The position numbers and the translations under genes were made by a program. From Komagataella phaffii GS115 (taxonomy: Eukaryota; Ascomycota; Pichiomycetes; Pichiales; Pichiaceae): 64,000 nt of DNA. The notes beneath the pieces were generated by a model. The model was not told the DNA's origin and did no database searches. It saw only the letters and a list, made by a program, of their open reading frames with translations. This document shows positions 1 to 64,000 of the stretch, one piece after another (position 1 is the first letter of the stretch; each line of letters opens with the position of its first letter). The stretch spans positions 1 through 64,000 of the forward strand of contig NC_012966.1 of assembly GCF_000027005.1 (NCBI RefSeq), given 5' to 3'.

Positions 1-928
1 TACCCTTCGTAGGTACGGTTCCGTACGGAACGTTACGGAAGTTAGACGTACCGTCCCACATCGAAGTGATGTCAGCGGATGGAGTAGGAACCAGCTCGAT
101 GACTGTTCCGTCTGCATCAGTGGTCCAGGAAGTTTCAGAGCCTGTCCACATCGAAGTGATGTCAGCGGAGGGAGTAGGAATCTGCTCGATCACATTACCG
201 TCGTCATCGGTGGTCCATGTAGTGTGGTCACCAGTCCATACAGACGTAGCGTCAGCGGACGGAGTAGGAACCAGCTCGATGACTGTTCCGTCTGCATCAG
301 TAGTCCAGGAAGTTTCAGAACCTGTCCACATCGAAGTGATGTCAGCAGACGGAGTAGGTACGAAATCAACATAAACTTTGCATGGTTCACATACAAAATT
401 TGAACTAGCGATGTTGCCGGGCTCATCGATCGAAGCCCAATACCACGAGTATTGTGGAGGGTTCTTATAATAGCAGCCAAGCAAAGGTTGGACATTTATA
501 GATGTCGACTTAAGTTCTTCATTCTCGATATACCAGTTTACTGAAGTCGTTTGATCATACTGTACACCAGGCATTATAACTGAGAGATAGGTGTACTCAC
601 CATAGTCGTCAGTAACGAGACCAAGATATCCAATATACTCATCTGTATCTTGACGATAGGCGTTGATTTGGCCATGTTCGTCTGGAAGATGATAGACAAC
701 TGTGATTTGGTCATCGCCTACATAGGCATTTCCATAATCAAAGTGTGACTCAAGCGCACCGTTCGCCATTGCTGGAAGTGTTAAGTTACCATAGTTGCTA
801 CTCAACAAAGAAGGACTATTCCTAATAGGTTCCTTTGCATTAAGCAACAGCTGAAAGTCTCCCACCTGGCCCAAAACAATAGAAGCATAAATAGGTAAAA
901 TGAGAAGATACCTGAAGTTCATTGTCAT
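1..928 (-). CDS. Secreted cell-wall adhesin-like protein with 30-residue repeats, 3' truncated
   Basis: The reading frame runs from an ATG at 928 (a second in-frame ATG is at 922) to the window edge without a stop, so the C-terminus is missing. The first 20 or so residues (MTMNFRYLLILPIYASIVLG) form a convincing signal peptide. A unique region of about 165 residues follows, then at least 3.5 copies of a 30-residue (90-bp) repeat with the core VPTPSADITSMWTGSETSW. Tandem Trp/Thr/Ser-rich repeats behind a secreted head are typical of yeast flocculin or adhesin stalks. I recognise no GLEYA or other ligand-binding fold in the head. The last roughly 55 bases at the window edge are a strongly diverged repeat. 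The role in adhesion or wall structure is inferred from architecture only. Confidence 0.7.
   Translation of the reverse strand, partial: MTMNFRYLLILPIYASIVLGQVGDFQLLLNAKEPIRNSPSLLSSNYGNLTLPAMANGALESHFDYGNAYVGDDQITVVYHLPDEHGQINAYRQDTDEYIGYLGLVTDDYGEYTYLSVIMPGVQYDQTTSVNWYIENEELKSTSINVQPLLGCYYKNPPQYSWYWASIDEPGNIASSNFVCEPCKVYVDFVPTPSADITSMWTGSETSWTTDADGTVIELVPTPSADATSVWTGDHTTWTTDDDGNVIEQIPTPSADITSMWTGSETSWTTDADGTVIELVPTPSADITSMWDGTSNFRNVPYGTVPTKG
70..345. repeat. 90-bp tandem coding repeats of the edge adhesin
   Basis: A unit beginning near gtcagcgga(t/c)ggagtagg recurs at about 70, 160, 250 and 340, an exact 90-bp period that keeps the reading frame. Units alternate between a version encoding TSMWTGSETSW and one encoding TSVWTGDHTTW. 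Copies continue past the window edge in degenerate form. Confidence 0.85.
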
Positions 929-3900
929 TCTTTTTTCCTGGTTTTGGTTTTTAGTAGTTTGCTGGCTTAACTGAAACTCTTAAGTACTATTGCGTTTATA
1001 TAACGCAATTTTAGATGTAATTTTTTTAGTGAATTTAAACCCCCGGCTCTCAACGATTAACCATAGACAGAATAGGCAATCCTCTATTACAAAATAAAAA
1101 GCACTCATTCTTGCATGTTCCCCAATCAAAAGAAACAAAAAAAATCCACTTCGTGTATATTCCTTAATACAAACACGTGCAGTGCATCTAAGAAGCAGAA
1201 ACTTTTGACAAAACCGATCCTTAAAATAATGAAAGCAGCTGGGTTGATCAACTGTTATAAGATATAGATCAATCCAATGACCATTCTGTTGTTTAGAAAT
1301 TGTGATGCACTTTTGGCACTTTAGAGCGGCTCTGATTTTTCCATAACCTTGTGCAACAGATCGAATAAAAATGCTTGGATGAACTTTGCGTAAGCATGAG
1401 AGGGTTGCTGCAATCAAAAAAAAAATGATAAACCCTAATCTTGGAATTGGCGTTTCAATTCAAGCACTAACAAAACAGGCAGTTAGTACTCTAAGATGAG
1501 AAGGATTTGCATTGCTGCATATTCCTAAACTAATAAACGCGCTAAAGTTTATGTCGTATAATGCAGGATATGCAATAAGTTTCACCAAATGAATTTTTCG
1601 TACACCTTTCTTGACTAATAATAGATAACACAGCCAGAAAATTTGAAAAATCTTAGTTATAAATCGGTCAAAGCTATGCGCACATTATTTTAAAAATCAT
1701 GTCCAGTCTCAGCATTTGAAAAGCTGCTCTCTTGGAGCCATGCATATTACGTTCTGCATGAATGCTAGGATCTAATCGCTCTAATCCCAGCCAGTGTCAC
1801 ATACCTATACTTTTTCTTTCTAGCTGCAGCCGTGTGCTATGCTTGGCTGGCATGTCGTCGTGCTTTTCGAGTCTAAATTACTATTTGGGTGAAACAACAT
1901 TGCACTTCATGCAATCTAGCTGAAATAGGCAAGATTCAAATAAAAGAAAAAAAACAATTGTGGTTGTTGCATGAATCAAACTGATAATAGCTAAAGAATC
2001 GCAATAAGTATCAACACTTCAGTAGATACTCCAGACACAACACTAGGTTTAGGGCTAGATGTGGGACATATTCATTCCACAAATTTTGCTTCTACCCGGA
2101 TGAGCAGCTGGTATCTCAGTACAATAGTTTCTATTTATTTGTTAGAATGAAATAAGGTTCTGGCGATTGTCTGATGATTTTTTCTACTACATCAATATTT
2201 TACGCTTTGTGCTGGTCTACTTTCTCATGCACGCCCTTTTGAACGCAACAATTCTAAAAATTTCAGAATTGTCGTCTGCACATACGAAATAGGCATCTGG
2301 TCAGCAAAAAGTAAGTTAACCGTATAACCGCATAGACTTGAATTACTAATGTTCTCTGGTCTATATCATAGATTCAAAACATCCAGCATCCAACATACTG
2401 AGCCTATTTTTTTAGTGCCCGACTGAGGATTGATAACCAGCTAATTCAATTAACTGCCAAAAATTACTGCAACATCTACCGGACCGCAAACCTAATAGCA
2501 ACATTTAAATCTACTGCCATAAAGGTAATAGGATCGTCTAAATTAAGCAGAAAATTTTGACTGATTCTTACGCGGTTTTGTGCATGAATTATACAGCTTG
2601 TAGCTTGCCAATTTCGAACTCATCGTTCAGAGCAGCAATGTGGAGAATATGAAGACGATTTTTATAGAATTTTTGGAAGTATTGTAAATCTGGAATAACT
2701 ACAGTATGCTCCTCGGCTGGGTAATGTTGAGAGCTCAAATAAACCTTTCGCATTGTCATAAATGGCAAATCTGTTACAGGATCGAGCCTTAATGTCTCTT
2801 TCAATAATGGTTTCCTTTGGTTGTTCTCAATATAGCTGAGCAAATCACAACGAGCGCTGGAACTTCAAATAGTCAGCTCTTGTCCTAAAGACAATGATAG
2901 CAGAAATAAAATTTCAAACCCAAAAGGAAGAAGTTTGTTATGATCAGGTTGTTAGTATTTTTATCTAAATCCAATTCTGGCCTGAGCTTTAAATATAAGC
3001 GAATAAGGCCTTAGAGAAGAAAACAAACAAAACTGCTGTACACATGTACACATGGAGAATGCTCCAATAACTTCATCCGTCCTTCACTATAACGGAATCT
3101 CCAAAAAGAGATTGAAGATGAAATTTCAATACAACCTCAACTGTTTTGCTTAGACATTTGAGTAAACCAGCAAGAACTCGATATACCCGAATCGTTCGCA
3201 ATATTGCTAGCCTTCTATATTTGAGCTTCTGTACTTAATGTGTTTACTTTTATCTCATTATAACGCAGTGCTTTTTCAAAACTTGAGGAAAGATATTTCA
3301 GTCTAGATTTTGAATCTAGCAACCAGCATTGTCAGATGACAGAACTTGAAGTTGTTGCATAATTTCAAAAAAATAATTTAACGAATTAATAAATGCAATG
3401 CAGTACACGTCCGTAATGCAAATATTGGAACATATTTCCCATCTGAATTCTGGTTGTGCCATGCAACTAATAAAGAAGTCTCCTTAGTTTAATCAAGTGT
3501 TGAAAACAGACTCAGTGGATGAACTCTAGCGTGATTAAAGTACATAAATAAAGAGGACTTGCTGAATTTGAAAAAAGAATGGTACTAATATTTCTAAGCC
3601 TCGAGAAACGTAAGACCAATAAAAATGCGCACACACAGTCTCCATGTCTATATGGGAATACATGCAGTAATTTAGAGCTGCGTCACATAATAGTGCATAA
3701 AGATCATTTGCGTCTAGCATGGTCATTTTGTGCAGATAGCAAGATAAATTAGGAAAGTGAGGTGTAAATCCGAAGATTTCTATATAAGGGAATAGACTAA
3801 ACAGGATAGTACCATAAATAATTCTTAGTTCCCCACTTGATTTCGTGCATATTTTAAAACCAAATGTATGACCATCCTGCCACCTCAAGAAGGCACTTAT

Positions 3901-4930
3901 GCATATAGAGGGTAACGAGACCAGTATCAATGTATGTAATAAAATTTTAGACACTCGACTACAACGGACACCAGAGATGAGACGTAATCTTTAGTTAATT
4001 TTGCTGGTGAACCAAATCATCATGCGCATCGAAGTACAGTTACCAGCTTGGGTTAAGATCCTACTTCGAAGGGCACTTAAGCTAAGCCTGAAATTTAATT
4101 CACCGCTTGATTCTACTATATTTTGAAACATCGGACAAGCGTCCGTAAATAGAAAAGTATGGAATGTGATCCGATTGAAAATCATTTACATCCAACTAGC
4201 AAATATACCTGTAATTAAACCCTAAGAATAACTATGCTTATGCCAAGGAGTGATTCTTCTCAGAGGAGCCCATTAAAAATATATAGTTTAACGAGAACTT
4301 TAACTAATTTTGCAGTTTACGTACTAGGTGATGGTGTCACGTGCACTAAAAGATAAAATTCTTGGCTTAGCTGATTTTGGTATGGCTGCTGAACGTAAAG
4401 ATAATCAATAAAATTAGGATATACTACAAAAATACCAATATATGTATAGATGCAAACTGAAGAGGTGATGTAATATCTGAAAATTATTATTCTCTTGACA
4501 GTCAATTGTGATCCAGCATGGCTAGAAATTGTTCAAAATATATTCACTGAAAACACCTCGTCGTAGTACAAAGGGATAGATATCGAAATTCCACAAATAG
4601 ATATGCGTGTAGTGATGGCTCAAGATGGTTTAGCATGCAAGTACTTTGCTGTGAGAAAAAAAGAAACAAAGTCGCGCATGCTGCATAATTCCCAATCGGA
4701 ATAAGATCCACCTTGCAGCAAGGCTGAAGTCACTCTATGCACAATGTTCTCATCTTATTTACTTTTGGGTTGAAACTCTGTTTTAGTGGTTTTCATTTTT
4801 TAGATTTGTATCCGCATCCTTGTTGGCTTTCAATAGTGAACCGAAAGAACTGTTCAGTTTAAACACCAGTCAGCTTGTTTTCCGACGTCCATTTTCACAT
4901 ATCGACAATCTCAAGCTTGTATCACTCGAA
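929..4930. other. About 4 kb subtelomeric stretch without a credible gene
   Basis: Only short open frames occur here (the longest are about 139 and 145 residues), with no recognisable domain and many non-ATG starts. One minus-strand fragment at 2589-2843 contains an ExxR-like KETLRLDPV segment reminiscent of a cytochrome P450 K-helix, but nothing around it extends the match. Base composition is AT-rich with no obvious tandem repeats. The last 150 bp form the promoter of the gene at 4931. Confidence 0.6.
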
Positions 4931-6505
4931 ATGCGGTTGTCTTTAGCAACACGAGAAACACCGTCTACCGGTACATCGCCGGTGTTTGCTGGTGACGAAG
5001 ATCATAGCAGTGCCAACAATAGCAGTAGCAACACTTTCAACTATGACTACTATATAAAAGAAGAACTCTCTGGAAATCTCCTGGAAACAGCCTTTTTTGA
5101 ATCTCCGATTAATGATACAATGCTCTGCTCCATGTTATCGTATCCAAAAATTGCTGGTACTGAGAAAATACAAGAACCAGACCATGAACTGCAGCAACAC
5201 AGGAATCCCTTCGGTTGCTGCCAGGAACTCAAAGCTGAATTGGCCGAACAGCAAGAGCTGTATCTGCTGCCAAATAAACTTACCAAGAATATTTTTAATT
5301 CAGGGTCTCCTGTGTTCATATACACCAAGATCCCACAAACAAGCTCGGTTCAGTCATTTGTGGATGTTAGCAATTCTTTATTTGCCACTGACTCCGCCTT
5401 GCCTACAAGTTCATTTCGTGTAGACTCAACAGTCGACATATCGTTTGAGCACTCAATTCAAGATTCATACTGTTACCGTTCAAACTCTGCAGAAATAGCA
5501 CCTCCATCCACAGCACTCTCTTCAGGGACTCACGACCTGGTATCCACCGTGGAAGCATCCACGACGTTACTGGAGGCAGCCGTCAACTCTAAAAGACGAA
5601 TGCTTGAACTTAGACAGCAAAACAGAATCGAGGATCTCAGTTTTTCAACATCAATATTCCTTGACCATTCACGCCTACCGTTGGTTCGTGGGCGTAGCTT
5701 TGGAGGAAATAGCAGTAGACCTCCCAAGACGCCATTGATTCCTGGGACGCGGTACGTTACTGCCCGTTTAAGACTGGAAAACAGCACAAGTGAGGATATG
5801 TGTTTGCCCCAGTGGAACAAGGCGGAACTCAAAGACTCTAGAAGAATAATCCGTATTGAAAGAAGATACCAGTCTGATGAAATTGTCGCTTCCTTTTCCA
5901 TAGTTGGATCGGCCATAGAGTACCCAAAGACTAAGCCTGCATTCGATCCTGACGTCAAGGTTTTGGAAGTCTCGTGTCTAAAATGTCCCACCAACGAAAA
6001 TGAACCTAACGAGGAGCGATTTGTCAGTGAATGTACGTCAGATGAAGCACGAACACAACATGCCTTAACAGAACCCCTAACGTCAGGCTTCAACAGAGAA
6101 CCGAATGGCCATAACCCTAAAACGGCTGGGAATTCAATTGGATGCAGGTACTATATTACCAGTGTCGAAGTCATCAAGATAATAGAACTACTGATTGGAA
6201 GCTATTCAACCTCAGACCCCGTGCAAAGGAGAAAAGAGAGAGGCCGTATACGATCTAACTTGGTGCAGTTCTGGTCCAAACACCTAGTCTTTTCCTCGAA
6301 GAACTCTATGAAGCGCCGTTCCGTGCCAACAGGCAACGATGCTTATCTTACGGAGCTGGAGCATCGTATTAACACTTATGATGTGAGAAAACCTCGACTA
6401 TTTGATAAGAGTGTCAAGATTCTGGAATGGTCTAAACTTGGACCTGCTTTGCGTCGGGCTATCCAAAGCTATTACATGGTACGACTAGACGAATCCAGCA
6501 ACTAA
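4931..6505 (+). CDS. Putative transcriptional/developmental regulator, MedA (DUF7082)-like C-terminal domain
   Basis: The protein has 524 residues from the first in-frame ATG; the frame is open further upstream to about 4787 but offers no ATG. The N-terminal half is low-complexity, rich in Ser, Thr and Asn, and has no zinc-cluster cysteines. The C-terminal part, from about residue 300, is more ordered: RRIIRIERRYQSDEIVASFS, then YYITSVEVIKIIELLIG, RRKERGRIRSNLVQFW and KPRLFDKSVKILEWSKLGPAL. This succession (a basic line, a 'YITSVEVI.LIE' helix, 'RIRxNL', then 'KPR..-K..ILxW..L..AL+') resembles what I remember of the fungal Medusa-type conserved domain found in filamentous-fungus conidiation regulators. 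That assignment is from memory and uncertain. Function in this yeast is unknown; a nuclear role is inferred. Confidence 0.5.
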   Translation: MRLSLATRETPSTGTSPVFAGDEDHSSANNSSSNTFNYDYYIKEELSGNLLETAFFESPINDTMLCSMLSYPKIAGTEKIQEPDHELQQHRNPFGCCQELKAELAEQQELYLLPNKLTKNIFNSGSPVFIYTKIPQTSSVQSFVDVSNSLFATDSALPTSSFRVDSTVDISFEHSIQDSYCYRSNSAEIAPPSTALSSGTHDLVSTVEASTTLLEAAVNSKRRMLELRQQNRIEDLSFSTSIFLDHSRLPLVRGRSFGGNSSRPPKTPLIPGTRYVTARLRLENSTSEDMCLPQWNKAELKDSRRIIRIERRYQSDEIVASFSIVGSAIEYPKTKPAFDPDVKVLEVSCLKCPTNENEPNEERFVSECTSDEARTQHALTEPLTSGFNREPNGHNPKTAGNSIGCRYYITSVEVIKIIELLIGSYSTSDPVQRRKERGRIRSNLVQFWSKHLVFSSKNSMKRRSVPTGNDAYLTELEHRINTYDVRKPRLFDKSVKILEWSKLGPALRRAIQSYYMVRLDESSN

Positions 6506-9500
6506 TGGCACCAACAAATAGTAACTACATTCAAGCATAGTTATTGGTACAAAGATCCAAATTCTCCAGGCAGAGAAAAGTAACAAATAGCTCTTTTGGT
6601 TCCATCTTCCGATGTTCAAGTTTTCTTAAAAAGTCAGGAAAGTACTACTATTCAGGGTCACCGAGTAAATAAAACTCTTTATACGTACGCAACATGGCAT
6701 AAAGCATAGCGAAGTCTACTGAGACACCAGCCTCCTAGGAGTCTCAATTTAAGTGAACTTGACTGGTACCTCTTACAAGTACATTTTGTATTAGTTCAGT
6801 GCTCGGCACAGTGTATACACATAAGAATGCACCAGACACATGTTACAGGGAGGTACTTACAGGTTAGCAAGCAACTGCACAACTGACCACAAACTATGTT
6901 GGAAACACTGGTACGTATATCTCAAATATTGTAAGAAACTAAGTTGTCGAAAATCTCTTACTGCTTACATGGCTCAAGACGTCAGAACAAACTCAGCATT
7001 AAAATTCGGACTCCGATGCATCAAAGAGTTACGGGGTAAATATTATCTCATGGCGGCAAAATATAATCACATCAAAGCAGAGAACTTTCACGTCATGTGC
7101 ACGACCAGTTACCACTCACTGTGATGTTCGAGTTCTTAACCGGTTTCCTGACCAGACAGATGAGATTTCATAATTAAAAGTAGACGTTGACCCCCTTAAT
7201 CTAAGGTTGTCTTACAAAACAGGGATGGATTTCGTCCGATCAAAGTCCATCACAAGCAAGTTCATCAGAGATGGTACTGTAAGGCATAATTTCCCAACTG
7301 ATCTTCATTTGAACTCTCGATGAATGATCAAACCACAAGATGGAACAAGTTTCTGCTAGTTACATTCACCTGTTTTAAATAAGTCAGTTCAATACCGGAG
7401 AAATTGGCACTGAACTAGTAGTTATTCCCAATGGTCACATGTATCAGATTGAATATACTTCAAAGATGTGAAAAGTGGAACCTGTGCCATTGGCGTAAAG
7501 AGAAAGATGCAGTAGTCTTCGGTGAAAGAAAGAAGAATTAGTCTCAAACTTTAAGGCCCTAGCGTAGCTCCCTTCAAAATAATAATAGTGAAAAGCAAGC
7601 GTTGCTGGCGTTTGGCGGATTGAATGTAATGCAACTATTCTTATCTATAACGCGAGGGTATGGGGAATACTCTTGCTATTCCTTTTTTGAAGCCAATTTG
7701 AATTTTCTACATTTGCTCTTCCTGCACCCAAACAAATTCATTCAGCAACAGCCAAATCATCAAGAACATCAACATTTCTCATCAGAGGCGTAATTAGGAG
7801 TTAAAATCAACTTGCCATGGAAATAGGACGCGCGAATGAAAATTAGCTTTGATTTACGTTCTCAGTAATGCGACGCAGCACTTTCGCATCAACCTTTCTT
7901 TCAAAAATTTATGTTGTTGTCATAGTCGTGGCAACTAAATGAACTTCAATTTAATGGATGCTTTGGAGGGAGTTTCAGGATTGGTTATACGACAAAAATT
8001 TGGAAATATGATGAACAAGGCGTAATTTCTTAAGTTCTGCTTGAAAGAATTGAATATGAAGGTAAAAAGAGATTCTAAACTACTAACCAGAGCAAACACT
8101 GGGGGTTGGAGTTCGGCAAGGTTAAACAACGTAAGATTCGTAAGAAAGTGAAATTTAATTCAAAGGAGTACTTACGACTTATGAGAAGACTTGTCTCCTA
8201 CAATCGGTATTGGAATTCGGTTGGGTGATGGTTGGGTGCTTCTGCTCGTCCGCCATAGTCGTATAAAGTGGCCGCAGCAACAGCATCTAGTGGTTTGACG
8301 TCAGAATGTAGAGAAGCTGCAAGGGCTACACGTTTCTGTTTTGCCATTATCGATTTCGGCTATTTGACCGTCACTCTGTAGCACATATTTGGGCAAAATG
8401 AGGAGCACTTGGACAATATACGATATAGCACCGATCGGATTACATATCTGCTTAGTCAAACTTGTCTGATTTTTGGATTGGAAAAGTTTATTGATTTTCT
8501 GATTGAAAAGCAAAGTCAAATTGTTGATATCGATGTTGTTCTGGATCAAACACACTCCATTTTCCTTCATCCTCCACTGTTGATGGCCGACCAAAACTTC
8601 TGTACTGGTAGTGAAGTTTAAGAACAGCGTAGGCAGGCAATCTTTAATGTTATATGTAGCTTATTATGATGCGTCCTTTTTCAAAGAAACTTTGTTTTAA
8701 CTCTGAGAAAAGAGGAATTCCTAATTCGATTGGAAATGCGTACATTATCAATGCACTACCATTTCTTTCATGAATACCTGCAAGTAGACTTAAGCAAATG
8801 GTATAGAAGTTCGTCACAGTGACTTTTTTGGCATCTATTTTACATCACAATTGGCGGAATATTAATGTGGCTCTTAGATGCATATACGCACGCATAGAAC
8901 ATCTACTATGAAACAAGTTTTAGATTGTCGCGCACCAGGGCTACTTTGATGGGGTCACGGAAGCAATAAGCTACATGTGTCGCCTTATGTTTAGAGTGCC
9001 AATGATACCACGAACAGAAAACTCTGTTTTAGAAATGTTTCTACTGTGACCACAGTTTCACCGTTAACTCTTTTCTGCAGCGAACAATACATCCTTGAAA
9101 TTCACGAATAAGGAACTGCAATTTAGGTGACGCACGGTGGGATTCAATGTCGAAGATACCACTAGCAATCGTGATTTTGTACTGCTCATCATTGCGGGGA
9201 CAAAAGGCTCCATTTTTTGTCACTATTACGAGTTCCTAACCTTATTGATATTGTTTTAACGAGAAAAAGTTCTTTGTTTCAAAAGAATTTAAACTAGACG
9301 TTGAAGCAATAGCTCCAATCATGATCGTGAGAGTAGGCCACAGGAGCGGTTGTTGAAAAATTCATCCAGCTGTCATCCTCACTATTCTTGATTGATGTTT
9401 TCAGCTTCTATTATGCACTTTTCTTTTTTTTTTTCATTGGAGTAATCTGTCATGCAGCGAGCAAGATAAGGTTGTTTTATTGTATTCCTATTGCTTGGCA

Positions 9501-9830
9501 AATATGTCAATCTAATCACAACGAAAACCTACATTGAAACAGTCCTAATTTATTCGAGAGAAGTGCTAATGGTTGGCAAACTGCTTTGTATGTACGAATC
9601 AGACATGATGATGACTGGTCCTTGTCTGTCCGAGCTTAAACAATCGCCATATTTGCAAATGTCATGCAGCGATCTCTTAATTGCAGTCGTGCGGCAATGC
9701 AGCCTTAAAGCCACAATATTAGAAAAGATGTATTATTAATGTACTACGTCAAAAGTCAACCCATTTCTGAAGTTATAACTAAGTGATATCCGCTTTCGCA
9801 TTAGAATTTACTGAAAAAGAAAATTGATAA
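6506..9830. other. 3.3 kb gene-poor spacer with one oxygenase pseudogene fragment
   Basis: No intact gene is supported. Small open frames at 6840-7124 and 7602-7793 have no recognisable features. A decayed 2-oxoglutarate oxygenase fragment lies at about 8345-8595 and is described separately. The final few hundred bases are the promoter of the OPT transporter, with a T-rich tract near 9422-9435. Confidence 0.6.
8345..8595 (-). pseudogene. Decayed fragment of a 2-oxoglutarate/Fe(II) oxygenase, related to the gene at 12916-14010
   Basis: Minus-strand translation gives LTLLFNQKINKLFQ, which matches LTLLFNQEVNGLQL of the intact oxygenase. At DNA level the similarity continues on both sides. The segment equivalent to the HxD metal-binding region aligns base by base, with small indels, to 13330-13400, and the following part aligns loosely to 13168-13330. 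The HTD iron-binding triplet is lost (the equivalent residues read N-I-D) and the frame is broken by indels. I could not follow the similarity into the N-terminal half or the extreme C-terminus, so this is a remnant, not a silenced full gene. Confidence 0.7.
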
Positions 9831-12215
9831 ATGTCTAGACTGAGTCAGCAGGTAGCAAATTCAATTACCAGTACAACCAGCGATGATTTAGATGCGCGTC
9901 AAACAGACGAGGAGCAACTCAAATCAACCATCTTTGTTTATGATTCTGAGAACTACAGCTCTGCGGAGCCTCAGTTTAAATCAGGAGTCAAAACAAACGT
10001 TGCGGAGAAAACAATAGAGGTTGATGAAGATGATTTTTCATTCATTGAAGGTGATATCTCCTTGATGAATAACTCACCATATCCTGAAGTGCGAGAAGTT
10101 GTCCCGAATACAGATGACCCGACAATTCAAATCAACCACTGGCGGACCTGGACGCTTACCACCATCTTCGTTGTTGTATTTGCAGGAGTTAACCAGTTCT
10201 TTTCATTGCGTTATCCTAGTTTAACAATTAATTTTCTTGTCGCTCAGGTTGTTGCTTATCCAGCTGGAAAATTTTTGGCAAGAGTTTTACCAGATATTAG
10301 ATTTAAAAACTCATGGTTCAACTTGAACCCCGGTCCCTACACTATCAAAGAGCATGGAATCCTAACAATTTGTGTCGCTTTGACTTCATCAACTGCATAT
10401 GCCATGAATATTTTGATTGCTCAAACAAATTTTTTTGATCGGGATTTCGGTGCAGGATATCAAATTCTTTTGGTCTGGACAACCCAGTGTCTAGGATACG
10501 GTCTAGCAGGGGTGTCAAGAAGATTCCTGGTCGATTCTCCAGCTATGATTTGGCCTCAAACTTTGATCAGTGTTTCCATGTTTGAAACATTACACTCCTC
10601 AAAACTTGAGAACGCTGTCATCAATGGTTGGAAGATATCAAGATACTACTTTTTTTTAGCTGTCTTTGCCATTTCCTTTGTGTGGTACTGGTTTCCGGGA
10701 TTTTTATGGACCGGGCTCTCATATTTCAACTTTGTTTTATGGAGCCCTGAAACCAGGAACAATTTTGTTGTCAACTTTATTTTTGGGGTTAGCGGTGGTA
10801 TTGGTGCCATTGCTATAACTTTTGACTACACTCAAATCTCGCAAGCCATGACTGGCTCTGTGTTTGCCACTCCGTTTTGGGTAGTTGCTAACACTTATGC
10901 CTCAGTCTTCATTTTCTTCATCTTTTTACTGCCTATCTTGTACTTCACCAACACCTGGGATTCTAAATACTTGCCCGTTATTTCAACATCTACTTTTGAC
11001 AACAAGCAGCAAAAGTACAACGTTACCAGAATTTTACAACCCGATTTTATCATTGATAGACAAAAATACAGAGAATATTCCCCTTTGTTTATACCATTTT
11101 CGTATCTGTTAAGTTACGCTTTGAACTTTGCTGCTGTTATCGGAATCTTTATTCATACATATTTGTATCATGGGAAAGAGATATATGGCAAGCTTAAAGA
11201 TGCAAGACATGGAGGTGAAGACATTCACAAAAGATTGATGAACCAATACACAGAAGCTCCAGACTGGTGGTACTTGGTTTTATTTGTAATCACTTTGGCA
11301 CTGTCGTTCGTCACTGTCTGCAATTGGGATACCGGATTTCCAGCATGGGGCCTTGTCATTGCCATCCTAATTAGCGTGCTCAATTTTGTTCCACAAGGTC
11401 TATTGGAGGGTATCACTAATCAGCATGTGGGTTTAAACATCATCACTGAACTCGTCTGTGGGTATATGTTGCCGTATAGGCCTTTGGCTAACGTTTTGTT
11501 CAAAGTTTACGGCTTTATTGTCATGAGGCAAGGTCTTGAACTGTCGAGAGATTTGAAATTGGGAAGGTATTTGAAGATTGCACCGAGACTATTGTTCTTT
11601 ATGCAGATTTGGTCCACTTTGATTGCAGGTCTGGTCAATGTTGGCATTCAAGAATGGATGAGACATAACATTAAGGATATCTGTCTCACCTCCCAACCAG
11701 ACGGATTCATCTGTGCAAATGGCCGAACTATTTTCAATGCGTCCATCATCTGGTCGCTTCCAAAATACTTGTTTTCACCAGGTCAAAGATACAACGCAAT
11801 CATGTACTTTTTCCTTATCGGAGCCTTTGCACCATTTTTCACATATGCCCTTCACAAGAAATGGCCCCACAGGTGGTTCGGCAAAATAAATGCTCCTGTG
11901 TTCTTTACAGGACCTGGAAATATTCCACCTTCCACGCCGTATAATTACAGTGTCTATTTTGTGGCTAGCGCCATACTTACCACCATAAAAAACAAATGGC
12001 CGAGATGGCATGGCAAATACAATTTTGTGATGGGAGCAGCTGTTGAGACGGGAGTTGCTTTGGCTGTTGTTCTAATATTCTTGTGTGTGCAATTCCCTGG
12101 AGGGACGCTTGAATGGTGGGGAAACACTGTATGGAAGGATACTTTGGATGTCAAAGGTACACCTTTTTATACATTGCCTGAAGGCGAGACCTTTGGTCCT
12201 GATAAATGGTGGTAA
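9831..12215 (+). CDS. Oligopeptide transporter, OPT family (OPT1/Isp4-like)
   Basis: This 794-residue polytopic membrane protein has the OPT family layout: an acidic cytosolic N-terminus of about 100 residues, then 12 or more hydrophobic segments. Family signatures are the SLRYPSLTI...AQVVAYPAGK segment, the NPGPYTIKEHG signature (about residues 165-175), and the late INAPVFFTGPGNIPPSTPYNY segment. OPT proteins are proton-coupled importers of tetra- and pentapeptides, glutathione or related compounds at the plasma membrane. The substrate cannot be read from sequence. The gene lies tail-to-tail with the 2OG oxygenase and is followed by the Dal5-type permease, which hints at a shared nutrient-acquisition role. 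The start is a well-placed ATG with an A-rich leader. Confidence 0.92.
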   Translation: MSRLSQQVANSITSTTSDDLDARQTDEEQLKSTIFVYDSENYSSAEPQFKSGVKTNVAEKTIEVDEDDFSFIEGDISLMNNSPYPEVREVVPNTDDPTIQINHWRTWTLTTIFVVVFAGVNQFFSLRYPSLTINFLVAQVVAYPAGKFLARVLPDIRFKNSWFNLNPGPYTIKEHGILTICVALTSSTAYAMNILIAQTNFFDRDFGAGYQILLVWTTQCLGYGLAGVSRRFLVDSPAMIWPQTLISVSMFETLHSSKLENAVINGWKISRYYFFLAVFAISFVWYWFPGFLWTGLSYFNFVLWSPETRNNFVVNFIFGVSGGIGAIAITFDYTQISQAMTGSVFATPFWVVANTYASVFIFFIFLLPILYFTNTWDSKYLPVISTSTFDNKQQKYNVTRILQPDFIIDRQKYREYSPLFIPFSYLLSYALNFAAVIGIFIHTYLYHGKEIYGKLKDARHGGEDIHKRLMNQYTEAPDWWYLVLFVITLALSFVTVCNWDTGFPAWGLVIAILISVLNFVPQGLLEGITNQHVGLNIITELVCGYMLPYRPLANVLFKVYGFIVMRQGLELSRDLKLGRYLKIAPRLLFFMQIWSTLIAGLVNVGIQEWMRHNIKDICLTSQPDGFICANGRTIFNASIIWSLPKYLFSPGQRYNAIMYFFLIGAFAPFFTYALHKKWPHRWFGKINAPVFFTGPGNIPPSTPYNYSVYFVASAILTTIKNKWPRWHGKYNFVMGAAVETGVALAVVLIFLCVQFPGGTLEWWGNTVWKDTLDVKGTPFYTLPEGETFGPDKWW

Positions 12216-12915
12216 TTTTTAGACATAAATTGACAATCTCTTTAAGTAGAAAAAAATACCAGGATAGGTTAGAAAATTGGGTTTAAATCGATGTCTACTT
12301 CTTTGACTTGTTACACATGGTGCCAGGGTTTATTGAAAAACTAAACACTCAAAAAATCTAAGTGGCCGTCATGATTCTGATCTCTTTTTCAAGCATTAAT
12401 GGTTCTATTTTCATTGTCTCTACTTCTTGGTTTTTCATGATTAATGCAGTGCAGGTGACACATTTTTGGTTCTGCAGAATCAGTTGCCGATTACTGTTGA
12501 GTATATGCTAGAGAAGCTGTGCTGCAGCAAAAGCATTTCTCAGTGATTCTTAACCAATCTTGAGTCTTACGTAAATGAAGATCTTTTCAACTGCATGCTT
12601 GCATACAAAATACTGTACTAACAATAATGCACTACAAACTAACCATATAACGAGTCAATCGCAACATTGACTAACAGGAAAATATGTATTGCAAAAACTT
12701 CCGGTCACTCATATATGCCCTAGATACTAAAACTCAACAAGGTAACGAAGGACGAAGAACAGCAAATTGAAACCAGTTTAAATTCTTCTTTGTTTAGCCA
12801 AGCCGAATCGTTTAAGCAACGATCATCTCACGTTTAATAATCTTACATTCAGGACTCGGTTTTGTTCTATGTGCACATGAACTCACTAAGATTAAAGGCC
12901 ATGAAAATTACCGGT
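12216..12915. other. Convergent 3' spacer, no gene seen
   Basis: About 700 bp lie between the converging ends of the OPT transporter and the 2OG oxygenase. The stretch is AT-rich with several possible polyadenylation-type A/T tracts. I see no conserved open frame, repeat or RNA gene. Confidence 0.6.
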
Positions 12916-14010
12916 CTAATCAAATCCATCCTGAATTTTGAATTGGCCAACCTGGAATACTTCACCTGCTCTTTTGCCATAGTCACTAGACTCATGGTAG
13001 TTTTTCACTCTTTGTCGAACATAATGATGGCCATTGACTGGCTCTACTTTATTGTACAAGCCCAACCTCTTTAGAAGAGGAGACGGAGCAACTTCAATAT
13101 CTGCCGTCTTTCCTGGTCTGTCGAAATAAAACAGCCCCACACGTGGCTCATCCAACTGGTCCTCTGGGGGCCTAACGACACGGTGAATTGTAGACTTGAA
13201 ATAACCACCACTCCAAAAGTTAAGGGTGTCTCCGATATTACAAATGACGCCTCCGTATACGGGCTTGACGTATTTCCAGGAATTGTCAGACAGTTTCAGC
13301 TGAAGCCCATTAACCTCCTGGTTGAAAAGCAAGGTCAAACTGCCGAAATCTGTGTGTGCTCTAGACCAAATACGTTCCACTCTTTCATCATCTTCCAACG
13401 ATCTGGGATGGTACTGCATGTATCTCAAGTGTGTGTCACTTGGGAGATCATAATCATGCTTGTTTGCAAAATAGCTCTCATCTAATTCAAGTATGATAGC
13501 AAATAACTGGTACAATCGCTTGACTAGTAAATCATGGGTTATCCTCGAAAATGACGATACCTCATCGTAAAAGTCATCGTAGAACGGTTGTTTCAAAAGT
13601 TCTTTGTACGTTTCATCTTTGGTGAATTTAGGCATATTGAAAGTCTCCACATTCTCTCTGACTGCAGTTCCAAAAACCGTTTTCGCGCCTACCTTTTTGT
13701 AGCCGAAGTAATCTCCATTCTCAAAATCGCATGCTTTGGCACTCTTCTCTTCTAATGAATAGTTGTTGAAAAAATGTTTCCCCAAGGCAAATTGACGATC
13801 AATTAAGTCTTGAGGGATACCAAAGTTAACTACAACCCAGAATCCATCGTACTGGAGCGCTTCTGCCAAGTCCTTCGCTAGTTCGAATTTGCCGTTGGGT
13901 TTATCAAACTTGCTAAAGTCAATTGTAACCAGTTCTGAGTAGTCCAATACCTCTTTAGTTGGTTTAGGTCTACTCCAAGGTTGTACTACGTTTCGTTTTG
14001 AGATAGGCAT
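12916..14010 (-). CDS. 2-oxoglutarate/Fe(II)-dependent oxygenase, isopenicillin-N-synthase-like fold
   Basis: The 364-residue protein carries the N-terminal DIOX_N-like part ('DGFWVVVNFGIPQDLI', about 55-70) and the catalytic jelly-roll core. The iron ligands are visible as H219-T-D221 in RAHTDFGSLTLLF and H276 in STIHRVVRPP. R290 (EPRVGLFYF) stands where 2-oxoglutarate is normally bound, although the usual RxS serine is replaced by Gly. Such enzymes hydroxylate or oxidise small molecules with O2 and 2-oxoglutarate; the substrate is unknown. No signal peptide is seen, so it is probably cytosolic. It lies downstream of the Dal5-type permease on the same strand, separated by a promoter with a CGG-N4-CCG palindrome. 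A decayed relative lies 4 kb away. Confidence 0.9.
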   Translation of the reverse strand: MPISKRNVVQPWSRPKPTKEVLDYSELVTIDFSKFDKPNGKFELAKDLAEALQYDGFWVVVNFGIPQDLIDRQFALGKHFFNNYSLEEKSAKACDFENGDYFGYKKVGAKTVFGTAVRENVETFNMPKFTKDETYKELLKQPFYDDFYDEVSSFSRITHDLLVKRLYQLFAIILELDESYFANKHDYDLPSDTHLRYMQYHPRSLEDDERVERIWSRAHTDFGSLTLLFNQEVNGLQLKLSDNSWKYVKPVYGGVICNIGDTLNFWSGGYFKSTIHRVVRPPEDQLDEPRVGLFYFDRPGKTADIEVAPSPLLKRLGLYNKVEPVNGHHYVRQRVKNYHESSDYGKRAGEVFQVGQFKIQDGFD

Positions 14011-14406
14011 GCATTTTCTGTGTGCAATGTTAGATGTTTATATGGAGAGAGTGAACCTCTATGATTGTGGCAACAACTTATCGCTAAGATTTGCAAATCC
14101 CGATGCCGATTATTGATGCATAACATATGAGCCACCACAAAATCTTAACCGGCGAAAATCAACCGGTAAATTACATCATACAATGCCAAATGTTGGGATC
14201 AAGTAAGACGCAATTTTGGTGAGCGCCTGCGTGGTCGGCTAGCCGTTTGGACCGCATTCAGACGTACAAGCATTTCATTTACGCGGTAGGCGGCTCTTGT
14301 CTCTTCAAGGACTTCAATTCACTTTTATCGGACAAAAACTGTAATTTCCTTTAAACAACTTCAAAATAAAATTATACCAAGTATATAGCTCGCAAATAAA
14401 ATACAC
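14011..14406. promoter_or_regulatory. Promoter region of the 2OG oxygenase
   Basis: This 396-bp gap lies upstream of the minus-strand oxygenase and downstream of the permease. It contains a perfect CGG-N4-CCG palindrome at 14236-14245 and two ACCGG elements near 14148 and 14162. These are typical half-sites for zinc-cluster regulators. Which regulator uses them is unknown. Confidence 0.5.
14236..14245. promoter_or_regulatory. Perfect palindrome CGGCTAGCCG (zinc-cluster-type site)
   Basis: Ten bases read identically on both strands in the form CGG-N4-CCG, about 230 bp upstream of the oxygenase start. Inverted CGG triplets with a short fixed spacer are the usual binding mode of Zn2Cys6 dimers; Uga3-type sites have this spacing. 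Binding is inferred. Confidence 0.45.
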
Positions 14407-16002
14407 CTAAGTTGAATGACCTGCCCTGCCGGTTGACTTCAAACCTAGTTGAATTAATACTTGGGTCAGCAGAGGCGGATCTTCTCTGGCTCTGATGACC
14501 TCATCAATGCGAGCTTGTGTCAATCCAAACTCATCTCTTTTAACGATATCTTCATCTTCCAGGTAAGCACCTTCAGTGTGTAAAATACCCCGTCGGTAAA
14601 CTAATAGCCATGTTGCTGCCACACTGACAGTTCCGCAGAAGCATAGCGCTGCGGAAATAATAAAACTAGTTCTGTAAGTAGGTCCAAATTTTGGCTGGTA
14701 AAACTGAGGAGAAACAATACCCATCAGCTGGCAAATGGCATTGGTCCATCCTACTGCAAGCCCTGTAGAGCTCGTCCCACGAGCGACACGAACTCTGTCA
14801 GCCCAGAGAATAGCAAAAATGGAGTTAGTGACAGCAGTGCATATGACCAGAAAAACGTATTTTGCATATGGGTTATCGATAGCCGCCAGAATAATATACC
14901 CAACTGTCAGAGTGACGGCCATGCCAAATCCAACTTGGTAACCATTCATTAGACGCTTTTGAATTAGCCACCCAAATAGATTCAGTAAGAAGAAACCAAT
15001 AATGCTTCCGGGCATAGTCATTAACTGTGTTTCAGCAGTAGATGAAAATCCAAGTTCGAAAAGCACAGTTGGAATCACTGTGCTTAATCCCCAAGACCCA
15101 ATACCAAAAAACAACCAAATACCAGTATACGAGTAGAATGTTGAGTCTTTCAGCAATTCTTTAATTTCCGAAAGAACAAAAAATCCGTCCTTTCTCTTTG
15201 GTGCAGACTTAGGCAATCTGGAGATGATCAGTAGTTTTTCTCGTTCACTGAGGAACTTCGAGTCTTCCGGATAATTAGGCAAGTAGAAAGCACTGTAGAT
15301 ACCACAGGCGACGGTCGGGATGCCTTCAAAAATGAACAGCCACTGCCAACCATAGAGACCCTGTTTCCCATTCATGAAACTAATACCATACGCAACAATT
15401 CCTGAAAAAGCGGAGGAAAGTTGACCAGATCCGTAGAAAATGGCAATGCGGGTGGGCAGCTGTCGAGGTCTATACCAGAATGAAAAATGATAAATGATCC
15501 CAGTGTAAAAACCTGCTTCAGCCAGACCTAGGAAAAAACGTATAGCCAAAATACCTTGATAGTCCTTCGCAACTGCCTGTAGCATACTAATTGTACCCCA
15601 AGTTAACATTAATCTTGACTGCCATACTCGTGGTGAGAACTTTTTCAACAACATTGTAGTAACGGGCTCAAAAAAAAGGTAGGGGTAAAAAAAAATGGAT
15701 AATACCCAGGCCCACTGTTGAGATGTCAAATTTCCTAAAGCTTTTCTAATACCGTCACCTTCTTCCACGTTCATGATAGCGGCATTCCCAACGTTGCTCT
15801 TGTTGATTTGTGTGAACAAGTAAGCGATCGAATAAATAATCAGCATCCTGAGATCAGCTTTCTTCAGAGCAGCATTGTATTCTTTAGTCTCATAGACATC
15901 TCCATCTTGAAAATCAATGTCGTAATAGTTGAGATTCTGATCATCGGAACTTGAAGTGCTCTGAGTCTCTAGATGGACAGGTCGCTTCTCTTCAAAAGAC
16001 AT
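14407..16002 (-). CDS. MFS permease, Dal5/anion:cation symporter family
   Basis: The first ATG gives 531 residues; the frame extends 7 codons further only from a TTG. The protein has about 12 membrane segments between charged cytosolic ends. Family features include GLAEAGFYTGIIYHFSFWYRP in the fourth to fifth segment region and YLPNYPEDSKFLSEREK before the central loop, which match the allantoate/nicotinate/vitamin-type ACS subfamily (DAL5, TNA1, SEO1 relatives). Substrates of this group are organic anions such as allantoate, nicotinate, pantothenate or sulfonates, and cannot be told apart here. It is on the same strand as the 2OG oxygenase, 397 bp ahead of it, suggesting import of a compound that the oxygenase then modifies (inference). 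Confidence 0.88.
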   Translation of the reverse strand: MSFEEKRPVHLETQSTSSSDDQNLNYYDIDFQDGDVYETKEYNAALKKADLRMLIIYSIAYLFTQINKSNVGNAAIMNVEEGDGIRKALGNLTSQQWAWVLSIFFYPYLFFEPVTTMLLKKFSPRVWQSRLMLTWGTISMLQAVAKDYQGILAIRFFLGLAEAGFYTGIIYHFSFWYRPRQLPTRIAIFYGSGQLSSAFSGIVAYGISFMNGKQGLYGWQWLFIFEGIPTVACGIYSAFYLPNYPEDSKFLSEREKLLIISRLPKSAPKRKDGFFVLSEIKELLKDSTFYSYTGIWLFFGIGSWGLSTVIPTVLFELGFSSTAETQLMTMPGSIIGFFLLNLFGWLIQKRLMNGYQVGFGMAVTLTVGYIILAAIDNPYAKYVFLVICTAVTNSIFAILWADRVRVARGTSSTGLAVGWTNAICQLMGIVSPQFYQPKFGPTYRTSFIISAALCFCGTVSVAATWLLVYRRGILHTEGAYLEDEDIVKRDEFGLTQARIDEVIRAREDPPLLTQVLIQLGLKSTGRAGHST

Positions 16003-17060
16003 GGACACCGAAACGAATTGCAATGAATGAATGTCTTTGAACTAATAATGCGACATATAAGTACACCTACGTCGGTGATCGGCCCGGCAATTGAATTGAA
16101 ATATGCACCCAGACTGTGGATCTAAAGATAATAACCCCCATTATTTCTGGCTATGGCTCTTCGTTTTAGCTCTTCTACTTGAAATAATGATGAAAAATTA
16201 CCACCCCAACACCGTTTACGCTAATCCTTTTGAGCCACAGTACCACATCCGACGGTTTGAACTTCGTGAAGTGGCTCGGACTCCTGTGTAGAAGTTGCCA
16301 AGCCATGCACATTCCTTAAGTGCCAGTCACGGTTACAGTGTGTAATGATAATGTGGATTCCGAATATTAAGCTCAATGTGGTATGCCAAGGCAGATTGAT
16401 GCTCAATTTGGACCAATTCCCGGGGACTATGTGTTGAGTATCATGGAATCCCAGGTACAATTATCTTCCAAATATAATCATTTATCCTGATGAAAGATTG
16501 TCAGCATGAATAGGTTAGTAAATATAACTGAAACCTGAACTCAAAGTTCTACGGTTTCGCATCAGCATCAAGTTTTATTTTGAGTATAGCCTGACAAGTT
16601 TACTATTTTTTCCCCAAAAGCTTACGCCGATTTCTGAATTTAATTGGACAATCGTGTGTCTTATTAGGCAGAATTGACTAATAGTTTGACTTTCATTTGA
16701 TGACCTTCAAATGGCAGTTTTGTCATCTGCTTCAGAGCATGATCTGTCATCTGACAATATGAGCTGGGTTAGAGATATGACTAGAAACAGGTACCAAAAA
16801 CTTGTACACTGTCTTTTACTCGTCTGAAGTTAGCTCATACTATTCTTTGCCCGTAACCGACAACATTGAAATGTTTAATCCTCAATCTACCCAGTGACGC
16901 AGCCAGTGACATCTATGTGTTTACGGTTCTCAAGATTATAGTCAACAAGTATCCTTGTTACCATATACGTACATACAACCTAAGAAAGAATTCCAGAAGC
17001 CTTAAGCAATATGTTCGCCCTGGCGCTTCCTTCCATCAAAACCTTCACGCTCTAGTCACT
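16003..17060. other. Intergenic region upstream of the Dal5-type permease
   Basis: About 1.06 kb between the permease start and the 3' end of the FET4-like gene. It contains short open frames (16103-16291, 16221-16460, 16866-17087) that show no domain and overlap each other on opposite strands; I regard them as chance. The first 100 bp hold the permease core promoter. Confidence 0.55.
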
Positions 17061-18581
17061 CTACAAACTTTGAACGAATGTATTTAGAGTAGAACGTCGC
17101 ATGCAAAGAGCTGAAGTTTCAGTCCGTGTTTTGACATCAGCCCATTTATGAGCCTGAAGAAGAATTATAAGAAAGAATCCTTCGATAATCATGGTCGGAC
17201 TATTACAGATCAATTGAGCTGTTGTGTTCCATCGAAGTCCACAAGCACATGCTATTAAACCCACAATAATAAGGATCGACACACCTACAGCACTCGTAGT
17301 TGAGCACTTAACGTTTATGAATGCAGAAATTCGATAGGAAATTGTTTTATTTGGTTCAGGTGCACTTTCTGGCCATGGTAGACCGACTTCCTCAAAAAAG
17401 GTTCTCTCCTTCTCTCTACATTTTTCATAGATTGATTGATCTCTAATAACGATTCGGTTATAGACGTTTCGAAGAACGAACCCGTCAATAAACCCAACTA
17501 GACCGGTGTAAGTTCCAATAATAAGCCACCAATTGTCACTCCAACCCATTGGACCTCCAATGATTATCCAAATTACAATGACTATGATAGCAATGACTCC
17601 ACCGATACCGGTACCGATAATGTCAGAATACCAATCTATAGCATGTAGAACTTTATTTCTCTTCTCGGGTACAAGCACTTGCTCTTCGTTTGGTTCAAGA
17701 TCGTCGCTCAGACTGCGAAGTTTTGATTCAATGGCGTAGTCGAGATGAAGTATATGATCAAGCATGTGTCTCACGAACTGATCATGCCTTTCTCGGGCGT
17801 TTTGTAAGAACACTGACGTAATGAGCAAATGAACAGCAACAGCAGTGTTGATATACAGTTGCCAAGTGTCACTAAATGGCTTTTTCTGGGGATTGGAACC
17901 TGTTGTGACGCCTGTAAACGGAGGATCATTTTGAGCATTTGAAGGAATTGCTCCACAACCGATCCAGATTATGATACCAGACCAATAGATGACAACAGCT
18001 GTGAGGGAACCAACAAACTCAGTTAGCCAAGATGACATCCTATCAAACCAATCTTCAGTAGGAAGTTCAACAGATATCTCATTAGAGGAACACTCGGATT
18101 TGGTTTCCTCAACAAATGACGATGATTTCTCAATGTCAACAGTGCGAAGAAGCCTGCGAAAAGTAGCAGTACGAGATTCGAATTCAGCCCAGACTAAGTT
18201 TTGATGAAATGAATGTACCAATTGTTGTCTCATCAGAAAGGTATCCCAGATGTATGTCTGAATAGATTGACCATCTTGCATAATGACTTGCCAGTTGAAT
18301 GGAGCATGAAAGACAATTCCAACAATAATCCATATGATAAGAATTATCCACATGAGGAAAAATGCAGCTTTTGAACCCATAGCCCAGACCAAGTAATCAA
18401 GGACTCTATCAAAGCCTGTTTTCCTACAGCCATTGAACCCAACTTCATCGTGTGCCTCGACATATAGATCAGGGTTTTTTTCATCTAAAGAATTGAAATC
18501 TAGGGGCTTTATTGTCTTGACCTTGTGTGAAACTTTATTTCTTTGACCGGGATAGCCAACCCAATTTCTCCAGACTCCCAT
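17061..18581 (-). CDS. FET4: Low-affinity iron/divalent-metal transporter, FET4 type
   Basis: The ATG start gives 506 residues; 10 further codons upstream lead only to a GTG. The N-terminal segment GFDRVLDYLVWAMGSKAAFFLMWIILIIW, the IWDTFLMRQQLVHSFHQNL line and the later GGPMGWSDNWWLIIGTYTGLVGF segment are characteristic of fungal Fet4. Six to seven hydrophobic segments are visible, with a charged cytosolic loop rich in Ser/Glu around residues 160-190. Fet4 imports Fe2+ and also Cu, Zn and Mn with low affinity at the plasma membrane. S. cerevisiae Fet4 is 552 residues, so this one is slightly shorter. Its neighbours are unrelated transporters. Confidence 0.88.
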   Translation of the reverse strand: MGVWRNWVGYPGQRNKVSHKVKTIKPLDFNSLDEKNPDLYVEAHDEVGFNGCRKTGFDRVLDYLVWAMGSKAAFFLMWIILIIWIIVGIVFHAPFNWQVIMQDGQSIQTYIWDTFLMRQQLVHSFHQNLVWAEFESRTATFRRLLRTVDIEKSSSFVEETKSECSSNEISVELPTEDWFDRMSSWLTEFVGSLTAVVIYWSGIIIWIGCGAIPSNAQNDPPFTGVTTGSNPQKKPFSDTWQLYINTAVAVHLLITSVFLQNARERHDQFVRHMLDHILHLDYAIESKLRSLSDDLEPNEEQVLVPEKRNKVLHAIDWYSDIIGTGIGGVIAIIVIVIWIIIGGPMGWSDNWWLIIGTYTGLVGFIDGFVLRNVYNRIVIRDQSIYEKCREKERTFFEEVGLPWPESAPEPNKTISYRISAFINVKCSTTSAVGVSILIIVGLIACACGLRWNTTAQLICNSPTMIIEGFFLIILLQAHKWADVKTRTETSALCMRRSTLNTFVQSL

Positions 18582-20478
18582 TATTTTGATATTCGATGCA
18601 CTGGATAGCACTTCGCCCTTACTTATATACAGTACTTTTTAAAACCATCCCATTGGCTAAAAGTATTCTTCCTGTGTTTCACTACTAGTGTTATTTGCTC
18701 GTGGGGAGATATAGCTAGCAAAATGGTCGGATCAATCGAACCCAATAGATCTCGGTGCGATGCAATCCAGTAGTACGCCTAGAATAATAATTAATTGAGT
18801 TATACGCAGGTTTGCATGCATATTGACGTAGTATTTGACAGTTGTTGAACTTTAACGAAGGAACTTTGTTTTTGCAAGCATTCGACGGCATACACATCAG
18901 TTATTATGCATACGTTTTCATTGTGCATGTCTTGATCCGGACATATGATTCGACGGAATGTTTGCTAAATCCAAAAATAAAAGCAAGTGGTCGGTAACTT
19001 AATCAATGTTCAAAAGCAGGTTACCCCAATGCGTTACTTTCTATTATTGTTTCCAAAAATGGCTCATAGCTTGCTCAAAGGAATTCTAGTATCCAGTTAA
19101 CTGCAAATACTCCGTTGAAGAAGGGAAAAAAAAGCGAGGAACACGATATAGTGTACTAGGAAATAACAACAATAGTTAAATGAATAAGCATTTATTCATA
19201 AACACTGTATTTGGACAGAAAGTAAAGTCTATTTTTTCAGTTTAGTTATCGATGCTCATCTCGTGCTGCAGGTGGTATGTCAAAATCGGCAAGTTAAGGT
19301 TACATGTACGAAACGGATAAAAAAAAAAAAAACATGTGATTCAAAGGCCGTGTAGGAGTGTACAGGGCCAGTCAACGATAAGTCCTATTTCCTTGATAGA
19401 AAAGCAATTTAACCCAAAACGTTAGTTTATCTGCAAAGTTTTGAGGCAACCTCGTCATTATGATGTTATACTCTAGCTTTTGTGAGCCCACATTTAAAAG
19501 TTAAATTTAGATTGTATCCAACTCGTCAAGTGAAAAGAAAAAAATTCAACTAAAGCTGCTCCAGTCTTCAAGAACCAATAATTTTCAATACCCACTTACT
19601 TGCTTTCAGATCAGTAGAGCTATTGAAATTTTGCAAAAACTCAGACTCATACAATTTTGATTTTGGGTTTTTCCGTTTGCTAGAGGGTCCTGCCACGGGA
19701 ATATCTGATACTGATAAATCCGATACGTCAGTACTTGCACCAACATGTTGCTTTGATGCGAGGAATCGACTGATCTTATGCCCTGTTTATATTCTAACTT
19801 GGAACAATTAGGTTTGTGATTGACAAACTTTACAGGCCTCAACCATTGTTGTTCTTCAACTCCGAACCCATTTTTTGAGGAAGAACTAGTACTGATTAAG
19901 TATCAATCAAGCTGTAGAATTGACTCAGGGGCAGGTGCCTATTTCAATTCCTGTGTAAACGTAAAAATCTGGTTGCTAAGCTATCAAAGCGACTCTTCCG
20001 AGCATCCCATGATTGGCTACAATAGTAACTTGGCAAGATGCTCCGTTTCAACTAGCTAATGGTTAACTGATAGCTTAACATACAATGCCGTTTTGTGTGA
20101 TGCACTACCTCTAACATGTGATGGAGCTTAATTTGAGACCAGCATATTCGATCTTGGATTATCTTGCTAGCTCAAGATCCACTGTAACTGTATGCAGTCT
20201 CCTTATCGTAAAGTCGGAGCAACTTCTTCAATTACAATTATTGCCAGAGATTTAACTGATTGTGCTGAAAAGAGTGTTTTGGAGTCCTCTTCAATACATC
20301 TGGAGAAGGCTAGTTTGATTGACCTATCATGGTGAACCGTTTGTACTGCGTTCAATATTTGAGTGACAGAGGGGCAAAAAATAATCAAGGCATGGTCAAC
20401 TTTTAGAGGGATCGAAAAGTCTTTAAATTTGGCCTCTGGATCAGGCATATCAGATTGACGAATATATTGAATAAATTC
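18582..20478. other. 1.9 kb gene-free interval
   Basis: This holds the upstream region of the FET4-like gene and the 3' flank of the 7TM gene. An A-tract of about 12-14 bases lies near 19320. Open frames at 19623-19811, 19820-20059 and 20203-20448 are under 85 residues, lack domains and mostly begin at non-ATG codons. I see no RNA gene. Confidence 0.55.
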
Positions 20479-21354
20479 TCATATAAAAGGTTTATCATAA
20501 TTCTCATCCTCAGTGATCGCATTATTTGCTTGTCGTTTGTGGAAATGTACCACATAATAAGTGGACAGGAAAATACACCCAGAAATAAACTCCATGGTTG
20601 TGGCCAGTACATACTCAGTGACGATAAAACTAGTTGACATTCCCGTTGATGCGTAATTCGCCATGGAAGCATAGTTTGCCCCTTGAATGAAAGGAGATAA
20701 TAAACCATACACACCTCTCACCAGCAGGAATGGAGTAGCTAAGAAAACAGATGCTAGCAAATAAGATCTAATGTTATCCAGGACTATAGCGCAGGCAGCC
20801 AAAGTCAACACAGCTAATGTTGACATTAGAAACAATGCTTGACCCGTTGCTCGAAGGCCTTTGCTGCTATTGATTCTGGCAAGATTGTTTCCGTACTCGT
20901 TAGTATTCACGCTGGCCAACAGGGTACCTCCCACTACCACCAATACATTGGCAACAACTGCTAAGCAATATAATAGAACGACTGTGTTGAGATTGAATCT
21001 TTTGAAACCCAGTAATGATTTTGACGAATCGAAAGAGGCACGTTTCGACCAAGATCCCCCATTGGCTTCCAAATAAGAAGCACACACCAAAAAGAGACTG
21101 ATAAGGATCAGTAAATAGTACGCTTCCGTTTTCAACACAATATAGGCGATGAGCCATTGTCGGGGGATGAATTCTTGTGCTGAGAAGCCTATCAAACATC
21201 CCTGCGCTGCGGCCCGAAGCAGACCAAATAAAAATAGTCCTGTATAGAAGGTCCTAATTGTCCTTTTCTTCCACAGGATGCTTATGCTGACGATAGCAAA
21301 GATACCGTATAGGATTGTAAACACAATCGCTGCTATAACGAAATGAACTGACAT
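20479..21354 (-). CDS. Seven-transmembrane fungal membrane protein of unknown function
   Basis: The 291-residue protein begins with a membrane segment (MSVHFVIAAIVFTILYGIFA) and has about seven hydrophobic helices separated by short loops. The FLFGLLRAAAQGCLIGF segment, where an Arg follows FGLL, resembles fungal 7TM families of the DUF7702/RTA1 kind; I cannot decide which. It ends in a short acidic cytosolic tail (ITEDENYDKPFI). No enzymatic motif is visible. It stands alone between gene-free stretches of about 2 kb on each side. It is probably a plasma-membrane or ER receptor- or lipid-related protein, but that is only a guess from topology. Confidence 0.7.
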   Translation of the reverse strand: MSVHFVIAAIVFTILYGIFAIVSISILWKKRTIRTFYTGLFLFGLLRAAAQGCLIGFSAQEFIPRQWLIAYIVLKTEAYYLLILISLFLVCASYLEANGGSWSKRASFDSSKSLLGFKRFNLNTVVLLYCLAVVANVLVVVGGTLLASVNTNEYGNNLARINSSKGLRATGQALFLMSTLAVLTLAACAIVLDNIRSYLLASVFLATPFLLVRGVYGLLSPFIQGANYASMANYASTGMSTSFIVTEYVLATTMEFISGCIFLSTYYVVHFHKRQANNAITEDENYDKPFI

Positions 21355-23396
21355 GATTGCACTAGAGAAGGCATATTCCCCATGTTCATACTTTGAGTTA
21401 TTAAGTACTTCTAGCTCATATGAATAACGCTTGCTTCTATGCGAGCCAAGGAAACGCTTAGTATGAGGTAGGAATGGAGACCAACTGCCCTTGACACGAA
21501 CCTTAAAGATTTGAGAATTCCTCCACTATTCAAACTAAATTTGTTAATCCTCTGCTAATATTGCACGGAGAAACTGGTGTTCCAATTGGTGCTATATTTA
21601 GAACTGATAGGGTCACTCCAAGTATACCCACAATCTGGTACAATTTTCGCTGTAAAAGTATGAGAATAGTTCATGCAGCTTCTCCATTGCTCGCTCTTCA
21701 ACGTGAGGGAGCTTCGTTCGATAAGTTTTCATAAATGGTTCATAATTGTATCACCAAAATAGATTTCTTACCAAACTTCAAGCTAACCATATCCGATCAG
21801 ATCTAAAGTTTAGATGAGTGCCTCAAGAATCTCGTGCTCCTTTGAGCAATAGTTCTTGGCTGAATTCATCCCTTTACCATGAAACATGTACCCTTAAAGC
21901 GCAGAAATATGAGCAGGCCCAGTTATTATAAGGTTTCCAATCGAGAATATCAGGACTATCCGCCTTGTAATAAGCACAAGCAAATTATCTTCATCAAACT
22001 ACCTTCAAAGCGTGTTTCGGGAGAAATTCAACGATGGGTTTGATAACCACTTTGCCGTAATAGATCTTCACCTTCTGGATTCAAGGGTTTCAAGAACGTT
22101 AAGCAATGTTACGAGTTGATTGAACTTGCTTGTTGTGTTTTGTTTAATGTGAAGAGAAGGCAGATACAAGTAAATATATTGTCAGGGCTTAGAACGTGTT
22201 GCTCATGTTGTAAAATTCTGTTGAAACAACACAAGAGCTCTGTCAATTTGAGCAGCGCTAACGACTTAACAAAATCAACAGCAGCTTTCTTTGCCACCTT
22301 TGTTTCATTTAGTTTTGGTTATGGATTCATTTTTGATAAAGTGCAAAGGAAAAGAAAATATGTGGTTTGGCCTATGCCACTATTACGGTTTAGATTGGTT
22401 TTTTGTGAACTTCATCTACTTCCTGTGTAAAGTTGACTAGCTTATGCTTTGTTCGATATGTGACCCTATCTTCCGGCTATTTACCGTATGGAATGATCAA
22501 AAATGCCCTGCTTTTGAATATCATTCAAATGACATTTTTCATTAAAATGAAACTTCCACAGATTAGTGGACCAAAAGAAATGCCGTACCATAAACACCCC
22601 AAATTGTGTTCATTCATGCGTTTCCTCTCACCACGACTTTCAACAAAAAGTGAGGCGTCTTCTTACAAGTCGACTTTAATACGAATTCTGGGCATAGCCA
22701 GCGCATATCGGAAATTGAGTCATGCTAGAAGTATTCTTTGCGGACCTAACGCATACAAGGGTCAAATGACACCACTTTCATTGCTATCGACCGTTGGCTA
22801 CTTACTTGTCAACTTTCAATTTTTCAACGAAGGAAAATGTTTCACGAAGATCCGTAAAACCGACGAAAAACCAGAAAACATCTACATATCATAGGGTGGT
22901 TTGAATAATATTTACCTGCCTCAAGACTAGTCCCGATATTCAACAATAACCCCGATAATAGAGTCCCGATAACCCAAGGAGAACTTTGGACTGGGAATGT
23001 GGGGTGCGCATAGGGTCGAAATCCTGATGACAAAGGTTTCAGGGCAGGGTTGTCGGAAATTGACTAACGCAATTCCGCAAGTTCCATGTTCCCCACAGCA
23101 TTGTCAAAATTACTGTCAGAAAATTGCAAACCAGAAGTAATTTCAAATATCTCACAGCGTGACCTGATAAGAGTTATACGCATGATCGCCTGTTTTTCAA
23201 GGGAGTTCTGAACTGGAACACAGAATCAAATGCCCTTAGTCAAGTTGAGCAAGCTCGCCATAAGAAGATCTGATGAAGGACTATATTTTATACCACTGAA
23301 GACATAAGCAAGATTATATGAACCTCACATTTTGCTTAGAACCTACCATTATTTCATTAAAAACAGGTAAACGCTAGAAACATATAATAGTATATA
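21355..23396. other. 2 kb upstream region of the 7TM gene, with triplicated CCCGATA
   Basis: No gene is supported. The 153-residue open frame at 22433-22894 is Lys/Arg-rich, starts inside an otherwise featureless stretch and has no domain. Three direct CCCGATA copies lie at 22932, 22951 and 22965. The first few hundred bases next to 21354 are the promoter of the 7TM gene. Confidence 0.5.
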
Positions 23397-25043
23397 TTAA
23401 ACACGCTCAATATGATTGATCTCACCCTTAACTTCGTTAAATACCTGCGCAGCTTCAATTTGGACTCGACACTTGTGACCCTTAAATTTTCTGATGGGGA
23501 TTTTGTCATTGAACATTTCATCAATCTCTTCAAATGATCTACCAGCCGTCTCAGGTAGATAGAAAAAGAAAACAAGCAGGTACAATGCAGACAATCCTCC
23601 AAAGATGAACAGGACTTTGGATCCCATGTTAGCTTGATCAGGATTGAACATATATGGCAAGACAAAACTCCACATACACTGAATACCATTATTCAGGAAA
23701 CTACCTGTGGCAATGGTCTTTGATCTTAAATTGTTAGTTGGTACTTCACCAGATACAACATAAGCCCCTGGACCAATACTGGCATTATAGAAAAAGTTGT
23801 ACATGGCCATGAATGCGCAAGATGCCGTAACAGCGGGGATATTATTGATATTAAGCCCAAGACAAGCAACCAGCAAATTGAGAACAGCCATACATGTTGT
23901 TCCAATAATCATCAAAGATCTTCTTCCAAAGAAATCAAGAGTGAACCACGATGTTATGGTTCCGAAAATGGAAAGACCTTGAGCACCGCATGAAAGTTGA
24001 AATGATCTATCGTCAGTGAAACCAGCCAACTGATAATAGTATGTTGAGTAACCAGAAATAAAAGCCACACCGGAAAGGGGCTGGATAAGGAATGAGCACA
24101 CACCTGCAAGCGTTCTCTTGAAGTTTCTCTTGTAGAAAAGCTCCTGTAGAGACGAACCTTCTCCGTTGGCTAGTTGAGCTTCCTGAATGGTAACTTTCAT
24201 CAAAGCATATTGAGCCTCTACAAGATCTGAGCCCTTGTAAATTTTGTTCAAAGACTTTAAAGTTTTTTCAGTTTTGTCCTTGGTCAAAAGATAGTAAGGA
24301 GACTCGGGGAGGAACAAGCACCATACTATGGAGATACCAGCAATTATAAACTGAGGAATCATCATAGAACGGTAAGCCATACGGCCTACCTTATTTTGAG
24401 TCTTGTAGGTAATGATGTAGCACAAGAAAGGTCCAACACATAGAGCCAGGTTTATCGAAGCAATAGCAACACCTCTCAATGCCAGGGGCGAAATCTCAGC
24501 AATATACGCAGTGACAACAGTCAACAAAATTCCCAAACAGAAGGCATTGATAAATTTTCCAGCAAAAAATACCTCGATAGTCGTCGCAACAAACTCTAAA
24601 ATGACCGAAGGGATACTAAGCAATAAAGCAAACATAATGACCCATTTACGGCCCCATTTATCAGTTGTGAAAGAACCAAAAAAAGAACCAACAACTAGGG
24701 CACCTGTAGCACCTCCTGTGATAGCTGATTGCCAGTCAGCAGGCAAGACGTATCCTCCTTGATAGGCATTACCAAAGTCCTCTCTGAATCGAGGGATGGA
24801 TAGCACAATACCTCCAGCTTGACTTTCGTACCCCACTAGAATAGCAATGAATATACCAGCACAGATCCAAAAGAAAGCTTTAGGATAGGTTTTAATGGCT
24901 TCCCATTTGCTGAGGCCATGTTCAACTTCTTGCTGAGCTCTAGCCAGTTTCTCGAGTTCAGAGAATTCATAAGCAGTGACTGTCTTGGCGACTGATTGTA
25001 GCTCTTTTTCCTCGGCAGTTTGTTTGGAAGTAATAGAGCTCAT
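23397..25043 (-). CDS. MFS sugar porter, fungal glycoside/sugar H+ symporter type
   Basis: The 548-residue, 12-helix transporter carries sugar-porter signatures. These are DKWGRKW after helix 2, the RGVA segment after helix 4, PESPYYLL before the central loop, the DFFGRRSL repeat motif, and the terminal LPETAGRSFEEIDEMF. The N-terminus is a soluble 60-residue segment and the central loop is of normal length. The GYESQAGGIVLSIPRFREDFG start of helix 1 is typical of the maltose/alpha-glucoside permease branch rather than hexose facilitators. It is divergently transcribed from the alpha-L-rhamnosidase across a 314-bp shared promoter. This suggests that it imports the glycoside or rhamnose-containing sugar that the adjacent intracellular glycosidases cut (inference). 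Confidence 0.9.
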   Translation of the reverse strand: MSSITSKQTAEEKELQSVAKTVTAYEFSELEKLARAQQEVEHGLSKWEAIKTYPKAFFWICAGIFIAILVGYESQAGGIVLSIPRFREDFGNAYQGGYVLPADWQSAITGGATGALVVGSFFGSFTTDKWGRKWVIMFALLLSIPSVILEFVATTIEVFFAGKFINAFCLGILLTVVTAYIAEISPLALRGVAIASINLALCVGPFLCYIITYKTQNKVGRMAYRSMMIPQFIIAGISIVWCLFLPESPYYLLTKDKTEKTLKSLNKIYKGSDLVEAQYALMKVTIQEAQLANGEGSSLQELFYKRNFKRTLAGVCSFLIQPLSGVAFISGYSTYYYQLAGFTDDRSFQLSCGAQGLSIFGTITSWFTLDFFGRRSLMIIGTTCMAVLNLLVACLGLNINNIPAVTASCAFMAMYNFFYNASIGPGAYVVSGEVPTNNLRSKTIATGSFLNNGIQCMWSFVLPYMFNPDQANMGSKVLFIFGGLSALYLLVFFFYLPETAGRSFEEIDEMFNDKIPIRKFKGHKCRVQIEAAQVFNEVKGEINHIERV

Positions 25044-25357
25044 AGTTTCTGGGGAAATATCACAACGAATATTGCATTATTTATATATTCCAAACCTGCA
25101 GACTTCAATAATTTTATTTCTTGGGGTAATAAGCAGTGAACACCCCACGTCTACCGTTCATCGAGAAAAATGTTGAAAAACATCATTCATAACCTCTGCT
25201 ATCCGTACAAGCGTTTCCCCGTTGAACGCGAGATCGCTTTCTCCATATCTTATCAAAATACCGAAGGCGGAAAATAAGTTGAGATGCTCCGCACTTTTCA
25301 GTTAGAGCTCTGCTTTTAACTAGCTCCTTTTTGCAGTTTCGTTCAACTTCTGTAAAA
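25044..25357. promoter_or_regulatory. Shared divergent promoter, sugar porter and rhamnosidase
   Basis: A 314-bp interval drives genes on both sides. It contains a CCG-AAGG-CGG element at 25261-25270, an everted-triplet arrangement used by some zinc-cluster regulators such as Leu3. A TATA-like tatttatatattcc lies at about 25078-25091 on the transporter side. A zinc-cluster gene is part of the same cluster. Confidence 0.55.
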
Positions 25358-27346
25358 ATGTCTTTTGCAAAAAGTGTGTTAGAAGCCACCCCTAATGAGG
25401 GTGAATGGAACAAGAACAAGTTCTCACCGTCCTCTCGACGAGTGAATGCTCAGAAGATCCACCGCATTGAAGGGAACACTGAAAATGTGGAGAATCTGTT
25501 GGTGCAGGATACAACCAAAATTGCAGTGCTACATGGCTCAGATACTGCAGTTACTCTGGACTTTGGATTCAATACTTGCGGATTGGTTCAAATCGAATTC
25601 GACAATGACAATGATAATGATAAACACATTGAACTGTCTTTCTCTGAATCTAAACAGTTTATTGACAAGACTACTTCAGACAGGTCTATGGATTTCCTAA
25701 TGGAAGATCTCACTCTCAAGGTACTTTGCAAAGGTACTTATCAGATGCCATGGGTTTCCCAAAGAGGTGCATTCAGATACCTAACCCTCTGGACCCATGA
25801 AGAATCAAGATCTATTTCCATTAAAAGTATTAGTACTTATATGACATGCATGCCGTCCCTAGGAGAGGACTTGTCCCGATACTCTGGTTACTTCCATTCA
25901 AGTGACCAATTTGCCAATTCTCTCTGGTACGCGGGAGCATACACCATTCAACTAGCCACTATTCCCGTTGATTCAGGACGTAGGCATTCAGTTATAATGC
26001 CCAGAACTGGTTGGTTCAACGATGCACTAGCTGGCCTGAAGGATGCTTCGGAAATTCTAACAGATGGCGCACGTAGAGACAGAAGTGTATGGTCAGGAGA
26101 TCGTTCTGTTTCCCTATTAACCGAAGCAGTATGCTTCGATGGTGTTGGGGGACAAGCGGCTACTGACTGGCTTCTGACTCATCAGAAGGAATCTGGAGAG
26201 TTTCCATATGCTTGCAAACCAATTGATATGTATGGTTCAGACACATATCACCTTTGGTCCTTGGTTAATGTTTATGACTCCTTCAAGCTTACGGGAGACG
26301 ATACCACTGCATTGCATCACTGGCAGAGCTACAAGAAGGGTCTGGAATATTCGCGCAATAAAGTTTCTGAACTGGGCCTAATCAAAGTCACTAATGTACT
26401 TGACTGGGGGAGAGATGTGTTACAGAATCATGCAGCTAGCTGTAACATGATTTACTACCATACCTTGAACGGTGCTGTAGAACTGGCAACTCGATTTGGG
26501 GATGAGAAAGCGGCTTCTGAGTATGCTTCTCAGGCTAAAGAGTTAAAGTTACGCATCAACGAAGTTCTTTGGGACGAGCAGCATGGGATGTTCAAAGACA
26601 ACGAACTATCTTCTGTTCTTTCTCAAGATGCAAACTGTTTTGCTGTCTGGTTCGATGTCACTAGTGAAGAAAGAAAAGAGAGCATCTCTGAAAATCTTGC
26701 CAAAAGATGGACTAAGTTTGGAGCTCCTGCTGTGGAGTCTCCAGGTATGATCTCCCCATTCATCTCCAGTTGCGAATTATTTTGCCACTCTTTGGCTGGT
26801 CATCCAGAGAGAGCATTAGAACTGTTCCGAACTATGTGGGGTTATATCTGGAATTCCCCTTATGCTGTTCAATCTTCTTTGATTGAAGGATACTTCCAAG
26901 ATGGAAGTTGTAAGTATCCATTCACTCTTTATGATCCAGCTTACATTTCTCATGCTCATCCTTGGGCTACTGGTCCCACGGTGCTGCTGACTAACCACAT
27001 TGTTGGATTGAGCTTTGAACACGACCACTCTCAGTGGAATCTCTTCCCGGCAGGCATTTTCTCGGAGAATGCAATTGAATGGGCTCAAACAGGATTCACT
27101 TCCAAGACCAAGGGTTTCATCAGTGCGGGATATAAGTTTGAAAGGCATTTAAAATCTCTGGAATTGGCTGTAAAGAGCCCTAAGGAGACAAAGGGAAAGA
27201 TTGGAATTCCGTACGATTCAGATTACGCTATTTCTACGGTGACTCTAAATGGTGAGGTTCTTGGCACTGAAAAACTGGAAATCCAAGAGAAATACTATGT
27301 AGTTTCGGTCAAGGAGAGTGTTACCGTTATAGTTTCATATTGTTAG
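25358..27346 (+). CDS. Alpha-L-rhamnosidase, GH78, cytosolic
   Basis: The 662-residue protein starts at the ATG at 25358; an extra 9 codons upstream come only from a TTG. There is no signal peptide, so it should act in the cytosol. An N-terminal beta-rich part precedes an (alpha/alpha)6-barrel. The GH78 hallmark DGARRDRSVWSGD (about 236-248) contains the acidic residues expected in the active site. It is followed by conserved barrel segments such as NVLDWGRDV, HPWATGPT and WNLFPAGIF. GH78 enzymes release terminal L-rhamnose from plant glycosides such as rutinosides and pectin fragments. The gene is followed by a beta-glucosidase 301 bp downstream on the same strand and faces a sugar porter. 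A short DNDNDND run (from gacaatgacaatgataat) near 25608-25623 is a coding microsatellite. Confidence 0.9.
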   Translation: MSFAKSVLEATPNEGEWNKNKFSPSSRRVNAQKIHRIEGNTENVENLLVQDTTKIAVLHGSDTAVTLDFGFNTCGLVQIEFDNDNDNDKHIELSFSESKQFIDKTTSDRSMDFLMEDLTLKVLCKGTYQMPWVSQRGAFRYLTLWTHEESRSISIKSISTYMTCMPSLGEDLSRYSGYFHSSDQFANSLWYAGAYTIQLATIPVDSGRRHSVIMPRTGWFNDALAGLKDASEILTDGARRDRSVWSGDRSVSLLTEAVCFDGVGGQAATDWLLTHQKESGEFPYACKPIDMYGSDTYHLWSLVNVYDSFKLTGDDTTALHHWQSYKKGLEYSRNKVSELGLIKVTNVLDWGRDVLQNHAASCNMIYYHTLNGAVELATRFGDEKAASEYASQAKELKLRINEVLWDEQHGMFKDNELSSVLSQDANCFAVWFDVTSEERKESISENLAKRWTKFGAPAVESPGMISPFISSCELFCHSLAGHPERALELFRTMWGYIWNSPYAVQSSLIEGYFQDGSCKYPFTLYDPAYISHAHPWATGPTVLLTNHIVGLSFEHDHSQWNLFPAGIFSENAIEWAQTGFTSKTKGFISAGYKFERHLKSLELAVKSPKETKGKIGIPYDSDYAISTVTLNGEVLGTEKLEIQEKYYVVSVKESVTVIVSYC

Positions 27347-27647
27347 TCTACATATTTGTTAAATGAACTAGATGACCAAATTTTTTACAAGGTTAGAACT
27401 TACTTTATCATTCATTCGAAGATCCGAATTCCGGGATCTTTCTACATTTCCGGCATGACTTCAGGGCTTTCATCTCCGGAATTTAATGAAGTTTGATTGC
27501 ATTCAGTGCATATTATTGTTGCGGGGCAATTGTGCCTTCCTTCGTGTGCGGAAACTGTTAAAAAATGTTCCGCGTTCCCCAGATTTTCGTTTAAGGTTAA
27601 AGGCGCTCAAAGATCCCTTCTCCCTTCTTTTCAAAATAAAACTCAAA
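27347..27647. promoter_or_regulatory. Promoter of the GH3 beta-glucosidase with TCCGG elements
   Basis: This 301-bp gap contains three similarly oriented (T/C)TCCGG elements at 27429-27434, 27448-27453 and 27474-27479. The first lies inside an imperfect palindrome GATCCGAATTCCGGGATC. CGG triplets suit control by a zinc-cluster factor such as the one encoded downstream. An upstream open frame in this region begins at another ATG (27486) but adds a basic unrelated N-terminus, so I do not use it. Confidence 0.5.
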
Positions 27648-30167
27648 ATGACTCAATTAGATGTCGAATCATTGATTCAAGAACTCACACTAAATGAAAA
27701 GGTTCAACTTCTGTCCGGATCAGACTTTTGGCACACCACCCCAGTTAGACGTCTAGGAATTCCAAAGATGAGATTATCTGACGGTCCTAACGGCGTCCGA
27801 GGAACCAAGTTTTTCAATGGAGTTCCAACCGCATGTTTTCCTTGTGGTACTGGATTAGGTGCCACTTTCGATAAAGAACTTCTAAAAGAAGCTGGCTCCT
27901 TGATGGCAGACGAAGCTAAAGCAAAAGCTGCCTCGGTAGTTTTGGGTCCTACAGCTAACATTGCTCGAGGCCCCAACGGAGGAAGAGGCTTCGAATCTTT
28001 TGGAGAGGATCCAGTGGTTAATGGATTATCTAGTGCTGCAATGATTAATGGATTGCAAGGTAAATATATTGCGGCTACCATGAAACATTATGTTTGTAAC
28101 GATTTAGAGATGGATCGTAATTGCATTGATGCACAGGTGTCTCACAGAGCTCTAAGAGAAGTGTACCTTCTTCCATTCCAAATTGCGGTAAGAGATGCAA
28201 ATCCTCGCGCTATCATGACTGCTTATAATAAAGCAAACGGTGAACATGTATCTCAGTCAAAGTTTCTTCTAGATGAGGTTTTGAGAAAAGAATGGGGCTG
28301 GGATGGTTTGTTAATGTCCGATTGGTTCGGTGTGTACGATGCAAAGTCTTCTATCACTAATGGTCTTGACCTGGAAATGCCTGGTCCACCTCAGTGCAGA
28401 GTCCATTCGGCAACCGATCATGCCATCAATTCTGGGGAGATACACATAAATGATGTCGATGAGCGGGTGCGAAGCCTCTTAAGTTTAATTAACTATTGTC
28501 ACCAGAGTGGCGTCACTGAGGAGGATCCGGAGACATCCGATAACAACACCCCAGAGACCATCGAAAAACTCAGAAAAATCAGTAGAGAATCAATCGTCTT
28601 GCTGAAGGATGATGACAGGAACAGAAGTATCCTTCCTCTGAAGAAGTCAGATAAAATTGCCGTGATTGGAAACAATGCTAAGCAGGCTGCATATTGCGGA
28701 GGAGGTTCTGCTTCTGTTCTCTCGTACCATACTACAACTCCTTTCGACTCTATCAAATCACGATTGGAAGATTCAAACACTCCAGCTTACACCATCGGTG
28801 CTGATGCTTACAAGAACCTTCCGCCTTTGGGCCCTCAGATGACAGACAGCGATGGAAAACCGGGGTTCGACGCCAAATTTTTTGTTGGCTCGCCTACATC
28901 TAAAGATAGAAAGCTGATTGATCACTTTCAGTTGACCAATTCACAAGTCTTCCTGGTTGACTACTATAATGAACAGATCCCTGAAAACAAAGAGTTTTAC
29001 GTAGACGTTGAAGGGCAATTCATTCCTGAGGAAGATGGAACCTATAACTTTGGCTTGACCGTATTCGGAACGGGAAGATTATTCGTGGATGATAAGCTGG
29101 TTTCCGATAGTAGCCAAAACCAGACCCCTGGAGATTCCTTTTTTGGACTAGCAGCTCAAGAGGTTATCGGGTCCATTCATTTGGTCAAGGGTAAAGCATA
29201 TAAAATAAAGGTTCTTTATGGATCCAGTGTCACCAGAACATATGAAATTGCAGCCAGTGTTGCTTTTGAAGGAGGAGCATTTACTTTTGGTGCAGCAAAA
29301 CAAAGAAATGAAGATGAAGAAATTGCTAGAGCTGTGGAAATTGCTAAGGCAAATGATAAAGTGGTGTTGTGCATAGGTCTAAATCAAGACTTTGAAAGTG
29401 AGGGATTCGACAGGCCGGATATCAAAATTCCTGGAGCAACCAACAAGATGGTAAGTGCTGTTTTGAAGGCTAACCCTAACACTGTGATCGTCAACCAAAC
29501 AGGAACCCCAGTCGAGATGCCATGGGCCAGTGACGCTCCAGTGATCTTGCAGGCTTGGTTTGGGGGGTCTGAGGCAGGGACCGCTATAGCTGATGTACTA
29601 TTCGGTGACTACAACCCTAGCGGAAAACTAACGGTTACTTTTCCCTTGAGATTTGAGGATAACCCTGCATATCTCAACTTCCAATCCAATAAGCAAGCAT
29701 GTTGGTATGGGGAAGACGTTTATGTGGGCTACAGATATTACGAGACCATAGACAGGCCTGTGTTATTCCCATTTGGCCACGGATTGTCATTCACCGAATT
29801 TGATTTTACCGACATGTTTGTCAGGCTTGAAGAAGAAAACCTTGAAGTTGAGGTTGTAGTCAGAAACACAGGAAAGTATGATGGTGCTGAAGTTGTGCAG
29901 TTGTACGTAGCACCAGTATCCCCATCCCTGAAAAGGCCCATCAAAGAACTCAAGGAATATGCTAAGATTTTCTTAGCCAGTGGTGAGGCAAAAACAGTTC
30001 ACCTGAGCGTTCCTATTAAGTATGCCACTTCGTTCTTTGACGAATATCAGAAGAAATGGTGCTCCGAGAAAGGAGAGTACACAATCTTACTGGGATCCAG
30101 CTCAGCAGATATTAAAGTTTCGCAATCTATTACTTTAGAAAAAACAACTTTTTGGAAAGGTTTATAG
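27648..30167 (+). CDS. Beta-glucosidase, GH3 with PA14 insert, cytosolic
   Basis: I start the protein at the ATG at 27648 (839 residues) because MTQLDVESLIQELTLNEKVQLL is the typical GH3 opening; the 54 codons upstream look like leader sequence. Domains in order are the GH3 N-terminal TIM barrel with catalytic nucleophile D225 in GLLMSDWFGVYD, the substrate loop KHYVCNDLE, a PA14 insert at about 400-550, the GH3 C-terminal domain, and a fibronectin-III-like tail. This is the architecture of Kluyveromyces Bgl1-type beta-glucosidases. There is no signal peptide, so it is cytosolic. It hydrolyses beta-glucosides; after removal of rhamnose by the neighbouring GH78 it could release glucose from a rutinoside-like compound (inference). 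Confidence 0.92.
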   Translation: MTQLDVESLIQELTLNEKVQLLSGSDFWHTTPVRRLGIPKMRLSDGPNGVRGTKFFNGVPTACFPCGTGLGATFDKELLKEAGSLMADEAKAKAASVVLGPTANIARGPNGGRGFESFGEDPVVNGLSSAAMINGLQGKYIAATMKHYVCNDLEMDRNCIDAQVSHRALREVYLLPFQIAVRDANPRAIMTAYNKANGEHVSQSKFLLDEVLRKEWGWDGLLMSDWFGVYDAKSSITNGLDLEMPGPPQCRVHSATDHAINSGEIHINDVDERVRSLLSLINYCHQSGVTEEDPETSDNNTPETIEKLRKISRESIVLLKDDDRNRSILPLKKSDKIAVIGNNAKQAAYCGGGSASVLSYHTTTPFDSIKSRLEDSNTPAYTIGADAYKNLPPLGPQMTDSDGKPGFDAKFFVGSPTSKDRKLIDHFQLTNSQVFLVDYYNEQIPENKEFYVDVEGQFIPEEDGTYNFGLTVFGTGRLFVDDKLVSDSSQNQTPGDSFFGLAAQEVIGSIHLVKGKAYKIKVLYGSSVTRTYEIAASVAFEGGAFTFGAAKQRNEDEEIARAVEIAKANDKVVLCIGLNQDFESEGFDRPDIKIPGATNKMVSAVLKANPNTVIVNQTGTPVEMPWASDAPVILQAWFGGSEAGTAIADVLFGDYNPSGKLTVTFPLRFEDNPAYLNFQSNKQACWYGEDVYVGYRYYETIDRPVLFPFGHGLSFTEFDFTDMFVRLEEENLEVEVVVRNTGKYDGAEVVQLYVAPVSPSLKRPIKELKEYAKIFLASGEAKTVHLSVPIKYATSFFDEYQKKWCSEKGEYTILLGSSSADIKVSQSITLEKTTFWKGL

Positions 30168-30312
30168 TAACTAACGAAAGCTTAGTAAGTAGACTTAATA
30201 TAATCTCACTAGTAAGAGTAAGGTAGAGGATACCGATTAAAGGTATGATAGATACTTTCGCGAACAGTATCATCATAAATGTGTGGGTTCCTGAGAACTC
30301 TCCGCCTTTATA

Positions 30313-32751
30313 ATGACAGATCAGCAAGCATCCATAGTGGTACCCAAAATTTACCGAACCAAGCGGCGTGTCACTCACAATTCTAAAGGCAGAGCGATCT
30401 ATAGCTGTGATAGATGTAAATTAAAGAAAAGAGCTTGCAAACGAGTTGCCGTAGAAGGTTCTTCAAATGTTATTCAAAGTGACGTACCTTGTGAGGGGTG
30501 TAAGAAAGCTTCTGTACCTTGTAAGACTACAATCACTCGCAAATCTAAGTTCAAAGTTCCAGTTGCCAGTCTAGGATTGCATTACAGATGTTTGTTGTTG
30601 ATAATGGATGGTTTGTTTCCTCATATCGATGTCAAGAACATAGACAGTTTGATAGATCTTGGTAATTCGTTGCACCTGAGAATGCCTTCCAGAGATGGCG
30701 ATTTTAGTGAAGAAGATCTAAAGAGCATGGAAGATACATCTTTGCTGATCACTTCTACGAAATGGTTCAAGCCAAGCATGAAAATTTTTGACGATATTGG
30801 CACAGAGCATCAGCGATCTCAGGAGAAAGAAGGATCCTTGAAGCACAAGCCAGATATATCTCAAGAGCAAGCGTTAGCAGAACCACTCCAGGAAACTTCA
30901 GACGCGCTATCTGTACCAGTTGTCCATAATCAGATGAAAATTTTGGAGCCCAGGAAGGTCAAGCAGCCGGTGAGCTATTCAATGGATGGTCCCCTCGTCT
31001 ATGATAACGTTGAACTGATTGATAACTATGGTAATAAGCATTACTTGGGACCTTTTTCAAGCATCACATTGATGGGAACATTTGGTAACATCATTACGTC
31101 AAAAATTGGGGATACTTCCAAGCTCAAACTCAATAAATTTAGAGAAAATGCCAATGATATGAATTTTGCAATGCTTAGGGATGGAAAGGGCTATACGCCA
31201 TCACTGATCCGTGAGGGATTTCCTACCTTGAGGCCGATAAAGGGATTGACGAGATCTGTTATGGACAGGTGGTTGGAAGTGTTTGTCGGCCAAATTCATC
31301 CCATATATACCTGTTTTGATGAGGAAGATTTGCTAGGCAAATACCAAAAGTTAGTAATAGATCTCCAGTTAGCCGAAAAAACTAACAAATCTGTTCTTGG
31401 TCTCCCCAACGACGAAGTTTGCAAGTTCTACAGTATATTTCTGCTTGGTGACACTTTCATGACGCATAATAACGACTCCAGGCGCTATGATCCGGTTATT
31501 CAAAGCTTGTCACATTTTGTTGAGATCAATCTTTCTAGCTTACTTCTCACGCCAACGCTTGCTGGAGTACAGAGTGAGTTTCTTTATGGACTTTACCTGG
31601 GAACGCAAGGTCAGAAGGAGGGGTCATATTTATTAGTCGAACTTGCATATCGCCAGTGCCTTACAATGGGTTATCAAAGAGAAGCTTTGTACTCGTATAA
31701 AAGACTGATTAATGAGGGAGAGATTAAAACGACATTTTGGAGCATAGTGCAACAAGAAATCTACTTGAGTACATTTATGGGAAGAATATCGGGAATACAA
31801 TTGGAAGAGATCAATATCAAGCCATACTCAGGTGAATTATCAGCCCTGAAGAGAAGTGACAGGGTTGCTTCTTTTTTTAGGGAAGAGAAGGTAGATCTAT
31901 GCAAGCTTTGTTACAATCTGTTACAGTATCGCAAAGAAATTACGTTTAGTAGCAAGAAGCTATTGGCTGCGTCAAACGAAGAAAAAGCCATTCGATGTAA
32001 TAATCGATTAAACAGCTGGATTTCGAATTTTAATTTCAATCTTTCATCGTTACTGGTTGAGAAAGAGAATCCCAATACTGACAAAACTGCTCTCGTTTAC
32101 TCAACATTTCCAGAGGAGATGTGGATACGGATACATCACTCTTACTACATCATAAGCCTTTGCGAGCCATTCTTACTATATTTGCTTGGTCAGACTGAAT
32201 CCCTGACTGTAAATGCAGGTGACCCTTTAATGAGTTTGATCATAGATGCAGTTAAAGCTTCCCAGCATATAATTGACATGATACTTTACTTTGATCAAGT
32301 ATCAGAGAACCTGGAGTTTTTTGACAATTTTTCAATCCTATCCTTAGCGACTCAATGCCTGTTGATAACAGACATTATTATCTCCATGAATCAGTATTCT
32401 TCGGTTCATTTGGATGAGGAATACTTGAATTCAGAGCATGGAATCAACGAGCCAAGCCTTCAAGATCATATACATAAATCGTCGAGAATCCTGGAAGACA
32501 ATATCGAAAGCCCCCATTCGAGTGTTAGAAGTTTATGTGAATCCACCATAGCTTCCCGGGATGATGTGCAGGCGCTGAAGGAAGCTTTAAAAAAGAATTC
32601 CCAAATATTTGAGAGTCAACAGTCTCTTTCGTTTCTTCAAAAAGACCTCTCTTTCATCTTTCCAATCAATGGGGAGTTTTCCTTCAGCGGTAATACAGAA
32701 CTCAATGATGTTTTATTTGGGGATCCAGAGTATCTCAAATTTAATAGTTAA
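30313..32751 (+). CDS. Zn2Cys6 transcription factor next to the glycosidase cluster
   Basis: The 812-residue protein has an N-terminal zinc cluster with cysteines at 32, 35, 42, 60, 63 and 70. The C3-C4 loop of 17 residues is longer than the usual 5-12. A basic linker follows (TRKSKFK), then a fungal-specific transcription factor middle domain containing WLEVFVGQIHPIYTCFDEEDL (about 325-345) and 'YLLVELAYRQCLTMGYQRE'. The C-terminal region is acidic and Ser-rich. It lies 146 bp downstream of the beta-glucosidase on the same strand. Cluster-linked zinc-cluster regulators usually control the adjacent catabolic genes in response to the substrate, so it is the natural candidate activator of the porter, GH78 and GH3 genes (inference). 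Confidence 0.88.
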   Translation: MTDQQASIVVPKIYRTKRRVTHNSKGRAIYSCDRCKLKKRACKRVAVEGSSNVIQSDVPCEGCKKASVPCKTTITRKSKFKVPVASLGLHYRCLLLIMDGLFPHIDVKNIDSLIDLGNSLHLRMPSRDGDFSEEDLKSMEDTSLLITSTKWFKPSMKIFDDIGTEHQRSQEKEGSLKHKPDISQEQALAEPLQETSDALSVPVVHNQMKILEPRKVKQPVSYSMDGPLVYDNVELIDNYGNKHYLGPFSSITLMGTFGNIITSKIGDTSKLKLNKFRENANDMNFAMLRDGKGYTPSLIREGFPTLRPIKGLTRSVMDRWLEVFVGQIHPIYTCFDEEDLLGKYQKLVIDLQLAEKTNKSVLGLPNDEVCKFYSIFLLGDTFMTHNNDSRRYDPVIQSLSHFVEINLSSLLLTPTLAGVQSEFLYGLYLGTQGQKEGSYLLVELAYRQCLTMGYQREALYSYKRLINEGEIKTTFWSIVQQEIYLSTFMGRISGIQLEEINIKPYSGELSALKRSDRVASFFREEKVDLCKLCYNLLQYRKEITFSSKKLLAASNEEKAIRCNNRLNSWISNFNFNLSSLLVEKENPNTDKTALVYSTFPEEMWIRIHHSYYIISLCEPFLLYLLGQTESLTVNAGDPLMSLIIDAVKASQHIIDMILYFDQVSENLEFFDNFSILSLATQCLLITDIIISMNQYSSVHLDEEYLNSEHGINEPSLQDHIHKSSRILEDNIESPHSSVRSLCESTIASRDDVQALKEALKKNSQIFESQQSLSFLQKDLSFIFPINGEFSFSGNTELNDVLFGDPEYLKFNS

Positions 32752-33218
32752 CACAGCTGTGAGATTGAGATGGTTCAGTTTTATCTGAAAAAAGTAATAA
32801 ATCTAAGTTTCATGGTAGATTTTTGTAGTCAACATCGAAAGGGACGGTCACCCTGTATTCGATACAGCAGGCTAATAGCAGGACGTAATTATTAGTTGTA
32901 GTCGGAGCATGTCATACTAAGAAATAGGTAAATTTCCTGATTTGCAGTATTGGTAGCAATAATCTGTTGTCAATACACTCGTTCTTAGTACATGTTTCCA
33001 GAATATTTTGAACGAAACTCCTCTAACTGACAAAGACAAGAAAGGAATGAACCAAATGGGACATATCATAGCAGTGACTAATCTTTGTAGTGAAGTTCAG
33101 ATATTTGCTAGTGATTTTTCAAGGGAGGAAGTTCTTATCTGAAAAATCTACAATGAAAATTTCCTATTCAAGGTCAGCCTTAATTACTGGATATACAGAA
33201 CTATTACAAAAAGATTTC
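32752..33218. other. 3' spacer before the 5S gene
   Basis: 467 bp between the regulator's stop and the 5S rRNA gene. I see no open frame or repeat of note. Confidence 0.55.
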
Positions 33219-33339
33219 GGTTGCGGCCATATCTAGCAGAAAGCACCGTTTCCCGTCCGATCAACCGTAGTTAAGCTGCTAAGAGCCTGACCGAGTAGTG
33301 TAGTGGGAGACCATACGCGAAACTCAGGTGCTGCAATTT
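33219..33339 (+). rRNA. 5S ribosomal RNA, dispersed single copy
   Basis: The sequence begins ggttgcggccatatctagca and ends with ctcaggtgctgcaat, which I recognise as yeast 5S rRNA over about 121 nt. The internal RNA polymerase III control region is intact (agttaagctgctaagagcc, then cctgaccgagtagtgtagtg). Compared with the S. cerevisiae sequence as I remember it, CTACCAG/CTGGTAAG has become CTAGCAG/CTGCTAAG, a paired change that preserves a helix. A T-rich run (ttttcatttttt, from about 33337) directly follows and would terminate Pol III. The gene is not in an rDNA repeat, as expected for yeasts with dispersed 5S genes. Confidence 0.96.
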
Positions 33340-33348
33340 TCATTTTTT
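33337..33348 (+). terminator. Pol III T-tract terminator of the 5S gene
   Basis: T4 and T6 runs separated by CA directly follow the 5S 3' end, a standard RNA polymerase III termination signal. Confidence 0.75.
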
Positions 33349-34337
33349 CAACTCAATTGCTCAATAGGTACAATTCACTCGATACGTGGGTGCGGATGGG
33401 ACAAACCTTCTTATGCTATCAACTACGAAAGGTCATAGTTGGCTGGACCTGATCTCTTATTTGCGCTCCCGGGCCAATCACAAGCCTCTTCTCAATAAGA
33501 AAAGCATGGTTTCGCCTCTTGGTCACTTTGTTCAACTCCCCCTTTAACCTTGTGCAGATACAAACGTCAAGGGTGACTGACCTGACCGTAAAAATGATCT
33601 GCTAAAAACATAAGGCGAGCTTTTTGTCAATTTAGTTCGTTACACTAGTAAGAAACCCTATTGCATCCAAGGAATAGTTAATAGTACAGAATTGTTGCCT
33701 ACACTATTGGGTCAGCCAATATGAGTTTGTCCAAAGAGGATTATTTTATTGAGGTGTCGTGTCTAGTCGGAGATGATCGTTTTCATCGGGCTTAGAAGGA
33801 GTAGAATAGCCAATCTTGTTGCTGTGTATTTCAACCATGCATTGAATTATTTCTTTTTACATCTGATGTACTGCAATGCTTAATAATTGCAGGGCAGATG
33901 GTGGCGCTGCTGAACTTGATTATGTACGATTAATAAATTAGAATGTCTTTCCAAAATTGGCCAAAATTCCCCAAAACATGCAATAGAGTAAAGCTCAAAA
34001 CCCTTGGCATTAAAACTAATCTTTATTCAAGGCACTTGGTATGTAGTACTATGGAATTTGTCCCCCCAAGATTACAATTTTGTTTCTTTTTATAACCGAG
34101 AATGCTTCATGGCTCGAAGCACTGATAAGGAAGACACAGTCAAAGGGGGAGGTAAGATTCATACTCTGCTCACAATAAGGTCGACTAGTTCAACTCATTG
34201 GATTTTTTTTCAAATGAACAGGTGTAGATTGATTCTTAAAACCTAAAAAGCTGCCTATTACCGGCACGAACTAAAAATTTTCAACATAGTTGAAAATGTT
34301 ACAGAAAAATATAAGAAGCACGCACTCAAGCAAATAA
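33340..34337. other. Spacer between the 5S gene and the GLEYA adhesin 3' end
   Basis: About 1 kb without a supported gene. The open frame 34004-34246 (80 residues) has no recognisable feature. I see no LTR or tRNA next to the 5S gene. Confidence 0.5.
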
Positions 34338-37155
34338 TCAAACCATCAGGGTCAGGAAAAAACCCGACACAACAGAAAATAGCAGTGATACTTCAAAAGT
34401 CGAACCAGAATTTTCGTCGTATAAAGATGATACCTGAACTGAAATTGCTGAACTTGTTGAAAACGATGGTACGCTCGCACGTGAGTTTCCTCCTGAGCTG
34501 ACGCTTGAAATAGCACTTGGAATATCACTTGGATTACCACCACCAATAGGTTGAGTAGGTGTAGTAATAATTCCTGGCTTATCATTTGGATGAGAAGGCG
34601 GACTTCCACCACCAATAGATCCAGTAGAAGTAATAAAATCAGTCTTTGTTTTATCTTCAGGGGATGAAAGTGTAATTTTTGAGGGGGGTTGAGAAATAAT
34701 AACAGTAACATCTCCAGGCCCAGTAGGCGTGATGTATTGTGTTTTGGATTCCGAACACTGAGAACATGGAACAACAGACGTAATTGTTCGTTTATCTGTC
34801 TTAGTAGAGATGGAAGAAGTGTTGAAGTAGCCGAAAGGAGTTTCAATAATAACAGTGCCCGGAATAGTTCCACTTGGTGGGACAGTGTAAGTAGTTTTGT
34901 AAACACCAGTCCATGGCTGCGTGGTAGTTACATAGGAACCTGGAACATCAGGGGTCTCGACGATAACGGTGCCTGGCTCGGTTCCACTTGGTGGGACGGT
35001 GTAAGTGGTCTCGTAAGTACCAGTCCATGGCTGCGTGGTAGTCACATAGGAACCTGGAACATCAGGGGTCTCAACAACAACGGTACCTGGCTCAGTGCCG
35101 GTAGGTGGAACAGTATGGGTTGTCTCGTAAGTACCAGTCCATGGCTGCGTGGTAGTCACATAGGAACCTGGAACATCAGGGGTCTCGACGATAACGGTGC
35201 CTGGCTCGGTTCCACTTGGTGGGACGGTGTAAGTAGTCTCGTAAGTGCCGGTCCATGGTTGGGTAGTAGTTACGTAACTCTCAGGGGTCTCGATAATAAC
35301 AGTTCCTGGTTGGGTGCCACTTGGTGGGACGGTGTAAGTAGTCTCGTAAGTGCCGGTCCATGGTTGGGTGGTAGTTACGTAACTCTCAGAGGGTCTCGAT
35401 AATAACAGTTCCTGGCTCGGTTCCACTTGGTGGGACGGTGTAAGTAGTCTCGTAAGTGCCGGTCCATGGTTGGGTGGTAGTTACGTAACTCTCGGGAGTC
35501 TCGATGATAACGGTGCCTGGTTCAGTACCGGTAGGTGGGACGGTGTAAGTAGTCTCGTAAGTGCCGGTCCATGGTTGGGTNGTAGTTACGTAACTCTCAG
35601 GGGTCTCGATAATAACAGTTCCTGGCTCGGTTCCACTTGGTGGNACGGTGTAAGTGGTCTCGTAAGTACCGGTCCATGGTTGGGTAGTGGTCACGTACGT
35701 TTCACAGTTTGTATCTCCTGGACAGCAGAAAGTTTCACAGTCACAAACGTCTCTCCTTCTAAGTGGGTCTGATGTTGGCACTGCTCCACAACAAACTGCC
35801 TCACAATCAGTAATTTCGGGAGTCTCAATCACAACAGTTCCTGGCTCAGTACCTGAAGGCGGAACCGTGTAAGTGGTCTCGTAAGTACCAGTCCACGGTT
35901 GGGTAGTAGTTACGTAACTCTCNGGNGTCTCGATNATAACANTTCCTGGCTCNGTNCCNNNNGGNGGNACNGTGTAAGTNGTCTCGTAAGTNCCNGTCCA
36001 NGGTTGGGTNGTAGTTACGTAACTCTCAGGNGTCTCGATGATAACAGTTCCTGGNTCAGTACCNGNAGGNGGNACNGTGTAAGTNGTCTCGTAAGTNCCN
36101 GTCCANGGTTGGGTNGTAGTTACGTAACTCTCGGGAGTCTCGATGATAACNGTNCCTGGNTCNGTNCCNNTNGGTGGGACGGTGTAAGTAGTCTCGTAAG
36201 TNCCNGTCCANGGTTGGGTNGTAGTTACGTAACTCTCNGGAGTCTCGATNATAACANTTCCTGGNTCNGTNCCNNTNGGNGGNACNGTGTAAGTAGTCTC
36301 GTAAGTGCCGGTCCATGGTTGGGTNGTAGTNACGTAACTCTCNGGNGTCTCGATNATAACAGTTCCTGGTTNNGTNCCNNTNGGTGGNACNGTNTANGTN
36401 GTCTCGTAAGTACCAGTCCACGNNTGGGTAGTAGTAGTAAAATATTCCACATCTGGCGTGCACGTTCCTGGACTAAGATTGTTGGGAAACTGGTATACAA
36501 AAGCCCCAAGTGAAGTTATGCTGGCTCCGCTAGGCAGAACTACTCTCAAATCAAGGGATCCAATGTTTCCTATGTTTGTATATGTCACTCTTAGAGGGTA
36601 ATATTTTCCTGCCTCTAGATAAATAGTTGCAGATAAGATTTGGTCTGTAGCAGTATGAGGGTATACAGAATACAAGGAGTATTCGGCTGATTGTTCAGGC
36701 AAAATATAATCGGAGTTACAACAGTCAAATGCTCCTGCCTTACCAAAGAACACCATTGCAGCATCATCGACATTGGCTCCGTTGAAGTCAATGGTATACT
36801 GACCAGTAATTGGTGGTCGAAAGTATCCCTTTAATTCCATCGAGAAATTATAAAGATATACGTTAGGGCGTCCATACAAGGTTCCGTAGGCACTATTTGC
36901 TCCCTGACCTTGGTAGTAGAAGTAGGGGCTAATTATATTGGAAATAGTGTCGTACAACCTTCCCTCCTTGTATCGGTAGCGCACATAAGTCTTGAGTTCC
37001 GCATTGGATATTGCCATATTAGGAAACTCATAGAGATTAGCAACAAATCCGGTTGATCTTGGAGAGGTTGCAATAGAGCAACCATATGAATCATCAGCCA
37101 GCACATTCACTGCGCTGAGCAAAAAGAATACAAAAGATTGCAATTGTAACTTCAT
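34338..37155 (-). CDS. GLEYA/PA14-type GPI-anchored adhesin with tandem repeats (frameshift and ambiguous bases)
   Basis: From the ATG at 37155 the product has a signal peptide (MKLQLQSFVFFLLSAVNVLA). A head domain of about 220 residues follows, with the PA14/GLEYA pattern: ELKGYFRPPITGQYTIDFNG, a DDAAMVFFGKAGAFDCC segment and YYPLRVTYTNIG. Next is a long stalk of 35- and 38-residue repeats with core YVTTTQPWTGTYETTYTVPP. The end is a Ser/Thr-rich region and a GPI signal (hydrophobic SLLFSVVSGFFLTLMV). GLEYA heads are lectin-like ligand-binding modules of yeast cell-wall adhesins. The frame breaks at about 35389, where one unit has 106 instead of 105 bp, splitting it into two open frames. About 840 bp of the array (35581-36423) is peppered with N. 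I read it as one gene with an unresolved repeat array; the frameshift may be a sequence error. Confidence 0.85.
34850..35260 (-). repeat. 38-residue (114-bp) adhesin repeats with DVPG insertion
   Basis: The downstream part of the stalk uses a longer unit. The marker cataggaacc recurs at 34931, 35045 and 35159, a 114-bp period. The unit equals the 105-bp type plus three residues: the ETPE junction becomes ETPDVPG. The last unit toward the C-terminus has diverged (GVYKTTYTV). Confidence 0.85.
35265..36430 (-). repeat. 35-residue (105-bp) adhesin repeats, partly unresolved
   Basis: The marker tacgtaactc recurs at 35271, 35376 and 35482 and onward. The normal step is 105 bp; the second step is 106 bp, producing the frameshift. 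N bases occur mostly at fixed positions in each unit between 35581 and 36423, the pattern expected when near-identical repeat copies are collapsed into one consensus. The true copy number is therefore unknown. Confidence 0.85.
35701..35815 (-). other. Cysteine-rich module interrupting the adhesin stalk
   Basis: Between two repeat blocks the protein has a non-repeat segment of about 38 residues with eight cysteines, including two CC pairs (EAVCCGAV and ETFCCPGD). The basic tract LRRRD lies between the two halves and resembles a Kex2-type cleavage context. It could form a disulfide knot or a processing point in the stalk; neither is shown by sequence alone. Confidence 0.7.
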
Positions 37156-38817
37156 GTCTGGCTCAGTAGTAGTCAGAGGACATGAGGTTTATATTTATAG
37201 TACCTCTTTAAAAGTTTCCATTCCCAATTCTTTGACCTTTATCGAAGCTTGGTCGCATGAATCCTGCAGATTGAATCGTATGATTTTCACATCTTAAAGC
37301 AAAATAAATGCTTTGGTTTGCCGTGCGTACCTAATAAATTAGTACGGAGATTTTGCATCAGCCAAAGCCGTTTGTGTAGAGTCGAATCGACATGTAGGGA
37401 CGGCGCGAATGCCACGTTTTCCCCAAAAGTTGCATGCTGCAACGCTGATGAAAGCAAGCAAGCACGCGAACTCCAGAATGTCATAGCAACTTGCGGCATG
37501 GAATATACACCCAATACTGTAACAAGATTTGCGTCGCATTTCACAAAGATACAGATATTCTTATGAAGAAGCAATTTAAGCCAAAATACAAAAAACACTG
37601 TTCGAAAAATTATCACGCGTGAGCCAAAAAGAGGTTATTCCATTTTGAAATTAAAATATCATGCTCTAATTTCATCTTGATAACTAATCGCTTGGAAAAT
37701 TAATAGGTTGGCGTTTAAATCTTATGCCGCTCTAGTGAATCATGGATGATTGTTTATTTGGACGCTTTCTCTGTTAGGCTATTCCCGACTTAATTATTGA
37801 GACCCTTTCCAGAAGGTGCGCGATAAAAAGCAATTACAGTATGGCGCTTTAATGATTATGTATTAATTTAGTTCTGGAAGCGAAGCCATGCATGACAGAA
37901 TATGTAAAAGCAAGGTGCGTGATGTGGTTGGCAAATCGATACCAGAAAAGGAACGTTGCCCAATTTGACTTCAGTCGTCTCCTACAGTCATCGGTTAAAA
38001 CATTTCCAGACTTGGGAGATTCAATTGAAACGACGGGTACACAATGGTTGCATGCACCCACCGAAGTTATTACAATAATTTTACAACTTTGTTCCATTGG
38101 GGAGACATACATAGAAAAGGCATTGTAGAATCAGGGAGTGTCTGTTATTCATGCTTGGAAAAAGAGACCATTAGTTTAAAGTATTTGCAATGAACGATGA
38201 AACTCTGTTACAGCTACATAGCATCAGTATTCATATAATTAACCCCAGAAGTAACAATTATACGCTTCAAAGTGCTCAAACGCAGCAATTATCAAAATTC
38301 AAACAATAAGAGGCCTGCCTAGGAAGTCCATTAGCATCTAGCATCCTTCATTCGCACCAGAATGATTACCATTTTATGCTACGATACGCTTAATGCCTGA
38401 CAAGTCAGTTGGAGAGTAAGAGAGTAAGAAAAAACTATTTCAAAAGGTAGATAACTATCTTTGTACTTGGTTTGTATGGGCTGCACAATGATGATTACAG
38501 GAATGCAAGCAGTTTCTTGCCTGTTAAGTTTAGAATCGAATATCACACGTTTAACATATTTTACAGCCTAAGCCCAAGGTAGCAGAAACGAGCTTTCTTA
38601 TTGTTAGATCCATATTCTTGAGATAAAACCTAAAGTGAACAACTAAATTGAAAAATAATTCAAAGCTATGACAGTAGATAGTAAAGAATCAAACCAAAGT
38701 CAGGAAATAAAGGTAAGCATCAAGAAACATAGGTGATGATATTGAATTGAACCAGTGTTCATGTTCGTCTTAGCAAACGTAGAAAAATTATTAAAGTAAT
38801 CAAAAGTGATTCAAATA
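37156..38817. other. Upstream region of the GLEYA adhesin
   Basis: A long promoter-like interval. Parts at about 37381-37620 and 37733-38000 align with 39852-40090 and 40206-40480, upstream of the decayed adhesin, showing that the upstream DNA was duplicated with the gene. The open frames 37318-37566 and 37892-38128 fall inside this duplicated but unconserved sequence, so I reject them as genes. Confidence 0.6.
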
Positions 38818-39703
38818 GTAACAGTGCTCAGATGAGTCTCAGGTGGAGGAACAATGCATGTAGCCTTGTAGACACCAGTGCATCTCTGGGCGGTCGTTAC
38901 ATCAGTATCTGGAACATATGGAATTTTGACGATCAAAGGTCTTAGCTCAGTGCCACTTGGTGGGACAATGTAAGTAGAATTGTAGATACTGGTTCAGGTC
39001 TGGGTGGTGGTCTTCCAAAAGTTTGCAGGCCACACGATTTTGTTTCCTAGTGTAGTATCCGAAGGGAAGAGAGTTTTGTTGATGCAACTGTCCTGGTCAT
39101 AAATGATGTGATGGTAGCAGAGCAATTATTATCTGGTATACAGGCGGATGGGCTAGATTTGACGAGACATTGGTTGACCACAGTCCCAAAGTTGTTGATG
39201 CTCGCTCCAGCAGGGATGATCAGTTACAAACTAAACTGTCCGATAATTCCTAACTAGTGCATGTCACAATTAGAGGGCTGTATTCTCCTACCTCGGGATA
39301 TTTTATTGCAAACTTTGCTTGACATGGAGCAGTTTGGAGATATGTAGAAAAATCGTTGGATTGTTGAGACAAAACATAGTCAGAGTTGCAAGAGTCGAAG
39401 GCTATTCAGCCTTAGCAAAAAGAAGTTTGTAGATCCGTTGAAATGTATGGTATACTGGTCCGTGATTGGTGGTCGGAATCCTTTTAGTTTTATTGAAGAT
39501 TATTTAGCTATATGTTAGGGTGTACGTGGAACCTTCTTTCTTTGCATCAGTAGCGCACATAAGTCTTCACTTACGCATTTGATGTTTCCACATTAAAAAA
39601 CTCATAAAGACTAGTTACAAATCCTGTTTTTTTTGGATAGGACGCAATCAAGCTATCGTGTGAATACAAATACAAAAAATGCAGCTGTGATCACATTCAT
39701 CAT
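38818..39703 (-). pseudogene. Decayed tandem copy of the GLEYA adhesin
   Basis: The start region (ATG at 39703, MMNVITAAFFVFVF then a stop) is a ruined signal peptide. Segments equivalent to the intact head are recognisable throughout: tggtatactggtccgtgatt matches tggtatactgaccagtaatt, agtagcgcacataagtctt is shared almost exactly, and acatagtcagagttgcaaga matches the DCCNSDYI region. About two repeat units remain near 38830-39000 (cagtgccacttggtgggaca). Multiple stops and indels break the frame. No C-terminal Ser/Thr region or GPI signal is present, so the copy is also truncated. Confidence 0.88.
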
Positions 39704-42233
39704 TATAGTTAGCGGTTTTGTTCCTCTCTTGTTTTTTATTCTTCCTCTATTGCAACAATTTATTTAATATTCGTGTTTTTAGCATTGCTATACAAGATCT
39801 ATGCATAAGATAAAATCAATTTTGGCAACTCAAAGTAGAATCATATACATGTAGAGAAGACGCGAAGTCCGCTCCGCTCTCGAAAAGATGGATATTGCAT
39901 TAGAGTCAAGCACGTATTACAAATACATGATGCATATTGAAACGTCATGGCAACACACAACATCTCCTATTCTATCAAAATTTGAGATTTGAGAGATTTG
40001 AGTGCCAGTGCACTTAGATTGTGAACATCATAAATACGACGAAGAAGCAACACAACCCAGGCAGTAAATAATACAATGAAAATTTGCATCAGCATGGACC
40101 AAAAACAGCCGGTCATTTTGGTATAAGTAAGACTTTCGCAATCACAACTCGGTGACTTTCTTGAAAAGACTGCAGAAGATCTAGGTCAAAAAGATATGCA
40201 GCCGAATGAATCATAGAAAATTTCTTGTTGGGACCGCCCTATTGGGTTATTGCCGACTATTCATTTAGTTGAAGAATTGTCCGCGAATGCGCAACCACTA
40301 ATAACACTCTACGTTGATTTCAAATAGGTTTAAGTTTTGGAAACATGTATAACGGATATAGGTACTGCCAAGAGGTCAAGAGGTCACGGTTAAGAATAAG
40401 CGAATAACAGGACCAGAAACGGTAATTTGACCAAATTGACCTGAATCGTTTCCAAGTCTCCTTGCATAGAACGCTTGTCCGGAATTTAAGTAGTTACAAA
40501 ATTAAACCAAAAAGTTCCAGCTCCTGAATTAACTTTCGATACATTTCAACGGAGGACGCAATAATTGAAAGATTCCCAAATTGGCAGAGTAATTCAGTTA
40601 GAAAAAGAGGGAAATATGCTACCTTTCATATTTGGCTAACAGAGACTGTTCTTCACAAGAGTGCCTGCAATAAAAAGTAAAACATAGTTTTGAAGGCCGG
40701 CAAAAGAAAACATCTGTTGGATTCCAGACGTCGAAAGTCTTGCCTGCTGTGATAGAATTCAAAACCAATGAATCAAAATACCAAACATTTCTCTGCTCTT
40801 GCAGTATTATTATATGGTCACATGTATGAGACTTCACTTCAAGGCCAAATGCAACGCAACACAAATTTTACTCCACTTGCTCTTTTAAATGTGTCTCCTC
40901 ACAAATATTGAATAGTGAGATAGAGTACCAGAAAAAGCACCATTTTCTCCTGCTCATGGTCAAAAGAAAGAATTTGCTCTTTTTCTGAAGTGCTGCTTAC
41001 TGCGAAGCAAAACAGTTTGTTTATACAAAAAGGTTCCAAAAATTATGGTTGACAGTCAAATGCTACCCAGGAAATACCAAAACCTATAACTGTTATCGTC
41101 AAGATTTCAGGCCTCAACTATCCATTATTTTTACAAGTTTCGTAGCTGCAAACTTAACATAATGATAGGGCATGGGCTGAAGGTTCAAAAGAGTTGAGAC
41201 ACTTTGTGGTAAGGCTATCGGTAGTTGTTTACTTAACTGTTGATCTTCGAGGGCATCAGTACTAAGCTGAAGGGCCGTAAATTCATATCACACTGATTTT
41301 GGGGGCTTTATTAATGACGGGGCTCTGAAAGTTTAAACTTGCATTATAGCTTTTTCATAAGCAGTAATGAGACTTTGCTCATCACCACACAGTCATCTCG
41401 ATCAGATCACATTAATTCTACGGAATACGCCCTCTTGGAAAGGAGAAAGTTGATCGGGTTCTTTCGGACTTCCTCTGAGTTCAACTCGCCTCAGAAATGA
41501 TCCACTTATTAACACTAATGGAAATGGCATCACGAATACCACCAAACAAGTCACCGTCAATAAGGTTTTTGACAGTCTAAAACTTTCTATAACGAGTATG
41601 CCTTACATCTTGAAACGATGGCTTGGACCAGACCGAGGAGTAGCATTTCGATTCACTTACGGCAGTATATATTAGCATTCGTTTCATTAATCCAAAAGGG
41701 GGGCCAATTCTTGGTCAATTTGACTAGAGGATCAAGTGAGGAAACTGAGCTTCGTCAATAGTGGGCAAGTCTCCGTGCTGCCGCGGGGCTTTTCTTGTTA
41801 CAGGCTTCAAATTTCGAGGCACTTCCAAGATGAAGCACAATATCGTACAGATGGCGTACGATCCTGGTTGCCTGTCAGCATATTATAAGGTTCTGGTCGA
41901 GCTAGGTTGTTTAGTAGAACTGGCCAAATAGCTAAGGCTTCTCAAACTAGTGAGCGGAGTTTAAATTAGCGTTTTCTTCACTGACATGTTCAACGACAAC
42001 TTCTGCACTGGCAAAACCTACAACCAGAAAGGATTAAAAAAAAAAAAAAAATTAATCTAATGCAAGCATGTACACCCCTAAAGCCAGCATGCGTTTTGGC
42101 ATACCAGCTACTCATATCATTTGACACGTCTTCCCCAAACCACGCTTTCCTCTGTTTTATCGGAATTAACTGTAAGCTATCAGATTACATAAGACCTGTC
42201 CGCGATCGCCCGATCTCAGAGTTCCCACAAGAG
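39704..42233. other. Gene-free interval between the adhesin locus and cytochrome c
   Basis: The first 780 bp are the duplicated upstream region of the adhesin unit. The remainder has no supported gene; the frame 40619-40864 is short and lacks a domain. A run of 16 A at 42036-42051 is flanked by inverted GATTA/TAATC. This interval marks the change from sparse accessory DNA to dense housekeeping DNA. Confidence 0.6.
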
Positions 42234-42238
42234 CCAAT
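42234..42238 (+). promoter_or_regulatory. CCAAT box upstream of cytochrome c
   Basis: A CCAAT pentamer (in gagccaataa) lies 127 bp before the CYC1 start. It suits control by the Hap2/3/4/5 complex, which drives respiratory genes in yeasts. Binding is inferred from the established regulation of CYC1-type genes. Confidence 0.5.
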
Positions 42239-42285
42239 AAAATCGCGCGAATTTGAAATCGGAAAATGTAGGAACTCAATTGTCC

Positions 42286-42295
42286 TATATAAATA
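42286..42295 (+). promoter_or_regulatory. TATA box of cytochrome c
   Basis: The sequence tatataaata lies 75 bp upstream of the CYC1 start, at a distance usual for a yeast core promoter. Confidence 0.7.
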
Positions 42296-42360
42296 ATTCC
42301 CTTCCCGTGGAAACTGAAAAAAAAGTTCACCCCGACTTATTTATTCAATTCAACACAAAA

Positions 42361-42693
42361 ATGCCAGCTCCATACGAAAAAGGTTCAGAGAAGAAAGGTG
42401 CTACTTTGTTCAAGACCAGATGTCTGCAATGTCACACTGTCGAGGCTGGTGGACCACACAAAGTTGGTCCTAACTTGCATGGTGTCTTCGGAAGAAAGTC
42501 TGGTTTGGCTGAGGGATACTCTTACACCGATGCCAACAAGAGAAAGGGAGTTGAATGGTCCGAGCAAACCATGTCCGACTACTTGGAGAACCCAAAGAAG
42601 TACATTCCAGGAACCAAGATGGCTTTCGGTGGTCTAAAGAAGGCCAAGGACAGAAACGACTTGATTACCTACTTGGCCAAGGCCACCAAATAG
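42361..42693 (+). CDS. CYC1: Cytochrome c
   Basis: This 110-residue protein is nearly standard yeast cytochrome c. The heme attachment site is CLQCHTVE (CxxCH), and the axial methionine is in [13 protein letters not shown]. The segments [19 protein letters not shown] and NPKKYIP are fully conserved. It carries electrons from complex III to complex IV in the mitochondrial intermembrane space. A longer open frame upstream exists, but the ATG at 42361 follows an A-rich leader and gives the family length. The heme-site leucine is encoded by CTG, which supports the standard genetic code. A TATA box and a CCAAT box lie upstream. Confidence 0.98.
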
Positions 42694-43059
42694 GTTTACG
42701 AATACTTTAGACAAATTGGTTTTTATTTGTATATAGCTAGGTAAAAGACCGATCGAAAAGAGGCACGCTTTGTAGGTTTAACGAAGTTATTTATTTATTT
42801 ACGAGACTGTTCCAATGGATGTAACCTGGTTTCCTTTGATTTTGCATCCTTGCCAGCCAAATTAGAAAAAGAAACGAGGGATGTAAGATGTCCGATGTTT
42901 CACCTCTGTGGGTATCAGGTTGAACATCAGCAGTCTCCCCCCCCACCTCCTCCATCCTTTATCTGTTGAGACTCTCCTCACAAAATCTCATTCTGAAATT
43001 CGTTAGAAATTACATCCCCCAAGCATTACAAATTACAACAGCTACGAAGTTGACGGAAA
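42694..43059. other. CYC1 3' flank and SSY1 promoter
   Basis: This 366-bp interval has A/T-rich 3'-processing-like sequence after CYC1 and a C8 tract at 42937-42944 about 115 bp before SSY1. I see nothing else in it. Confidence 0.55.
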
Positions 43060-45330
43060 ATGGATCAAGATGATCTTTTCCCGAATCGTGGTAGCTCCTC
43101 ATCTAGCACCCTACCCGATAGTACCAGCTTGCGGTCAGTAGATACTGAGCTGGTGAAAGAAGTCCTGGAGGCAACTGATCCAGTCGATCTAAATCATGTC
43201 GATAAACTGCACTTCACCAATTTATTTGGTATGCACCTAAAGCAAGATCAGAGAGAGTTTGCAAGCGACTTTGAAAAGTTTAATAAGGAGACTTTGATGG
43301 AGGAGCGTTTGCGTTCCAAAGTGTCGAAAGTTTTAAGCTCTCAACAGAAATCCAATCATCGACTTCGTGTCGTTGGATCGTCTGACACCTGGGACCAGAA
43401 GTCTGACTCAAACTCGTTCAAGACCATACCGTTGAATGAAACCGAATGGAACGAGAATGTTCCTATCGACTTGGAAAAGAACTTTGAGACTATTCAGGAT
43501 GATGTCTCGTCTGTGGAGAAAGGATTCATTCCAGTGTCCAGAAGGAACTTTGTATCAGAGTGGTACCATAAGCCGAAAAGATACGATATTCAACGAAAGC
43601 TGAAAACCCGAAACTTGCTTAACATTGCCCTCGGCGGAACTATAGGAGTTGGTATCCTTCTTTCTTCTGGAAAGGGCTTTAGTATTGCAGGTCCTCTGGG
43701 ATGTTTAATTGGTTTCATGATTACGGGAATGGTTGTATTAGCAACGATGTTATCCTTCTGTGAAATGGTTACGCTATTACCTCTATGTGGTGGTGTGAGT
43801 GGCGTGGCTTCTCGTTTTGTAGACGATGCCTTTGGGTTTGCTTTAGGCATTGGTTACTGGTTTTCATACACAATAGGACTTCCAACGGAGATCATTGCGG
43901 CTACGATTATGCTAAGTTATTACGAACATCTTCATGTCCCTGGACCATCCACTTCAGCCTGGGTTGTGTTTTTCATTGTGGTCATTGTGTCAATAAATCT
44001 TTGTGATGTTAGAGTCTACGGCGAAGTTGAATACTTTTCAACCATTATAAAAGTGTTAGCATTGCTGGTGTTGATCATTTTCATGGTAGTCCTCAATGCT
44101 GGAGGCGTTGCACCAAGCCACGAATACATTGGTTTTCGGTATTGGGATTCTTCCAAAACGAATAGAACAGAGTTCATATCGAATGGGCCGTTTCGACCTA
44201 CTTTTGACTTGGCAGATAAGGGTCTGGGGTCGTTCAATGGAATTGGAGGGAACTTGGGTAGATTCTGCTCTGTTCTTGTAGCTTGCGTACTGGCAGCATA
44301 TTCATATGTTGGGACTGAAATTGTGTTGATCGCAGGAGGAGAAAGTCAAAATCCACGTAAAGCTATCCCAGCTGCAACTAAAGTCATATATTGGAGAATT
44401 ATATTTTTTTACATGCTGGCAATATTCGTCATTGGACTGAACATCAACTCAGGAGATCCTCGGTTACTTAGGTTTTATACCGATGGGGGTGCTCCAGCGG
44501 ACTCACAGGAACAACAAGATATACAATCAGTGATGGACAGGAACAATGGAAACAATTGCCATTTTACATTATTGAAATGGGGAGGATTTTCGAATGGTAA
44601 CCAATCTCCATGGATTATCGCTCTACAGAGTGCGGGATTATGCAGTTTTGCAGCCGTCTTAAATGCGTTTTTAATATACTTTGCACTCACAGCAGGATCA
44701 TCTCAGTTGTATGCGTCATCCCGAACTCTTTACTACCTATCAATTCAAGGAAAGGTACCGAAAGTCTTTGGAATCTGCTCAAAAAGAGGTGTTCCGTATA
44801 TTAGCGTTCTATTTACAGGATCATTCTCCACCTTAGCATTTTTTGCTGTGGAGCAAAACACTGTGGTAGTTTTTTCAAGGTACCTAAGTATCTGCGCATC
44901 AGCGGGACTAATTGTGTGGACTGGCATGTGCCTTTCATTTATTCGTTTTTACTATGGGTTACAGCTGAGACCCGACATCATAACCAGAAACGATGACAAC
45001 TACCCATACAGATCACCATTTCAACCGTATCTGGCCTATTTTGGATTCTGTATGGGGTCAATTCTGGTACTATCTTCTGGCTTCGTGGTGTTCCTTAACG
45101 GTCACTGGTCCACTACTTTCTTTTTCACCAGTTATGGATCATTAATACTGCTGTTCGTTTGTTATTTTGGATACAAAATATTGCGGAGAACCTCAATTCA
45201 AAGGCTAGACCAACTTGATTTAGATTCTGGTCGGAGAGAAATTGACCGAATTATTTGGGAAGAAGAAAAAGACTATACGGTAACCGTGAAGGGATGGATA
45301 CGGTTTATTATCAAAAAATTTGTCTACTAA
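43060..45330 (+). CDS. SSY1: SPS-sensor amino acid permease homologue
   Basis: The 756-residue protein has an unusually long soluble N-terminus (about 185 residues) before the amino-acid permease core, which begins KLKTRNLLNIALGGTIGVGI. About 12 membrane helices follow. Two extended extracellular loops (about 355-395 and 460-515) and the degenerate permease motifs are the hallmark of Ssy1 rather than a transporting permease such as Gap1. Ssy1 is the plasma-membrane receptor for external amino acids and, with Ptr3 and Ssy5, triggers Stp1/Stp2 processing. The stop codon overlaps that of the convergent ISY1 gene by 4 bp. A sensor role is inferred from architecture; a divergent transporter remains possible. 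Confidence 0.82.
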   Translation: MDQDDLFPNRGSSSSSTLPDSTSLRSVDTELVKEVLEATDPVDLNHVDKLHFTNLFGMHLKQDQREFASDFEKFNKETLMEERLRSKVSKVLSSQQKSNHRLRVVGSSDTWDQKSDSNSFKTIPLNETEWNENVPIDLEKNFETIQDDVSSVEKGFIPVSRRNFVSEWYHKPKRYDIQRKLKTRNLLNIALGGTIGVGILLSSGKGFSIAGPLGCLIGFMITGMVVLATMLSFCEMVTLLPLCGGVSGVASRFVDDAFGFALGIGYWFSYTIGLPTEIIAATIMLSYYEHLHVPGPSTSAWVVFFIVVIVSINLCDVRVYGEVEYFSTIIKVLALLVLIIFMVVLNAGGVAPSHEYIGFRYWDSSKTNRTEFISNGPFRPTFDLADKGLGSFNGIGGNLGRFCSVLVACVLAAYSYVGTEIVLIAGGESQNPRKAIPAATKVIYWRIIFFYMLAIFVIGLNINSGDPRLLRFYTDGGAPADSQEQQDIQSVMDRNNGNNCHFTLLKWGGFSNGNQSPWIIALQSAGLCSFAAVLNAFLIYFALTAGSSQLYASSRTLYYLSIQGKVPKVFGICSKRGVPYISVLFTGSFSTLAFFAVEQNTVVVFSRYLSICASAGLIVWTGMCLSFIRFYYGLQLRPDIITRNDDNYPYRSPFQPYLAYFGFCMGSILVLSSGFVVFLNGHWSTTFFFTSYGSLILLFVCYFGYKILRRTSIQRLDQLDLDSGRREIDRIIWEEEKDYTVTVKGWIRFIIKKFVY

Positions 45331-46088
45331 AGACTGGATAGGAGCTTTTCCTTCTTTTTTTGTATAATGTATTTCTCAATTGCTGAACTCTCCGGTATTT
45401 TAAGGTGTAGAAGGGAAACTTCGTCGTCAGATCTTGTAGAAGCGCCACTAAATTGAACGTTCAGTTTCCGCCTGCGTTCAGTTGTTAGTCTGCTTTCGTA
45501 TTCCAGGAGTTCTTCGTCCTGGCCCTGTGCATCAGTGTGACTTGTCTCTTCAACTGTTGTGTTCACCACTCCGAAGTAGGATAGAGGTAGTTTTTCTTTT
45601 GACTCTTCTAAAAGACGTAAACGCAGTTTTTTATCTTTTGCTACTTGTATCTGTGTTTCTTGTTCAGTTTTATGTTTCTTCCTTGCCTCCAGCATCTGTT
45701 TAACATCGGGAAGATCTTTAGCTCGTCCAAAATACCTGTACCCACTTGAGTCAACATTAACGCTGCTCATGGCTTTGTTGGAATTCAGGATGTAATTTGG
45801 CCCACCCAATTCCTTGATGTGATACTCCCAGGCAAATCTTTCTTTCGTCAATTTGTTCAATTCATCATTTAAATCACGTATCTGATAATCATTGAGAGAG
45901 ACGTCATTGATTCTCGATATCTTCTGCGAAATCTCCTGGACACACAATAATCGAAATTTTTCTGCTACTCGCAAGTCTTTCACAGACTGCACTCTTTTTG
46001 GCCTAGCATCTCCTGTGACAGGAAGAACATTTTTCTGTCTATGGTACCTGTTAAGAAGGGAGTTTGCCTTCTCTGAATTCCTGGACAT
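45327..46088 (-). CDS. ISY1: Pre-mRNA splicing factor ISY1
   Basis: The 253-residue protein starts at the ATG at 46088 (the codon before it is GTG). The N-terminal SRNSEKANSLLNRYHRQK and the central IRDLNDELNKLTKERFAWEYHI followed by KELGGPNY are the defining Isy1 motifs. The C-terminal half is charged and helical. Isy1 is a component of the NineTeen-associated spliceosome and influences splicing fidelity at the first catalytic step. It is divergent from GDA1 (126 bp between starts) and convergent with SSY1, overlapping its stop codon. Confidence 0.95.
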   Translation of the reverse strand: MSRNSEKANSLLNRYHRQKNVLPVTGDARPKRVQSVKDLRVAEKFRLLCVQEISQKISRINDVSLNDYQIRDLNDELNKLTKERFAWEYHIKELGGPNYILNSNKAMSSVNVDSSGYRYFGRAKDLPDVKQMLEARKKHKTEQETQIQVAKDKKLRLRLLEESKEKLPLSYFGVVNTTVEETSHTDAQGQDEELLEYESRLTTERRRKLNVQFSGASTRSDDEVSLLHLKIPESSAIEKYIIQKKKEKLLSSL

Positions 46089-46214
46089 CACTGGTTGAAG
46101 GAAGATTTCTAGTTCTTTTTATCGTCGCGCGCGATCTACGTGCCAGACGAAAAATCTCAGGAACGGTCAAGATTTTTTGCTCCTTTCGTTTGAACGCCCA
46201 TACAAATACATCAA

Positions 46215-47867
46215 ATGTCAGGATTATTCTCTACAAGACACTCCAAGTATGTCTTTGCTGGGATTTTCGTATTTGGACTGTTCTTATTTTTGCTGGCGAA
46301 CCCTTCTTCTGGAAATCCAGGTCTCCCAAAGATGAAAACACCCAGCACTGGATCAGGAGGACGTGTTATCCATGGATTGGAAGACGAGGGTGAGAACATT
46401 TACCCCGGCAAAACTACTCCTGTTGTTACACCAAAAACACCTAACGTTGACGGTGAAGTGATCTCAAAGAACCCTGGATCTGAAGACTCAATTGGTGTCT
46501 CAGGATCAACCTCATCGGTGCAGAACGGTTCATCATCTGATTGTGGCACAGAATACGTGGTGATGATCGACGCGGGTTCCAGTGGTTCAAGAGTTCACGT
46601 ATATTCCTTTGATACCTGTTTTTCGCCTCCTAAACTATTGGGTGAAACATTTGAGATGTTAAAGCCAGGATTGTCTTCTTTCGATACCGATACTGTTGGG
46701 GCTGCAAAGTCTTTGGATCCACTGCTTAAAGTTGCTGTAGATGCTGTACCCAAAGAAAAACAAGCTTGCACCCCAGTTTCCGTTAAAGCTACCGCTGGTT
46801 TGCGTTTATTAGGACCAGAGAAGTCCGATAATATTTTGAAAAAGGTACGAAGCTACCTGGAAGAACAATACCCGTTCTCTGTTGTTGAAGGTGATGGTGT
46901 AGCCATCATGGAAGGAAGTGATGAAGGTGTCTATGCTTGGATTACAACAAACTACCTGCTGGGAAATATTGGATCTGCTGAGTTAATTCCCACGGTTGCC
47001 GTTTTTGATCTTGGCGGTGGTTCCACGCAAATCGTTTTTGAGCCCAAAGAAGGAGAGAAAATGCTCCCTGGCGAACACAAGTACGAGATTGAATTCGGGG
47101 GACGACATTTCACCCTATATCAGTATTCTCATCTAGGATACGGCTTGATGCAGGGCCGTGAAAAGATCAATGCTTTGGTAATAGAAACTGCCCTCAAGAA
47201 TGGTAACACGAAGCTAGAAAAGTTGGACAGTAAAGGCAAAGAACCAGCCACAAAACAAACATTAGTCCATCCATGTCTTCCACCGGCTGTTACCGCTTCA
47301 GATGTGAAGGTGAAGTTAGAAAATGGAGATAGTTATATTGTTGATTTCGTGTCCCCTCTGAGGGATGATCAATCTAGTGAACTAGCTAGCACCTCAGCTA
47401 CTCAATGTCGCTACTTGGCAGAAACAGTGCTCAACAAAGATTTGGAGTGTAAAACAAAATCTTGCTCATTCAATGGAATTTACCAGCCATCTCTAACTCA
47501 CCAGTTTGAAACAACAAGAGACATGTACATCTTTTCATTTTTTTATGACAGATTACAACCGTTAGGCTTCCCCTCCAGTTTTACGTTGGATGAAGTCAAG
47601 GATATAACAAAGTTGGTGTGTTCAGGATCTTCCTTCTGGAATCAGTTCCTATTTCAGCCAGAAAGTGTTCACGAGCTAGAAAACGAACCTCTTTGGTGCC
47701 TTGACCTGTCTTTCATGGTAGCGTTATTACATACTGGCTACGAGATTCCTCTATCAAGGGAATTGCATACAGCCAAGAAGATCAAGGATAATGAGTTGGG
47801 CTGGTGTTTGGGCGCATCCTTACCTTTATTGGACAACAATGCCAATTGGAAGTGTCGAGTCGCATAG
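46215..47867 (+). CDS. GDA1: Golgi guanosine diphosphatase, GDA1/CD39 apyrase family
   Basis: The 550-residue type II membrane protein has a short cytosolic tail, a signal anchor ([17 protein letters not shown], about 12-28), a Ser/Pro-rich stem of about 80 residues, then a lumenal apyrase domain. The apyrase conserved regions are visible: [43 protein letters not shown] and [14 protein letters not shown]. Gda1 converts GDP to GMP in the Golgi lumen, enabling exchange for GDP-mannose and so protein and lipid mannosylation. Length is close to the S. cerevisiae enzyme (518). Confidence 0.94.
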
Positions 47868-48111
47868 GTGACTTTATCTTATTTTGTAGACAACAGACTC
47901 GTTCATAGATACATACAGTACAGATCGCATTTAGCGTAGCGCGATCAGACCCAACGTTTTTGGTACTGTAAGGTTCGCGAAGGTTTCTCCTTGCCCCCCT
48001 CCCAACTTAGAACTAGTCCGAAATGCATTTCTCATCTAAGAATCGTATTTGACCTGGCCATCCCATACCACACAAAAGTCGTTTAGCTCGGTATCTATCC
48101 AATAAAATTTG

Positions 48112-49848
48112 ATGTCTTCTTTGAAGCCGCACAAGGGAGAAGATCCTGAACCTTCTATTTTGGATAATACCTCTACGGAGCCCAAGCATAGATATGAGTC
48201 ACTCCCTAAGCTTCCTATATTGCACAACAGTTTGTACTGTAAGGATAACCCAAGAGAATTGCCATCAGACAAGGAGATCAGTGGCCTTCAACGCAAGCCG
48301 TCAAAACTAAAGTCGAAGCTTTCAGACGAGATTAAGCACCTCTCACCTTCGCTGAAAAGTGTGAAGTCCCATGCACAGTTAGCTAAGACGGCGAACGGAG
48401 TTAGATCACTGGCTAGAAACTTGAACAAGGCCACCATCAAGCTCAATGTTCGGTCGGTGATGATCATCACAAAAGCCCGTGACAATTCACTTATATACCT
48501 GACAAAGGAGTTGACAGAGTGGCTGCTGAGAAGAGAGCCTCACATGGACATTTATGTTGACCATCACCTTGAGAAATCTAGAAGATTCGATCCAAAATCA
48601 ATATGGCAGGAGATACCAACAGCGCAGAAACACCTCAAGTTTTGGAACAAGGCTTTGATTAGGGACTGTCCGGATATGTTTGACTTGGTTATCACTCTTG
48701 GGGGTGATGGGACTGTATTGTACGCATCTACACTGTTTCAAAGAGTGGTCCCACCTGTTCTTTCATTTTCCCTTGGTTCGCTGGGTTTTTTGACTAACTT
48801 TGCATTTGAAGACTTTGCTTCCATTTTGACCGATGTTCTGGAGAATGGTGTGCGCACCAACTTGCGTATGAGATTTACCTGTCGAGCTCATAAAGAAAAT
48901 GGTGAATTGATGTGCGAGCAGCAGGCCCTCAATGAGCTGACTGTTGATAGAGGCCCTTCACCTTGGGTATCGATGCTTGAGTTATACGGAGATGGTTCTT
49001 TGTTGACCGTAGCCCAAGCCGACGGCCTCATAATAGCTACACCAACGGGGTCTACCGCATATTCTCTCAGCGCAGGTGGATCTCTAGTACACCCCAGTGT
49101 TTCTGCTATTAGTGTTACACCTATTTGCCCTCACACCCTTTCCTTTCGACCTATTCTTTTGCCAGACTCAATGACTTTACGCATAAAGGTTCCTGCAAGA
49201 TCAAGATCCACGGCATGGGCCTCCTTTGATGGTAGGTCACGCGTGGAGCTTCTCAAAGGGTATTATGTAACTGTGGCCGCCTCACCCTTCCCATTTCCAA
49301 CGGTGAGGTCGTCCAAGAATGAATATTTCGACAGCGTGAGCAGGGTCTTAAATTGGAACAGTCGAGAGGAGCAAAAATCATTTGTACACCTGTTGAGCGA
49401 CAAGAATAAGGAATCTTACAATCAATATCATTCAGGGAGAACTGCTGCTGGGAATATACGTTCTGGCCAGAGTAGAATGAACAGCATCGGCAACCCACAA
49501 GAAGAGTCCGAACAGACGAACATGAACGTAGGCCGTCATGCCTACAATAGAGTGACAGACTCGCTTAGACAAGTTCAATTAGAGAGAAGACACAGTAATA
49601 CTTTTGAAATTGACTACAACGATAGTTCAAGCTCCGATGATAACAATAATCAACTGCCTGGAGAAGCATCTGATTCTACCATCGAGTTAGAAGACAATGC
49701 TGGTGACAACTATTTTGTGCCTCTTCCTGGTGAAGGAATCAACACTCCAGTGCCACAACCTTTCTTATCCAATGATTCAAACGTGCACTCAATGTCTAGT
49801 AGTAGGGTTAGCCCACTACACGACGGTTTAGACCGCGCTTCCAAATGA
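48112..49848 (+). CDS. UTR1: NAD(H) kinase, UTR1/YEF1 type
   Basis: The 578-residue protein begins at the ATG at 48112; one codon upstream is TTG. The catalytic core spans about residues 110-430, with the NAD kinase motif ITLGGDGTVLYAS (Gly-Gly-Asp-Gly at about 197-200), the LSFSLGSLGFLTNF segment, the ALNELTVDRG motif, and IATPTGSTAYSLSAGGS. These match cytosolic Utr1 rather than mitochondrial Pos5. It phosphorylates NAD+ (and NADH) to supply NADP(H). The C-terminal 150 residues are Ser/Asn-rich and probably disordered, longer than in S. cerevisiae Utr1 (530). Confidence 0.93.
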   Translation: MSSLKPHKGEDPEPSILDNTSTEPKHRYESLPKLPILHNSLYCKDNPRELPSDKEISGLQRKPSKLKSKLSDEIKHLSPSLKSVKSHAQLAKTANGVRSLARNLNKATIKLNVRSVMIITKARDNSLIYLTKELTEWLLRREPHMDIYVDHHLEKSRRFDPKSIWQEIPTAQKHLKFWNKALIRDCPDMFDLVITLGGDGTVLYASTLFQRVVPPVLSFSLGSLGFLTNFAFEDFASILTDVLENGVRTNLRMRFTCRAHKENGELMCEQQALNELTVDRGPSPWVSMLELYGDGSLLTVAQADGLIIATPTGSTAYSLSAGGSLVHPSVSAISVTPICPHTLSFRPILLPDSMTLRIKVPARSRSTAWASFDGRSRVELLKGYYVTVAASPFPFPTVRSSKNEYFDSVSRVLNWNSREEQKSFVHLLSDKNKESYNQYHSGRTAAGNIRSGQSRMNSIGNPQEESEQTNMNVGRHAYNRVTDSLRQVQLERRHSNTFEIDYNDSSSSDDNNNQLPGEASDSTIELEDNAGDNYFVPLPGEGINTPVPQPFLSNDSNVHSMSSSRVSPLHDGLDRASK

Positions 49849-50271
49849 TAAATGAAGTGCGCATGTATGTCTTTCAATCCGATTAATTTTAGGCCAATGT
49901 CACTTCTTGCGACGGAGACGATACTTCTGGTCATCACTCAGTACCGTCTCGCTATCTATGTATCTTTACCATGACCCTCGTTGTACCATTTTATAAATGC
50001 CTTAAGTAAAACCATAATGATCAATCCGGGTAACACCCAGATCTCGAGCGAAAGGGTGCCTATGTTTCTATCATTCTTGTTCTTATCCTAATCAGATCTC
50101 CCCCTTTGATTTTAACAAAGGAGTCCCAATTGCAATTTGAAACAGCTTCCTGACAACCAATTGGAACAGAGTACTGATAATTTTGCTGTTTCTTTTCTTT
50201 CATTGGATTAAATCTTTGTAACGACACTTTTTTTGCTGAGATCTTTTGGAGCAACCCACCCATATATTCTA
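49849..50271. other. UTR1-UBP15 intergenic region
   Basis: This 423-bp interval holds the 3' flank of the NAD kinase gene and the promoter of the UBP15 gene. No gene or repeat is visible. Confidence 0.55.
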
Positions 50272-53200
50272 ATGGAGGAGTCAATTCCTACGCCACCACT
50301 GGAAGAAATGGAGGTTTCTGGCATGGACTCAAGTGCTAGTCAGTCTCCTAATCCGGTTGATGTGATCCAACATGACTCCAGCAATTTCGAAGCGGTCAAG
50401 GAGCATGTTCTTCCGCCAGTCCCACCTGACTATGAGGTTGAGTTTGAAGGCTATTTCACCTGGAATATACAGGACTGGAGGAAACTGTCTGATTCCAAGA
50501 TTGTAAGCCCCCGATTTGTGCTAGGAAATTACAAATGGAACCTGCTAATATTTCTCAAGAGAGCTAATAATGGCACCAATATTGGAATCTACCTGGAACC
50601 TCACCCCCTTGATGACGATCAAGAGCAGGACCCGAATTGGTACGTTTGCGCTCAGTTTGCAATTGATTTGTGGAACCCCGAGTACCCTTATATACACAAA
50701 TCGAATGCTTCTTACCACAGATTCAACCAAGATGTGACCGATTGGGGATTTAGCACCTTCCTTGAACTTAGAAATTTACATCGTGCTAGCAAGTCATATG
50801 ATAAGCCGTTTTTATTCGATAATAAGCTCAATATCACAGTCTATGTGAGAGTAATCAAAGACCACACCGGAGTTCTGTGGCATAGTTTTGTGAATTATGA
50901 TAGTAAGAAGGAAACTGGCTTGGTGGGCTTGAATAACCAAGGAGCTACTTGTTATTTGAACTCACTTCTACAGTCATACTATTTTACAAATATCTTCCGT
51001 AAAAAAGTTTATGCTATTCCAACGGATGATGAGGCAAAGAACGAGCAAATCAGTGAAGAGACCATCAGTGTTTCTCTAGCGCTACAACGAGTCTTCTATC
51101 AGCTTCAAAAATCAAACCTTCCAGTTGACACAACCGAACTAACCAGGTCGTTTGGATGGGATACTAATGAAGCTTTCATTCAAAACGATGTTCAGGAAAT
51201 GAATCGTCTTTTAATGGAAAAATTAGAGAATAAAATGAAGGGGACTTCCATTGAAGGATGTTTGAATGATATTTTCGTTGGCAAGATGAAAAGTTTTATT
51301 CGATGCATTCACGTCGACTATGAGAGTAGCAGGATAGAAGATTTTTGGGATATACAGTTGAACGTCAAGAACATGGGTTCTTTACAAAACTCTTTTGAGA
51401 ACTACATTGAACTGGAGACGTTGAGCGGCGAAAATAAATACGACGCCTCTGGTTTTGGCCTTCAGGACGCCGAGAAAGGTGTTGTATTTGAAAGCTTCCC
51501 ACCAGTTTTGCATTTGCAATTAAAAAGATTCGAATACGACTTTGTCTACGATCAGTTAGTTAAAATAAACGATCGCCACTCCTTCCCTGATGAAATTGAC
51601 CTCAAGCCGTATTTGGATAGTGCTGGTGATGCTTATGATGAGGATTGGGTCTATTCTTTACATGGTGTACTTGTTCACACAGGAGATATTTCTACGGGCC
51701 ACTACTACGCTATGATTAAGCCAAGTATTGAAAACACCTGGTACAGATTTGATGATGACAAAGTCTGGAAAGTAACTAGGAGCCAGGTGTTTGACGAAAA
51801 TTTTGGCTTTGACGAGCTTCAGCCGGATGTGGTTAGATCAATGACTAGATCTCAGTTTTTGGATTACCAACAGAAACGTCATACGTCTGCATATATGCTT
51901 GTCTACATTAGGAAGAGCCAAGAGAAAGCAGTTCTAGAACCAGTGACAGACGCAGACGTTCCATCGCACATTCCTGAGCAGATCCACAAAGAATTAGAGG
52001 AGCGTGACCTTTTGGAAAAAGAAAGAAGGGAGATGCACTTGTATGAGCATCTGAAGATTATCACCAACCAGACATTCTCCAAGTATGAGGGCTTTGATTT
52101 GACCCCGAATGTTTCGGACTTGAACTATTATGCTAGTGACTTGTTTGACGAAGAATCTTACCCACTAGACGTTAAGCTACTGAAAACCGAACCTTTGTCG
52201 AAGTTATATGATCTGGTATCAGATTCTTTGGGAGGAGTGGATCCCAGACATTTTAGATTCTGGCATGTATCCACGCGACGAAATTATACAGCAAGACCTG
52301 ATGGTCCGGTTCCACTGACTTATGATACTTCTAAAATACCAATTGGCGAGGTATTTAAACTGAATTCTGGTAAGAAGCTAGTTCAACAGACATTCTTGTT
52401 TGTGGAAGAAGTCGGCAAAGAGCTTAATTTTGTCTCCAAGAAACTTCTGGAACTAAATAAGCAAAACCCAAAGCTTGATTCTGAGATCAATTCCAACAAC
52501 AAGTTTGAAATTCTCAAGCAAAGGTATTCTCAGATCCCTAGTGATACTTTTCCTCCTTTTCATAGCTGCGACCAAGATTCGATTCTTTTATTTCTGAAGT
52601 ACTTTGACCCCAAGTCCCAAAATTTGCAAGGTTTGACTCATGTCGTCGTGAACAAGGATGCCAAGGTGTCTACATTGACCAAATCTGTCAATTATTTTAT
52701 GGGATTTGATTTAGAGACTCCGTTAAACTTTTACGAAGAAATTGAGCCGAAATCTATTGAACCAATCATCCTTGAAATTTCGTTTGCTGAGTCAGAGCTA
52801 TTGAATGGAGATATCATTTGTTTCACGCGGGCCGACACCGAATCTGATGGATCAATCAAGGAGAATATAGATGGTTATGGATCTGTTATTACCTACTACA
52901 ACTTTTTGGAATCTAGAATTCATCTGTTTGTGAGACCGGCTCTACTGGATTCCTACTTGAACGAAGAGGATGAGAAAAATTTGGAGTCCAAGACATTCCA
53001 TGTATGGGTTCCCTCTCAAATTCCTTATGACTGTCTTGTTGCCAGATTTGCAAAAGAAATCAAAACTGATCCCGACTATTTACGCCTGTATGGAGTGAAC
53101 CATGATGATACTAGAATCGCTATCCATAGGAACACACGGTTGCGTGACATCCTTCCTCGAAGCGTCAAACCGTCTCAAACAATTACCTTTGAGTATGAGA

Positions 53201-53898
53201 TTTTAGATATCACTTTGGCGGAATTTGAAAGTTTGGTCCCAATCGAGGTTTATTGGTTCAACAATTCAGTTCTCCACCTACAAAAGTATGAGCTTTTAAT
53301 ATCCAAACAGGAATCTATATTTGATTTGCTGGGCAAGCTACAGTACAAGATCGGCTTCAACGATGAAGTTCGGGAGGGTATTCTTGCATGGACTTCTGTT
53401 GATCACAAGTTCGGAACCTTAGTCGCTGACGAAAATATAGTTAGTTTGGTTCTGCGAGAGAGTACCAACCATATATTCGTTGGCTCCTTTCCTCATCTCA
53501 AAAAGATCCTCACCACAACCGACGAGAACCAAGTTTTGGAACTTGATGACGTTGAGATCATCAGAGGGGATATCAGGGAGGTTCCTGTGTTCCAATTTAG
53601 GAATGAAATTCATCGTAAACATGGCGCGCCTTTCATCTTTGATGTTAGAAGAAATGAGAGATTCAAAGATACTAAGAATAGATTTCAACGACTGTTGGGA
53701 TTAGGAGACAAAGAATTTACGAAGACAGAGCTTGTAATAGTCTCTAATTCCATAGACCAACAGATACGTTATGTGACGGATGAATCACTCTTACTTTATG
53801 ATGAACTGGCAGAACATGAACAACTTGCCATTGACACACCACCAAGGGCTGTCAGACGTCCAACTATCCAAGAACGAGCGCTATTCATTAAAGATTAG
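50272..53898 (+). CDS. UBP15: Ubiquitin-specific protease, UBP15/USP7 type
   Basis: The 1208-residue protein starts at the first ATG (50272). An N-terminal MATH/TRAF-like domain (about 55-205: FTWNIQDWRKLSDSKIVSPRFVLG) is followed by the USP catalytic domain. The catalytic cysteine is C227 in GLNNQGATCYLNSLLQ and the catalytic histidine is near H477 in HTGDISTGHYYAMIK. The C-terminal 650 residues contain the ubiquitin-like repeats of the USP7 family. Length and order match S. cerevisiae Ubp15 (1230). It removes ubiquitin from substrates and is linked to peroxisome biogenesis and cell-cycle entry in S. cerevisiae. It is probably cytosolic and peroxisome-associated. Confidence 0.95.
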   Translation: MEESIPTPPLEEMEVSGMDSSASQSPNPVDVIQHDSSNFEAVKEHVLPPVPPDYEVEFEGYFTWNIQDWRKLSDSKIVSPRFVLGNYKWNLLIFLKRANNGTNIGIYLEPHPLDDDQEQDPNWYVCAQFAIDLWNPEYPYIHKSNASYHRFNQDVTDWGFSTFLELRNLHRASKSYDKPFLFDNKLNITVYVRVIKDHTGVLWHSFVNYDSKKETGLVGLNNQGATCYLNSLLQSYYFTNIFRKKVYAIPTDDEAKNEQISEETISVSLALQRVFYQLQKSNLPVDTTELTRSFGWDTNEAFIQNDVQEMNRLLMEKLENKMKGTSIEGCLNDIFVGKMKSFIRCIHVDYESSRIEDFWDIQLNVKNMGSLQNSFENYIELETLSGENKYDASGFGLQDAEKGVVFESFPPVLHLQLKRFEYDFVYDQLVKINDRHSFPDEIDLKPYLDSAGDAYDEDWVYSLHGVLVHTGDISTGHYYAMIKPSIENTWYRFDDDKVWKVTRSQVFDENFGFDELQPDVVRSMTRSQFLDYQQKRHTSAYMLVYIRKSQEKAVLEPVTDADVPSHIPEQIHKELEERDLLEKERREMHLYEHLKIITNQTFSKYEGFDLTPNVSDLNYYASDLFDEESYPLDVKLLKTEPLSKLYDLVSDSLGGVDPRHFRFWHVSTRRNYTARPDGPVPLTYDTSKIPIGEVFKLNSGKKLVQQTFLFVEEVGKELNFVSKKLLELNKQNPKLDSEINSNNKFEILKQRYSQIPSDTFPPFHSCDQDSILLFLKYFDPKSQNLQGLTHVVVNKDAKVSTLTKSVNYFMGFDLETPLNFYEEIEPKSIEPIILEISFAESELLNGDIICFTRADTESDGSIKENIDGYGSVITYYNFLESRIHLFVRPALLDSYLNEEDEKNLESKTFHVWVPSQIPYDCLVARFAKEIKTDPDYLRLYGVNHDDTRIAIHRNTRLRDILPRSVKPSQTITFEYEILDITLAEFESLVPIEVYWFNNSVLHLQKYELLISKQESIFDLLGKLQYKIGFNDEVREGILAWTSVDHKFGTLVADENIVSLVLRESTNHIFVGSFPHLKKILTTTDENQVLELDDVEIIRGDIREVPVFQFRNEIHRKHGAPFIFDVRRNERFKDTKNRFQRLLGLGDKEFTKTELVIVSNSIDQQIRYVTDESLLLYDELAEHEQLAIDTPPRAVRRPTIQERALFIKD

Positions 53899-53971
53899 GG
53901 TCTCTCTGATCTCCCGAAATGAAAGGGTGTATTACATACAAATCTGTGAATGTAGTACAATGGAATCATAA

Positions 53972-54865
53972 TCAAATTTGGGCAGTAGCCTTCTCGTAGT
54001 CCCGCCTGCGCAACTCAGTGCTACTCAATTTGTCACTAAAGCTCGTCTTATCCGAACCACCAAGAACGTTCACAACAAAGACCTCTAACGCGGGGAGGTT
54101 CTTCTCTCGACGAACCTTATTGACATATTCTCCTCCGGAGCTTGTTTCTTCACTAACGACGAGTCCCTCAATTTCTCTTACCGTAGCTGTTGGCCCACAA
54201 ACATCATTGATTTCATGTATAGCCACTGGAAGACCGGGATATGCAAAATCCAAAAACCTAAGAATTTTCTCCTTGCGTTCTATGAAAGATTCCAGATAAT
54301 CTTTGTATTTTTTATTCTTCAGCATTGCTTCCCCTGTAACTCCTACAATTAGTTCATCTCTTGACAGAAAGGCACTAATGCCTAGCAAAATCTTGTGACC
54401 ATCGTGAAGATGGTCAAAAGTCCCTCCAACTGCAACGACTCTGAACTGCTCAGCATTGAAGTCGTTTGCAGATGACTCATTAGTATATTCAGTTGTGCTA
54501 GTGTCGCTGGGGTTAAAACAGATGTGAACTGGTTCGACATTAGAGATATTGTTCAATTGCAGTTGATGAGGGATGTTGTCGCCGTCAGCAATGTAAATTT
54601 GGGACCATTGTTTATGTGGATCTTTGAACACCCACTTAGCAAACCCTACTTGTATATCTACGTCTAGCCCATATGAGTTTCTCGTAGCTTCATACAAGTG
54701 TTGTAGTACAATGTTTACCTTATGCGCACTTGCTATCTCAACTGTCAAAACCACATCGATATTGGGAAAGTCTCCCAGTTGACTAACTTTACAAATGAAC
54801 TGCGTGTAGAGACCTTGCACTAATATTTTCTCCGATACAACAATCAAACATGAATGAGAACGCAT
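53972..54865 (-). CDS. CAB4: Phosphopantetheine adenylyltransferase
   Basis: The 297-residue protein has an N-terminal extension of about 140 residues and a nucleotidyltransferase domain starting VVAVGGTFDHLHDGHKILL. This holds the HxGH-type motif (HDGH) that binds ATP. SEETSSGGEYVNKVRREKNLP and the later SSTELRRR (the ISSTxLR-type loop) are further signatures of eukaryotic PPAT. It makes dephospho-CoA from 4'-phosphopantetheine in the CoA pathway. It converges on UBP15 with a 73-bp gap and diverges from DAD1. Confidence 0.93.
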   Translation of the reverse strand: MRSHSCLIVVSEKILVQGLYTQFICKVSQLGDFPNIDVVLTVEIASAHKVNIVLQHLYEATRNSYGLDVDIQVGFAKWVFKDPHKQWSQIYIADGDNIPHQLQLNNISNVEPVHICFNPSDTSTTEYTNESSANDFNAEQFRVVAVGGTFDHLHDGHKILLGISAFLSRDELIVGVTGEAMLKNKKYKDYLESFIERKEKILRFLDFAYPGLPVAIHEINDVCGPTATVREIEGLVVSEETSSGGEYVNKVRREKNLPALEVFVVNVLGGSDKTSFSDKLSSTELRRRDYEKATAQI

Positions 54866-55214
54866 TTGTTAAGGATCTGGTTACGTTTTCAAGAAGGGTG
54901 TTGGATGGTTCCCCAAACATCGAAATAATTAGGCATCGGAGGTTTGAGGAATCTCGCGATGTCCTCAATTGATGGATGGGTGGGTAGGCAACCTTCCACT
55001 GAGATCAGATCATGGATTTTATTGATAAGTCCCGAATTTCGGTTCATTTGTAGCAGTTGTTAGAGTTTGGTTTGTTTCCAGAATTTTGAGCCTGGCTTTA
55101 CTTTGATTTCGGATAGCTAGCCCATCCCAGGTATAGTGGAGTCGCGTCTTTATTCCTTCGTGACATTTCTAATATTTACATCTCTCTTTTCCCATACACC
55201 CTGCTGCGTCATTA
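54866..55214. promoter_or_regulatory. Divergent CAB4-DAD1 promoter
   Basis: This 349-bp interval lies between two divergently transcribed genes. I recognise no specific binding site; it is an ordinary housekeeping bidirectional promoter. Confidence 0.5.
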
Positions 55215-55499
55215 ATGTCTTCCAAACCTAATAATAAATCGTCATCCTACTTTGAAAAGCAACGAGATGCTTTGGTTGCAGAAATATCAGTTTCCATGGA
55301 TACTCTTTTGAATAACGTCAACACCCTGAATAGATCGTTGGAAGGTGCTATAGCTGTGGGGAAGGAATTTGATAACGTTGCGGCCATATGGAACAATTTT
55401 TATGACGGAATGGACCAGACGGATAGATTGTTCCAAAAGAATTCCAGATTATCACCCGAGCAAGATTTTGAAACTCCACCAGTAGATTCATCAAGGTGA
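55215..55499 (+). CDS. DAD1: DASH/Dam1 complex subunit DAD1
   Basis: The protein has 94 residues, the same length as S. cerevisiae Dad1. YFEKQRDALVAEISVSMDTLLNNVNTLNRSLEG followed by IAVGKEFDNVAAIWNNFYDG matches the Dad1 family pattern (FxxQRxxLxxEI...LNxLNxSLE...VGxEFxxVxxLW). It is one of ten subunits of the ring that couples kinetochores to microtubules. The C-terminus is a short polar tail. Confidence 0.92.
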   Translation: MSSKPNNKSSSYFEKQRDALVAEISVSMDTLLNNVNTLNRSLEGAIAVGKEFDNVAAIWNNFYDGMDQTDRLFQKNSRLSPEQDFETPPVDSSR

Positions 55500-55806
55500 T
55501 TCTGGTCTGGACACAGACTTCAGTTTTGAAGGGCAGAAGAATTCTCGGCTGTTGGATTCATTTACATCAGTAATTGAGACTATGTTTGACATTAAATACT
55601 TGATGTTGACGTCAGTTTGTTTCCTGAGCAGAAATTTTTGCAGACAACTATTTATACTTCAACTGACTTACGCACCACTTGAAATCTGATAAGAACAGAT
55701 TGATTTCTCTTCCTCGCATAGCTTACTTCTTTGGCAACCAGAAGGCTGAAAGTTCAAAGGAAATGGCTAGTTCTTTGTATTATTATGTATTATACAGCGT
55801 ATTATG
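55500..55806. other. Convergent DAD1-KCS1 spacer
   Basis: A 307-bp region between converging 3' ends. No gene is seen; an open frame crossing it (55731-55970) is antisense to KCS1. Confidence 0.55.
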
Positions 55807-57595
55807 TTAGTCCGAAACGTCTTCCAATAATGGTTCAAACTTTAGTTCTTGATCCAAATAGCTATGTTGATTTTCTGGAACCACAGAATTCATTGTCTCT
55901 GCGTCGAAAGAGTCTAACCATTGATTTGGAGAATGAAGGTGTGATTTTAGAATCTCAGAATTGGATTTGATGACAGACAGAGCATGTTCGTGATCGACAA
56001 AATTGATATTGGTAAGCAGTTCAAAGATCTTGATAAAATAGTAAATCAATGCCTCCAGACCACGGAGATAACCGTCATCAACCCTGTTATGATGAACAGG
56101 TGGGAAGTTTGTGGTGGGAGGATGAGGGTCCTCACCTGTAACGCATTGTGCAAAATCAATAATCTTGACAAGTATCTGACTTTCTTCCAGTGTATCTCTA
56201 CTGGCATCATACATCAACAACAAGGATGAACCGTACATCCTATAATTTACCAACTTGGAAAATTCCTGCTTCAGCTTCTCAATCTCTTTGATCAAAGACG
56301 GAATGTGCCTGACCACACTATAAGAGGTCTTCCCATCATAGAGAAATCTACATAGGCACCTTGCAAATTGTTCTCCTTCTTTTACTCGTCGCCCAAAGTA
56401 TTTGTCTCGGTACAAAAAGCTATCAGATGATCTATCCCACACTTTCATTCCGCATATCCGCACACCCAATCTCCTACTGGTGGTCTTTTGGCATTTTCGA
56501 CGTTGAGAGATACGTTTTGAAACACTGGCCTCTATGCCATATTGTCTCGTACCCATCTTCAAATCAAGAACACATGGCCTTTTCATTTCGTTGGTTAGAT
56601 CTTCTAGTAGAAGAAACTGCTCTAGTTTAGTGTGTATTCTGGGACGATCATGATCCATGGCAAATATGGAGTCACTGTTTGACCTATCCACCTTGTGAGA
56701 AGCTTGAATGGTTTCATCAAACCCATCACTAGGGGTAGGAGAGGGAGGGATGGATGACTCATCAATAGTGGTAGATGATCGAAACATTTCTGGAAATGTG
56801 GAAACGTTGGACTGTGCAGAGTGGCTGAGACGGGGTGGGTGAGATGATGAACATGATTGAGCTTGACAATGGTTCGATTTCCGTCGATAAGAAAGTTTGC
56901 GGCGATGAATGCTATGTGTTGCTGGCTGACAATGATCTCTAAAAGGGCCAAAAACTTCCTTCAAAACCAGTTCCTGGAGTTTTTTATTAACTGTAGTGGT
57001 ACCAATGCTGTTACTTGTGAGAGGGAAAGAATGGAGGGGGAGAAATTGATATAGAGTCCTCAGAAGATGCGAAATTAGTGGCAGAATAGTGTCCTAGAAA
57101 CTCTTTGGGAATGATGTGCTTGTTATCGTCTAGCAAGACTTCAGGAGCAACGAGAGGATCAGCATCCACCTGGGATGTAGATCTTTTTACGGACACGTCG
57201 TAATTTTCTTCCAAAACGGTACTATAGCGTACATTCAGCACTCCAATGTACTTGGGCATGAATTCTAGTAGCTCTGGATGACGCATCTCTATGATTTCAT
57301 ACCATGTATTTTCTCTGTTTACCAAAGCTTTACAAACAGCCCTGTGCGAGAATTTGAAGATGGCCGTGTGCCCACCCACTTTATTCTTAAAGGGAGTCAG
57401 TTCTACGGCCAAAGGAAAATTGTATACCGCTGACTCCTCTTCTTGATCATTGTGTTGAGAAACTGGTGGCTCTGAGTCCGATTGCTTGGGACTATGAAAC
57501 AAACGCAATGACTGAGCTGCTTTACGTCCAACGAGCTGACCAGATTTCTCTGTCGTATTAGCAGAAGCTTCCGCTATGCTGCTTCCTTGTTGCAT
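55807..57595 (-). CDS. KCS1: Inositol hexakisphosphate kinase, KCS1, split by a one-base frameshift
   Basis: Two adjoining frames together make one inositol polyphosphate kinase. The upstream part (57011-57595, from the ATG at 57595) has [19 protein letters not shown] and [12 protein letters not shown]. The downstream part has the catalytic [15 protein letters not shown] (PxxxDxKxG) and SSLLLMYD...KIIDFAQC. Just after the first frame's stop at 57011 the +1 frame reads [23 protein letters not shown], which is the expected Kcs1 continuation, so no protein is missing. The likeliest slip site is the G5 run at 57036-57040, though other positions nearby are possible. Kcs1 makes the 5-pyrophosphate of IP7 and acts in phosphate signalling, vacuole and telomere biology. 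A sequence error is more likely than a true pseudogene. Confidence 0.9.
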
Positions 57596-57891
57596 TTTTA
57601 TTAGGACGACTATGGGCTCATTAACAATGGATCTCTGATGGGTCAAAGACGTTGATTATAAGGAAAGAGGGAAGAAGAAGTAAGTCCGTTTATTAGTAGC
57701 CTTCTCAATAATTCGCGACAATCAACGTGCAGCGGAGATGGCATGTAATATCAAAGATCTGGCTGGGCGGGTAATCTAACGATGAGGATGGATCCCTTTA
57801 GGAATAATAGATAAAGCGGAGAGATTGCGCAGAAGGTGCTTTTATTAAGGGGGGTAGAAAAAAAAGTTAAGAATAGAAAAAGGTTCCCTAA

Positions 57892-59430
57892 TTAGACTGA
57901 CTTTTCAGCCAAGGAATCAGAACTGGCACTTTCCGAAGATGTCGCAATAGGAACGTTGTTCTTCTTGGACCTGGTGACCCTTTTGAACACCAAAAACAAT
58001 GCGCCAAGGACCAACATTGTACCGATGGTTACACCTGCACCAATTCCACCTGCAGCGGCATTGGAAAGCTTGGAGTGATGGCTATCCTGGATGTCCAAAG
58101 ACGAGTAATCACCGGACAGGATACTTTCAAGGTCAACCCCGTTACTTTGAAGTTCTTTTGCAGCCTTATAAGTAGAAGAGTAGGGAACACACACCGATGG
58201 ATATTTGGAAGATTGCTCCACGCCTGCATTACATCTGTCACACCAATCGCTCAAAGTTAAGATGGAATACTGCTTGATGTTCTCGGAGAAATCGTCCCAT
58301 GACATCATTGTATCTTCAGATCCAAAGATTGGGTATACAGTAAACTGATCCCAGGAATCAGTTCCATTTTTGAAAGAAAATTGCACGAAGTAGTTATCGG
58401 ATGTGTCCTGCATCAGATCAAATATGTAGGTGGCTCCGTAGTCTGGCATTCCAGTAAAGTTGGCAGATAGTTTGTCCAATTGAAGCAAACCATTCAATTG
58501 AAACATTGTATTGAAAGAGCCTGTGAAGTAGTTTATCAGAGGAGATTGTGCCTCCTTGGTAGTGTTTAGGTATGTCCAAACACCTCCCAAAATAGATTGG
58601 CCTCCAATAGAAATGTCTCCAGTTACATCTGTCTCATTGTAAGATATGAGCCATTGAAACTGGTTTGATAAAAGTCTTACTTCGTCCAGGAGAGTGATAT
58701 TCCATTGGTCATGTAAAGTGCTGTTGTGAATCCAGTTGACGTTCATGTAATCGAAAATATCCATAGCATTACCGAAATTCAAAAACGAAGTAGCAATGTC
58801 TTCCTCGGGTAGAACATCTCTCAATGACTGGTAAAAGTCAAAAGTGGTATCATTGAGGTTCTGAAACTCTTCAGTCTTATATGCAGCTGCAATTGCTGAA
58901 TCTGAGTTTGCACAGTTAACGTCACCCTTAATAATGAAATTATTGGGAGCATTGGGGTCTTGGAAATCCATCATGACGTATTGGTAGCCATTCAAAGGAT
59001 ATTCCATAACAGTCCCATTGTCCAAATCGGATTCAGTGCTTTGAATCAGCAGTTCGTTGCTCAAAGGGCCATCAGTTGCAGGAAACAATCCTTGAAGGAA
59101 AGCCATATGGGATTTGGCGATGGTACCTGAGTATGGAGCTTGTCCATAGTACTGAGAAGCTTGGTAAAATCCTTCATCGTTCAATTTTTCAATCTTATAT
59201 TCAGAGTCCACAGGTTCGTTATCGTAAGTGAGTCCATAATATCTTTCCCTGAAAAGAGCTCCATTCTTCAGTTGAGCTTCAGCTCCTAGTGGAGTTTGCT
59301 GGTTTGTGGGTTTGGCAGGTCTGTCATTGTGGCGACCAAAGATAAATGTACCGACACATTCGTAATCTTCGGCATAGGTTGAACCCAGGAGGGACAACAC
59401 AATCAATGATATGGCCCTAGGGTTTAGCAT
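57892..59430 (-). CDS. Histidine-acid-phosphatase-like type I membrane protein with altered RHG motif
   Basis: From the ATG at 59430 the protein has 512 residues. A signal peptide (MLNPRAISLIVLSLLGSTYA) leads into a lumenal or extracellular domain, followed by one membrane helix near the C-terminus (GVTIGTMLVLGALFLVF) and a basic, Ser-rich cytosolic tail. The segment FIFGRHNDRPAKP at residues 30-42 sits where histidine phosphatases carry RHGxRxxK; the glycine is replaced by asparagine (R33-H34-N35). ATYIFDLMQD resembles the late family segment that precedes the second catalytic region. Many N-glycosylation sites (NxS/T) are present. It may be an inactive or specialised cell-surface phosphatase; activity cannot be judged. 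It is not a classic secreted PHO5-type enzyme. Confidence 0.78.
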   Translation of the reverse strand: MLNPRAISLIVLSLLGSTYAEDYECVGTFIFGRHNDRPAKPTNQQTPLGAEAQLKNGALFRERYYGLTYDNEPVDSEYKIEKLNDEGFYQASQYYGQAPYSGTIAKSHMAFLQGLFPATDGPLSNELLIQSTESDLDNGTVMEYPLNGYQYVMMDFQDPNAPNNFIIKGDVNCANSDSAIAAAYKTEEFQNLNDTTFDFYQSLRDVLPEEDIATSFLNFGNAMDIFDYMNVNWIHNSTLHDQWNITLLDEVRLLSNQFQWLISYNETDVTGDISIGGQSILGGVWTYLNTTKEAQSPLINYFTGSFNTMFQLNGLLQLDKLSANFTGMPDYGATYIFDLMQDTSDNYFVQFSFKNGTDSWDQFTVYPIFGSEDTMMSWDDFSENIKQYSILTLSDWCDRCNAGVEQSSKYPSVCVPYSSTYKAAKELQSNGVDLESILSGDYSSLDIQDSHHSKLSNAAAGGIGAGVTIGTMLVLGALFLVFKRVTRSKKNNVPIATSSESASSDSLAEKSV

Positions 59431-59733
59431 GATACTTGGTACTAGGCGATTAAAACAGATTTGGGTACTAGAACGATTTATAGAGATGACAGTGACATGA
59501 CATTGAAATTTCAAGTTCCTTATCTACCAGTTTCCGCGGGTCAGACCGCGGTGAGGTGAAACTTTTCTTCTGATTGATGTGCAAAGCTTATTAAAAAAAC
59601 GATATCTAACGACAATCAGCAACGGCCATATGAGACCCTATCTATCTAATGCATATATTGCAACCCGATATACATACATTTAGTGCAACCAGCTATCTAC
59701 ATCCCTGTTCCATCCCTTCATATTATCATGTCA

Positions 59734-60096
59734 TTATTTCTGGACTACCCTTTGAGCACAATTACGTAAGCTATTCAGCTGGTCGATGCATTCACTAGTC
59801 TTGCCCTTACTTCGAATGCAAGTTTCGTAATCTTTCATTACATCTGCGCATTTATCTTGGATCTTCTGGAAAGAAGGCACATCACTTTTGATACATTTGG
59901 CTAATTCTCCTTGAAACGGAATACACTCAGTCACGTCTTTCACATTGGGGTCTGACATGCACTTGTGGTAGTTGAGGAATTGCTGAGGACAAAATTTGGC
60001 AATCTTTTTGGACACATTGTTAGTAAGTTGTCACTAAATCATAATTCACATCTATCTTACGTCATCTAGCAATAATTGATCTAATACTCCAGACAT
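59734..60096 (-). CDS. MIX14: Twin CX9C mitochondrial intermembrane-space protein MIX14/MIC14 (spliced)
   Basis: Exon 1 is 60061-60096 (12 codons, MSGVLDQLLLDD) and exon 2 is 59734-60003, together 101 residues. The join reads LLLDDIAKFCPQQFLNYHKC, which matches S. cerevisiae Mic14/Mix14 (IVIEDVVANCPQEFLQYHKC, as I remember it). The open frame alone would start at a GTG, so splicing is needed. Four CX9C motifs are visible (CPQQFLNYHKC, CIPFQGELAKC, CADVMKDYETC, CIDQLNSLRNC). Such proteins are imported and oxidised by Mia40. Mix14 supports respiratory function. It is divergent from the METTL16 gene, 75 bp away. Confidence 0.92.
60004..60060 (-). other. 57-nt spliceosomal intron of MIX14
   Basis: On the minus strand the intron begins GTAAGA, carries a perfect TACTAAC branch point (complement at 60019-60025) and ends AAAAAG. 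Removing it joins exons in frame and restores a protein that matches the family from its first residues. Confidence 0.92.
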
Positions 60097-60171
60097 TGGT
60101 ACTTTATTTGTCCGCTTGTGAACTGAATTAGCAACTAACTTGCAGGCAATTTTTCAGTTTTCTCAAGCAAT

Positions 60172-61335
60172 ATGGATGAAAAAGTTCGCCTGCTGGAGAA
60201 TATTAACTTCCACCAGTTGGCCGCCCAGCACCCCTCGCTGGACCAATTTTTCGTGGGTTCCCAGTACAACTTTGACACCCACGAGGGGTTGATAGAGCTA
60301 GCCCAGGTCATACTACTAGAATATTTCCAACTGAAAGTCCAGTTGGACAAAACAAGATTATGTCCCCGCATTCCTAACAGACTGAAGTATTTGAGACTGG
60401 TAGGTTCGTTAGTTGAGCAGTTTAAATTGGGGGATTCTCCATTGATCTTAGATATTGGCACGGGCCACACTTGTATATATCCATTATTAGGGTCCAGGCT
60501 AACTTCCTGGAGGTTTATTGGCACAGACATTGATGAGAGAAGTCTTGAATGTGCGAAGAAGGTTTTAGAAGAGAACAATGTAAGCAGTGAGCGGATTCAA
60601 CTGAAATTGGTTCGAAGTGGAGACGATCCCTTTATGGACATAGAAAACTGTGACGTCGTCATGACCAACCCTCCCTTTTATGACGAGACTGGAATCAAAC
60701 AAAATAAACCTGAGAAACCAGTACTTGTTGGAAAACCGACGGAACTCGCAACTGAAGGTGGTGAATCACAATTTATCATCAATATGATAAACCATAGTGT
60801 GAAGTATCCCGGCAGAAACACCGTATATTCTTCCCTGGTTGGAAAGTATAATTCTCTAGAGCCTGTGGTAGGAAAACTGAAGGAATTGAATATTACTAAT
60901 TACGGGCTGAGCGAGTTCAGTAATAAGACCAAACGATGGATCGTATTCTGGACCTTCAATAAGAACAGGCCTTCCGATAACATAAGAATGATCAAAAGGT
61001 CTACTTTCAATCCTGAAAAGCACGAAATTTTCATCCCGCTAAAGAATAAAATCAACTTAGTTGATTTTCTTTCCTCGATACAGCGCACAACAATAGAGAG
61101 AGAGAATGAAGTCATCGTCTTTAAGACCAAAGGTATAGTTTGGTCCCGAAAGTTTCGACGAACAAACGGTACTAATTTTTTGAAGGAAAAAGGTCTGGGA
61201 TCAATCTTTCGAATAACGGAACTTGAAACCAAAATAAAAATCCACTGGTGTTACGGAGATGATCGTGCGGTGTTTGAAAGTCTCTTGGGATTAATCACCC
61301 GAAAGACACAACAAAGTTCAGGTGAACCCTTATAA
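60172..61335 (+). CDS. METTL16-type RNA N6-adenosine methyltransferase
   Basis: The 387-residue protein carries the family's N-terminal motif (LTRLCPRIPNRLKYL-like, about 62-76), the S-adenosylmethionine site LDIGTGHTCIYPLLG (93-107), and the catalytic NPPF (166-169) in VVMTNPPFYDE. The later YGLSEFSNKTKRWIVFWTF region is also typical. The relatives are human METTL16, S. pombe Mtl16 and E. coli RlmF. Eukaryotic members methylate U6 snRNA A43 in the ACAGAGA box. S. cerevisiae lacks this gene as far as I know. It is probably nuclear and connected with splicing. Its 3' end overlaps PSF1 by 6 bp. Confidence 0.85.
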   Translation: MDEKVRLLENINFHQLAAQHPSLDQFFVGSQYNFDTHEGLIELAQVILLEYFQLKVQLDKTRLCPRIPNRLKYLRLVGSLVEQFKLGDSPLILDIGTGHTCIYPLLGSRLTSWRFIGTDIDERSLECAKKVLEENNVSSERIQLKLVRSGDDPFMDIENCDVVMTNPPFYDETGIKQNKPEKPVLVGKPTELATEGGESQFIINMINHSVKYPGRNTVYSSLVGKYNSLEPVVGKLKELNITNYGLSEFSNKTKRWIVFWTFNKNRPSDNIRMIKRSTFNPEKHEIFIPLKNKINLVDFLSSIQRTTIERENEVIVFKTKGIVWSRKFRRTNGTNFLKEKGLGSIFRITELETKIKIHWCYGDDRAVFESLLGLITRKTQQSSGEPL

Positions 61336-61902
61336 CTTCTCCAAGTAGCCCTGCTGAATTAACTTCTCCACGTCTGCTTGTCTGACGAAGAATTGAGAAT
61401 CTTTAGTCAAGTTAAACACTCCATACTCTGTCAATATTTCTCCTGCATCTTTCAATACACGCACATCGATAAATACTTCTTTAGGTGGTTCCAAAGAGCC
61501 GCTAACATCCACGTCTTGAAAAGGGCTTTTGTATAATGCTACTAGGTTACTGTATTTCTTGAAGTACTCTTGCTCGTGATGCGATAAATTCTCCATTTGT
61601 TGCGGATCCATTTCCTGACCATTCCATGCGACTTCCATGAGTTTTTCGACTCTAGATCTCTGATAACCCAATAGACAACGCTTGTTGCGACGCATAGATA
61701 AGTGCGTTACGAATAACTGACATTGTTTGACGCGGTCTTGTGCATTGGTATCCTGGGATGCAATGATGTCAGATTCTTTCTGTAAATCACGAGTTTCCCT
61801 TATGATGTCTCTGACATCGTGTTCTTGGTACATTGGAACACCATCTAGTGCTCTAGATCTTTTGGCATCCAAGATGAGCTTATTAGCTGTATCGCCGAAC
61901 AT
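61330..61902 (-). CDS. PSF1: GINS complex subunit PSF1
   Basis: The 190-residue protein starts MFGDTANKLILDAKR, the classic Psf1 opening (MYGD.GNKLVLEAKR). The MRRNKRCLLGYQRSR line, NLSHHEQEYFKKY and the C-terminal VFIDVRVLKDAGEI, GVFNLTKDSQFFVRQADVE and LIQQGYLEKL are near-identical to S. cerevisiae. Psf1 with Sld5, Psf2 and Psf3 forms GINS, part of the CMG replicative helicase. It converges on and overlaps the methyltransferase gene by 6 bp, and is divergent from the RAD61-like gene. Confidence 0.97.
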   Translation of the reverse strand: MFGDTANKLILDAKRSRALDGVPMYQEHDVRDIIRETRDLQKESDIIASQDTNAQDRVKQCQLFVTHLSMRRNKRCLLGYQRSRVEKLMEVAWNGQEMDPQQMENLSHHEQEYFKKYSNLVALYKSPFQDVDVSGSLEPPKEVFIDVRVLKDAGEILTEYGVFNLTKDSQFFVRQADVEKLIQQGYLEKL

Positions 61903-62037
61903 ATCGTTGTGTATGGTTCAGATCTTTCTATTAGAGATTCGGAGATAATGAGATCCTCAAAAAATGCGCGTAATTAAGATACCTCACTAAATAAACTTTG
62001 TGTGGGTGGGTGTTGGTAAGTCGACCATTCCTTGCAT

Positions 62038-63753
62038 ATGGAAGACCGCCATTTGAAGCAGAGACGGAAAAAATCTAGAACTCCATTACCTGCCGTTGAC
62101 GTTGATGACTACTTCATAGAGAGCCAAGAAAAACCCTCTTGTGTCCTCGCTGGGGCTGCAGAGGCAGAAGGTGGGAAGAGCAAAAAGAGGAAGACCCTGG
62201 AACTGGACAAAGAGCTAGATGCCTGGGCATTGATCGATGAATTGGAGACGGTCCAGGAGTCCCAGGGATCCCAGAGAGCAACGCTGTTTAGCAACGATGC
62301 AAATTATATTGACGAGCCATCTTTCATCACTTCAGACGACGATGAGCCTATTGATTTGGCTAATTTGAATGAATCTTTCAATGAAGCTTTTGAATCTGCC
62401 CAACAGAAATCAATAAAAGGAAACGAGCAATCAATGCATAGTCATGTCAAATATCAAGAATCTTTAAAAACGTATTCATCTACGCGGTCATTTTTGGAGA
62501 ATGACGAGAATGAACCAAATGAAATACACCAGCACACATCTGAAGCAGGTCGCAAGGACACTATACAAGATATCAATGACCTAAGAAATTTAGGAGTCAC
62601 AAACAAAATAAAGGACGAGTATCAATTCATGTTGGAATCTTTCGAAACCGCAGATGAGTCTCTTATGCAAGTGACATTGTTTGATTTGCTACAAAAGTTG
62701 CAAAGTGATCGGAAAATGTTGAGTTACTTCCATCATATGGGATTCCCCAAACCTCTGCTGGAGAGTGCTCACTTAAAGAATGATCTCGTATCGAAATTGA
62801 TTTTTGTGAGCATAATAATTTTTATGTCCAGTCAAGATCTGAGTATGACCTCAATACTAAACTCAGTTTCCAATATAAATGACTTTTTGATTTTCTCTAA
62901 TGCTTATAGATGGCCTGATAAATGCTCTAGGATGAAGAAAAAGCTGGTTCTTGATTTTCAAAAGATTCTCCACAAGTTGATTGGAGATTCCTCGCTTACG
63001 ACAATCACTCTTCACCTTCTATTGTCATTGGCAAAAACCAACTCTTTGTGTTTATTGGAGCGGGAATCTATTCTCCAATTAGATCAAATAATATTGCATT
63101 CAATCAAGGAGCGGGAATTTGAACTTCTTAATTTGGAAGCAACCATTTTGGAATCTCTAATCACCAACTCAGTTTCTACGATAACGTTATTTACCAGCAT
63201 TGAATCTTTAGTGGAACTATTGTTTTCAAACAAGCCACACCATGAACTCTCTAAACAATCCAAGGCACTGTTTAGCTCAATAACTGCAATTGGAGTCATT
63301 TACACGAAATCAATGACCGAAGATGATAAACTATACAACACTTTTCTATGTTCTAAAGCAGTTTTATCTTTGCTTTCCACGGTACGTTCCTCACACATTT
63401 TAAGCAATCCCAACTCTGTTCAATCCAAAGATGTCCAATTATACACTTGGGGATGTTTTAGTCTGGGCTGGTTATTGAATATTTCAAAATTTCCCCGTTG
63501 CTTCAAATGCATAGACCAATACTCAGTATCAGTCATCAATTCAGTGCTAGAGTCCATGAATAGTTCAGTTGATTTAAATACTGGATATTTTAGCATGTTT
63601 GTTGGGAGGCTATACCAAGCAGATGTGTTGGTGTACAACCGAGACTCTCCAATATTATACAACCTTCGGACTTTCAAGAAACTAATTACAGTAAACACTT
63701 TAAATGCGCAGGCCGACTTGATCATCAAAGATCTTGAAAGGAGGAATTATTAA
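62038..63753 (+). CDS. Cohesin-release factor, RAD61/WAPL-like
   Basis: The 571-residue protein starts at the first ATG (62038); two codons before it begin at TTG. The basic N-terminus is followed by an acidic, Ser-rich region of about 150 residues. The segment DINDLRNLGVTNKIKDEYQFMLESF, about residue 180, resembles the start of the WAPL domain (HDL+.LG...+..DE..YLL+GF). The rest is a mostly helical repeat-like region with no catalytic motif. Wapl/Rad61 binds Pds5-Scc3 and opens the Smc3-kleisin gate to release cohesin. The match is from short motif memory, so the call is moderate. Confidence 0.6.
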   Translation: MEDRHLKQRRKKSRTPLPAVDVDDYFIESQEKPSCVLAGAAEAEGGKSKKRKTLELDKELDAWALIDELETVQESQGSQRATLFSNDANYIDEPSFITSDDDEPIDLANLNESFNEAFESAQQKSIKGNEQSMHSHVKYQESLKTYSSTRSFLENDENEPNEIHQHTSEAGRKDTIQDINDLRNLGVTNKIKDEYQFMLESFETADESLMQVTLFDLLQKLQSDRKMLSYFHHMGFPKPLLESAHLKNDLVSKLIFVSIIIFMSSQDLSMTSILNSVSNINDFLIFSNAYRWPDKCSRMKKKLVLDFQKILHKLIGDSSLTTITLHLLLSLAKTNSLCLLERESILQLDQIILHSIKEREFELLNLEATILESLITNSVSTITLFTSIESLVELLFSNKPHHELSKQSKALFSSITAIGVIYTKSMTEDDKLYNTFLCSKAVLSLLSTVRSSHILSNPNSVQSKDVQLYTWGCFSLGWLLNISKFPRCFKCIDQYSVSVINSVLESMNSSVDLNTGYFSMFVGRLYQADVLVYNRDSPILYNLRTFKKLITVNTLNAQADLIIKDLERRNY

Positions 63754-63793
63754 TTAATTATGTTTGTCATTATGTAACTATCAACTCACAATT

Positions 63794-64000
63794 CTAGTAG
63801 TTAAACTCATTACTTGTTTCCTGTACAGCCAAAGTAGCCATTCGCAACAGCTTCTTCTTGGAATTTTCTTTGTTCTTTTTAGTCGCTTTAGGTCCACTCC
63901 CCACTCCTAGCGTTTTGGGAGTTTCTCTCAAACCAAAACTCTTGGCCAAGTGACCCAAGTGTAGAGTCTTTACATTGAATGTGTCTCTTTCGGACGATAA
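63794..64000 (-). CDS. DEAD-box RNA helicase DBP7-like, C-terminal end only
   Basis: 68 residues and the stop (TAG at 63794-63796) lie in the window; the rest is beyond the right edge. The segment [20 protein letters not shown], followed by RETPK, is the conserved tail (F.VK.LHLGH.AKSF.LR..P) of Dbp7/DDX31-type ribosome-biogenesis helicases. It is followed by a Lys-rich nucleolar-type stretch ([18 protein letters not shown]). Dbp7 acts in early 60S ribosomal subunit assembly. The helicase core is not visible, so the exact family is inferred from the tail. It is convergent with the RAD61-like gene, leaving 40 bp between them. Confidence 0.65.

What the first reader, a model, noticed from the sequence alone, without database searches (positions are those of the whole stretch)
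23397..32751. Candidate rhamno-glucoside uptake and intracellular hydrolysis cluster
Four adjacent genes encode an MFS sugar porter, a GH78 alpha-L-rhamnosidase without signal peptide, a GH3/PA14 beta-glucosidase without signal peptide, and a Zn2Cys6 regulator. The porter and rhamnosidase share a 314-bp divergent promoter. Established knowledge: GH78 removes L-rhamnose and GH3 removes beta-glucose. Inference: the cell imports intact rhamno-glucosides (for example rutinose or flavonoid rutinosides) and takes them apart in the cytosol. That is a different strategy from the secreted rhamnosidases usual in filamentous fungi.
Basis: partly seen in the sequence, partly recalled or inferred. Interest (0 to 1): 0.82.

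Follow-up and report, generated by a model that had tools for sequence, protein, structure and literature searches.

The report
Yeast gene cluster for eating rhamnosides
Near a chromosome end, a Komagataella yeast keeps side by side a sugar-uptake protein, two sugar-cutting enzymes that appear to stay inside the cell, and a regulator, which together look like a kit for importing and digesting plant sugars that carry rhamnose and glucose; this is likely but untested.

Summary
A sugar porter, a GH78 rhamnosidase, a GH3/PA14 beta-glucosidase and a Zn2Cys6-type regulator lie together at 23.4-32.8 kb of a Komagataella chromosome. One correction: homology places the GH3 start at 27648, not 27486. 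The genome search found one GH78, one GH3, no GH1 and no evident GH13 maltase; other sugar porters are at most 30% identical. In K. kurtzmanii, GH3, GH78 and porter carry consecutive locus tags, so the order is conserved, but all three deposited models are damaged, including an active-site Asp changed to Asn: perhaps joint decay. The near-identical K. pastoris GH78 falls in a clade in which 16 of 16 members lack signal-like N-termini, two of them filamentous fungi. Published tests show growth on L-rhamnose but not on cellobiose, salicin, arbutin or maltose, so the GH3 and the porter need another substrate. The layout is a MAL-locus plan with the maltase replaced by a rhamnosidase and a beta-glucosidase. 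Cytosolic use of rhamno-glucosides is the best reading; substrate, transport and induction are untested. No promoter element clearly shared with the L-rhamnose (LRA) genes was found, and linkage outside Komagataella was not shown.

The parts
23397..25043 (-). MFS sugar porter, 548 aa, SP family; relatives that bear a function name are called alpha-glucoside or maltose permeases, some hexose transporters
25044..25357 (.). 314-bp divergent promoter region shared by porter and GH78
25358..27346 (+). GH78 alpha-L-rhamnosidase-family protein, 662 aa, no signal-like N-terminus
26063..26065 (+). codon of Asp236 in the DGARRDRSVWSGD motif of GH78; Asn in the K. kurtzmanii protein
26885..26887 (+). codon of Glu510 (LIEGY) of GH78, aligned with the Glu of FWEKY in PDB 3cih and of IEGY in 8iwd and 8hmm; catalytic role recalled
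27347..27647 (.). GH3 promoter region, 301 bp with the corrected start; 10 CGG/CCG triplets
27648..30167 (+). GH3/PA14 beta-glucosidase-family protein, 839 aa (start corrected from 27486)
30313..32751 (+). Zn2Cys6-type transcription factor, 812 aa; no other match in the genome at E<=0.001

Best explanation
A catabolic cluster on the plan of yeast MAL loci, used for rhamnose-bearing beta-glucosides. The porter brings small rhamno-glucosides (rutinose-type disaccharides or their small glycosides) into the cytosol. The signal-less GH78 enzyme removes L-rhamnose, which goes to the LRA pathway encoded elsewhere in the same genome. The GH3/PA14 enzyme then removes beta-linked glucose. The adjacent Zn2Cys6-type factor switches the genes on when such a glycoside or a breakdown product is inside. 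Shown: gene families, single GH78 and GH3 matches, lack of signal-like N-termini, conserved order of three genes in K. kurtzmanii, presence of LRA genes. Inferred: substrate, direction of transport, order of hydrolysis, induction.
For: GH78 aligns over residues 22-619 of 662 with a solved enzyme named alpha-L-rhamnosidase (8iwd, E 7e-99) and keeps the DG-RRDR-W-GD and IEGY motifs. GH3 aligns with 'Beta-glucosidase I' 3abz (E 2.9e-263). One GH78 and one GH3 match in the genome, adjacent; no GH1. PF00128 gives two matches, in open frames of 687 and 1595 aa, which I take for glycogen enzymes (recalled), so no GH13 maltase is evident for a maltose-type porter (GH31 was not searched). Published tables for P. 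pastoris list growth on L-rhamnose but not on cellobiose, salicin, maltose or sucrose (PMC4734642 Table 2; PMC9798597) nor arbutin. LRA1, LRA2, TRC1, LRA4 and LRA3 lie elsewhere in the genome (domains of LRA4, LRA3, LRA1), in the order given in PMC4891683 and PMC4408588. K. kurtzmanii locus tags LJB42_000913/914/915 are GH3/GH78/porter. All three K. kurtzmanii models are damaged, which fits loss as one unit. MAL loci also pair a permease divergently with a hydrolase that works inside the cell and often add an activator (PMC6070925 passages).
Against: No expression or growth data on any rhamnoside were found. Porter relatives occur in Ogataea, for which no GH78 is named among the listed hits, so the porter family is not tied to rhamnosides; some relatives at 41-42% identity are annotated as hexose transporters. 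In Brettanomyces nanus the GH78 and porter relatives are on contigs of different length, and in Kuraishia the closest GH3 is on a contig other than that of both GH78 genes. No element clearly shared with LRA promoters stood out against 40 background pieces. The regulator shows no more than zinc-cluster-level likeness to TRC1 (E 0.30). GH5-domain matches at four places were not examined, so other beta-glucosidase activity is not excluded.
Confidence: 0.55

Rival explanations
1. The two hydrolases serve separate substrates. The porter imports several small plant beta-glucosides and rhamnosides, GH3 cuts one class and GH78 another, and they share only the regulator and the locus.
For: GH3 proteins of this type are listed from many yeasts for which no GH78 is listed, and the porter family is wider than GH78.
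Against: The species does not grow on cellobiose or salicin or arbutin, and this is its only GH3 match.
Confidence: 0.2
2. The porter takes up L-rhamnose or another monosaccharide, as RhtA does beside the secreted GH78 RhaB in Aspergillus niger, and the intracellular enzymes have an incidental role.
For: rhaB-rhtA in A. niger pairs a GH78 with an L-rhamnose transporter (PMC5161314 passages). The L-rhamnose porter of this yeast is not identified in what I read. Some porter relatives are annotated as hexose transporters.
Against: RhtA is described as having a FucP domain structure, with the SP family named among other MFS families; this porter scores above the SP-family cut-off, and several relatives are annotated as alpha-glucoside or maltose permeases. 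A cytosolic GH78 needs its glycoside inside the cell.
Confidence: 0.1
3. The cluster detoxifies plant glycosides such as saponins rather than feeding the cell.
For: Rhamnose and glucose are common in such glycosides (recalled); a position near a contig end suits accessory traits.
Against: None of the four genes looks like an efflux pump or an oxidising enzyme, and the genome has the LRA pathway to use released rhamnose.
Confidence: 0.08
4. The cluster is a relic that is poorly expressed or being lost.
For: All three K. kurtzmanii models are damaged; no phenotype is recorded in what I read.
Against: All four frames are intact in the window, and the K. pastoris GH78 is full length and 95% identical.
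Confidence: 0.07

Closest known systems
Yeast MAL loci (permease, alpha-glucosidase, activator)
   Same: permease divergent from the hydrolase over a shared promoter, often with an activator gene nearby (PMC6070925 passages)
   Different: the maltase is replaced by GH78 plus GH3; no GH13 maltase evident in this genome
Aspergillus niger rhaB-rhtA pair under RhaR
   Same: GH78 gene next to a transporter gene, control by the regulator RhaR (PMC5161314 passages)
   Different: there the GH78 is predicted to be secreted and the transporter carries L-rhamnose and has a FucP domain; no GH3 mentioned in the passages
Lactiplantibacillus plantarum rhaP2B2P1B1 locus
   Same: permease plus rhamnosidase genes, linking uptake to intracellular metabolism (PMC13298368 passage)
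   Different: bacterial; no GH3 or Zn2Cys6 factor mentioned in the passage
Cytosolic GH3/PA14 'Beta-glucosidase I' (PDB 3abz; Kluyveromyces origin and cytosolic site recalled)
   Same: near full-length alignment, GH3 with PA14
   Different: here fixed beside a rhamnosidase, in a yeast reported not to grow on cellobiose or salicin
Rhamnosidases of Papiliotrema laurentii and Pichia angusta X349
   Same: yeast rhamnosidases; the first stated to be intracellular (PMC9225045 passages)
   Different: no gene or cluster identified in the passages read

Membership tests
GH78 alpha-L-rhamnosidase | six-hairpin catalytic domain over Pfam cut-off | tested here: met
   PF17389 62.5 bits, cut-off 24.5
GH78 alpha-L-rhamnosidase | conserved acidic motif (DG..RDR..W.GD) and C-terminal Glu | tested here: met
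   aligned to 8iwd, 8hmm and 3cih; catalytic roles recalled
GH78 alpha-L-rhamnosidase | rhamnosidase activity | not testable with these tools
   needs an enzyme assay
GH3/PA14 beta-glucosidase I | GH3 N, PA14 within the GH3 C domain, Fn3-like | tested here: met
   SDW motif with Asp225, nucleophile role recalled
GH3/PA14 beta-glucosidase I | beta-glucosidase activity | not testable with these tools
   needs an enzyme assay
MFS sugar porter (SP) family | score above the TIGR00879 cut-off | tested here: met
   256.9 bits, cut-off 237.8
alpha-glucoside permease (MAL) group | orthology to a characterised MAL permease | tested here: inconclusive
   only annotated names among hits, some of them hexose transporters; no characterised reference sequence was at hand
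Zn2Cys6 regulator | six-cysteine zinc cluster | tested here: inconclusive
   cysteine spacing present from residue 32; Pfam Zn_clus not hit at E<=0.001, Fungal_trans hit
MAL locus | alpha-glucosidase gene in the cluster | tested here: not met
   GH78 and GH3 instead; it may work like a MAL locus but is not one
rhaB-rhtA pair | secreted GH78 | tested here: not met
   no signal-like N-terminus by hydropathy
LRA/TRC1 regulon | shared promoter element with LRA genes | tested here: inconclusive
   longest shared words 7-11 bases against up to 11-12 in 40 background pieces

The most novel reading that the evidence does not exclude
A eukaryotic regulon that imports intact rhamno-glucosides, evolved by fitting a MAL-type permease and activator plan with a cytosolic GH78 clade and the genome's only GH3 beta-glucosidase. 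Because that enzyme answers only to a rhamnoside inducer, the yeast scores cellobiose- and salicin-negative although it encodes it; the whole unit is lost together in K. kurtzmanii.
Probability: 0.33. Interest if true: 0.7.

Novelty: new variant of a known kind. Interest (0 to 1): 0.5.

Why it matters
The host genus includes a leading protein-production yeast, for which rhamnose-inducible promoters have been developed (PMC4891683). A native cytosolic rhamnosidase and beta-glucosidase would matter to anyone making or converting flavonoid glycosides in it, and their promoters may be inducible by plant glycosides. If true, it gives a porter candidate for whole-cell conversion of glycosides, where uptake is a stated bottleneck (PMC13298368 passages), and it explains a beta-glucosidase gene in a yeast reported not to use cellobiose or salicin.

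Tried and rejected
Shared LRA promoter element: not supported. The longest common words between the three cluster promoters and the four LRA promoters were 7 to 11 bases, against up to 11-12 with 40 background intergenic pieces. The best hint is an 11-base word shared by the GH3 and LRA4 promoters, a length that 1 of the 40 background pieces also reaches for the GH3 promoter. The GH3 promoter is rich in CGG/CCG (3.32 per 100 bp), but 3 of 40 background pieces are higher.

Regulator as a TRC1 paralogue: rejected (BLASTP E 0.30; no second match in the genome).

Linkage by matching contig lengths across the three protein lists: only K. kurtzmanii (contig 369848) gave all three genes. In Kuraishia, two GH78 and two porter relatives share one 2.37-Mb contig length, positions unknown; the closest GH3 and a further porter share another, so this is inconclusive. 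B. nanus genes have different contig lengths. The lists show the best 120 of 561, 186 and 6601 hits and only the longest contig per entry.

Published mention: the listings showed no paper on this native cluster in titles or abstract starts; several listings show 20 of more papers. One search used guessed locus names and found none. PMC4408588 Table 5 lists a 'MAL31' porter of this yeast, log2 +0.81 on methanol and +0.68 in limiting glucose; whether it is this gene could not be settled.

PF03328 as the LRA4 family: wrong family, one weak match; PF00701 found it.

Telomere repeat in the window: only scattered single matches, no array.
Full report
What is there. The window is the first 64 kb of contig C4 (1,778,296 bases) of a 9.2-Mb, four-contig genome. 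The nearest named relatives are K. pastoris (GH78 95% identical over 100%) and K. kurtzmanii (98% over the aligned 44%), so it is a Komagataella. K. phaffii is my inference from size and chromosome number. Four open frames lie together: porter 23397-25043(-), GH78 25358-27346(+), GH3/PA14, and regulator 30313-32751(+). The GH3 ORF is listed from 27486, but homology begins at 27648. The database's own entry for the ORF uses an upstream TTG (P0241), which I set aside. The 314-bp divergent spacer is as described.

More than chance. The genome search gave one GH78 match, one GH3 match and no GH1 match. Four GH5-domain matches exist and were not examined. The porter has 18 match rows, itself included; the others are 23-30% identical. 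The regulator matches only itself. The only GH78 and the only GH3 being neighbours is roughly a 2-in-5,000 event (gene number recalled).

Location in the cell. By hydropathy, GH78 has no signal-like N-terminus, nor has GH3 from its homologous start (0.60 and 0.42; 1.67 if GH3 began at 27486). I built a tree of 72 GH78 relatives out of the 120 listed, chosen by length (600-760 aa, plus the 485-aa B. nanus protein). The window protein itself was not a row; its 95%-identical K. pastoris relative was. That relative and K. kurtzmanii sit in a set of 16 in which 16 of 16 lack signal-like N-termini (SH-aLRT 97): also Kuraishia (two), Brettanomyces nanus, Lipomyces, one Xylariales, Grosmannia and eight unnamed sequences. 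The two Ceratobasidium/Rhizoctonia proteins next to it have one. Elsewhere the label is mixed (33 with, 21 without, by this rough rule; 14 changes needed on the tree). The tree is midpoint-rooted and a quick search, with long branches flagged. So a single loss of secretion in this clade is plausible, but it is not unique to yeasts.

Active sites. GH78 keeps DGARRDRSVWSGD (Asp236) and LIEGY (Glu510) against 8iwd, 8hmm and 3cih. The weak alignment to 2okx is shifted by a few residues at that Glu. GH3 keeps the SDW motif at Asp225 (role recalled).

Sister species. These models are damaged: GH3 ends early and has an altered stretch, the porter lacks its start and two internal stretches, and GH78 lacks about 80 residues and runs past the normal end. 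Of 12 GH78 positions where window and K. kurtzmanii differ with all three Komagataella present, 8 are changes on the K. kurtzmanii side, 3 on the window side and 1 is undecided. Three of the 8 (236 D to N, 426 N to K, 535 P to H) hit residues identical in K. pastoris and all five other rows; at one of the 8 (262) K. kurtzmanii instead agrees with four of the five other rows. That looks like relaxed selection on the whole unit, but I saw proteins only, and no control gene from that assembly, so assembly or gene-model error remains possible.

Metabolic setting. The L-rhamnose pathway is present: LRA1 (L016:4450-5223), LRA2 (L014:426-1394), TRC1 (L014:1620-4433) and LRA4 (L014:4481-5407), and LRA3 (L013:4588-5832). 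Domains were checked for LRA4, LRA3 and LRA1; LRA2 and TRC1 are named by order and, for TRC1, by its zinc cluster in view. Order and content agree with PMC4891683 (first of four parts read) and PMC4408588 section 11. Published growth tables for P. pastoris list L-rhamnose and trehalose positive; cellobiose, salicin, arbutin, maltose, sucrose and methyl-alpha-glucoside negative (PMC4734642 Table 2 in passages; PMC9798597 passages, without arbutin). So the GH3 and the maltose-type porter do not serve those sugars under test conditions. A rhamnose-bearing glycoside is the simplest remaining substrate. This is inference by exclusion; lack of inducer would give the same negatives.

The porter. It scores above the SP-family cut-off. 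Relatives with a function name at 38-47% identity include alpha-glucoside and maltose permeases, but others at 41-42% are called hexose transporters; all these names look automatic. In a tree of 56 of the 120 listed porters it stands alone beside a group with Kuraishia, Ogataea, Cyberlindnera and C. jaroonii (support 94), with four Kuraishia paralogues. No GH78 named as Ogataea is listed. Hence the porter may well carry small glycosides, but nothing ties it to rhamnosides except its neighbours.

Regulation. The factor is not TRC1-like beyond the zinc cluster. I found no element clearly shared with the LRA promoters. Co-regulation is therefore an inference from layout.

Comparison. The plan (permease divergent from a hydrolase acting inside, activator alongside) is that of yeast MAL loci (PMC6070925 passages), with other hydrolases. 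A. niger rhaB-rhtA (PMC5161314 passages) pairs a GH78 with a transporter, but with a predicted secreted enzyme and a FucP-type L-rhamnose transporter. Bacterial permease-rhamnosidase loci exist (PMC13298368 passages), and an intracellular yeast rhamnosidase is reported (PMC9225045 passages). So the idea is not new in kind; this gene set in this yeast was not seen in the listings of my searches. I file it as a new variant of a known kind.

Verdict. Observation confirmed with one corrected start; interpretation partly supported. Confidence 0.55 for cytosolic use of rhamno-glucosides.

Noticed in passing
L011:8020-9609, L012:1938-3314, L015:2225-3301 and 3624-4559 (C4 about 1,113-1,130 kb): A sugar porter, a second mandelate-racemase-type dehydratase, a zinc alcohol dehydrogenase and a second LRA4-like (DHDPS-family) protein lie within about 17 kb, with other genes between: perhaps a second non-phosphorylating sugar-acid pathway.
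   Followed up: partly
35386-37155: GLEYA/PA14 adhesin-like ORF with many N positions, mostly single, between 35581 and 36424, in a repeat region.
   Followed up: no
2-979: The contig starts inside a repeat-bearing open frame that resembles a cell-surface adhesin to my eye, so the chromosome end itself seems to be missing.
   Followed up: no
P0002, P0122, P0242 (K. kurtzmanii): All three deposited models of the cluster are damaged, with an Asp to Asn change in the GH78 active-site motif.
   Followed up: partly
20479-21354: 291-aa protein with several hydrophobic stretches and no Pfam or NCBIfam match at E<=0.001, next to the porter.
   Followed up: no
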